Shown piece by piece: positions 1 to 37,011 of a stretch of DNA of 37,011 nucleotides. Position numbers and translations under genes: made by a program. This DNA comes from Clostridia bacterium (GTDB lineage: Bacteria > Bacillota > Clostridia > Christensenellales > Aristaeellaceae), in assembly GCA_017433405.1 (NCBI GenBank), contig JAFRHH010000080.1:1-37011 (forward strand), given 5' to 3'. The notes below the pieces were generated by a model. It had not been told where the DNA came from, made no database searches, and saw only the letters and a program-made list of their open reading frames with translations. Positions within the stretch are counted from its first letter, which is position 1, and the number at the start of each line of letters is the position of its first letter.

Positions 1-15
1 CAAACTCTTCCGTTT
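1..15 (-). rRNA. rrs: 16S ribosomal RNA, extreme 5' end (partial)
   Basis: Read on the minus strand, the left edge ends in AGAGTTTG, the start of the universal 16S forward-primer site, preceded by AACGGA. The gene would continue leftwards out of the window. The mature 5' end is placed about seven bases before AGAGTTTG by analogy with E. coli, so the boundary is approximate. The upstream leader and strong promoter described below support the reading. Only a few bases are visible, but the context makes a chance match unlikely. Ending inside an rRNA gene is typical of a contig broken at a repeated rRNA operon. Confidence 0.8.
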
Positions 16-192
16 AATCCTTTCATAAACGCTTCTCGGCCTTTCGGCCTCCCGCGTCTCTTCAACTCTTTGGAATCTTCGCTGTCTTCTTCCTTCTTGC
101 GCGTTTACTTCCTCTGTATCGTTTTCAAGGTTCTCCGCCCGGCTCCCGGTCCGTTCCCCTTCCGGAGCACCACCCCGCGAGCGAGCTTGCAT
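16..192 (-). other. rRNA operon leader transcript
   Basis: This stretch lies between the rRNA promoter and the 16S 5' end on the minus strand. It has no credible ORF. It contains GAACCTTGAAAAC (positions 121-133 on the complement), a string often seen in Firmicutes rRNA leaders and spacers. It also has a short GAGGCCGAAAGGCCG-like hairpin near 42-58 close to the 16S start, where leader processing stems usually lie. Antitermination boxes were not identified with confidence. Confidence 0.6.
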
Positions 193-221
193 AGGATATC
201 AAACCAAAGATCGTTTGTCAA
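193..221 (-). promoter_or_regulatory. rRNA operon promoter
   Basis: On the minus strand a perfect -35 TTGACA (216-221) and a -10 TATCCT (193-198) are separated by exactly 17 bases. Upstream of the -35 box (about 222-260) the sequence is A/T-rich with A and T tracts, as expected of an UP element. The position about 180 bases before the 16S start fits an rRNA promoter. Bases 222-441, between this promoter and the end of the next gene, hold no gene that I can see. Confidence 0.8.
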
Positions 222-441
222 GCGATTTTTGAAGAAAAATTTGAAAAAATTGAGGAAAATCAACGTTTCCGGACGTTCCCTTCCTCGATTTGGAAAATCG
301 TTCGTGTTTTAATTCTATTACTTGTGGTCTGTCTGCCTGCCATCCACAAGATCGTTCGCCAGGGATTAAATCACCGCGATTGCGGCCAAACAGCCATTTC
401 ATTCTGGAGCACGATCCGCTGACAAAGGCGTACTGAAACCG

Positions 442-810
442 TCAGTCCGTCACTTCATAGCCCGCTTTGGCCAGCGCACGCATCGCCCGGTCAAAGTTTT
501 TTTCTTTCACCAGGATGTAGTCCGTATTATAGGTAGATACGGCAAAGATCCCGATCCCGTTCTCGGCCAGGACGGCGGAGAGTCCGGACAGGATGCCGAT
601 GAGGGAAAAATCCAGGACTCCCTCCACGCGAAATCCCCGCCAGCCGTCGTCACGGTCCGTCGTTTTCTCCGGCACGTCCTCCGTCCGGCACACCAGCGAT
701 ATTTCCTCACGCGTCCTGCCAATAAAGAAGAAATCAGCGGCCAGGTTGATGTCAGCAAGCGACGCCGCTTTGCACACGGTCAGGCTGTCGGGCAATTTCT
801 TCAGCTTCAT
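442..810 (-). CDS. ACT domain-containing protein
   Basis: A 122-residue protein resembling the small ACT-domain proteins of Firmicutes that carry two ACT-like halves (CASTOR/ACT_7 type). These are thought to bind amino acids as regulatory modules; the ligand here is unknown. The C-terminal half (GVLDFSLIGILSGLSAVLAENGIGIFAVSTYNTDYILV) has the beta-alpha-beta pattern and the IGIFAVSTYNTDYILV strand signature typical of this group. I chose the ATG at 810 because GGAGGGGGG lies just upstream. An in-frame extension to 936 has no homology and overlaps another ORF. The gene may be translationally coupled to the small ORF at 752-976. Family assignment is firm, function is not. Confidence 0.8.
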   Translation of the reverse strand: MKLKKLPDSLTVCKAASLADINLAADFFFIGRTREEISLVCRTEDVPEKTTDRDDGWRGFRVEGVLDFSLIGILSGLSAVLAENGIGIFAVSTYNTDYILVKEKNFDRAMRALAKAGYEVTD

Positions 811-976
811 GTCTGCGTCCCCCCTCCATATACTTCTTAAGATATGCCTCAAACTCCGGCGTTCTGCTCCAGTACTTGACGCCCCAGTTTTCAAAGTTCC
901 ATTCATCCGTATACTCGTTGACTTCATAATCCACATAGTAGATCAGATGATCGTGTACAAAAAACGATTTGTCCAT
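752..976 (-). CDS. small hypothetical protein upstream of the ACT gene
   Basis: A 74-residue ORF, rich in aromatic and acidic residues in its first 50 positions (YYVDYEVNEYTDEWNFENWG), overlapping the ACT gene by 59 bases in another frame. That N-terminal composition looks like real protein. The last 25 residues, inside the overlap, look less so. The ribosome binding site is weak: AGGAG lies about 15 bases before the ATG, with GGAAT closer. It may be a short real gene, or a longer one truncated by a frameshift. No family recognised. Confidence 0.4.
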   Translation of the reverse strand: MDKSFFVHDHLIYYVDYEVNEYTDEWNFENWGVKYWSRTPEFEAYLKKYMEGGRRHEAEEIARQPDRVQSGVAC

Positions 977-1076
977 CAGGATTCCGTCTCGCTCCTGAAC
1001 ATCCGATCACCCTTTTCGTGAAGCTATGCTGTCATTATAACACAATACTGAAATACCATAAAGAAAAGAAGCAGCG

Positions 1077-1113
1077 TTGACGATATAAAGAAATTAAGGT
1101 ATAATTTCTTTAT
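1077..1113 (+). promoter_or_regulatory. Promoter with palindromic operator for the Phd/ParE operon
   Basis: TTGACG (1077-1082), a 17-base spacer and a perfect TATAAT (1100-1105) form the promoter. A perfect 12-base inverted repeat (1085-1096 and 1102-1113, five-base centre AGGTA) covers the spacer and the -10 box. An operator in this position is what is expected for autorepression by an antitoxin or antitoxin-toxin complex. Binding is inferred, while the repeat and promoter are directly visible. Confidence 0.75.
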
Positions 1114-1132
1114 CAAGAAAGGAGGGGCACAC

Positions 1133-1396
1133 ATGCCTACTATCCGTTCCAGCGCAGATTTGCGTAATGGCTATAATGAGATCTCCACATTCTGCCATCA
1201 GTATGGAGAGCCTGTTTTTATTACGAAAAACGGAAAAGGCGATCTGGCTGTTATGAGTATAGAGGCATATGAGCAGCTGCTTGGCCGTTTTGAATTATAT
1301 GGTTTGATTCAAAAAGGACTGGATGATATCCAATCCGGCCACACCCGTCCGTTTTCTGCCGCAATGGCTGATATTAAAGCCCGAAGAAAAAGATGA
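1133..1396 (+). CDS. Type II antitoxin, Phd/YefM family
   Basis: An 87-residue protein. The N-terminal fold (IRSSADLRNGYNEISTFC), the EPVFITKNGKGDLAVMSIEAYEQLL segment and the variable C-terminal tail match Phd/YefM antitoxins. In these the N-terminus binds operator DNA as a dimer and the C-terminal tail wraps the toxin. AAGGAGGGG sits seven bases before the ATG. The gene overlaps the toxin by four bases (ATGA), which implies coupled translation. Regulation is likely autorepression through the palindrome on the promoter. Confidence 0.92.
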   Translation: MPTIRSSADLRNGYNEISTFCHQYGEPVFITKNGKGDLAVMSIEAYEQLLGRFELYGLIQKGLDDIQSGHTRPFSAAMADIKARRKR

Positions 1397-1725
1397 ATAA
1401 CGATATTTATATCACTGCAGCAGCGGACGCGGATCTGAATAAAGCCGCAGATTATATCGATCACATACTGCTGAATCCTCAAGCTGCCGATGACCTTCTG
1501 GATGAGGCTGAAAAGCAGATAAACGATCTCTCCACCTTTCCCGAAAGGTACTCACCGGTGGAAGATCCGGTTCTGAACGCATGGGGGATCCGCCTGACGC
1601 CAGTCAAAGATTATCTGACCTTTTACGTTATCTCAGAAGACGAAAAGCGCGTCTATATTGTTCGTTTTCTGCACAGCAGGCAGAACTGGGCAGCTATATT
1701 AAGACACGGGTTTTCTTTTGAGTAA
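1393..1725 (+). CDS. Type II toxin, RelE/ParE family
   Basis: A 110-residue protein with the ParE/RelE layout: an N-terminal helical pair (AAADADLNKAADYIDHILLNPQAADDLLDEAEKQINDLSTFPERYSPV) followed by the beta-sheet core (GIRLTPVKDYLTFYVISEDEKRVYIVRFLHSRQNW). RFLHSRQNW is typical of ParE-like toxins. These either poison DNA gyrase (ParE) or cleave mRNA on the ribosome (RelE); the sequence does not decide which. Start is fixed by the ATGA overlap with the antitoxin gene. The length is normal, so the toxin appears intact. Confidence 0.9.
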   Translation: MNNDIYITAAADADLNKAADYIDHILLNPQAADDLLDEAEKQINDLSTFPERYSPVEDPVLNAWGIRLTPVKDYLTFYVISEDEKRVYIVRFLHSRQNWAAILRHGFSFE

Positions 1726-1857
1726 TTCCTGAGACAACGCGCAGGCCACACATCTGTTTCAAAGATTATCTGCATATTCTTAAAAATCCCCTGCGTAATG
1801 TGTTGCTTGTTACACAGCATCATGTTGTAGGATACATGGCGAAAGGAGGTGAAAGCT

Positions 1858-1974
1858 ATGTCAAAATCAAAAGGCGCATCGCAGTTATCGGAAGCAGGCG
1901 GTTTCCATTGTCCAGACGGAAACAGGCGTCATTTTCACGACAGGCAGGATGAACCTTTGCCTTATAAGCTCTGA
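1858..1974 (+). CDS. Orphan 38-residue ORF with a strong ribosome binding site
   Basis: A 38-codon ORF beginning MSKSKGASQLSEAGGFHC and ending EPLPYKL. AAAGGAGGTGAAAG sits immediately before the ATG, one of the best ribosome binding sites in the window. No family is recognised. Codons 10 to 18 lie in a 27-base sequence repeated at 2922-2948, so the 3' part may come from a duplication and the ORF could be the 5' stump of a disrupted gene. No membrane segment or clear secretion leader. The rest of the gap 1726-2097 shows only a perfect 14-base palindrome (2055-2068). Confidence 0.4.
   Translation: MSKSKGASQLSEAGGFHCPDGNRRHFHDRQDEPLPYKL
1884..1910 (+). repeat. Direct repeat copy 1 flanking the HAD gene
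   Basis: The 27 bases here match those at 2922-2948 with one mismatch (19 identical, one different, seven identical; core GTTATCGGAAGCAGGCGGT). The two direct copies bracket the HAD hydrolase gene at 2098-2886. Confidence 0.8.
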
Positions 1975-2054
1975 ACCGCCCACAACGGGATATTCCGGAT
2001 CCATTTTTCGTACGATTAAATGCTTTCTGTTAACGTTTTTTCGCCAATAGCATC

Positions 2055-2068
2055 GTTTTGGCCAAAAC
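2055..2068. repeat. 14-base perfect palindrome
   Basis: GTTTTGGCCAAAAC is a perfect palindrome, located 30 bases beyond the stop codon of the minus-strand HAD gene. It could act as a weak terminator or a protein-binding site. No long T tract follows on either strand, so the role is open. Confidence 0.4.
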
Positions 2069-2097
2069 TGGGATGTGGCAAGGACGCGAATCCCATG

Positions 2098-2886
2098 TTA
2101 AATCAGGCCCATGTGTTCCAGGGCCCGGGCAATCCCATCCTCTTCCGGCCGGGACGTAACAAAGGAACAGATGCTTTTGATCTCCTCCGGCGCATTCCCC
2201 ATCGCGATGCTGTGCGGGACATGCCGGAGCATATCCAGATCATTGGTGCTGTCGCCGAAGGCATAGCAGTCCGCCAGAGGCACCCCCAGCCTTTTTCGAA
2301 GTACCTCAATCCCCGTTCCCTTGGTATATCCTTCCGGAACAATCTCCCAGGACGCGTTCCCCCGGTCGATGCTCACAAATGGCATTCCGATTTCCGCGGT
2401 ACGGCGTTCCAGCTGCCGGATAACATCCCTGTCTTTCGCAAAGGAAAACATCTTGACCACCCGGAATTCCGGATCCCGGCCGTCTACCTCCCGGTCCAGT
2501 CCGCGGCGGCGGGCGAACTCTCTAAAATGGGATATATCCGGCCAGCCCGGCGCTTCCGGATCAAAATACATGCCGGTATCACATTCATAAACGACCGGAA
2601 TCTCCAGTTCCAGAAAGACGTCGCGCAGCCTCAGGCTGTCCTCCCGCGGAATCTCCCGGCTCTGCAGCGTTTCCCCATGCCAGAGGATACGCGTACCGCA
2701 TCCCATGATCCACCCGTCCAGCGGCAGCTCATCGAGCCGATGATCCATATTGCAAAAGGTTCTTCCCGTGTTGATGATCAGCCGGTGCCCTCTCCGGCTG
2801 GCTGCTTCCATCGCCGGCTTTACGGACGTCGGCAGCCGGTGCCGGTCATCGATCAGCGTTCCATCAATATCAAAAAACAACAGCAT
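2098..2886 (-). CDS. Cof-type HAD-IIB family hydrolase
   Basis: A 262-residue haloacid dehalogenase-superfamily phosphatase. Motif I is FFDIDGTL near residue 4, giving nucleophile Asp and acid/base Asp. INTGRTF near residue 39 is motif II. K in the VVKMF region and the C-terminal GDSTNDLDML supply motifs III and IV. The C2-type cap between residues of about 85 and 185 is typical of Cof/YbjI sugar-phosphate phosphatases. The substrate cannot be told from the sequence. The gene is flanked by 27-base direct repeats. Its upstream neighbour on the same strand is the reductase gene, with a hairpin terminator between them. Confidence 0.9.
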   Translation of the reverse strand: MLLFFDIDGTLIDDRHRLPTSVKPAMEAASRRGHRLIINTGRTFCNMDHRLDELPLDGWIMGCGTRILWHGETLQSREIPREDSLRLRDVFLELEIPVVYECDTGMYFDPEAPGWPDISHFREFARRRGLDREVDGRDPEFRVVKMFSFAKDRDVIRQLERRTAEIGMPFVSIDRGNASWEIVPEGYTKGTGIEVLRKRLGVPLADCYAFGDSTNDLDMLRHVPHSIAMGNAPEEIKSICSFVTSRPEEDGIARALEHMGLI

Positions 2887-2910
2887 CTCCGAACTGTCTC
2901 CTACAAAGAC

Positions 2911-2937
2911 GCCTGCCTCCGGTTATCGGAAGCAGGC
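2911..2937 (-). terminator. Hairpin terminator after the flavodoxin-fold reductase gene
   Basis: Arms 2911-2921 and 2927-2937 (GCCTGCCTCCG / CGGAAGCAGGC) pair over 11 positions with one mismatch around a five-base loop. On the minus strand the following bases, GTCTTTG, are only weakly T-rich. It lies 14 bases past the reductase stop codon. Its right arm is part of the 27-base direct repeat. Confidence 0.5.
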
Positions 2938-2948
2938 GGTATCCATTG
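2922..2948 (+). repeat. Direct repeat copy 2 flanking the HAD gene
   Basis: Partner of 1884-1910 (26 of 27 bases identical). It overlaps the loop and right arm of the terminator at 2911-2937, so the copy at 1884 may be half of a copied terminator. Confidence 0.8.
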
Positions 2949-2950
2949 AA

Positions 2951-3508
2951 TTAAATTCCTGCCTCCGCGGCTTTCATCAGCGCATCCACGTCGGCTCCCA
3001 AGATATCAAGACCAACGGCTGAAATCCGCCGAACATCCTGAATGCCATAGAAATTCCGGGCCAGGGCCTGGACATAGCCAAAGCCGAATTCTTCCGGAAC
3101 ATACTGCCCACCCGCCGTGGTCACATAAAAGAGCCTGTTTGCTCTGCAAAGGCCGATCGGCCGGCCTTCCTCCGAGTATCTGAAGGTGATTCCCACCACA
3201 TTGATCTGTTCCAGATACTGCTTCAGCGCGGCGGGAAAGGACAGATCCCAGTAAGGCGCCGCGATCACAATGGTTTCCGCCTCCGCAAACTGCCGCGCGA
3301 GGCTGAACATGGGGTTCTGAACATCGCCCGCGGCCATGAGCCGATCACGTCTGATCAGAAAATCCTCATCGACGACGGGAAAGGCAATGTCCCCCAGGCG
3401 CAGCTCCTCGCAGGGCCCGTCCAGCTTTCTGAGCAGCTTTTCCGCCAGCTTCCCGGTCCGGGACGCTTTTCGCACGCACGCGTTCACATACAGGATTGAT
3501 CCTTCCAT
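2951..3508 (-). CDS. Flavodoxin-fold NAD(P)H-dependent oxidoreductase (azoreductase-like)
   Basis: A 185-residue protein of the Flavodoxin_2 family, resembling FMN-dependent NADH-azoreductases and NAD(P)H quinone reductases. The N-terminal strand (ILYVNACVRKASRTGKLAEKLL) forms the FMN phosphate-binding loop. IVIAAPYWDLSFPAALKQYLEQINVVGITFRY is the characteristic APYWNFS-type flavin and dimer segment, and VTTAGGQY is the second flavin-contacting loop. It probably reduces quinones or azo compounds in the cytosol. AGGAGAGAGGTG precedes the ATG. It lies 46 bases downstream of mnmA on the same strand; the linkage may be incidental. Confidence 0.85.
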   Translation of the reverse strand: MEGSILYVNACVRKASRTGKLAEKLLRKLDGPCEELRLGDIAFPVVDEDFLIRRDRLMAAGDVQNPMFSLARQFAEAETIVIAAPYWDLSFPAALKQYLEQINVVGITFRYSEEGRPIGLCRANRLFYVTTAGGQYVPEEFGFGYVQALARNFYGIQDVRRISAVGLDILGADVDALMKAAEAGI

Positions 3509-3540
3509 ACCGCACCTCTCTCCTCGTATATAAGAAAACG

Positions 3541-5950
<2,410 letters not shown>

Positions 5951-6037
5951 GCTTCCTCCCGCGCGCCCGAAGCTTTCTCCCGGTCCCGTTCTGTCCGGCT
6001 TCGGCCCGCCGTCGTTCTCCCCGGTTCCGTCCCTCCG

Positions 6038-7315
6038 TCAGGCCTCCACCGCGTCCTCCACGCGGATCACGTTTTCCACCCGGCAGATTTCCGGATTCAG
6101 GGACTTCACCGCCCGCCGCACCGCCTTTTCGGAGGCGCTGTGGGTAATAAAGATCAGGGTAGCCTTGCCTTCGGCGTCCGCGTCCTTCTGCATCATCGCG
6201 GACACGGAAATCCCGTTCTTTGCCATCTTGCCTGTCACTTCCGCCAGCACGCCGGGCTCGTCCTTCGCCTTCATGCGCAGGAAATACCGGCTGTACCAGT
6301 CATCCGCGACGGGCAGGGGATCCTCCCGCAGATAGGGCATCGGATGCTCCGCGTTCTGCGCCGCCTGAATGATATCCCCCACGATGGCGCTGGCCGTCGG
6401 CCTGTCTCCCGCGCCGCGGCCCTCCAGCATCATATCCCGGAAGGAATGGCCGAAGAGAAAGACCGCGTTCAGGGAGCCGTCCACCCGGGCCAGGGGATGA
6501 TCCGCCGGCAGGAAGGCCGGATGCACCCGGGCCTCGATGGCCTCCCCGTTATCCTTGCCGATGGCGAGGAGCTTCAGCACATAGCCCATCTCCCGGCCGA
6601 AGGCGATATCCTCCGGCGTCACCTTCGTGATGCCCTCCCGGTACACATTTTCCACCTTCACCCGGCTGTGGAAGCCGATGGAGCCGAGGATGCTCAGCTT
6701 ATAGGCCGCATCATAGCCCTCCACGTCCGCCGTGGGATCCGGCTCCGCCAGGCCCAGCCGCTGGGCGTCCTTCAGGACGGTTTCATAGGCCGCGCCCTCC
6801 GCCGCCATCCGGGTCAGGATATAGTTCGTCGTCCCGTTCACGATGCCCATCATCTGCTCGATCCGGTTGGAAATCAGGGGGCTCTGGATCGCGTTAATAA
6901 TCGGGATCGCCCCGCCGACGCTGGCCTCGTAATAGAGCCCGGCGCCGGTTTTCTTCGCCATCGCCCGCAGCTCGTCGAAGTGCAGCGAGAGGGCCATCTT
7001 ATTCGCCGTCACGACGGATTTGCCGTTTTCCAGCGCCCGCAGCATCATCGAGGCCGCCGGCTGCTCGCCGCCAAGAAACTCGCAGACGATCTGAATCTCC
7101 GGATCCTCCAGGATATCCGACCGATCCGTCGTCAGCACCTCGTCGGGAACCTCCTTCCCGCCGTGGATCCGCTTGTCCAGCACCAGCGCCTTTTTCACCC
7201 GGAGCCGCACCCCGGTCCGCTTCGCCGTTTCCGCGCCGAACTCCCGGATCAGGTCCCAGACCCCTCCGCCGATATTGCCCAGCCCCAGCAGCCCCAGCAC
7301 AACTTCCTTTTCCAT
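6038..7315 (-). CDS. hom: Homoserine dehydrogenase
   Basis: A 425-residue monofunctional homoserine dehydrogenase. It reduces aspartate semialdehyde to homoserine on the way to threonine and methionine. The NAD(P)-binding motif GLLGLGNIGGGV is at residues 8-19. The catalytic domain includes IVNGTTNYIL and the substrate region around ADPTADVEGYDAAYKL. The last 75 residues (MKAKDEPGVLAEVTGKMAKNGISVSAM) form an ACT domain of the kind used for threonine feedback. It starts three bases after the coaX stop with GGAGGG upstream, so the two are co-transcribed. Confidence 0.96.
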   Translation of the reverse strand: MEKEVVLGLLGLGNIGGGVWDLIREFGAETAKRTGVRLRVKKALVLDKRIHGGKEVPDEVLTTDRSDILEDPEIQIVCEFLGGEQPAASMMLRALENGKSVVTANKMALSLHFDELRAMAKKTGAGLYYEASVGGAIPIINAIQSPLISNRIEQMMGIVNGTTNYILTRMAAEGAAYETVLKDAQRLGLAEPDPTADVEGYDAAYKLSILGSIGFHSRVKVENVYREGITKVTPEDIAFGREMGYVLKLLAIGKDNGEAIEARVHPAFLPADHPLARVDGSLNAVFLFGHSFRDMMLEGRGAGDRPTASAIVGDIIQAAQNAEHPMPYLREDPLPVADDWYSRYFLRMKAKDEPGVLAEVTGKMAKNGISVSAMMQKDADAEGKATLIFITHSASEKAVRRAVKSLNPEICRVENVIRVEDAVEA

Positions 7316-7318
7316 GGT

Positions 7319-8098
7319 TTATTTCCCTCCTTCCGTTCTGTTCCGTTCGTAAATCAGCCGCAGCCCCTTGAGCGTCAGGAGCCCGTCCAGCTTATCGATG
7401 GCCTTGCTCTCCTCGGCGATCATCACCGCGAGGCCGCCCGTAGCCACCACGAGGGCCTCCTTGCCCAGCTCCTGCTTGATCTTCCGCACGATATTCCGCA
7501 CCAGCCCCACATAGCCGTAATACATGCCGCTCTGCAGATTGGTCAGGGTCGACCGGCCGATCACCGTCTCCGGCCGGGCCAGCTCGAAGCGGGGCAGCTT
7601 GGCGGTCCCCGTCACCAGGGCCTCGCTGCTCAGCTTGATGCCGGGGCAGATGGTTCCCCCCAGGAAGGCGCCGTTTTCATCCACGACGCCGAAGGTCGTC
7701 GCCGTGCCGAAATCGATAAAGATCGTCGGCCCACCGTATTCATCAAAGGCGCCCACCGCGTTGGCGATCCGGTCGCTGCCCAGCTCCCGGGGGTTATCGT
7801 AGCGGATATTGATCCCGGTTTTGATCCCGGGCCCCACCGTCAGCGGGGTTTTTCCGAAATAATTCTGCAGCATGTGCTCGATCGTGAAATTAATGGTCGG
7901 CACCACGCTGGAGACGACGATCCCCTCCACCACATCCGTCGGCACCCCTTCATGGGCGAACATGGAGGTCAGCCGGACCCCATACTCGTCCGAGGTCGAG
8001 GAAATGTTGGTGGACATCCGCCAGTACTTATACATTTCCCTGCCGTCAAACAGGGCGGTTTTGATATTCGTATTGCCGATATCCATGGTCAGGATCAT
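7319..8098 (-). CDS. coaX: Type III pantothenate kinase
   Basis: A 259-residue cytosolic kinase that phosphorylates pantothenate in the first step of CoA synthesis. DIGNTN near the N-terminus is the phosphate-binding ASKHA motif. GSDRIANAVGA is the pantothenate pocket, and FIDFGTATTFGVV and GGTICPG are further conserved CoaX motifs. The ATG at 8098 is preferred because GGGAGGGG precedes it and the protein then begins MILTMDIGNTN, as usual. An in-frame extension to 8203 is not conserved-looking. It follows the PanT-like S component gene, matching the known pairing of pantothenate uptake with phosphorylation. Confidence 0.95.
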   Translation of the reverse strand: MILTMDIGNTNIKTALFDGREMYKYWRMSTNISSTSDEYGVRLTSMFAHEGVPTDVVEGIVVSSVVPTINFTIEHMLQNYFGKTPLTVGPGIKTGINIRYDNPRELGSDRIANAVGAFDEYGGPTIFIDFGTATTFGVVDENGAFLGGTICPGIKLSSEALVTGTAKLPRFELARPETVIGRSTLTNLQSGMYYGYVGLVRNIVRKIKQELGKEALVVATGGLAVMIAEESKAIDKLDGLLTLKGLRLIYERNRTEGGK

Positions 8099-8221
8099 GG
8101 CTTCCCCTCCCTTTCCGCGGCATCCGGTCGCCGCTTCGCTGACGCGTTCGCGGGTAAAATCTGTCTCCTCTGTGAAACAGGGGCTGTTCAACGTTTCCTT
8201 CATCGAAGGACCGCGGCCCGA

Positions 8222-8842
8222 TCAGATCAGCCGCGCCTTTTTCAGCGCGGCGCCGGCCGCGCCGGTCACCAGGGCGGCCACGATCATCTCGACGACGGCG
8301 TTCACCCCCACCGACGCGATCAGATAGGCCATGACGCTGCGGCCGGCCATCTGATTCTGAATAAACTCCGTCTGGCCGAAGAGCAGCACCAGCAGTGTCA
8401 TAAAGAACAGGGTGTTAAAAAACGCGGCGGAAAAGCCCGTCACCATGCCCTTCACCACCATCGGCGCCTTCGTCCGTTCCATGCCCCGGAACACCAGGGC
8501 GGCCAGCACGCCGACCAGGACCCGGGAGACGAAGCGCTGGACCAGCATCAGCATCGCGAAGCCGAAGCTGGGGTTCGCCGTCACCAGGGCCACCCCCATG
8601 CCGCTGACCCCAAAGATGCCATAGCACTGGAGAAAGCTGATCAGCCCGAAGGCCCCGCCCACGATCATGCCGCCCGGAACGCCCATCGCCATCGCCGCGA
8701 TGGCCACCGGGATCATGTTAAAGGTAATGCTCAGGCCCATGGGCATGGGGATGTTGACAAAGGCCAGAACGATCAAAACCGCCACCAGCAGCGCCAGCAG
8801 CGTCATCCGCGCAATCTTCGTGTTCCGTTTTACAGCAGTCAT
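8222..8842 (-). CDS. ECF transporter S component, probably pantothenate (PanT-like)
   Basis: A 206-residue membrane protein with about six hydrophobic segments (LLALLVAVLIVLAFVNIP, MIPVAIAAMAMGVPGGMIVGGAFGLISFLQ and others). This is the pattern of substrate-binding S components of energy-coupling factor vitamin transporters. The early ITFNMIPVAIAA segment fits the S-component family. It lies 123 bases upstream of coaX in the same direction, which suggests pantothenate as substrate; this is inferred from context only. The ATG at 8842 has GGAGGAAAC directly upstream. An extension to 9016 would cross the promoter at 8954-8981. EcfA and EcfT are not in the window. Confidence 0.85.
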   Translation of the reverse strand: MTAVKRNTKIARMTLLALLVAVLIVLAFVNIPMPMGLSITFNMIPVAIAAMAMGVPGGMIVGGAFGLISFLQCYGIFGVSGMGVALVTANPSFGFAMLMLVQRFVSRVLVGVLAALVFRGMERTKAPMVVKGMVTGFSAAFFNTLFFMTLLVLLFGQTEFIQNQMAGRSVMAYLIASVGVNAVVEMIVAALVTGAAGAALKKARLI

Positions 8843-8953
8843 GTTTCCTCCGCTCGGGCTCCCGCGGGATGCCCGTCGATCATTTTTATTTCCGCTTCGC
8901 TCCCGGGCGTCCGGCGCCTTCGCAGCCGGCGCCCCGCTCCGCGGATGTTTCCT

Positions 8954-8981
8954 ATTATACGGTTTTTTCAACGCTTGTAAA
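8954..8981 (-). promoter_or_regulatory. Promoter of the PanT-coaX-hom operon
   Basis: On the minus strand TTTACA (8976-8981), a 16-base spacer and a perfect TATAAT (8954-8959) lie about 110 bases before the S-component start. The leader between them contains a GGCGCC-based hairpin (about 8910-8935). I recognise no riboswitch class there. Confidence 0.65.
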
Positions 8982-8996
8982 GGGTTTGCCGCCGCT

Positions 8997-10121
8997 TCAG
9001 TCGGTGGCGTCCACATCCGGCACGATCTGGAGCGCGTAATCCGGATACAGCGCCTGAATCTCCCGGGTCAGGGTCTGAAGCGCCTCCTTCCGGTCTACAT
9101 CAAAGCTGACCACCACGTCGAAGCGGATGGTCTTCTTTTCCGTATCCGCGTAAAAGCCGTGCATCTGCAGCGCCCAGTCGTGAGCCAGCACGGTCTGCTG
9201 CACCCGGTTCCGGATCCGGGCCGCCTCCTCGTTGGTCGTGTTATAGGAATACACCCCGACCCCGGTCAAGATGACCCCGGTCTGCTGATAGACCTTCAGC
9301 TCCACCCGCCGGGTCAGCCGGTCCACCTCCTCCACGGTCATCGTGTCCGGGAGCTCCACATGGACGGAGCCGTAATAGGTGTTCGGCCCGTAATTGAACA
9401 GATTCAGATCGTAGGCCCCGCGGACCGCCGGCTCCTCGTTCAGCAGCTCCTTGATTTTCCGGCTCACCTCCGGATCCCCCCGGCGGCCGATGATATCGCT
9501 CAGCGTGTCCGACAGCATCTCGATGCCCGCCTTGATGATGAAGCAGGCGATCACCGCGCCGACCCAGGGCTCCAGGGACACGCCCCAGAGCAGGTAGATC
9601 ACCGCCGAGGCCAGCACGGAGGCGGACAGAATCGCGTCAAAGGAAGCGTCGGAGCCGGAGGCGATCAGGGCGCTCGAATTCACCTTTTCCCCCTGGGCCT
9701 TTACATACCGCCCCAGCAGCAGCTTGACCACGATCGCCACGGCGATAATGACCAGGGACACCGCGCTGTATTCGGCCGGCTCCGGGTGGATGATTTTTTT
9801 GACGGACTCGACCAGCGCGGTAAAGCCCGCGTAGAGGACGATCGCCGCCACGATCATGGAGCTGAGATACTCCACCCGTCCGTGGCCGAGGGGGTGCTTT
9901 TTATCCGGCTTTCTCGCCCCCAGCTTCGCGCCGATCACCGTCACCACGGAGGACAGCGCGTCCGAAAGGTTGTTCACCGCGTCCAGCGTCACCGCGATGG
10001 ACCGGGTCACCAGCCCGACCACCGCCTTAAAGGCCGCCAGCAGCACATTGGTCACAATGCCGATGATACTGGTTTGGACGATCACTTTTTCCCGGTTGAC
10101 AACCGCCGATTCCAGATTCAT
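8997..10121 (-). CDS. Cation diffusion facilitator family metal transporter
   Basis: A 374-residue CDF exporter. It has six membrane helices in the first 215 residues, the HPLGHGRVEY loop and a cytosolic C-terminal domain that is longer than usual and resembles a duplicated metal-binding fold. The transport-site residues appear to be Asn50/Asp54 in helix 2 (DAVNNLSD) and Asp158/Asp162 in helix 5 (GSDASFD). An N-D/D-D set resembles the manganese exporter MntE rather than the His-containing zinc exporters, so manganese or iron export is suggested but not shown. GAGGAGGCGG precedes the ATG. Confidence 0.92.
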   Translation of the reverse strand: MNLESAVVNREKVIVQTSIIGIVTNVLLAAFKAVVGLVTRSIAVTLDAVNNLSDALSSVVTVIGAKLGARKPDKKHPLGHGRVEYLSSMIVAAIVLYAGFTALVESVKKIIHPEPAEYSAVSLVIIAVAIVVKLLLGRYVKAQGEKVNSSALIASGSDASFDAILSASVLASAVIYLLWGVSLEPWVGAVIACFIIKAGIEMLSDTLSDIIGRRGDPEVSRKIKELLNEEPAVRGAYDLNLFNYGPNTYYGSVHVELPDTMTVEEVDRLTRRVELKVYQQTGVILTGVGVYSYNTTNEEAARIRNRVQQTVLAHDWALQMHGFYADTEKKTIRFDVVVSFDVDRKEALQTLTREIQALYPDYALQIVPDVDATD

Positions 10122-10151
10122 GTTTTCCGCCTCCTCAATGCCATCCTGTCC

Positions 10152-10178
10152 GGAACGCGGGGACAGGCCCCATGTTCC
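10152..10178. repeat. GGGGACAG-core inverted-repeat element
   Basis: A 27-base element with GGAAC at one end, GTTCC at the other and a central GGGGACAGGCCCC stem. It shares its layout and core with the element at 34827-34853 and its core with the tandem array at 3541-3625. It lies between the TPM-domain gene and the CDF gene. Confidence 0.65.
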
Positions 10179-10181
10179 TCG

Positions 10182-10949
10182 TCAGAAGCTGTGGCTCCCG
10201 CCGCCTCCGGAGAAGCCGCCTCCGCCGCCTCCGCCGCCTCCGGAGAAGCCGCCTCCGCTGCGGCCGCCCCCGCCGGAGGAGGAGGAGCTGATATTGACCC
10301 GCCGCTGTTTCGTCATGATGGCGCGCTCGCCCGTCATCACCGCCGTAAAAGCCGCGGCCGCCCCCGCGGTCACCGGCAGCACGGCGCCGCCCTTCCGGTT
10401 CTCCGGATGGCTTTCATATCGCAGGCGAATATAATAATAAACCACCAGCAGGGCCAGCACCAGGGCCAGCAGGATATTGCTGACCAGCTTCATCGGGCGG
10501 GCGATCTGCTCCCCGTTCAGCAGGCGCCAGGTCTGGCGGAACACCTCATTCGCGCAGGCGGCATAGTCCCCTCCGCGCGCGAAGCGGAACACATTGTCCA
10601 CAATCGAATTCGCGTCCCCGTCGGAAATCACCCGGCGCACCGCCCCGTCGGTCAGCAGCGCCAGCTTCCGCTCGTTCATATCGATAACGAAAAGCGCGCC
10701 GCTATCATTCCCCAGCAGCCGGTAATACAGATTCTTCGCCTTGGTCCAATAGTTCCCCGACTGGGTCGTGGTCCAGAAAACCGGCGTTCCGTATTCGCAG
10801 ACCGGGAGCATCGCCTCCCGGAGCGCTTCCTCCTCCGAGGCCGAAAGCAGATCCGCGTCGTCCCGAATGATCGGAGTCCTTTCCGCAAGCGCCGAGCAGC
10901 CCCAGAGCATCCACAGCAGGGCCGCCAGCGCGCAAAGCCATCTCTTCAT
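10182..10949 (-). CDS. TPM domain-containing secreted/membrane protein
   Basis: A 255-residue protein with an N-terminal signal peptide (cleavage near CSALA, residue 22). A TPM domain follows at about residues 28-150 (IIRDDADLLSASEEEALREAM, then FVIDMNERKLALLTDG). One or two membrane segments lie near 160-215, and the tail is extremely Gly/Ser-rich (about 35 residues ending GGSHSF). This is the YgcG/TPM architecture seen at bacterial surfaces; its biochemical role is poorly known, and phosphatase activity has been shown only for plant relatives. Four bases overlap the zinc-ribbon gene upstream, so the two are one unit. Confidence 0.88.
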   Translation of the reverse strand: MKRWLCALAALLWMLWGCSALAERTPIIRDDADLLSASEEEALREAMLPVCEYGTPVFWTTTQSGNYWTKAKNLYYRLLGNDSGALFVIDMNERKLALLTDGAVRRVISDGDANSIVDNVFRFARGGDYAACANEVFRQTWRLLNGEQIARPMKLVSNILLALVLALLVVYYYIRLRYESHPENRKGGAVLPVTAGAAAAFTAVMTGERAIMTKQRRVNISSSSSGGGGRSGGGFSGGGGGGGGGFSGGGGSHSF

Positions 10950-12592
10950 GCTTTTTCCCCCTCAAAGAACGGCACCGGCCGGGAGGCGTATTCATTATGC
11001 GCCCGGGTGATGGTCACCAGCGACCAGACGGCGCAGAGCAGCATCGCCGCCGCGCAGCCGTAATAGAAGGTATCCTCCGGCAGATCCACCAGCAGCAGGA
11101 ACAGGCCGGCCGCGCTGAGCAGGCAGGACAGAATCCGCGGCAGCAGCTTTTTCTCCCCCTTGCGGGCCTTCTGGAAGACCTGAACGCCCATGATCACGAG
11201 CATGATCAGCATCGCCCCCGAGAGGAGGATCTGTCCGTTCTCGCTGAAAAAGCTGGTCATCGAGCCCAGCATTTGAAACAGGCCCCGACCGGCCGACACC
11301 ACGATGGCCACCGCGGCAAAGCCCACGCCGACGGCAACCCGTCGGACCAGTTCCGCGCCTTTCCCCAGGGCCGACCGCCCCGCGGCAATGGCGTTTCCCC
11401 TGCGTTTGAGCATCGCCTGGGCCGGGCCGACAAAGCTCGGGCGCCCGCCGGAGAAATCCGGCTCAAAGGCCCGGGTCTGCCGGTTCTTCAGCGCGGTCAT
11501 GGCGCTGCCGAACAGCGTCTGAGTCAGCGCCAGAATCAGGCCGCAAAGCACCAGCAAAAGGTTCGGCTTCAGGGTCATCAGCGCCTGGAGCAGCGCGAAG
11601 AAGCCGACGGCCACCCCGCCGATCACCGCCGCCACCTTCCAGTTGCTGACGGGAACGTCGCAGACCACCTTCCCGTCCCGGCCGTTGACCGCGGTATAGA
11701 TGACCCGCTCCCCCTGGCGGTGGGCCAGCAGCCACACCGGCAGCATGATCAGCTCCGCCTCGTACCGGGCGTCCGGCAGGCCGAAGGCGTGATCCACATC
11801 CCCGACCATCTCCACGGAATCCATCACAAACTGTTCCTTCACCCGGTCCATGAACAGGCGCACGGCGGTCGCGGCGGCCTCGTCCTCGTAGGTTTCCGCC
11901 GGAACATCCGACGTCTGGGCGTAAAAACCGCTCAGATAGGCGCCGTGAAAGGGCACCGCGCCGGAGGCCGTATGCTGCAGCATCGCGGCCGTCTCATCCT
12001 CAAAGGCCGTCGAGGCGTCATAGAGGATGCCCCGCTGATCGATCTCCGCGTTCATGCTCAGATCGTATTCCTCGGTATACCGGTAATCCCCCCGGGTATA
12101 GGACTTGGTTCCCTTCAGCTCCGCCAGGCCGGAGGAGCGGACATGGTAGGACCAGAAGGGCACGTAGACCGGCCGGAAATGGGAGATGGTTTCCGTGCTT
12201 TTCAGCTCCCCCGGCATCAGCAGATAATGCTTCAGATGCTCCCGGTAGCGGGCCTCGCAGTCCTCCCTTGTTACCGCGAAGGGCAGGATCAGCGCGGGCC
12301 GCCGGGCCCGGCCCAGCCGCCCGGTCAGGATCACGTCGCTGCCGCAGAAGCTGCAGAAGCCGGTAGCCGCCGTATCCGTGGAATACACCACCGCTCCGCA
12401 CTGGGGGCAGTGGAACTCCGTCACCTCCATCTGGTCCCGCTCCACCGGCAGGTCCGGAACCGCGGAGAGCTCCGTCTTTTCCCCGCAGTGATCACAGATC
12501 ATCTTCCCGGAGGCAATATCATACCGAAGGCCGCCGCCGCAGCCGGGGCAGCCAAAGCGTCTTCCCGTCGCGGAGGCGCTGAATTCGCTCAC
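10946..12592 (-). CDS. Zinc-ribbon multi-pass membrane protein
   Basis: A 548-residue protein. Residues 15-36 (CPGC...CDHC) and 61-82 (CPQC...CSFC) form two zinc ribbons. A soluble beta-rich domain follows to about residue 300, then at least five membrane helices to the C-terminus. The start is taken as GTG at 12592: GAGGTG sits six bases upstream, and the promoter at 12619-12647 lies just before it, so the upstream in-frame Met at 12826 cannot be used. Relatives are found next to TPM-domain proteins in other Firmicutes. The function is unknown; a membrane quality-control or surface-assembly role is only a guess. Confidence 0.85.
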   Translation of the reverse strand: MSEFSASATGRRFGCPGCGGGLRYDIASGKMICDHCGEKTELSAVPDLPVERDQMEVTEFHCPQCGAVVYSTDTAATGFCSFCGSDVILTGRLGRARRPALILPFAVTREDCEARYREHLKHYLLMPGELKSTETISHFRPVYVPFWSYHVRSSGLAELKGTKSYTRGDYRYTEEYDLSMNAEIDQRGILYDASTAFEDETAAMLQHTASGAVPFHGAYLSGFYAQTSDVPAETYEDEAAATAVRLFMDRVKEQFVMDSVEMVGDVDHAFGLPDARYEAELIMLPVWLLAHRQGERVIYTAVNGRDGKVVCDVPVSNWKVAAVIGGVAVGFFALLQALMTLKPNLLLVLCGLILALTQTLFGSAMTALKNRQTRAFEPDFSGGRPSFVGPAQAMLKRRGNAIAAGRSALGKGAELVRRVAVGVGFAAVAIVVSAGRGLFQMLGSMTSFFSENGQILLSGAMLIMLVIMGVQVFQKARKGEKKLLPRILSCLLSAAGLFLLLVDLPEDTFYYGCAAAMLLCAVWSLVTITRAHNEYASRPVPFFEGEKA

Positions 12593-12618
12593 ACAGATCA
12601 CCTCTTTCCCTGGATGAT

Positions 12619-12647
12619 ATCCTACCAGAAAACGGCGGAATTGACAA
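12619..12647 (-). promoter_or_regulatory. Promoter of the zinc-ribbon/TPM operon
   Basis: On the minus strand TTGTCA (12642-12647), a 17-base spacer and TAGGAT (12619-12624). Transcription would begin about 20 bases before the GTG start at 12592, giving a short leader. Confidence 0.65.
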
Positions 12648-12704
12648 TATTGACGCGGCGGAACGCCGCGCGCTGAATTCGGAAATAAAATATATCCGAA
12701 GGGA

Positions 12705-12733
12705 TTGCGACCGGCCCCGGAAAACGATAAAAT
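12705..12733 (+). promoter_or_regulatory. Promoter of the GH4-reductase operon
   Basis: TTGCGA (12705-12710), a 17-base spacer and TAAAAT (12728-12733). The leader carries a perfect 11-base inverted repeat (12750-12760 and 12788-12798, GGCGGACGGCC), a GC-rich hairpin between promoter and start codon that could affect expression. Confidence 0.6.
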
Positions 12734-12852
12734 ACCATCGCGCGGACAGGGCGGACGGCCGGAACCGGCCCCTCTGTCCGCCGGGAAGGCCGTCCGCCGG
12801 ACAGAATCACAGACGTAAACCGACAATCAAATAAAGGAGAAATGAAGCAGTT

Positions 12853-14250
12853 ATGGAAAAGCAGGCAAATCCCCGGGCAAAGGAACTGACAATCGCGTAT
12901 ATCGGCGGCGGGTCCAGAGGATGGGCCTGGGGCTTCATGATGGATCTGGCCATGGACGCGGATCTGTGCGGCACGCTTCGGCTCTATGATATCGACCGGG
13001 CCGCCGCGGAGCGGAACCAGATCATCGGACGGAAGATCAGCGCCCATTCGGACGCGGTTTCCCGCTGGGAATACGAGGTCAGCGATTCCCTGAAGGACGC
13101 CCTGACCGGCGCGGACTTCGTCGTGATCTCCATCCTGCCGGCCACCTTTGAGGAGATGCGCTCCGACGTGCATCTGCCGGAGCGGGTCGGAATCTATCAG
13201 CCGGTCGGCGACACCGTCGGCGCCGGCGGCTTCATGCGCGCCATGCGCACCATCCCGATGTACGTCACCATCGCCGAGGCCATCCGGGACTACGCGCCCG
13301 ACGCCTGGGTCATCAACTATACCAACCCCATGTCCCTGTGCGTCCGGACCCTGTATGAGGTCTTCCCCGGCGTCAAGGCCTTCGGCTGCTGCCACGAGGT
13401 TTTCGGCACCCAGAAGCTGCTGTGCGCCATGCTGGAGACGGAGGAGGGCATCCCGGGCGTCCGGCGGCAGGACCTGTATACCACCGTAACGGGGATCAAC
13501 CATTTCACCTGGCTGACCACCGCCAGCTACGGTGGGATGGATCTGATGCCGCTGTACGCGAAGCTGGCGGACAAATATTTCGAGTCCGGATACGACGAGG
13601 GCGGCGACAACAACTGGATGAACTCCCATTTCAACTGCGCCCACCGGGTCAAGTTCGACCTGTTCCGCCGCTACGGCGCCATCGCCGCCGCCGGCGACCG
13701 CCATCTGGCGGAGTTCACCGCCCCCTGGTATACCGCCACCCCGGAAACGGTGAAATCCTGGAAGTTCTCCCTGACCTCCGTGGACTGGCGGGTGGAGGAT
13801 CTGCACAACCGGCTCCGCCGCTCGGACGATCTGATCAGCGGGAAGGAGGAGCTGAAGCTGAAGCCCTCCGGCGAGGAAGGCCATCTGCTGCTCAAGGCAA
13901 TCCTCGGACTGGGAGACCTCGTATCCAACGTCAACATCCCGAACCGGGGCCAGATTCCGAACCTGCCCCTGGGCGCCGTGGTGGAAACCAACGCCCTCTT
14001 CGGCCGCGACCGGATCGAGCCGCTGTTCGCCGGCGCCATGCCCGCCAACATCCTGCCGCTGGTGGCCCGGCACGTCTATAACCAGGAAAACACCCTGACG
14101 GCGGCGCTGCGCTGCGACCGGAAGCTGGGCCTTTCCACCTTCATGAACGATCCCCAGCTGGCCTCCGTCTCCATGGCGGACGGGCAGAAGCTCTTCGACG
14201 ACATGCTGGAGAACCAGCGCCCCTGGCTCCCCAAGGCCTGGTTTAAGTAA
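12853..14250 (+). CDS. Glycoside hydrolase family 4, probable alpha-galacturonidase
   Basis: A 465-residue NAD+- and metal-dependent GH4 enzyme. The Rossmann motif is IAYIGGGSRGWAWG (residues 14-27). NYTNPM (155-160) and GINHFTW contact the sugar. The metal/substrate motif is CHEV at 180-183. In GH4 this tetrapeptide varies with specificity: CHSV marks alpha-galactosidases, CN[VI]P and CDMP phospho-glucosidases, and CHEV alpha-galacturonidases such as LplD. I therefore infer release of galacturonic acid from pectin-derived oligosaccharides. There is no signal peptide, so it is cytosolic. AAAGGAG lies 12 bases upstream. It precedes a ferredoxin-tailed reductase gene by 89 bases. Confidence 0.9.
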   Translation: MEKQANPRAKELTIAYIGGGSRGWAWGFMMDLAMDADLCGTLRLYDIDRAAAERNQIIGRKISAHSDAVSRWEYEVSDSLKDALTGADFVVISILPATFEEMRSDVHLPERVGIYQPVGDTVGAGGFMRAMRTIPMYVTIAEAIRDYAPDAWVINYTNPMSLCVRTLYEVFPGVKAFGCCHEVFGTQKLLCAMLETEEGIPGVRRQDLYTTVTGINHFTWLTTASYGGMDLMPLYAKLADKYFESGYDEGGDNNWMNSHFNCAHRVKFDLFRRYGAIAAAGDRHLAEFTAPWYTATPETVKSWKFSLTSVDWRVEDLHNRLRRSDDLISGKEELKLKPSGEEGHLLLKAILGLGDLVSNVNIPNRGQIPNLPLGAVVETNALFGRDRIEPLFAGAMPANILPLVARHVYNQENTLTAALRCDRKLGLSTFMNDPQLASVSMADGQKLFDDMLENQRPWLPKAWFK

Positions 14251-14339
14251 GCTGTCAGACATCCGTGCAGCGGAGCCGCCTGGCGCGGTTTCCGCGTCCG
14301 CACCGGTTGAATAAAACCACAAAAAAAGGAGGAACCCCG

Positions 14340-15476
14340 ATGAAGTACCGCCCCATGGGAAAGCTTGGCTTTCAGTCCTCCGCCTTCGGCCTCGGCTGCA
14401 TGCGCTTTAACGGAGAAGCTTCCGGCGACAGCGTCATCGACGAGCGGAAGGCCATCTCCCTGATTCGCCGCGCCATCGACGGCGGCGTCACCTATCTGGA
14501 TACCGCCTACGTCTATCTGGACAAGACCTCCGAAATCGTCCTGGGGAAGGCCCTGCGGGACGGATACCGGGAAAAGGTCACCATCGCCACCAAGATGCCC
14601 ATCGAATACGTTCATAACCGGGCGGAGATGCAGGCGCTGCTGGACGGCGAGCTGAAGAAGCTGCAGACCGACCACGTCGATTTCTATCTCATGCACGGCA
14701 TCAACCGGGAAAAATGGGAAACCTTCAAGTCCATCGGCGCCCCGGAATTCTTCGACGATATGAAAAAGGAAGGAAAAATCCGCTTCAGGTGCTTTTCCTT
14801 CCATGGACCCTATGAGGATTTTGAGTACATCCTGAAGGACTGGGACTGGGATATGGTTCAGATCCAGTACAACTTCATGGACGTGAACAACCAGGCCGGC
14901 ACCCGCGGCCTGGAGCTGGCGGGACAGCTGGGCATTCCCGTCGTCATCATGGAGGGGCTCCTGGGCGGGCGGCTGTCCAAAGCCCCGGCCAACGTCCAGG
15001 CCCTGTATGACGCCTTCCCGGTCCGGCGCTCCCCGGTGGAGTGGGCCTTCCGGTGGCTCTGTAACCATCCCGCCGTCAGCGTCGTCCTCTCCGGCTGCAA
15101 CGAGGCCGAACAGATTGACGATAACCTTCGCATCTTCGACACGGTAGCCCCCGGCATCATGAGCGCGGAGGAGCTCCGCCTCATGGAGCAGGTGCGGGCC
15201 GCCTACGTCAGCCGGACCAAAATTGGCTGCACCGGCTGCCGCTACTGCATGCCCTGCCCCAACGGGGTCGATATCCCGGGGATCTTCTCCGCCTGGAACA
15301 ACGTTTCCCTGTACGAAACCGACCCGAAGACGGACTGGAACCTGAAGCAGATCCTGGAGAAGGGGGCCGGCGCCGACCGGTGCGTCGGCTGCGGTGCCTG
15401 CGAGGCCGCCTGTCCCCAGCATCTGGGCATCATCGAAGGCCTGCAGGCGGCCCGGCGGGAGCTCTTCTGCCCCTGA
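14340..15476 (+). CDS. Aldo/keto reductase with C-terminal 2x[4Fe-4S] ferredoxin domain
   Basis: A 378-residue protein. Residues 1-275 are an aldo/keto reductase barrel: FGLGCMRF, catalytic DTAYVY (Asp54, Tyr57), Lys85 in TIATKMP and His119 in LMHGI. Residues 297-306 (CTGCRYCMPC) and 348-358 (CVGCGACEAAC) are cysteine clusters for two [4Fe-4S] centres. This fused type is common in anaerobic Clostridia. It may shuttle electrons between NAD(P)H or ferredoxin and a carbonyl or sugar substrate. The ATG at 14340 follows AAAAGGAGG. Position after the GH4 gene suggests a role in uronic-acid or sugar use. It converges with the next gene, ten bases apart. Confidence 0.93.
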   Translation: MKYRPMGKLGFQSSAFGLGCMRFNGEASGDSVIDERKAISLIRRAIDGGVTYLDTAYVYLDKTSEIVLGKALRDGYREKVTIATKMPIEYVHNRAEMQALLDGELKKLQTDHVDFYLMHGINREKWETFKSIGAPEFFDDMKKEGKIRFRCFSFHGPYEDFEYILKDWDWDMVQIQYNFMDVNNQAGTRGLELAGQLGIPVVIMEGLLGGRLSKAPANVQALYDAFPVRRSPVEWAFRWLCNHPAVSVVLSGCNEAEQIDDNLRIFDTVAPGIMSAEELRLMEQVRAAYVSRTKIGCTGCRYCMPCPNGVDIPGIFSAWNNVSLYETDPKTDWNLKQILEKGAGADRCVGCGACEAACPQHLGIIEGLQAARRELFCP

Positions 15477-15486
15477 CCGCGCCGCC

Positions 15487-16128
15487 TCAGGCGCCGGCGC
15501 CCTGCCGCGGCTGGCCGGCGGCTTCGGCCGGGCTTTCGTCCTCCGGCATCACCTGGATCGTCGGAACCGAGGCGCCCGCCGCGGTGAAGGCGGAGCGGGC
15601 CGCCGGGTTATACTGAAAATCATAAGCCCGCTTCTCCAGATCCTCCACCACGTCGCGGTTCACGTTTCCCGCGCCGGAGGTCAGCTCCGGCGCTTTGACG
15701 GAGGGTTCGGCCGCAGGCTCCGCCGGGGCGGCCGCCTCCACGGGAACCTCCGCCCGGGCCTTCTGGCCCGCTCCGGTTTCGCCGGCGTATGCCTGATCCG
15801 CCTTGCCGGTGCTCCTGTCTATTTCTGTTTTAATGGTTCTGACCGCCTCCGTGGCGGTTTTTTTGACGGTATCCGCCGCCTGGCGGATCCGCTGCTCGAA
15901 TTCCCGATCCTCCCCCTCGCCCTCCAGGGTGATATGGTAGCCCAGGATCAGGCTCAGGACGATCCCCAGGATGGACATATGCGGCGCGAAGATCAGACAG
16001 GCCAGGGAAAACAGGCTAGACCAGTTCAGGATCGTGTTTCCGTCCTTTTTGGTGATCTTCAGCCGGTGATGATAGAGCTTCTGGAGAATGTTCACGACGG
16101 TGCTTCCGGACTTGCTTTCTTTTTGCAT
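15487..16128 (-). CDS. DUF4342 domain-containing membrane protein
   Basis: A 213-residue protein. The first 70 residues match DUF4342: LHHRLKITKKDGNTILNW-like beta hairpin followed by a hydrophobic segment (SLFSLACLIFAPHMSILGIVLSLILGY) and ITLEGE. After it come a charged helical stretch and a low-complexity Ala/Pro/Glu-rich tail. GAGGAGGAAG precedes the ATG. It lies 60 bases after the DUF4097 gene in the padR operon, a common partnership in Clostridia. The function is unknown; envelope-stress sensing or membrane support is speculative. Confidence 0.8.
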   Translation of the reverse strand: MQKESKSGSTVVNILQKLYHHRLKITKKDGNTILNWSSLFSLACLIFAPHMSILGIVLSLILGYHITLEGEGEDREFEQRIRQAADTVKKTATEAVRTIKTEIDRSTGKADQAYAGETGAGQKARAEVPVEAAAPAEPAAEPSVKAPELTSGAGNVNRDVVEDLEKRAYDFQYNPAARSAFTAAGASVPTIQVMPEDESPAEAAGQPRQGAGA

Positions 16129-16188
16129 CTTTTCTTCCTCCTCTGTGAATGGTGATGGTGATTTCCTCGTTCCCGGGCCGCGGCGGGG

Positions 16189-17379
16189 TTACTGGCGCTG
16201 GATCAGCACGTCACCGCTGACCGTGGCAGCGCGAACCTGGATCGGGGCGTCGCTGCCCGCGTCAGAGATCCGGTTTTCGCATTCCCCGGAGCGGCTGGAG
16301 CATTCCGCGTGCACCGCCTCCAGATCGGCGGGCAGGAGAATCCGCAGGTCCCCGCTGGTGGTTTTCGCGTCCACCCGCTTCAGGCTTTCATTATCGATCA
16401 CGGCCTCCGCGTCCCCGCTGACCGACTGCAGCTTCAGGGTGATCACCGACCCCCGGAACTCCGCGTCCCCGCTGACGCTCTTCATCCTCACGGTGTCATA
16501 GGCCCCCGCCGCAAAGACGTCTCCGCTCATGGTGCTCAGCTCCGCCTCCGCGGCGCTCGCCCGGAGCCTCACATCCCCGCTGGCCGTTCCCGCGACGATC
16601 TGATTCATGGTCGCGTCATTGGAGGGAATGATTTCGATATCCCCGCTGGCGGTATGCGTCCGCAGGGTTTCCACCGTCGGCCCCTGGCAGCTGATATCGC
16701 CGCTGGCGGTGTTCAGATCCAGCTCCCGGAGGACGCCGCCGGGCACCGCCACTTCCAGCGGGCTCGCGTAGCTCATCTGCGTCCGGAAGATGTTCACGAC
16801 CTTTCCGACATAGTTCAGGATCCCGTCCAGCGAGAAATCGGCAGGCTTTTCCTCCTCCCGGACCATCTCCGTCATCCGCCGGAAGCGGTCGTTCCCCGTC
16901 ACCCGGAGACCGTCCCCGCTGACCTCCCAGCTGATTCGCTCCGGATCTCCGCACCGCAGATGCAGCCGGCCGTCGGCGCTGGGAATCACCGAGATATCCT
17001 GATCCCGAAGGCTGACCTGCAGGGAGCGGATGTCGTCAAAGACCCAGTGCCCTTTTTCCGGCGCCTCCCCGGCCGCCGCGTCCGTTTCCCCGTCGGGCGC
17101 CGCGTCGGAGGCCGGCTCATCCGCCGGATCGGCCGCCGCCTCGCCGGTCTCCGGCTCCCCGCTCTCCTTCCGGGGATATTCCGCGATCACTTCCCGCATG
17201 CCCCGCAAGCTTTCCTCGATCACCCTGACGGCTTCGTCCTCCGTTTCGCCCCGAGCCACGAGATCCGCGAAATGCTCCTGGCAGTTGTTCATGACTTCCT
17301 CATGCAGCGCCAGCGTTTCCTCATTTTCGACGGTGCCGCTGAACAGCCCGTCCACGATGTCCCTGATCCGCTCGTTCAT
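16189..17379 (-). CDS. DUF4097 beta-repeat protein with N-terminal HAAS-like domain
   Basis: A 396-residue protein. Residues 1-70 are helical and resemble the HAAS/DUF1700 domains that accompany PadR regulators (LHEEVMNNCQEHFADLVARG). An acidic Ala/Pro/Glu linker follows. From about residue 125 comes a repetitive beta domain in which SGD recurs about every 20 residues (ASGDISC, ASGDIEI, ASGDVRL, MSGDVFA, VSGDAEF, TSGDLRI, VSGDVLI), the DUF4097 beta-solenoid. No membrane segment is evident. It overlaps padR by four bases. Its role is unknown; in the family it is thought to help sense or shape the envelope. Confidence 0.88.
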   Translation of the reverse strand: MNERIRDIVDGLFSGTVENEETLALHEEVMNNCQEHFADLVARGETEDEAVRVIEESLRGMREVIAEYPRKESGEPETGEAAADPADEPASDAAPDGETDAAAGEAPEKGHWVFDDIRSLQVSLRDQDISVIPSADGRLHLRCGDPERISWEVSGDGLRVTGNDRFRRMTEMVREEEKPADFSLDGILNYVGKVVNIFRTQMSYASPLEVAVPGGVLRELDLNTASGDISCQGPTVETLRTHTASGDIEIIPSNDATMNQIVAGTASGDVRLRASAAEAELSTMSGDVFAAGAYDTVRMKSVSGDAEFRGSVITLKLQSVSGDAEAVIDNESLKRVDAKTTSGDLRILLPADLEAVHAECSSRSGECENRISDAGSDAPIQVRAATVSGDVLIQRQ

Positions 17380-17714
17380 CCTTCTTCTCCCTCCCCCAGC
17401 AGGTCATCCAGCACCTTCCGGTTTTCCTGCCATCCTTTCCTTTCCTCCGCCAGCCGGGCCCGGCCCGCCTCCGTCAGATGATAGTACCTCCGCCGGGCGC
17501 CGACCGTTTCATTGCCCCAGTAGGACTGAATCAGGCCCGCGCTTTCCATGCGGCGGAACGCCGTATACAGCGTCGCCTCCTTCAGCTCCACCCGACCCTC
17601 GCTCAGCTCGCTGACTTCGCGGCTAATCTGATATCCGTACCCGTCCTTTTCCGCGAGCCTCCGCAGAATAATCGGATCCGTATACCCTCTCAGCAGATCC
17701 GCCGAAAGATTCAT
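17376..17714 (-). CDS. PadR family transcriptional regulator
   Basis: A 112-residue winged-helix regulator. The PadR signature is clear: PIILRRLAEKDGYGYQISREVSELSEGRVELKEATLYTAFRRMESAGLIQSYW, then RRRYYHLTEAGRARL, and a C-terminal dimerisation helix. PadR proteins usually repress their own operon. The ATG at 17714 is preferred, with GGGAGGTGATT upstream; an adjacent TTG at 17717 is the only alternative. The first gene of the padR-DUF4097-DUF4342 unit. Confidence 0.95.
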   Translation of the reverse strand: MNLSADLLRGYTDPIILRRLAEKDGYGYQISREVSELSEGRVELKEATLYTAFRRMESAGLIQSYWGNETVGARRRYYHLTEAGRARLAEERKGWQENRKVLDDLLGEGEEG

Positions 17715-17734
17715 CAAATCACCTCCCGAGGTTC

Positions 17735-17763
17735 ATCATACATCAATATACATCGCCTGTCAA
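17735..17763 (-). promoter_or_regulatory. padR promoter with ATGTAT operator repeats
   Basis: On the minus strand a perfect TTGACA (17758-17763), 17 bases and TATGAT (17735-17740). The spacer and -10 region carry repeated ATGTAT/ATACAT units, continued upstream at about 17768-17790. PadR regulators bind ATGTA-containing inverted repeats, so autorepression here is likely but inferred. Confidence 0.7.
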
Positions 17764-17861
17764 GGTATATATTTTAATTTATGTATATTTCTTCATGAAA
17801 TACTTGCCGGACAGGCATCTGAGGCTGCTGTCCCAAAAACCCATTTTTATGCACATGGTTC

Positions 17862-17889
17862 TTGACATCAACAAAACCCGTGATAAGAT
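17862..17889 (+). promoter_or_regulatory. Promoter of the nucleoside phosphorylase-azlCD operon
   Basis: TTGACA (17862-17867), a 16-base spacer and TAAGAT (17884-17889), about 55 bases before the start codon at 17943. Confidence 0.65.
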
Positions 17890-17942
17890 GATTTCCATCT
17901 GAATGGTCCAACCCTTCATTTATGAAAGGAGAATCCATTTCC

Positions 17943-19280
17943 ATGACACTGCTGGAACTGATCGAAAAGAAAAAGCTCGGGAAGGAGCTGACCCGGGAGG
18001 AGCTGGCCTTTCTGGCCCGGGCGGCCGCGGATCATTCCGCCCCGGATTATCAGCTTGCCGCCCTGCTGATGGCCATCCGGCTCAACGGCATGACGGATCG
18101 GGAAACCGCCGATCTGACCCTGGCCATGCGGGATTCCGGGGACATCGCGGATCTTTCCGCCATTCCCGGGGTCAAGGTGGACAAGCATTCCACCGGCGGG
18201 GTCGGCGATACGGCCACCCTCGTGCTCGCCCCCCTGGCGGCAGCCTGCGGCGTGACGGTCGCCAAGATGAGCGGCCGGGGGCTCGGCCATACCGGCGGCA
18301 CCCTGGACAAGCTGGAATCCATTCCGGGCATGCGGGTCGGCCTGACGGAGGCGGAATTTGTCCGCCAGGTTCAGGAAATCGGCGTTGCCGTCGTGGGGCA
18401 GACCGGGCGTCTGGCCCCCGCGGATAAGACCCTGTACGCCCTCCGGGACGTGACCTCCACCGTGGATTCCCTGCCGCTGATCGTCTCCTCCATCCTCAGC
18501 AAGAAGCTGGCCGCCGGGACGGACGCCATCGTACTGGACGTAAAGGCGGGCAGCGGCGCCATCATGCATACCCTGGAGGACAGCCTCGCCCTCGCCGAGG
18601 CCCTGGTGCGGGTCGGGGCGCTGGCCCACAAGCCGGTCATCGCGCTGGTCACCGGGATGGATCAGCCCCTCGGCACCCATGTCGGAAACGCCCTGGAGGT
18701 CAAGGAAGCCATCGATGTACTGGCCGGACGGGCCGAAGGAGATCTGCTGACGGTTTCCCTGCGGCTCGGCGGCTATATGATGCTCCTGGCCGGGCTGGTC
18801 GATCGGCCTGAGGACGGGGAAGCCCGGATGCGGAAGGCCCTGGCCTCCGGCGCCGGGCTGCGAAAGCTGAAGGAGATGATCGCAGCCCAGGGAGGCGATA
18901 CGCGGGTCTGCGACGATGTCAGCCTGCTGCCACAGGCCCCGGTCATCCGGACCGTATCCTGCCGGCAGGCCGGGTTCGTCCGGTCGATGGATACCACTGC
19001 CCTGGGCCTGGCCGCCCAGGCGATGGGCGCCGGCCGCCTGTCCCTGGAGGATCAGCTGGATTACGCCGTCGGGTTCGTTCTTCCCGTCCGGATCGGAGAC
19101 CGGGTCACGCCGGATACGCCCTTCTGCGAGCTTCACGCCCGGACGGAAGCGGACGCGGATCGGGCGGAAGCCACCATCCGTAGCGCCGTCCGGATCGGCG
19201 GGGCGCCCTGCGAACCGGCGCGGAATTTCTATGCGGTTGTCACGACCGAAGGCACCCGGCGCTTTGAGGAAAAGAGATGA
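17943..19280 (+). CDS. pdp: Pyrimidine-nucleoside phosphorylase (thymidine/uridine phosphorylase)
   Basis: A 445-residue enzyme of the type II nucleoside phosphorylase family. It splits thymidine, deoxyuridine or uridine with phosphate to base plus (deoxy)ribose-1-phosphate. The phosphate-binding signature KHSTGGVGDT, the MSGRGLGHTGGTLDKLE segment and the conserved SKKLAAGTDAIVLDVKAGSGAIM region are all present. The length matches the family. I chose the ATG at 17943 with AAAGGAG upstream over the in-frame ATG at 17922, which would place that site inside the gene. The stop overlaps azlC by four bases. Confidence 0.95.
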   Translation: MTLLELIEKKKLGKELTREELAFLARAAADHSAPDYQLAALLMAIRLNGMTDRETADLTLAMRDSGDIADLSAIPGVKVDKHSTGGVGDTATLVLAPLAAACGVTVAKMSGRGLGHTGGTLDKLESIPGMRVGLTEAEFVRQVQEIGVAVVGQTGRLAPADKTLYALRDVTSTVDSLPLIVSSILSKKLAAGTDAIVLDVKAGSGAIMHTLEDSLALAEALVRVGALAHKPVIALVTGMDQPLGTHVGNALEVKEAIDVLAGRAEGDLLTVSLRLGGYMMLLAGLVDRPEDGEARMRKALASGAGLRKLKEMIAAQGGDTRVCDDVSLLPQAPVIRTVSCRQAGFVRSMDTTALGLAAQAMGAGRLSLEDQLDYAVGFVLPVRIGDRVTPDTPFCELHARTEADADRAEATIRSAVRIGGAPCEPARNFYAVVTTEGTRRFEEKR

Positions 19281-19981
19281 ACAAATCGTTTCTGCAGGGG
19301 ATCCGCCACGGCCTTCCCATCGCGCTGGGATATCTGAGCGTCTCCTTCGCCTTTGGCATGAAGGCCCTTTCCGCCGGGCTGACCGTCCTTCAGGCCGTGC
19401 TGATTTCCATGACCAATCTGACCAGCGCCGGCCAGGTCGCCGCCCTGCCGCTGATGGCGGCGGGCGCTCCCCTGGCGGAAATGGCGCTGACCCAGCTGAC
19501 CATCAACCTGCGCTATGCCCTGATGAGCCTGTCCCTGAGCCGCAAGCTGGACGGCTCCATGGGGACGCTGCAGCGGATGATCTTCTCCTTTGCCAACACG
19601 GATGAGATCTTCGCCGTCGCCTCCTCCCAGCCGGGGAAGGTCGGAAAGCATTATCTTTACGGGCTGATCCTGACCCCCTGGTTCGGCTGGACCCTGGGAA
19701 CCCTGCTGGGCGCCGCCGCCGGAACCCTGCTGCCCGCCTTCGTCCGCAGCGCCCTGGGCATCGCCCTCTACGGCATGTTTCTGGCCATCATCCTGCCCCC
19801 GGCCCGAAAATGGAAGCCCATCCGGAACGTGATCGCGATGGCCGTGCTCCTCAGCCTGTGCTTCCGCTATATTCCCGGGCTGAACACCGTTTCCCCCGGC
19901 TTCGCCATCATCCTCTGCGCCGTGCCCGCCGCCGCCCTCGGCGCCGCGCTGTATCCGGCGAGAGAGGAGGAGCAGGAATGA
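19277..19981 (+). CDS. azlC: AzlC family branched-chain amino acid exporter subunit
   Basis: A 234-residue integral membrane protein of the AzlC/YgaZ family, the large subunit of a two-part exporter for branched-chain amino acids and some analogues. The N-terminal GIRHGLPIALGYLSVSFAFGMKA and FTLTSAGQ-like segment (MTNLTSAGQVAAL) are family hallmarks, and the TQLTINLRYALMSLSLS segment is typical. It overlaps pdp (ATGA) and azlD (ATGA), so all three are translated together. The link with a nucleoside phosphorylase is unusual and may be only co-transcription. Confidence 0.92.
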   Translation: MNKSFLQGIRHGLPIALGYLSVSFAFGMKALSAGLTVLQAVLISMTNLTSAGQVAALPLMAAGAPLAEMALTQLTINLRYALMSLSLSRKLDGSMGTLQRMIFSFANTDEIFAVASSQPGKVGKHYLYGLILTPWFGWTLGTLLGAAAGTLLPAFVRSALGIALYGMFLAIILPPARKWKPIRNVIAMAVLLSLCFRYIPGLNTVSPGFAIILCAVPAAALGAALYPAREEEQE

Positions 19982-20295
19982 AGTGGTCCGTCTTTCTGCC
20001 CTACCTGGCGGTTACCGCCGGGGTCACCTATCTGATCCGGATGCTGCCCATGACCCTGTTCCGGAAGGAAATCAAAAGCCGGTTCATCCGGTCCTTCCTG
20101 ACCTATATCCCCTACACGGTGCTGGGGGCCATGACCTTTCCGGACGTCCTGTACTCCACCGGGGACATGCGCACCGCCATCTGCGGCGTCGCGGTCGCCG
20201 TGATCCTCGCCTGGCGCGGCCGCAGCCTTTTGACCGTCGCGCTGGCCGCCTGCTGCGCCGTCGCGCTGGCCCAGGGGGCGCTGCTGCTTTTCTGA
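19978..20295 (+). CDS. azlD: AzlD family branched-chain amino acid exporter subunit
   Basis: A 105-residue, four-helix membrane protein, the small partner of AzlC. The N-terminus YLAVTAGVTYLIRMLPMTLF and the FLTYIPYTVLGAMTFPDVLY segment are typical of AzlD/YgaH. The ATG at 19978 forms the four-base overlap with azlC and has GGAGGAGCAGG upstream. Confidence 0.92.
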   Translation: MKWSVFLPYLAVTAGVTYLIRMLPMTLFRKEIKSRFIRSFLTYIPYTVLGAMTFPDVLYSTGDMRTAICGVAVAVILAWRGRSLLTVALAACCAVALAQGALLLF

Positions 20296-20317
20296 GAGCG
20301 CCCGGACGACCCGGATA

Positions 20318-20326
20318 TGCTACAAT
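20318..20326 (+). promoter_or_regulatory. Extended -10 promoter of the pta-like gene
   Basis: TGCTACAAT supplies an extended -10 (TG at 20318, TACAAT at 20321-20326). No good -35 box lies 16-18 bases upstream. A strong AAAAGGAGAAATG ribosome site follows nearer the gene. Confidence 0.45.
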
Positions 20327-20390
20327 GATCGGGAGAGCAGTCCACGATCAACTGTCTGAATAAGAAAATAGGAAAAGGAGAAATGATCCC

Positions 20391-21506
20391 ATGAAAAGAT
20401 TCCTGAGCCTGATGCTGTCGCTTGTGATGCTTGCCTGCCTGTCCCTCCCGGCCTGGGCGGAGGAAGCCGCCGGTACGGAGAGCACTGTTCCCGCTGTGTT
20501 TGACGGGATGGTTTCGCTTCTCCGGGCCAACGCTCCCCGCAGGCTCATTTTCACGGAAGGCACCGACGCCCGCATTCTCGAAGCCGCCGCACGGCTGAAG
20601 CGGGAAGGCCTGATCACGCCCGTGCTCATCGGGCGCGCGGACGAGGTTGCGGCGGCCGCCAACGCAGGCGGCTTTGACATCGAGGGGCTGGAAATCCTCG
20701 ATCCCGCCCTCTATCCGGAGATGGACCGGCTTGTGGATGATTTCGTCACCCTGCGCAAGGGCAAGGCGACCGCCGAGGACGCCCGGGAAATGCTCCTTCG
20801 CCCCAACTACTTCGGCACCATGCTGGTCAAGGAAGGGCTGGCCGACTGCCTGCTCGGCGGCGCGACCTACTCCACCGCCGATACCGTCCGTCCCGCGCTC
20901 CAGCTGGTCAAAACCCGGGAGGGCGCCAACCTGGTCTCCTCCTGCATGATTCTCCTCCGGGACGACGAAAAGCTCGCCATGGGCGACTGCGCCATCAACG
21001 TCTCCTACGCGGACAAGGTGGATGACCAGGGCAACGTCACCCTGAGCGCCGCTCAGCAGGTGGCGGAGGTCGCCGTTGAAACCGCGCGCACCGCCAGCCT
21101 TTTCGGCATCGAGCCCAAAATCGCGATGCTGTCCTACTCCACGAACGGCTCCGCCGCGGGCGCCGGCCCGGATCTGATGCGGGAGGCCACCGCCATCGTC
21201 AAAAAAACCCACCCCGAGCTCGCCTGCGACGGCGAAATGCAGTTTGACGCCGCCTTCGTTCCGGAAGTCGGCCAGCAGAAATTCCCCGGCAGCCCGGTCG
21301 CCGGCTACGCCAATACCTTTATCTTCCCGGAGATTCAGTCCGGCAACATCGGCTACAAGATCGCGCAGCGCCTCGGCGGTTTCATGGCCATCGGCCCCAT
21401 TCTTCAGGGGCTCAACGCCCCCATCAACGACCTCTCCCGCGGATGCAACGCCGAGGAGGTCTACCTGATGAGCATTATCACCGCCGCCCAGAGCATCCGC
21501 GAATGA
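20391..21506 (+). CDS. Phosphate acetyltransferase family protein with an N-terminal signal peptide
   Basis: A 371-residue protein. From about residue 36 on it is a full-length phosphate acetyltransferase (acetyl-CoA + Pi to acetyl phosphate + CoA): RRLIFTEGTDARILEAA, the RPNYFGTMLVKEGLADCLLGGATYSTADTVRPALQ block, GSAAGAGPDLMREA and NDLSRGC. The Ser-Arg pair corresponds to the catalytic Ser309/Arg310 of the Methanosarcina enzyme; the following acidic position is Glu rather than Asp. The first 23 residues are a textbook signal peptide ending AWA-EE. The strong ribosome site (AAAAGGAG) belongs to this start; the internal ATG at codon 40 has none. Normal Pta is cytosolic, so this is odd. No ackA is adjacent. 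Confidence 0.88.
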   Translation: MKRFLSLMLSLVMLACLSLPAWAEEAAGTESTVPAVFDGMVSLLRANAPRRLIFTEGTDARILEAAARLKREGLITPVLIGRADEVAAAANAGGFDIEGLEILDPALYPEMDRLVDDFVTLRKGKATAEDAREMLLRPNYFGTMLVKEGLADCLLGGATYSTADTVRPALQLVKTREGANLVSSCMILLRDDEKLAMGDCAINVSYADKVDDQGNVTLSAAQQVAEVAVETARTASLFGIEPKIAMLSYSTNGSAAGAGPDLMREATAIVKKTHPELACDGEMQFDAAFVPEVGQQKFPGSPVAGYANTFIFPEIQSGNIGYKIAQRLGGFMAIGPILQGLNAPINDLSRGCNAEEVYLMSIITAAQSIRE

Positions 21507-21558
21507 AGTAAATCATTTCAGCCTGAATATCGACATTCTGCTGTTGCTTTCCGGAATT

Positions 21559-21595
21559 CGAGCTGTGCGGTTGAGCCGCACAGCTCGAGATTTTT
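21559..21595 (+). terminator. Rho-independent terminator after the pta-like gene
   Basis: Perfect 12-base arms CGAGCTGTGCGG (21559-21570) and CCGCACAGCTCG (21576-21587) with a TTGAG loop, followed by AGATTTTTG. It marks the left boundary of the AT-richer island. The remaining bases to 21750 hold only a weak candidate promoter (TATACT near 21687) for the next gene. Confidence 0.85.
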
Positions 21596-21750
21596 GTTGG
21601 CCGAAGCAAAACCGGATAGCTTCCCGTTTTGAAATCATATGTACGATTTTCAGATCTTTGCTTCCCTTTGGGCCATTTGCTTCGTATATACTGCAGAGGG
21701 CTGGTCGCACAGGCCGCTCTCCAGACCATCAGAACAAGGAGGATTGAAAA

Positions 21751-22032
21751 ATGGAAAAGAAAATGATTGAACTGAGCGAAGAAATGTTAAACGAGGTTAA
21801 CGGCGGGGTATACCGCACGGTGAACACCGGCGTTGACGGGCTGAATGCCGCGCTGCGCGCAGGCGCCGGCAAGGGCACGAAACAGATTGCTTCCATCCCC
21901 AACGGGGCTGTTGTGGATACCGTCACCGATCATCTGGTCTATGATGAAGCCTCCGGGCGGCATTTCGTTCAGGTGATCTACAATGGAAAGACCGGCTGGA
22001 TCGCATCCTCACTGGTCGGTATGAGACGGTAA
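21751..22032 (+). CDS. Double-glycine leader peptide fused to an SH3b-like domain
   Basis: A 93-residue protein. Residues 7-19 (ELSEEMLNEVNGG) match the leader consensus of class II bacteriocins and ComC-type peptides (LSxxELxxIxGG). This predicts cleavage after Gly19 and export by a peptidase-containing ABC transporter. The remaining 74 residues are not bacteriocin-like but form one SH3b-type module: TVNTGVDGLNAALRAGAG, IASIPNGAVVDTV, FVQVIYNGKTGWIASSLV. SH3b domains bind cell-wall or peptide ligands. ACAAGGAGGATTG precedes the ATG. No transporter is in the window. It is convergent with the broken LytTR gene. Confidence 0.75.
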   Translation: MEKKMIELSEEMLNEVNGGVYRTVNTGVDGLNAALRAGAGKGTKQIASIPNGAVVDTVTDHLVYDEASGRHFVQVIYNGKTGWIASSLVGMRR

Positions 22033-22042
22033 CAGCAGAAAA

Positions 22043-22766
22043 TTACCCGTTTCCATTCTCCAGCATGCGTTTCAAACAGGCAGCCCGAAACGTCTTCCCC
22101 AGCGGAATCATCTGATCTCTGCAAAGCGTAATCCATCTGGCATTGACCTGAGAGACATATTTCCGGTTGATGATGTAGCTTTTATGGCATTGAAGAAACT
22201 GATCATCAGGAAGACGGGCAAACACCTCCTGGAGCGTGCTGGTAATCTGACAGGGCGCTTCCCGATCCGTGGCATGAATCCGCGTATGCCGCTGTAGATG
22301 TTCAATATAGACAATATTGGCCCGATTGATGCGAACGATTTGATCCCGCGTTCTGAATACGAGCAGATTCTGAAGGTTATTCGCAGCCTGAGCCCAGCAC
22401 AAATTCATACAGCGGGAAAACAGTTCCTCATTGATCGGATCAAACAGAAACCGCAGAGATTCCACTCCATAATGATCAAAGATAAACCCTTTTATCTTTC
22501 ATCATCAGAATAATGGGAATGCCGCTTTGTTCCCGCTGAATCCGATACGCTGTTTCAAAGCCCGATACATCTCCCGGAAACGCTGACGCGATGAACAGAA
22601 TATCCATGTTCAAGCTTTTTTCCCATGCGTCAATTAATTCATTGCTGGAACCAAAGGACTGAACAAACAGATCCTTTTCATGCCGATGAGTTTTTCCCCA
22701 GGTCATGATCATTGTCCGAAGATGCTCATGATGAACTATATCCGGGTCGCAAATAAAAACGTTCAA
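22043..22766 (-). pseudogene. LytTR response regulator, frameshifted and lacking the phospho-acceptor Asp
   Basis: Two consecutive frames rebuild one AgrA/LytR-type regulator of about 240 residues. Upstream frame (22766 to about 22490): receiver domain starting NVFICDPD and running to IPIILMMKDK. Downstream frame (about 22490 to 22043): FDHYGVESLRFLF, then a complete LytTR DNA-binding domain (IVYIEHLQRHTRIHATD, FLQCHKSYIINRKYV). Removing one base from the AAAA run (22490-22493 on the complement) restores a continuous reading frame that aligns without gaps to the intact regulator at 26507-27238. The receiver has Ala (LFIAS) where that protein has Asp60, and DP for the acidic pair. The likely start is TTG at 22766 behind GGAGG. 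The LytTR half alone has a GTG at 22465. Confidence 0.85.
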
Positions 22767-22828
22767 ACAAAGAACCTCCATTCTGCAACCATTATTCCCG
22801 GATGCAAAACCCTTGAAACACCAATCTG

Positions 22829-24205
22829 TCAGCCGTTCCCTTCACCCGGTCCGGAAAAAGCTTCGATTTCTCCGAGAATTGCATGGACGCCACAATTGTA
22901 CTGATAAACATCTTCCCCTTCGATTGAAACAAAATAGTTGAACCAGTAAGACGGCGTTCTGTAATGAACTGAAGGTTCATCCGAATACGTGCATGTCACT
23001 TTTGAGAAAGACATTTCAGAGAATCGGGGATATTTAGCACTCATAAAACGATCCGCGATGGATCTTGCTTCCTGCTCGCTCATGGGCGTTCCTTCCATAT
23101 GCTCCGGGGTGGGTGCCGGCTCAGCCAGATTGATTTCCGTCAGCAGATTACCGTTTTCATCATAGGCCGGAATGGGTTCAGGCGTAGGGGCCGGCGGCGG
23201 AGCGGTTTTAATATCCGCAATATTCTTATCATACGCGAAGCTGGAATAGTCCCCTTTATAGAGCACTTCTCCGGTATAGCAGTGGATATACGCCGCGTAT
23301 ATCGTCTGCCCCTGTTTGTTGAGATAGATAAACCGATAAAGCGGGCCGACAATTCCATCGCAGGAATACATGGTTTCCTGGCGGCAAGTATATCGTGACG
23401 CGTTAAATCCGGAAAACTGTTTGAGCACCTTTTCCGCCGTTTTCTTCGCTCCGGAGGCTGATACGGTAAACTTTGAGTCATCAATCTTGTCCGTGTTCTT
23501 TTCCATGGGCGTTAATTTGATGGAGGCAGCAGGAACAAAGCCGATTATCTGACTGTCCAGAATCTGGACCAGACACCACCTGCTGTTATACTGACTGATT
23601 GCCACCCCGATTCCTTTGTTCTGTGTCGAAATGATTTCAGCATTTTTATCCGGTTCTTTATACAGATTTGTCTCCTTTTGCAGAACGCCTTCCTCCCATT
23701 TCTGGGTGGCCGCCGCAACAGGATGATCATTCAGATTGTCAATCTGCTCAATCCGAACATACCCTTTTACGGACTTGTTGGAAACCAGCGCCCAATGATC
23801 ATCCACTTCCTCCAGGCTCATCCCCTGCTGCGCGTTCAGCATACCGACAATGGCCGCATGCTCATCCGGTGATTCCCGGAGATACAGGGTGTTTCCGTTG
23901 GAATAGATTTCCTGCCCAATCGCACTCGAAATCATCTTCACAAACTGAGACTGGACAAATCCCTCCTTCCCGCCGTAGGCGACATGCAGCCATCCCTCCG
24001 GAAGACCGTCTGATGATTCCAGAACGTTGAGGAGGGAACCGTTTTTTACTTTGGTGACGATCTTCGACTTTTGATCCGGCTCTTTTCTCACATTCAGGCT
24101 TCCCCCGTTCTCTGTGAAGACCTTCCCGGATTCGGCGAAAGCTGAACCAATCATCATGAGAAGGCCACTCAGAAGTGCCAGCATTTTCCAAATAATTGAT
24201 TTCAC
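22829..24205 (-). CDS. Secreted triple-SH3, PepSY-like protein (copy A)
   Basis: A 458-residue protein starting at GTG with AAAGGATG upstream. Signal peptide 1-24 (cleavage AFA-ES). Three SH3-like modules follow at about 28-90 (GGSLNVRKEPDQKSKIVTKV), 97-155 (NTLYLRESPDEHAAIVGML) and 170-230 (TNLYKEPDKNAEIISTQ). A PepSY-like alpha/beta domain lies at about 250-325 (AEKVLKQFSGFNAS, TGEVL). A Pro-rich linker (PPPAPTPEPIPAY) and a second PepSY-like domain (EARSIADRFMSAKYPRFSEM...CGVHAILGEIE) complete it. There is no membrane anchor, so it is probably released or wall-bound. It is near identical to copy B over residues 40-400. The broken LytTR gene follows it by 47 bases. Confidence 0.88.
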   Translation of the reverse strand: MKSIIWKMLALLSGLLMMIGSAFAESGKVFTENGGSLNVRKEPDQKSKIVTKVKNGSLLNVLESSDGLPEGWLHVAYGGKEGFVQSQFVKMISSAIGQEIYSNGNTLYLRESPDEHAAIVGMLNAQQGMSLEEVDDHWALVSNKSVKGYVRIEQIDNLNDHPVAAATQKWEEGVLQKETNLYKEPDKNAEIISTQNKGIGVAISQYNSRWCLVQILDSQIIGFVPAASIKLTPMEKNTDKIDDSKFTVSASGAKKTAEKVLKQFSGFNASRYTCRQETMYSCDGIVGPLYRFIYLNKQGQTIYAAYIHCYTGEVLYKGDYSSFAYDKNIADIKTAPPPAPTPEPIPAYDENGNLLTEINLAEPAPTPEHMEGTPMSEQEARSIADRFMSAKYPRFSEMSFSKVTCTYSDEPSVHYRTPSYWFNYFVSIEGEDVYQYNCGVHAILGEIEAFSGPGEGNG

Positions 24206-24230
24206 GTTAGCGCATCCTTTCTAAATGTAT

Positions 24231-24247
24231 TTGCAATAATGTTGCAA
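24231..24247 (-). promoter_or_regulatory. TTGCAA palindrome upstream of SH3 copy A
   Basis: TTGCAATAATGTTGCAA, an inverted repeat with one mismatch, 26 bases before the start codon and just after an AT-rich TATAAATTTA stretch that may hold the -10 box. The same element, perfect, precedes copy B at the same distance. Confidence 0.55.
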
Positions 24248-24285
24248 TAAATTTATAACATATTTGGAAAGAAACAAGTGTATAG

Positions 24286-24438
24286 ATTGACTGTTTGGTG
24301 CTTGAAATTGATTATACAGCTAAAACATGGGAGACATGCCTGGGCCTGTTTCTTTTGGCAGCACCGAACCTTGCCAGCTGGATCATCGGAAAGGCCGCCG
24401 ATCTGCTGTACAGGATACTGGGATTCATCACAGCCTGA
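24286..24438 (+). pseudogene. 3' remnant of an unknown membrane-associated gene
   Basis: A 50-codon open stretch without a credible start. It ends in a protein-like hydrophobic sequence (CLGLFLLAAPNLASWIIG, then KAADLLYRILGFITA) and a TGA, followed 36 bases later by a hairpin terminator on the same strand. Coding-like C-terminus plus terminator suggests the tail of a deleted gene, cut at its 5' side by the SH3 copy A upstream region. No family is recognised. Confidence 0.35.
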
Positions 24439-24439
24439 T

Positions 24440-24574
24440 TTATCGCCCAGTTTTATCACCCACTTTATCACCCAGCCGCTTCTTCGGAGGCGGCTTTTCC
24501 ATACTTGGCGACTTTGCGCTAACTTTGCCGCACTTGATAGAAAACAAAGATAGGAAATTCCGGACCCGATTCAT
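24440..24574 (-). CDS. 44-residue ORF between the SH3 copies
   Basis: A 44-residue basic ORF (begins MNRVRNFLSLFSIKCGK, ends GDKVGDKTGR) with an excellent ribosome site, AGAAAGGAGG, ten bases before the ATG. It ends in two near-identical GDK-V/T-G units. It overlaps a likely plus-strand terminator (24474-24499), so either it is a relic or that hairpin is not a terminator. No family is recognised. The rest of the 24206-24761 gap (24575-24761) has no gene that I can support. Confidence 0.3.
   Translation of the reverse strand: MNRVRNFLSLFSIKCGKVSAKSPSMEKPPPKKRLGDKVGDKTGR
24474..24499 (+). terminator. Hairpin terminator after the gene remnant
   Basis: AGCCGCTTC pairs with GGAGGCGGCT-type bases (one wobble) around a short loop, then TTTTCC follows. 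It is placed as expected behind the remnant ending at 24438. Confidence 0.45.
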
Positions 24575-24761
24575 TGTATGCAACCTCCTTTCTGACATTC
24601 CGTTCTGCCAGGCAGTATCATGCCATCAGAAAGGCTTGGATCCTGAAAAAAAACCAAACGACATGTATATGACTCAAAACACATAATTTATTCGTATATA
24701 CAGAATCTCCCTGGATAACGAAGTGCAAAAAAGTGCATATTTAACAAATGCTGCCTGGCTA

Positions 24762-26138
24762 TTAGCCTTGCCCTTCCCCGGGGCCAGAATAACCCTCTAT
24801 CTCTCCCAGAATCGCATGGACACCGCATCCGTATTGAACCACATCTTCCTCGTCAACGGAACAAAAATAATAAAATACATAAACGGGCGTTCTGTTGAGA
24901 TTGGAAGGTGTATCATCGTACCGACATGTCACTTTTGAGAAAGACATTTCAGAAAACCGGGGGTATTTTGCGCTCAGGAAACGGTCCGCAATGGACCTTG
25001 CTTCCTGCTCGCTCATGGGCGTTCCTTCCATATGCTCCGGGGTGGGTGCCGGCTCAGCCAGATTGATTTCCGTCAGCAGATTACCGTTTTCATCATAGGC
25101 CGGAATCGGTTCAGGCGTGGGAGCCGGCGGCGGAGCGGTTTTTATATCCGCAATATTCTTATCATACACGAAGCTGGAATAGTCCCCTTTATAAAGCACT
25201 TCTCCGGTATAGCAATGGATATACGCCGCGTATATCATCTGCCCCTGTTTGTTGAGGTAGATAAACCGATAAAGCGGGCCGACAATTCCATCGCAGGAAT
25301 ACATGGTTTCCTGGCGGCAGGTATAATGAGAGGCGTTAAATCCTGAAAACTGTTTCAGCGCCTTTTCCGCCGTTTTCTTCGCTCCTGAGGCCGATACGGT
25401 AAACTTTGAGTCGTCAATCTTATCCGTGTTCTTTTCCATGGGCGTTAATTTGATGGAGGCAGCAGGAACAAAGCCGATTATCTGACTGTCCAGAATCTGA
25501 ACCAGACACCACCTGCTGTTATACTGACTGATTGCCACCCCGATTCCTTTGTTCTGTGTCGAAATGATTTCAGCATTTTTATCCGGTTCTTTATACAGAT
25601 TCGTCTCCTTTTGCAGAACACCTTCCTCCCATTTCTGGGTAGCTGCCGCAACAGGGTGATCGTTCAGATTGTCAATCTGCTCAATCCGTACGTACCCTTT
25701 TACGGACTTATTGGAAACCAGCGCCCAATGATCATCCACTTCCTCCAGGCTCATCCCCTGCTGTGCGTTCAGCATACCAACAATGGCCGCATTCTCGTCC
25801 GGTGATTCCCGGAGATACAGGGTATTCCCGTTGGAATAGATTTCCTGCCCAATCGCACTGGAAATCATCTTCACAAACTGAGACTGGACAAATCCCTCCT
25901 TCCCGCCGTAGGCGACATGCAGCCATCCCTCCGGAAGACCGTCTGATGATTCCAGAACGTTGAGGAGGGAACCGTTTTTTACTTTGGTGACGATCTTCGA
26001 TTTTTGATCCGGCTCTTTTCTCATGTTCAGGCTTCCCCCGTTCTCTGTGGAAACTTTCCCGGATTCGGCAAACGCCGAGCCGATCAGCATGAGAATTCCA
26101 CACAGAAGTGCCAGTGTTTTACGATTCATTGATTTCAC
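24762..26138 (-). CDS. Secreted triple-SH3, PepSY-like protein (copy B)
   Basis: A 458-residue paralogue of the protein at 22829-24205, same length and domain order: signal peptide 1-24, SH3-like modules at about 28-90, 97-155 and 170-230, PepSY-like domain, Pro-rich linker, second PepSY-like domain. It starts at GTG with AAAGGATG upstream. Only about nine residues differ between positions 20 and 400. In contrast roughly a third of the last 55 differ (for example RYDDTPSNLNRTPVYVFYYFCSV against TYSDEPSVHYRTPSYWFNYFVSI), and the signal peptides also differ. It is divergent from the intact LytTR-kinase-AgrB operon, 368 bases away, so shared or linked control is plausible. Confidence 0.88.
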   Translation of the reverse strand: MKSMNRKTLALLCGILMLIGSAFAESGKVSTENGGSLNMRKEPDQKSKIVTKVKNGSLLNVLESSDGLPEGWLHVAYGGKEGFVQSQFVKMISSAIGQEIYSNGNTLYLRESPDENAAIVGMLNAQQGMSLEEVDDHWALVSNKSVKGYVRIEQIDNLNDHPVAAATQKWEEGVLQKETNLYKEPDKNAEIISTQNKGIGVAISQYNSRWCLVQILDSQIIGFVPAASIKLTPMEKNTDKIDDSKFTVSASGAKKTAEKALKQFSGFNASHYTCRQETMYSCDGIVGPLYRFIYLNKQGQMIYAAYIHCYTGEVLYKGDYSSFVYDKNIADIKTAPPPAPTPEPIPAYDENGNLLTEINLAEPAPTPEHMEGTPMSEQEARSIADRFLSAKYPRFSEMSFSKVTCRYDDTPSNLNRTPVYVFYYFCSVDEEDVVQYGCGVHAILGEIEGYSGPGEGQG

Positions 26139-26163
26139 GTTATTGCATCCTTTCTAAATGTAT

Positions 26164-26180
26164 TTGCAATAATATTGCAA
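26164..26180 (-). promoter_or_regulatory. TTGCAA palindrome upstream of SH3 copy B
   Basis: TTGCAATA-A-TATTGCAA is a perfect 8-base inverted repeat with a one-base centre, and at the same time a near direct repeat. It is 26 bases before the start codon, near an AT-rich stretch, and conserved with copy A. Probably an operator; the binding protein is unknown. Confidence 0.55.
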
Positions 26181-26402
26181 TAAATTTATAACATATTCAA
26201 AGGGATTTATGGGCCCAGATTGATTATCTGACCTTTCAAAATGATCATTTGGCTACACTCCGCTATATCCGGAATTTAGATGCTAAATCCTTCGTTGCTG
26301 TCAACATGACATGAAATTAATTCCATACAACTGAAATATGACACGAACAGCATGGATTTCCGCAATACCGGGAAGGGATCATATTAGAAAAAAAGAAAAG
26401 AA

Positions 26403-26432
26403 TTGCACATTCTCTCATCTTCCGGATAAAGT
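26403..26432 (+). promoter_or_regulatory. Candidate promoter of the LytTR-kinase-AgrB operon
   Basis: TTGCAC (26403-26408), an 18-base spacer and TAAAGT (26427-26432) lie about 75 bases before the regulator start. This is a moderate match. The rest of the 26139-26506 gap is AT-rich without a supportable gene. I searched it for an AgrD-type peptide and found none. Confidence 0.4.
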
Positions 26433-26462
26433 GAATGGTTTTGCTAAATGGAATATGGTAAA

Positions 26463-26471
26463 CTTAACTGT
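26463..26471 (-). promoter_or_regulatory. AgrA-box-like nonamer
   Basis: CTTAACTGT is the exact complement of ACAGTTAAG, the half-site bound by the LytTR regulator AgrA. It lies 36 bases before the LytTR gene. Only a degenerate second copy (26443-26451) is near, and it is placed downstream of the candidate promoter, so significance is uncertain. Confidence 0.3.
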
Positions 26472-26506
26472 CCTGATTACAGCGTTGGAAAACCGGAGGC
26501 TGTGTT

Positions 26507-27238
26507 ATGCAGATTGTAATATGCGATGATGAATCCATTTATTTAACTTCCGTTGCAAACCAAATTCTGTTGTGGGGCGAGAAAAGCCAGCGCGCAAAAT
26601 CTCTGACCGTAAAGTCATTCAAATCTACCGAGGATCTGCTGGAGGCATGGACTAACGGAATGTCCATCGATCTGCTTTTTGTTGACATCCAGATACCGGG
26701 CGAGCTAAGCGGCATGGAACTGGCCAAAATCATTCATCAAAAGGATGAATATGTCCCGATCGCGTTTATTACCAACTACGCGGAATATGCGTACGAGGGA
26801 TATTCTGTCAATGCGCTGCGCTATCTCCGTAAACCTTTGCTGCAGCGGGACATTGACGTTTGCATGGATATTGCCTGGCGGCAATGGATTAACAGGCAAA
26901 ATGTTTTTCTGTCCCTGGTAACAAATTCTCAATCGATCCACGTGCCCGTTCAAGCGATTATCTACGCGGAGGTTCTTGCGCATAGACTGCGTATTTGTAC
27001 AGCGGATGAAATCGGGCAATACGAGATTAGAAGCACTTTGGATCAGCTGGAAAGCAAACTTCCTGACAGTCAATTTGTTCGCTGTCATAAAAGCTTTCCG
27101 GTAAGCCTGCGACACGTTCGAAAATACAAGAGCGGCGTCCTGACGATTTCCTCAGGGCTGGAAATCCCGGTTGGACGAAAATATACTCAGACATTTGCAA
27201 ATAAGTTCAGGGCCTACTATCAGGGAGACGAAGCATAA
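26507..27238 (+). CDS. LytTR family response regulator (AgrA-like)
   Basis: A 243-residue regulator. Receiver domain 1-120 has the acidic pair Asp7/Asp8, phospho-acceptor Asp60 (LLFVDIQIPG) and the RKP lysine motif near 105. The LytTR DNA-binding domain covers about 135-240 (IIYAEVLAHRLRIC, DSQFVRCHKSFPVSL, KSGVLTISSGLEIPVGRKY). It should be phosphorylated by the kinase encoded directly after it, whose start overlaps its stop (TAATG). CCGGAGG lies seven bases upstream. It is the intact relative of the broken gene at 22043-22766 and the best candidate to control the SH3 genes. Confidence 0.93.
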   Translation: MQIVICDDESIYLTSVANQILLWGEKSQRAKSLTVKSFKSTEDLLEAWTNGMSIDLLFVDIQIPGELSGMELAKIIHQKDEYVPIAFITNYAEYAYEGYSVNALRYLRKPLLQRDIDVCMDIAWRQWINRQNVFLSLVTNSQSIHVPVQAIIYAEVLAHRLRICTADEIGQYEIRSTLDQLESKLPDSQFVRCHKSFPVSLRHVRKYKSGVLTISSGLEIPVGRKYTQTFANKFRAYYQGDEA

Positions 27239-28521
27239 TGTGGCTGGTGTTCGAAATTGGCGTTAATCTTTATCAGGCCTTGCTGATGATCTATTTCGTC
27301 AACAAGCGCTGCCATCTCAAGGAGCATCCTTTGTTGCTTGACGGCGTAATGGTTGTCGTGACCGCCCTTGCCATCTGTGGAACGAATGCGCTGAATGCTC
27401 CTTTGCTGGACAATGCCGTACTGCTCGTCCCGCTGGGATACTCGCTGTGGATGCGAAAGTCAAAAGGATTAGCTGCCGTTTTCTGGTGCATCGTACTCTG
27501 TGTTATTTTTACGGTGGATGCCACGATTACCAGCGGAGCCATTACATTAATTACAGGCTCAAGCTGGGAATACATGCTGCGACAAAATGATATTCGGGTG
27601 CTGTATATTATAACAGCCAATCTGGTTCATACGCTGATGATCGTTGGAATTGGAAATATAGGTTCCGGAAGACATATCCTTTCCGGTGGAACTACACTCT
27701 GTTTCCTGCTTTCATTGGCTGTTCAGTTTGCCGTAGCGGCCTGCTTCTTTTGTATCCGGGTTGCCAATTCCGCCATAACTCCCGCCGCGACTTACGGAAG
27801 CATCGGATCCCTGGCTTCCATGATTCTGACAATCCTGTTCTATGAAATGATGATCAGGCAGGCAGAAAAGCAGCGAAGGCTGGAATATGATATACAAACA
27901 ACTCAGATGATCAGCGATCATCAAGACGAAATAAAAGAAATATACTCCAACATGCTTTCGACACAGCATGATTTACGGCATCGGATCACCGTTGCGGAGA
28001 AAATTCTTGCTGAAGAGGGGAAGGACGCTCCAAAGGCCGCCATGGATCTTCTCAAGGATACGACCGTGCTCAATGAGTTTATTACCGGAAACGTTGCAGT
28101 GGACGCTGTTCTGGCAGCCAAAGCGGCCGTCATGAAAAAAGCTGAAATTCAGTTTGTATTTAACTCATGCCCATTGAATCAACTTCCGCTTCCTGAAAGG
28201 CAATTTGTCATTATGCTCTCAAACATGTTGGATAATGCGATAGAAGGAATCATGCGCATGAAGAATGCCTCGGCGAGAGAGGTAGCTCTGTCTTTCTCGC
28301 GAAACTGGGATATTTTTTCCATTGTCTGTGTTAATGATGTGGACCCCAGAACCGTTGTTCGGAGAGACGATACTTTCCTGTCCGCTAAAGAGCAGCGCTT
28401 TGCTCATGGATACGGAACGGAAAACATGAAAAGAATCGTTGAGGAAGCCGGCGGGCTCATTGATTACGCTGTGGGTAATCATAAGTTTTCTGTAAAAGTT
28501 TTACTGCCTGTGGAGGAATGA
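27238..28521 (+). CDS. AgrC-like sensor histidine kinase (GHKL)
   Basis: A 427-residue membrane kinase. Residues 1-205 contain about six hydrophobic segments, the usual AgrC peptide-sensing domain. A coiled stretch leads to the phospho-acceptor region QHDLRHRI (243-250, probable His244). The ATP-binding domain shows MLSNMLDNAIEGI (326-338, N box) and HGYGTENMKRIVEEAGG near the C-terminus (G box). It is expected to sense an extracellular peptide and phosphorylate the LytTR regulator. It overlaps that gene by one base and the AgrB-like gene by four, showing tight coupling. Confidence 0.92.
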   Translation: MWLVFEIGVNLYQALLMIYFVNKRCHLKEHPLLLDGVMVVVTALAICGTNALNAPLLDNAVLLVPLGYSLWMRKSKGLAAVFWCIVLCVIFTVDATITSGAITLITGSSWEYMLRQNDIRVLYIITANLVHTLMIVGIGNIGSGRHILSGGTTLCFLLSLAVQFAVAACFFCIRVANSAITPAATYGSIGSLASMILTILFYEMMIRQAEKQRRLEYDIQTTQMISDHQDEIKEIYSNMLSTQHDLRHRITVAEKILAEEGKDAPKAAMDLLKDTTVLNEFITGNVAVDAVLAAKAAVMKKAEIQFVFNSCPLNQLPLPERQFVIMLSNMLDNAIEGIMRMKNASAREVALSFSRNWDIFSIVCVNDVDPRTVVRRDDTFLSAKEQRFAHGYGTENMKRIVEEAGGLIDYAVGNHKFSVKVLLPVEE

Positions 28522-29102
28522 AGATGCTGTTGTCCATTGCAAACCGTATCAGCCTTTACCTGATGAAGGAAAACCCTGATCAGGATCCGATAGAGGCCTG
28601 TACGTATGGGATTGATATTGTGCTTTACACCTTGATCAGCACAGCAGGATTGACCCTCATCGGATCACTGTTTCTTACGTTCGGTCAGACGGCTCTTCTG
28701 ATTGCCGTGTATTACGCGAACCAAATGAGTGGAGGCGGTTATCATGCCTCCACTCATACAAAGTGCTTTTTTTCTATGACCGCTGGTTTGCTGTTCAGTG
28801 CTTTTGTGATTTGGTTTATAAACGGCTCGCTGTCAATTGTTATTCCTACGTCCTGCACGGCATTGCTAGTTTTATGGAAATATCCTGTAATACTTCACAA
28901 AAACAAGCAATACCTTTCAACGATCATGACCGTAATGAAAAATCGAGCCAGACTTATTTCAGGACTGTCTTTCTTCATCACTGTTGCACTGTATTTCAAC
29001 CCTGCTCTCTCCGAAGCTGCCATGATGGGAATGATCATGGCCGCAGTCTCCAGGCTTTCATCTATAGTATTAACGCGGGCGTCGAAAGCGCCTGCTCCGT
29101 GA
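28518..29102 (+). CDS. AgrB-like accessory gene regulator / peptide-processing protease
   Basis: A 194-residue polytopic membrane protein of the AgrB family. AgrB cleaves the C-terminus of the AgrD precursor and forms a thiolactone in the autoinducer. The catalytic pair fits: His76 and Cys83 in GGGYHASTHTKCF, the required H-x6-C spacing. The preceding segment (LLIAVYYANQMSGGGYHA) and the following membrane helices match the family. The ATG at 28518 overlaps the kinase stop. A second Met two codons on is possible. No AgrD-like precursor follows or precedes it in the window, and the order A-C-B differs from the classical B-D-C-A. Confidence 0.9.
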   Translation: MKMLLSIANRISLYLMKENPDQDPIEACTYGIDIVLYTLISTAGLTLIGSLFLTFGQTALLIAVYYANQMSGGGYHASTHTKCFFSMTAGLLFSAFVIWFINGSLSIVIPTSCTALLVLWKYPVILHKNKQYLSTIMTVMKNRARLISGLSFFITVALYFNPALSEAAMMGMIMAAVSRLSSIVLTRASKAPAP

Positions 29103-29170
29103 CCCGCAGGTCAGGATTCTATCCAGTTTTTCCAGTAATGTCATCTGCGCTTATCCCCCGGATTCCCCTG

Positions 29171-30022
29171 TCAATTCCCGTTCAGCAGCTCCGACGAAGC
29201 CGGTACAACAATGGTAAACGCGCCTTTGAGGAACGGAACGGTTGCGACCGTGTTCTCCGGCTGATCCTCTACGTCGGCCATCGCCCAGTTGCCAAAATCG
29301 CCCGCCTCCATCCAGAAAACAACGTCCGTTATTTGGGAGCTCAGCGCGATGGCTCTCGCGGCCGTATCAATCGGTACGAATTCAACGTTCATCGCGAGCC
29401 GTTTTCCGATTTCAGACACAAGCGCCGTATTGAAGCCGATAGGATTCCCGGCTTCAGAGAAGTAATCCATCGGCGGACGGTCGCCCGTCAGCGCGACCCG
29501 CAGGGTCTGCGCGCCATCGAATGTTTCCGGCACAATCGCTTCGGGCTCCGCGCCCGCGATGACTTCGTCAACGTACTGCTTCTTCAGGGCCTCCAGCGTC
29601 CCGTCGGACTTCATGGACTCGATTGCTTCTGAAATCCGGTCGCGCAGCGCGGTGTCCTCCCCGCGGAGCAGCATGGAGAAATTCAAGGCATAGGAGGGAA
29701 CGCTTTCAGGGGGATTATAGATCGTATATTCTTCCGTTCTTGAAAGCAAATATTTGGCCGTATATTCATCAAGCGCCATCCCGGTGATGTGTCCGCTGGC
29801 AAGCGCTGAAACCATGCTGTTCAGATTATCGAAAAACTGATAGCGGGAAAACGGTACTTTGCTGAAATAGCTTTCCGAAATGGCTTCGGTCAGCGTGGTT
29901 TCATCCACATTCAGCTTCGTCAGGCGTCCAAGCACGCCCTGCTCCTCCGCCAAAGCCGCGGTATTCAGTACGGACAGCATCAGAAGTACGATGATCGTCA
30001 GGATCGAAGCGCTCTTTTTCAT
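29171..30022 (-). CDS. Secreted solute-binding protein (SBP family 3 type) with permuted lobes
   Basis: A 283-residue protein with a signal peptide (1-25, cleavage ALA-EE). Residues 40-155 look like the second half of an amino-acid-binding protein: NLNSMVSALASGHITGMALDEYTAKYLL, then ALNFSMLLRGEDTALRDRISEAIESMKSDGTLEALKKQYV, the family's usual C-terminal helix. Residues 172-280 look like the first half: TLRVALTGDRPPMDYFSEAGNPIGFNTALVSEIGKRL and a closing ATVPFLKGAFTIVVPAS. The two halves are thus in reversed order. The ATG at 30022 follows GAGGAG. No permease or ATPase is adjacent, and binding activity is not proven. Confidence 0.85.
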   Translation of the reverse strand: MKKSASILTIIVLLMLSVLNTAALAEEQGVLGRLTKLNVDETTLTEAISESYFSKVPFSRYQFFDNLNSMVSALASGHITGMALDEYTAKYLLSRTEEYTIYNPPESVPSYALNFSMLLRGEDTALRDRISEAIESMKSDGTLEALKKQYVDEVIAGAEPEAIVPETFDGAQTLRVALTGDRPPMDYFSEAGNPIGFNTALVSEIGKRLAMNVEFVPIDTAARAIALSSQITDVVFWMEAGDFGNWAMADVEDQPENTVATVPFLKGAFTIVVPASSELLNGN

Positions 30023-30054
30023 GATTACTCCTCGCATCAATAGAATCATTCGAT

Positions 30055-30083
30055 ATTATACCGTACAGGCCACAACTTTGCAA
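30055..30083 (-). promoter_or_regulatory. Promoter of the permuted solute-binding protein gene
   Basis: On the minus strand TTGCAA (30078-30083), 17 bases and a perfect TATAAT (30055-30060), about 25 bases before the expected leader. Confidence 0.75.
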
Positions 30084-30121
30084 CAAATCAGCGGCACCTT
30101 GGCAAGCACGGACGGATGAAT

Positions 30122-30616
30122 TCATGAACATGCCTTCAGCGGTTTCAGTCCCTTCAGATAAAACCGATCCATGGTGCTGTGAACGACGCAGTCCGGCCGG
30201 GGGATTTCCCGATATCCGGTTTTCTCGTAGATATGGATCGCTGCCTGCAGATTCGTATGGGTTTCCAGGTAGATCTGCCGATATCCCATCTCCCGGGCCC
30301 GGGCCTCGATGTAAGCAAGCAGATCATAGCCGTAGCCGTGACCCTTGACGCTGTCATCCAGATACAGCTTCTGCAGCTCGCAGCAGCGGGGAAAACCCGG
30401 GAACTCCGCGCAGCCGGCTCCGCCGACAACCCGGCCGTCATCAAGCAGCACACAGTATGCCCGGTCCGGATGCGCATAATAATCCGACAGATGATCCAGG
30501 CCTTCGTCATAATATGCCGTTCCCGGAATATCCAGATGGTATGCTTTCAGATTGGCGCGGATCAGTCCGGCCAGGGCTGCGTCGTGCCCGGGCAAAAGCG
30601 GTTCAATCCTCATCAT
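30122..30616 (-). CDS. GNAT family N-acetyltransferase
   Basis: A 164-residue acetyltransferase. The acetyl-CoA-binding segment is CELQKLYLDDSVKGHGYGYDLLAYIEARAREMG (motif A, with a GHGYG loop in place of the usual R/Q-x-x-G-x-G/A), followed by QIYLETHTNLQAAIHIYEKTGY (motif B) and a C-terminal MDRFYLKGL. The substrate is unknown. Start MMRIEPL at 30616 overlaps the end of larC by 14 bases, which suggests coupled translation. An in-frame extension upstream would lie inside larC. Confidence 0.9.
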   Translation of the reverse strand: MMRIEPLLPGHDAALAGLIRANLKAYHLDIPGTAYYDEGLDHLSDYYAHPDRAYCVLLDDGRVVGGAGCAEFPGFPRCCELQKLYLDDSVKGHGYGYDLLAYIEARAREMGYRQIYLETHTNLQAAIHIYEKTGYREIPRPDCVVHSTMDRFYLKGLKPLKACS

Positions 30617-31859
30617 GAAAAATCTGCCGGCGAAGCTCCGGGATGGACAGTCCCCGCTCCTCCGCGATCCTTGCCAGGTCGTCATATTCCAGCTTGGCGC
30701 GGCGCACCCCCATGCCGGAGGCGGTTTTGATCCGGACCGGCCCGAAGGGGGTCTCCTTCGTCGTGATCTCCCGGTCAAGGACATAGCGGCTCAGATCCTG
30801 CCGCCGGATGCCCAGCGTGGTCGTATGCTTCATCATGGTCTCCGCCATGCGGTCCGCTTCCTCCGGCCGGCAGATCACGCTGAACAGGACGCCCGGCCGG
30901 CTCTTTTTCATCCCGATCGGCTGGGTATAGACCTCGTAGGCTCCGGCCTTAAACATCTGATCCATGGCAAAGCCCAGCTCCTCGCCGGTCATGTCGTCCA
31001 CATTGCACTCCAGCTTCGTCACCCACTGGCGCTCCCCTTCCCGGATTCCCAGGAAGGCCCGCACGCAGTTGGCCCGCTCGAAGTCCTTCTTTCCCATGCC
31101 GTAGCCGATGGCCTGCACCGACATCACCGGCCGGTCCCCGAAGGAAGAAACAAAATGCTTCAGGAGGGCCGCCCCCGTCGGGGTACACAGCTCTCCCTGA
31201 ACCTTGCCGCCATAGGTGGGAACATCCTTCAGAATCAGCGCGGTCGCCGGCGCGGGCACGGGAAGAACGCCGTGCATGCAGCGCACATAGCCGCTGCCCA
31301 CGTGCACCGGGGAGGCCACGATCTGCTCCGCGCCGATCATCTCCATCAGCAGGCAGACCCCCACCACGTCCGCCACCGCGTCCATGGTTCCGACCTCGTG
31401 AAAATGAATCTCGCTGACCGGATGGCCGTGAACCCGGCTTTCCGCTTCAGCGATCAGCCCATAGACCGCTTTGGCGTCCGCCCTGACCTTCCCGGAAACC
31501 GGCAGGGAGTCGAGCAGCGCCTCAATATCCGCCATGGAAGCATGGGAATGGTGATGATGTTCATGGCCGTGGTCATGATCATGGCCATGGTCATGATGGT
31601 GGTCATGGTCGTGGTCATGATGGTGCTCGTGGTCATGATGATCCAGGGATTCCTCTTCCTCCCCGTTCACCGTCACCTTCATATGCGTCCCGGTAATGCC
31701 GCATTTTTCCGCCGGCTCCGCCTCAACCCGCACGCCGGGAATGCCCAGAGCGTTCATCCGCTCCAGAAAAACATTCCGGTCCGGCAGAAGCTCAGACAGC
31801 GCCGCCATCAGCATATCCCCCGCGGCCCCCATGCCGCACTCCAGATACAGTGTTTTCAT
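30603..31859 (-). CDS. larC: Nickel pincer cofactor biosynthesis protein LarC
   Basis: A 418-residue nickel-inserting cyclometallase that completes the pincer cofactor of lactate racemase-type enzymes (LarA). The N-terminus LYLECGMGAAGDMLMAAL is diagnostic. Residues 74-107 are a dense His/Asp tract, suited to nickel binding. SEIHFHEVGTMDAVADVVG and LECNVDDMTGEELG are conserved motifs, and CTPTGAALLKHFV is typical of the family. In some lactobacilli the product is made by frameshifting between larC1 and larC2; here it is a single uninterrupted ORF. AGAGGAGAAAG precedes the ATG. No larA, larB or larE is in the window. Confidence 0.95.
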   Translation of the reverse strand: MKTLYLECGMGAAGDMLMAALSELLPDRNVFLERMNALGIPGVRVEAEPAEKCGITGTHMKVTVNGEEEESLDHHDHEHHHDHDHDHHHDHGHDHDHGHEHHHHSHASMADIEALLDSLPVSGKVRADAKAVYGLIAEAESRVHGHPVSEIHFHEVGTMDAVADVVGVCLLMEMIGAEQIVASPVHVGSGYVRCMHGVLPVPAPATALILKDVPTYGGKVQGELCTPTGAALLKHFVSSFGDRPVMSVQAIGYGMGKKDFERANCVRAFLGIREGERQWVTKLECNVDDMTGEELGFAMDQMFKAGAYEVYTQPIGMKKSRPGVLFSVICRPEEADRMAETMMKHTTTLGIRRQDLSRYVLDREITTKETPFGPVRIKTASGMGVRRAKLEYDDLARIAEERGLSIPELRRQIFHDED

Positions 31860-31901
31860 ACGGTCTTTCTCCTCTGTGAATGGTAATTCACGTCTGCCAT
31901 T

Positions 31902-32450
31902 TTATCTCTTCTTCGTCGTTTTGTTCAGCGAGAGTCCGGCACGATCCATCGCCGTAACCAGCACCGGGATCAGAATCAGATGCAGAATAATCCCCGGAAC
32001 CGCGTTTGTAAAGGCGCCCGCCAGAAACAGCGCCCAGGTAAAGCTGCTGCCGGAGAGTCCGGCCAGAATCACCCGCGCAGCGCCCCAGACCAGGCGGCCG
32101 GCGATCATGGACAGAATCAGCGCCGTATAAAGCCCCCCAACATTTTGCGGAAGCTTCCGAACCAGCCAGCCGGCCATCGCCCCGTACGTCGCCAGCTCGA
32201 ACATCATGGCCACCGCGGCCGGATACATGGCGGGCATACCGAAAAGCACCGACCGGAGGATCGGCGCGATCAGCCCCACCGTCAGGCCATAGGGCCAGCC
32301 GCACATAAACCCACACAGAAGCACCGGAATATGCATGGGGCTCAGCATGGCGCCAATCTCCGGAATCTGGCCCGTGATAAAGGGCAGCACCAGTGCGATT
32401 GCCAGATACAGCGCCGCGTAGGTCCATTTCCGAATTTGCAACGATGTCAT
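31902..32450 (-). CDS. ECF transporter S component, substrate unknown
   Basis: A 182-residue protein with about six membrane segments. The sequence LYLAIALVLPFITGQIPEIGAMLSPMHIPVLLCGFMCGWPYGLTVGLIAPILRS is characteristic of one subgroup of ECF substrate-binding S components. It lies 42 bases upstream of larC. The substrate cannot be read from the sequence; the location could point to a cofactor precursor such as nicotinate, which LarB uses in adenylated form, but this is a guess. AAAGGAA lies 12 bases before the ATG. Confidence 0.85.
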   Translation of the reverse strand: MTSLQIRKWTYAALYLAIALVLPFITGQIPEIGAMLSPMHIPVLLCGFMCGWPYGLTVGLIAPILRSVLFGMPAMYPAAVAMMFELATYGAMAGWLVRKLPQNVGGLYTALILSMIAGRLVWGAARVILAGLSGSSFTWALFLAGAFTNAVPGIILHLILIPVLVTAMDRAGLSLNKTTKKR

Positions 32451-32565
32451 TTTGAGCTCTTATTCCTTTCAGCGGCTTTCCCTGTTATTTCTTTCGCCCC
32501 GGCGATCCCGCCGGGCCCATTGCCCGCGCGCGTTTTTTCCAATCCGGGCACGGGAACCGCGAATC

Positions 32566-32595
32566 ATCATAACACAGGAAAAGAAATCTTGACAA
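32566..32595 (-). promoter_or_regulatory. Promoter of the S component-larC-GNAT operon
   Basis: On the minus strand TTGTCA (32590-32595), an 18-base spacer and TATGAT (32566-32571) with a TG one base upstream (extended -10). The leader of about 110 bases holds a CCCGGCGGGATCGCCGGG hairpin near 32497-32515. I do not recognise a known riboswitch in it. Confidence 0.65.
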
Positions 32596-32618
32596 GGGGA
32601 TTCCGGTTCCGGCCATCC

Positions 32619-32654
32619 GAAAAAACGGGCACCAGGATTTTACCCGGTGTCCGT
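32619..32654 (-). terminator. Rho-independent terminator after yebC
   Basis: On the minus strand ACGGACACC (32646-32654) pairs with GGTGCCCGT (32625-32633), with two further G-C pairs in the loop, and is followed by a run of six T. A strong intrinsic terminator. Confidence 0.88.
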
Positions 32655-32681
32655 CTTTTCTGTATCATGATTCCCCCGGAA

Positions 32682-33428
32682 TCAGTCCTCTTCTTCCTCC
32701 TCCGGCAGGTCGGCATTATGGTAGACGTTCTGCACGTCGTCGTTTTCCTCCAGCAGATCCAGCATCTTCTGGATCTTCAGAATCGTATCCGGATCCGTGA
32801 CCGCCACGGTGTTCTGCGGAATCTTCTGCACATCGGCGGACAGGAAGGTCAGGCCCTGCTTCTCCAGGGCTTCCCGCACGGCGCTGAACTCGTTGGGCGC
32901 GGTATAGATTTCGAAGACATCGTCATCCGCCTTAACATCCTCCGCGCCGGCGTCCAGGGCGATCATCATCATCTCGTCCTCATCGCTGCCGGGCTCCCGC
33001 TCCACCACAAGCACGCCGCGCTCATCGAACATAAAGCCCACGGAGCCGGTGGTGCCGAGGTTGCCGCCGTATTTGGCGAAGCAGTGGCGGACATCGCTGG
33101 CCGTGCGGTTCCGGTTGTCGGAAATCGTATCGACGATGACCGCCACCCCGCCCGGCGCGTAGCCTTCATAGGTGATCTCCTCGTAGACCACGTTGCTCAG
33201 CTCGCCGCTGGCCTTTTTGATGGAGCGCTGAATGTTATCGTTGGGCATATTATTCGCCTTCGCCTTGGCGATGACGTCTCGCAGCTTGCCGTTGGATTCC
33301 GGATTGGCTCCGCCCTCCCGCACCGCGATGGCGATCTCCCGGCCGATCTTGGTAAAGACCGCACCGCGCTGCGCGTCCGCCTTGCCCTTCTTCGCCTGTA
33401 TGTTATGCCACTTGGAATGTCCGGACAT
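32682..33428 (-). CDS. yebC: YebC/PmpR family protein
   Basis: A 248-residue protein of the YebC family. The start [22 protein letters not shown] and the [38 protein letters not shown] segment are unmistakable. Long annotated as a DNA-binding regulator, the YebC group is now also linked to relieving ribosome stalling at proline stretches. The tail is acidic (EEEEED). It begins 38 bases after the phosphofructokinase gene and ends at a strong terminator, so it closes that operon. Confidence 0.96.
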
Positions 33429-33466
33429 GTTCTTCCTCCCCGTTTTTCATCGGATCCCGGCTGAGA

Positions 33467-34738
33467 TCACTTATTGTGGTGATTATGGGTAATCCAGTCG
33501 TAGTTCTTCAGGTGCATGGTCAGGTGGCGGGGCAGGCCTTCCACCATCATGGGGGAATACTGGCCCTGAATCAGCGGACGCACATAGTCCAGGAACTCCT
33601 CGGTCACATAGTTCCCGGCCTTATTGATCCAGTTTCTCGGAACCACCTTTTCATCGTTGGCGATGCGGTGAACGTCATTGACGTCCGTCGCGCTCTGGTA
33701 GGGATCATCCGACACGCGGACGATGACCACCATGACGCCGGTGCGGCCTTCATCCGCCGCCTTGACGCAGGCGCCGCCCACGTTGAAGGCTTCGTCCACG
33801 TCGATCTTGCTGGCCAGGTGCGCCGCCGCCCGCTGCAGGGTGGAGAGCTCCACCGCCCGGGTCTTGCAGCCCAGCTTCTTCTGCACGACGCCCGCCAGGT
33901 AGGAGGCCGTACCGGTCATCTGGATATGGCCGAAGGCGTCCTTCGTTTCGGAGCCGGAGGAATTCTCGCAGACATACCGCCCGTCCGCCGTCCGGATGCC
34001 CTCGGAAACGACGGCCACCACGACGTCCTTCTTCTCCAGCAGCTTCTGGACGCTCTCGACGAACTTATCGACATCGAAGGTCAGCTCCGGCAGATAGATC
34101 AGATCTGGGCCTTCGCAGTCCTCCCCGCGGGACAGGGCCGCCGCGCCCGTCAGCCAGCCGGCGTTCCGACCCATGATCTCGATGATATTGACGTTCTTCT
34201 TCTTATAGGAGAAGCCCATGGCGTCGCAGATGATCTCCTTGGTGGAGGTGGCGATATACTTGGCCGCGCTGCCGAAGCCGGGGGTATGGTCCGTCATGGC
34301 CAGGTCGTTATCGATCGTCTTCGGGCAGCCGACGAAGCGCTGCTTCGCGCCGGTCAGCATGGAATAATCCGTCAGCTTCTTGATCGTATCCATGGAGTCG
34401 TTGCCGCCGATATAGATGAACACCTCGATCTCCAGCTTGTTCAGCAGCTCGAAGATCCGCTCGTAAACGGACTTGTCCTCATGAATATCCGGCAGCTTGT
34501 AGCGACAGGTTCCCAGGAAGGCGGAAGGCGTCCGCTTCAGGAGCTCCAGATCCAGCTCGTTCTTGATATGGTTGCTCAGATCGATATACTGCTCATCCAG
34601 GAAGCCCTGAATGCCGTTGCGCATGCCGTACACCTTGTTGAAGCCGCGCTCCTTCGCGGTCTTGAACACGCCCGCCAGGCTGGAGTTGATGACGGCGGTC
34701 GGGCCGCCGGACTGTCCTACGATCACATTTCCCTTCAT
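33467..34738 (-). CDS. pfp: 6-phosphofructokinase, pyrophosphate-dependent type
   Basis: A 423-residue glycolytic enzyme converting fructose-6-phosphate to the 1,6-bisphosphate. GQSGGPTAVINSSL is the N-terminal phosphate loop. Two positions define donor use. GGNDS (111-115) carries Asp at the position where ATP enzymes have Gly, and PKTIDND (139-145) carries Lys where ATP enzymes have Gly. Both predict pyrophosphate as donor. MGRNAGWLTG and PELTFDVDKF are further family motifs. AGAAAGGATTT precedes the ATG. This saves ATP in anaerobic glycolysis and makes the step reversible. Confidence 0.93.
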   Translation of the reverse strand: MKGNVIVGQSGGPTAVINSSLAGVFKTAKERGFNKVYGMRNGIQGFLDEQYIDLSNHIKNELDLELLKRTPSAFLGTCRYKLPDIHEDKSVYERIFELLNKLEIEVFIYIGGNDSMDTIKKLTDYSMLTGAKQRFVGCPKTIDNDLAMTDHTPGFGSAAKYIATSTKEIICDAMGFSYKKKNVNIIEIMGRNAGWLTGAAALSRGEDCEGPDLIYLPELTFDVDKFVESVQKLLEKKDVVVAVVSEGIRTADGRYVCENSSGSETKDAFGHIQMTGTASYLAGVVQKKLGCKTRAVELSTLQRAAAHLASKIDVDEAFNVGGACVKAADEGRTGVMVVIVRVSDDPYQSATDVNDVHRIANDEKVVPRNWINKAGNYVTEEFLDYVRPLIQGQYSPMMVEGLPRHLTMHLKNYDWITHNHHNK

Positions 34739-34783
34739 GTTGAGTAAATCCTTTCTATCTTAATTTGTCCTTTGGATAACCGA

Positions 34784-34805
34784 TTAAAACAACCTGTGGT
34801 TGTTC
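34784..34805 (-). terminator. Terminator between purA and pfp
   Basis: On the minus strand AACAACC, loop ACA, GGTTGTT (34789-34805), followed by TTAAT. A short hairpin and modest T tract, lying after the repeat element at 34827. Partial readthrough to pfp is possible, because no clear pfp promoter is visible. Confidence 0.5.
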
Positions 34806-34826
34806 GGAACACGGGGGAATTCTGCG

Positions 34827-34853
34827 GAACTCGGGGACAGTCCCCGGGTTCCG
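34827..34853. repeat. GGGGACAG-core inverted-repeat element
   Basis: A 27-base element flanked by GGAAC and GTTCC with a perfect central GGGGACAGTCCCC stem. It shares layout with 10152-10178. It lies 14 bases past the purA stop codon, just before the hairpin at 34789-34805. Confidence 0.7.
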
Positions 34854-34867
34854 ATTCAGTGTTCCGC

Positions 34868-36139
34868 TCAGCCCCGGGAGATGATGCTGTGGCGCTCCGG
34901 CCCGACGGAGATCCACTTGATCACCGCGCCGACCGCCTCCTCAATCCGCTTCACATAGGCCTTGGCTTCCTCCGGCAGATCCCACCAGTTCCGGATCCCG
35001 GAAATATCCCGCTGCCAGCCGGGCATCATCTCGATCACCGGCTCGCACCTTCCCAGCACCGACGGGAAGGGCATGGCGTCAATCTCTCTTCCGTTCAGCT
35101 TATAGCGCACGCAGACCGGAATCTCATCCAGCTTGCTGAGCACGTCCAGCTTGGTCAGCGCGATCTCCGTCGCTCCCTGCACCTGCACCCCGTAGCGGGT
35201 GGCCACCAGGTCGATCGGGCCCACCCGGTGCGGCTTATGGCCGTCGAACTCGCCGCCGATCTGCCGCAGGCGGTCCGCCTCGTCCCCGAACATCTCGCAG
35301 ACGAAGGGGCCCTCGCCCACGCAGCTGGAATAGGCCTTCACCACGCCGATGACCCGCTCGATCTCCACCCCCGGCATCCCGGAGCCGATAGGCGCGAAGC
35401 TGGCCAGCACGTTGGAGGAGGTGGTATACGGATAGATTCCGTAATCCAGGTCCCGCAGGGCGCCCAGCTGGCCCTCGAACAGGATCCGCTTGTGATGCCT
35501 GTGGGCATCCACCAGATAGGACCGGGTATCCCGGATAAAGAGCTTCAGCGGCGCGCAGTACTGCGCCAGCCAGTCGTCAATCTCCTTCTCTGTCACCGGC
35601 TCGGCGCCGTAAACCCCCGTCAGCACCAGATTCTTCCACTCCCGGAGGCTTTCCAGGTGCTGCTTGAGGATATCCGGATAGAACAGCTCGCCGGCCAGCA
35701 CGGTCTTTTTCTGATACTTGTCGGAATAGAAGGGCGCGATCCCCTTCTTGGTGGAGCCGAACTTCTGATCCTTCAGCCGGGCTTCCTCCAGCGCGTCGAG
35801 CTGCCGGTGCCACGGGAGCAGCAGGGACGCCCGCTCGCTGATCATCAGATTTTCCGGCGTAATGGAGACGCCCTTGTTCTGCAGCTCCCGGATCTCCAGA
35901 ATCAGATGCTCCGGATCCAGGGCCACCCCGTTCCCGATGACGTTCACAACGCCCTTCCGGAACACGCCGGAGGGCAGCATGTGCAGCATGAACTGCCCGT
36001 ACCGGTTAATGACCGTATGCCCGGCGTTGCCGCCGCCCTGATACCGCACGACCACATCAAAGGACTCCGTCAGAAGGTCCACCATCCGGCCCTTTCCTTC
36101 GTCCCCCCAGTTGATACCCACAATCGCGGTACAAGCCAT
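34868..36139 (-). CDS. purA: Adenylosuccinate synthase
   Basis: A 423-residue cytosolic enzyme joining IMP and aspartate with GTP in AMP synthesis. INWGDEGKGRMVDLL (10-24) is the GTP/active-site loop, with VRYQGGGNAGHTV next. IFEGQLGALRDLDYGIYPYTTSSN binds IMP, and TKLDVL is the guanine-specificity motif. The usual GIGPAYEDK segment is here GIAPFYSDKYQKK, a variant seen in some clostridial PurA proteins. AGAGGGGATTG precedes the ATG. It is expressed from its own promoter at 36240-36269. Confidence 0.96.
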   Translation of the reverse strand: MACTAIVGINWGDEGKGRMVDLLTESFDVVVRYQGGGNAGHTVINRYGQFMLHMLPSGVFRKGVVNVIGNGVALDPEHLILEIRELQNKGVSITPENLMISERASLLLPWHRQLDALEEARLKDQKFGSTKKGIAPFYSDKYQKKTVLAGELFYPDILKQHLESLREWKNLVLTGVYGAEPVTEKEIDDWLAQYCAPLKLFIRDTRSYLVDAHRHHKRILFEGQLGALRDLDYGIYPYTTSSNVLASFAPIGSGMPGVEIERVIGVVKAYSSCVGEGPFVCEMFGDEADRLRQIGGEFDGHKPHRVGPIDLVATRYGVQVQGATEIALTKLDVLSKLDEIPVCVRYKLNGREIDAMPFPSVLGRCEPVIEMMPGWQRDISGIRNWWDLPEEAKAYVKRIEEAVGAVIKWISVGPERHSIISRG

Positions 36140-36239
36140 CGTTCAATCCCCTCTCGGAATTTTCCCTTTATTTCTTTTCGCGGAAAAGGAACGAAGCAGC
36201 CCCGCCCCGCACCTTTCTCAGTCCGCAAGCCTGTTGATT

Positions 36240-36269
36240 ATTCTACCCCCGCTGACCCGGTTTTGTCAA
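36240..36269 (-). promoter_or_regulatory. purA promoter
   Basis: On the minus strand TTGACA (36264-36269), an 18-base spacer and TAGAAT (36240-36245). It lies directly behind the livF stop codon, with a leader of about 95 bases in which I see no known regulatory RNA. Confidence 0.7.
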
Positions 36270-36276
36270 CGACCGG

Positions 36277-37002
36277 TCAGCTGCCCAGATAGGCCTTCCG
36301 GACATTGTCGTCGTGCAGCAGATCCTCCGCCGCGCCGCTCATGGTGATCCGTCCGGTCTCCATGACATAGGCCCGGTTCGCGACGGACAGGGCCATCTGC
36401 GCGTTCTGCTCCACCAGCAGGATCGTCGTTCCGGACCGGTGCAGCTCCCGGATAATGTCAAAGATCTGCTCCACCAGGATCGGCGCCAGGCCCATGCTGG
36501 GCTCATCGAGCATCATCAGCTTCGGCTTGCTCATCAGCGCCCGCCCCATGGCCAGCATCTGCTGCTCGCCGCCGGACAGGGTGCCGGCGATCTGCCTCTC
36601 CCGCTCCTTCAGGCGGGGGAAGAAGGAATAGACATGCTCCATGGAGGCCTCCAGCTCTTCATTCGGCCGGGAGTAGCCCCCCATGATCAGGTTATCCCGG
36701 ACCGTCATCTGCTGGAAGATTCTCCGGCCCTCCGGGCACAGGCTCAGGCCCTGATAGACCATTTTGGAGGCCGCCGTGCCCTCCACCGGCAGGCCGGAGA
36801 AGGCGATCGTCCCCTGCCGGGGCTTCAGGAGGCCGGCGATCGTGTTCAGGGTTGTGGATTTTCCCGCGCCGTTGGCGCCGATCAGCGTCACGATTTCCCC
36901 CTCGCTGACCTCCAGCGAGATGCCCTTGATCGCATGAATGGCGCCGTAATACACGTGCAGATTATTGACCTTCAGCAGTGGAAGCTGTTCCTGTCCGCTC
37001 AT
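36277..37002 (-). CDS. livF: Branched-chain amino acid ABC transporter ATP-binding protein LivF
   Basis: A 241-residue ABC ATPase. Walker A GANGAGKST (about 38-46), signature LSGGEQQMLAMGRALM, Walker B LMMLDEPSMGL, and H-loop position occupied by Glu-Gln in LVEQN, as is normal for LivF. CPEGRRIFQQMTVRDNLIMG is a LivF hallmark. It energises uptake of branched-chain amino acids or related solutes such as urea. The ATG at 37002 is nine bases from the window edge. Context GGCATGA suggests a four-base overlap with a preceding livG gene outside the window. Confidence 0.95.
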   Translation of the reverse strand: MSGQEQLPLLKVNNLHVYYGAIHAIKGISLEVSEGEIVTLIGANGAGKSTTLNTIAGLLKPRQGTIAFSGLPVEGTAASKMVYQGLSLCPEGRRIFQQMTVRDNLIMGGYSRPNEELEASMEHVYSFFPRLKERERQIAGTLSGGEQQMLAMGRALMSKPKLMMLDEPSMGLAPILVEQIFDIIRELHRSGTTILLVEQNAQMALSVANRAYVMETGRITMSGAAEDLLHDDNVRKAYLGS

Positions 37003-37011
37003 GCCTTCGCC

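What the first reader, a model, noticed from the sequence alone, without database searches (positions are those of the whole stretch)
21751..22032. A bacteriocin-type double-glycine leader fused to an SH3b-like domain
ELSEEMLNEVNGG is a near-perfect GG-leader, but the cargo is a folded SH3b-like module of about 74 residues rather than a small toxin. This suggests a peptidase-transporter exporting a wall- or peptide-binding domain as a public good or signal. It sits beside two large secreted SH3 proteins and an Agr-type circuit, so several SH3 ligand binders appear in one locus.
Basis: partly seen in the sequence, partly recalled or inferred. Interest (0 to 1): 0.78.

Follow-up and report, generated by a model that had tools for sequence, protein, structure and literature searches.

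The report
Exporter-tagged wall-binding mini-protein family
A gut bacterium's small protein pairs the export tag usually seen on bacteriocins with a wall-binding-type domain, and it belongs to a larger set of similarly tagged small proteins, several of which share a promoter, which points to an export route for small wall-binding proteins.

Summary
Confirmed. ORF 21751-22032 (+) encodes a canonical double-glycine leader plus a 74-residue SH3b domain (SH3_3 33.1 bits, cut-off 27). All 39 short family frames read keep GG; in a class-wide sample the matches outside the family cover mainly the SH3 part. The genome has two C39 (NHLM-type) exporters; 20 of 21 genomes with this subfamily have C39, against 125 of 279 others. 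In one relative two GG-SH3 genes directly precede a complete exporter operon. The Agr link is not conserved.

Beyond the finding: in the window's genus and two others, 14 of 17 GG-SH3 genes have an ECF-type promoter (TGCCR-N15/16-CGTAY; the window gene's own is degenerate). Scanning DNA with it found further GG-leader mini-proteins, including the genome's only two LysM proteins. The promoter also precedes an operon of a ~65-residue peptide and an ECF sigma factor, often near the exporter; this peptide has the leader register with AA in place of GG in 32 of 32 copies (and in two outside the family), like an uncleavable substrate. Genus g17 uses another box for such genes.

Export is well supported; cleavage, wall binding, sigma control and the peptide's role are inferred.

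The parts
21751..22032 (+). GG-leader SH3b gene, 93 aa
21751..21807 (+). double-glycine leader, residues 1-19, V-4 L-7 L-12
   Evidence: register as in PMC6363468 passages
21808..22029 (+). predicted exported chain, 74 aa, no cysteine
21847..22017 (+). SH3_3 match, residues 33-89
   Evidence: solved SH3b relatives of the family profile
21736..21742 (+). ribosome-binding site AAGGAGG
   Evidence: sequence
21662..21687 (+). candidate ECF-type promoter: good -10 CGTAT (21683-21687), degenerate -35 TTCCC instead of TGCCA; not a match to the pattern
22829..24205 (-). secreted-type protein with three SH3_3 domains (neighbour)
   Evidence: signal peptide by eye
24762..26138 (-). tandem copy of the previous, 425 of 458 residues identical
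26507..29102 (+). Agr-like set: LytTR response regulator 26507-27238, GHKL kinase 27238-28521, AgrB 28518-29102 (neighbours; not conserved beside other GG-SH3 genes)

Best explanation
The gene encodes a small protein that a C39-peptidase exporter of NHLM type recognises by its double-glycine leader, cuts after GG and passes out of the cell, where the 74-residue chain folds as an SH3b domain that most likely binds peptidoglycan. It is one of a family-wide set of GG-leader mini-proteins (SH3b, LysM, zinc-finger-like, bacteriocin-like). In this genus many of them share an ECF-type promoter with an operon of a ~65-aa leader-mimic peptide and an ECF sigma factor, often near the exporter. Shown by sequence: leader, domain, conservation, exporter, co-occurrence, linkage in relatives, shared promoter. 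Inferred: cleavage, export, wall binding, that this sigma reads this promoter, and that the window gene, whose -35 is degenerate, belongs to the regulon. Which of the two exporters serves it is not known.
For: Leader register and GG in 44 of 44 rows. SH3_3 above cut-off for the window protein, its paralogue and two of the second subfamily. Two C39 exporters over the TIGR03796 cut-off; C39 residues ECG, NH and ND present by eye. GG-SH3 (window subfamily) and C39 co-occur in 20/21 against 125/279 genomes, Fisher 3.3e-6, kinship not corrected. Linkage: G010, two GG-SH3 genes then HlyD-like, C39-ABC and ABC2 (L113); G209, two GG-SH3 genes then an HlyD-like gene near a contig end (L131); G172 and G240, beside an ABC pair whose C39-like domain has N for the catalytic C by eye. 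Promoter (loose form) upstream of 14 of 18 GG-SH3 genes in g1/g48/g10/g12, the window counted as a failure. Of 22 genes downstream of promoter hits served in seven genomes, 12 have a GG register, against 3 of 481 genes without the promoter; 4 of the 12 are GG-SH3 genes that had given the motif, and without them it is 8 of 18, Fisher 8e-11. In the own genome 9 of 9 strict hits are intergenic, and the intergenic loose hits lead to two GG-LysM, the GG-SH3 paralogue, a GG 77-aa protein and a Nif11-like precursor; these LysM are the only two PF01476 hits in the assembly.
Against: No export, cleavage or binding was measured. The gene is not beside an exporter in its own genome; 35 of 39 other GG-SH3 loci read show none nearby, though some are short. 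G125 has the gene but no C39 hit (83% complete). The window gene's -35 is degenerate, and L042, L045 and L048 lack the promoter. The loose pattern is not enriched in the own genome (30 hits, 32 for the reversed control). Within the genus alone the promoter contrast between genomes with and without the sigma operon is modest (Fisher 0.010). One exporter (C86) sits with a LanM-like and a radical SAM enzyme and may be dedicated to a RiPP. The fold model is weak. The genomes are mostly draft.
Confidence: 0.72

Rival explanations
1. It is a class II bacteriocin or bacteriocin-like antagonist whose SH3b domain binds the wall of competitors and harms them.
For: The leader part resembles PF10439; bacteriocin-like GG peptides share the promoter.
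Against: Below the PF10439 and TIGR01847 cut-offs; the cargo is a wall-binding-type domain with no catalytic domain; no immunity-like neighbour recurs: the commonest neighbour cluster, a ~450-aa transporter by eye, is in 9 of 40 loci.
Confidence: 0.15
2. It is an exported signal sensed by a surface receptor, such as the neighbouring two-component system.
For: Agr-like genes lie nearby; GG leaders are used by pheromones (established knowledge; PMC6363468 introduction passage).
Against: The Agr neighbourhood is not conserved; genomes carry several divergent copies with conserved domain residues rather than a short variable pheromone.
Confidence: 0.08
3. The protein stays inside; the N-terminus is an unrelated helix that resembles a leader.
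For: No direct export data.
Against: GG and the -4/-7/-12 register are kept over two divergent subfamilies, with exporter linkage and co-occurrence.
Confidence: 0.05

Closest known systems
PCAT1 and its substrate CtA (Clostridium thermocellum)
   Same: C39 exporter handling a 90-residue GG-leader polypeptide rather than a short peptide (PMC6959990, abstract and passages)
   Different: CtA's cargo region is unstructured in the complex; here the cargo is an SH3b domain, in many copies, with shared promoters
NHLM (NHLP/Nif11) export systems and LahT
   Same: The exporters here score above TIGR03796; leader register as for LahT (PMC6363468 passages). NHLP/Nif11 paper PMC2887384 seen as listing and start of abstract only
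   Different: No NHLP or Nif11 match for the GG-SH3 protein; cargo with 0-1 cysteine; no modification enzyme among the seven neighbours scanned
Secreted SH3b wall-binding proteins (EntA/EntB type, SH3b domains of wall hydrolases)
   Same: Same SH3_3 domain; profile match to 2KQ8 and 2KRS
   Different: Those go by Sec signal peptides and often as part of larger enzymes (recalled); here a single domain follows a GG leader
FlgM-type export-coupled anti-sigma factors (recalled)
   Same: For the 65-aa peptide only: a small protein co-encoded with a sigma factor and carrying an export-system recognition signal
   Different: ECF sigma and C39 exporter instead of sigma28 and the flagellar system; anti-sigma activity untested; GG replaced by AA suggests binding without cleavage

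Membership tests
Double-glycine substrates of C39 peptidase exporters | GG (GA, GS) at -2/-1 | tested here: met
   Gly18-Gly19; 44 of 44 rows
Double-glycine substrates of C39 peptidase exporters | Hydrophobic residues at -4, -7, -12 | tested here: met
   V, L, L in the window protein; all hydrophobic in 44 of 44
Double-glycine substrates of C39 peptidase exporters | A C39 exporter in the genome | tested here: met
   two PF03412 hits over cut-off in G000; TIGR03796 924 and 914 bits
Double-glycine substrates of C39 peptidase exporters | Linked to the exporter | tested here: inconclusive
   not in the own genome; yes in G010, G209, G172 and G240
Double-glycine substrates of C39 peptidase exporters | Cleaved and exported | not testable with these tools
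   needs biochemistry or mass spectrometry
Bacterial SH3 domain (SH3_3) | Profile score above the curated cut-off | tested here: met
   33.1 against 27
Bacterial SH3 domain (SH3_3) | SH3 fold | tested here: inconclusive
   single-sequence model pLDDT 71, last strands only and a helix at 30-37; profile match to solved SH3b; fold search not available
Class II bacteriocin (PF10439, TIGR01847) | Curated cut-off | tested here: not met
   21.7 against 27.1 and 14.5 against 15.7
Class II bacteriocin (PF10439, TIGR01847) | Antimicrobial activity with immunity | not testable with these tools
   no recurrent immunity-like neighbour by eye
NHLP/Nif11 RiPP precursors | NHLP or Nif11 leader domain and a modification enzyme nearby | tested here: not met
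   no such match for the protein, no such enzyme among the seven neighbours scanned
Export-coupled anti-sigma factors (for the 65-aa peptide) | Binds and silences its sigma factor | not testable with these tools
   only co-encoding shown: 26 of 32 copies directly upstream of an ECF sigma, and both copies outside the family
Export-coupled anti-sigma factors (for the 65-aa peptide) | Carries a secretion-system recognition signal | tested here: inconclusive
   leader register kept in 27 rows that were picked with an AA pattern; AA for GG in 32 of 32 copies not so picked; docking not tested

The most novel reading that the evidence does not exclude
The genus runs an exporter-sensing circuit. An ECF sigma factor drives GG-leader wall-binding mini-proteins, and its co-encoded 65-aa partner is an uncleavable leader mimic (C39 recognition register, GG replaced by AA). 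Free or exporter-docked, it would tell the sigma factor whether the exporter is present and how busy it is, so that cargo synthesis follows export capacity: a C39-exporter counterpart of FlgM, controlling a secretome of single LysM and SH3b domains that coat the wall.
Probability: 0.3. Interest if true: 0.88.

Novelty: new variant of a known kind. Interest (0 to 1): 0.72.

Why it matters
C39 exporters are studied as exporters of bacteriocins, pheromones and RiPPs. Here the same tag is used for single peptidoglycan-binding-type domains, in several copies per genome, with promoters that predict further members. It gives a simple way to find a hidden Sec-independent wall secretome in uncultured gut bacteria, and the AA-for-GG peptide beside the sigma factor makes a definite, testable proposal for how export capacity could be sensed.

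Tried and rejected
Agr-controlled SH3 signal: rejected, neighbours not conserved (the first form of this test was void for AgrB because my gene caller had missed the window's own AgrB). RiPP precursor: rejected for GG-SH3, cargo 0-1 Cys in 44 rows and no modification enzyme among the neighbours scanned. Direct repeat TTGCTTC-N12-TTGCTTC upstream of the window gene: one exact hit, but 5 hits at up to 3 mismatches against 3.07 expected, and not seen by eye upstream of relatives; left open. Viral collection: none. Genome-contig scan: 3 loci, all SH3 stretches in longer frames. Exporter tree to pick the cognate exporter: not built. Fold search: not obtained. AgrD: none recognised by eye near AgrB. 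Two entries of my notebook are superseded: says 16 intergenic promoter hits in the own genome, the recount is 14 of 30; and it gives about 13 GG genes, the scripted count is 12. For the two copies of the 65-aa peptide outside the family, one search showed no sigma gene because the caller is trained on the window's codons; with plain open frames both are directly followed by an ECF sigma.

Full report
The observation. ORF 21751-22032 (+) is a good gene: ATG, ribosome-binding site AAGGAGG, 93 codons, and a stop with 10 bases before the end of the convergent LytTR frame. Its first 19 residues are a double-glycine leader with V-4, L-7 and L-12, the positions that sit in the groove of a C39 peptidase (passages of PMC6363468). 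Residues 33-89 score 33.1 bits against SH3_3 (cut-off 27); PF10439 and TIGR01847 match the leader below cut-off. There is a paralogue at 61% identity on contig C12 of the same genome.

Conservation. A search of 300 genomes of the family (E 0.001) matched 53; 21 of them have strong matches to the window subfamily (E 1.5e-12 or better; G076's gene is split over two frames). I read 39 short (<=160 aa) matched frames, the window's included; all 39 have GG. Three short rows were dropped: the two of G076 and a 70-aa frame of G079 that I did not fetch. The query was full-length, which favours leader-bearing matches, but the rows of A1 were not chosen for GG (23 of 23). A2 (21 rows) is the second subfamily with a canonical SH3b: 16 rows and 5 neighbours, read out with a GG pattern or from the gene lists, so its GG count is less free of choice. 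In 391 genomes of the class (E 1e-6) the matches outside the family begin at model position 12 or later, most at 19 or later, apart from three (G387, G464, G581, position 4-6) in frames of 321 aa or more. So the fusion looks restricted to this family at this sensitivity.

Exporters. The own genome has two C39 exporters, both above the NHLM_micro_ABC1 cut-off, each with a short HlyD-like protein (TIGR03794 match partial, below cut-off) and a TIGR03797-like partner (706 and 674 bits, cut-off 709). The C86 operon also holds a LanM-like protein (272 bits, cut-off 304) and an rSAM_ACGX enzyme (437, cut-off 400), so it may serve a RiPP. The C67 operon lies beside rnf genes (by eye) and is followed by a 65-aa peptide and an ECF sigma factor. 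Of the 300 genomes 145 have C39; 20 of the 21 GG-SH3 genomes do, against 125 of the 279 others, some of which carry the second subfamily (Fisher 3.3e-6; kinship not corrected). Linkage: among 62 loci read as exporter loci (in three of them my caller showed no exporter) one, G010 (L113), has two GG-SH3 genes directly before HlyD-like, C39-ABC and ABC2 genes. Among 39 loci read as GG-SH3 loci, the window included, three have exporter genes near: L131 (two GG-SH3 genes, then an HlyD-like gene near the contig end), L118 and L121 (an ABC pair whose C39-like domain reads ENG where the active ones read ECG).

A shared promoter. Upstream regions in the window's genus and relatives contain TGCCR-N15/16-CGTAY, the form of an ECF sigma promoter (recalled), 64-122 bases before the start. 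Counts by genus: g1 10 of 13, g48 3 of 3, g10 1 of 1, g12 0 of 1, g17 and g11 0 of 22; 12 of the 14 are strict TGCCA...CGTAT. The window gene is one of the three g1 failures: CGTAT at 21683-21687 but TTCCC at the -35 place. In the own genome the loose pattern gives 30 hits, no more than the reversed control (32). Of the 30, 14 are intergenic and 16 lie inside genes; all 9 strict hits are intergenic. Downstream of the 14 are two GG-LysM proteins, the GG-SH3 paralogue, a GG 77-aa protein, a Nif11-like precursor (20.9 bits, cut-off 23.8), the 65-aa peptide with sigma, five proteins with Sec signals by eye (one SH3-like), a 113-aa protein, a radical SAM-like protein by eye, and one hit without a gene. 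PF01476 has two hits in this assembly at E 0.1, both these GG-LysM proteins (assembly 89% complete). In seven other genomes of the genus, all picked for GG-SH3, the strict pattern has 174 hits against 58 for the control. Of the 30 loci served by that call, 6 lie inside genes, 2 have no gene, and of the 22 downstream genes 12 have a GG leader by pattern (L254 would be a thirteenth by eye), against 3 of 481 genes without the promoter (Fisher 6e-16). Four of the 12 are GG-SH3 genes that had given the motif; without them it is 8 of 18 (Fisher 8e-11). The new ones include LysM, zinc-ribbon-like and other cargoes.

Natural control. The strict pattern has 295 hits against 105 control hits in 13 genus genomes that have the 65-aa peptide, and 97 against 78 in 10 genomes that lack it (Fisher 2.6e-5). 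Split: 70 against 45 in six genus members without it (Fisher 0.010 against the 13) and 27 against 33 in four g17 genomes (1.6e-5). So within the genus the contrast is modest, and some enrichment remains without the peptide.

A second box. In g17 and g11, GG-SH3 genes instead carry TGAYRNTTNTGTGAC, an 11-base direct repeat before a TATA-like -10. In 33 loci (32 of these genera, one of g48; chosen for GG-SH3 or exporters) there are 22 hits and 0 reversed controls, 21 of the 22 before GG-leader genes (one of these, L122, the caller having missed it); 19 of 22 GG-SH3 loci have it. Genome-wide in six genomes there are 34 hits and 0 controls. Of the 30 loci served, 13 lead to GG-leader proteins (7 already known GG-SH3 loci, 6 new), 9 to proteins with Sec signals by eye, 2 to other short frames and 6 to no called gene, at least three of these at contig ends.

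The 65-aa peptide. It matches no Pfam or NCBIfam model at E 0.01. It is found in 80 of 300 family genomes, 73 of which have C39 (Fisher 6e-21), and in 2 of 381 other genomes of the class search. Of the 32 copies in the 30 loci served, 26 directly precede an ECF sigma frame and 22 have the loose promoter; both copies outside the family also directly precede an ECF sigma. All 32, and those two, end in a leader-like stretch with AA where substrates have GG. In the register test (27 rows, picked with an AA pattern) L-12 and V/I-4 are in all, M/L/A at -7, E/D at -8. GG, GA and GS are the motifs named in the PMC6363468 passage; AA is not among them. I therefore read it as a possible uncleavable exporter ligand. 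Of the 21 GG-SH3 genomes 14 have it; the 7 without are six g17 genomes and G155.

Mechanism. Shown: leader, domain, exporter, conservation, linkage in relatives, promoter sharing. Inferred: recognition and cleavage after Gly19, export of an unfolded chain, folding outside as SH3b, binding to peptidoglycan. LysM and SH3b are both wall-binding folds by established knowledge, which is why I prefer the wall to a signal or a toxin. That the sigma factor reads the promoter rests on autoregulatory placement and on the natural control, not on an experiment.

Limits. The AlphaFold2 model is single-sequence and weak in its first half. I did not establish the organism's name.

Literature. Searches pairing GG leader or C39 with SH3, LysM, ECF sigma or FlgM showed no paper on this combination in the rows listed; searches matched none, and searches matched more papers than the 8-20 listed. 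The library holds open-licence papers only. PMC13289728 (rumen bacteriocins) has no mention of SH3 or LysM in its main text (find). PMC12648078 (on a class II bacteriocin atlas) was seen only as listing and start of abstract; such pipelines may already list these genes as bacteriocins.

Noticed in passing
22043-22781 (-): A LytTR response regulator appears in two pieces in different frames: a receiver part of 101 aa (22476-22781) and a LytTR part of 140 aa (22043-22465). A frameshift or an assembly error; described only.
   Followed up: no
22829-26138 (-): Two secreted-type SH3 proteins are a recent tandem duplication, 425 of 458 residues identical, with similar upstream DNA.
   Followed up: partly
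26507-29200: Agr-like regulator, kinase and AgrB without an AgrD peptide that I could recognise by eye next to them.
   Followed up: partly
21657-21683 (+): Exact direct repeat TTTGCTTC, 19 bases apart, touching the -10 of the GG-SH3 gene; a possible activator site.
   Followed up: partly
L037:14305-15020, and L071, L073, L078, L087, L094, L096, L097: Conserved 65-aa peptide and ECF sigma pair at C39 exporter operons, leader register with AA for GG.
   Followed up: yes
L118:7009-9138, L121:8004-10097: C39-like ABC exporter proteins with asparagine in place of the catalytic cysteine by eye, near a GG-SH3 gene.
   Followed up: partly
L052, L053, L055, L066, L074, L086 and others: STAS-domain and HATPase-like genes (by eye) recur near exporters and near some GG-SH3 genes.
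   Followed up: no
L173, L235, L243: A recurring GG-leader cargo with the motif NK(F/Y)W and an EYK..FG tail; for the L173 protein Pfam shows only the leader, below cut-off.
   Followed up: no
L133 (G076:C167): A GG-SH3 gene split over two frames; intact relatives exist elsewhere.
   Followed up: no
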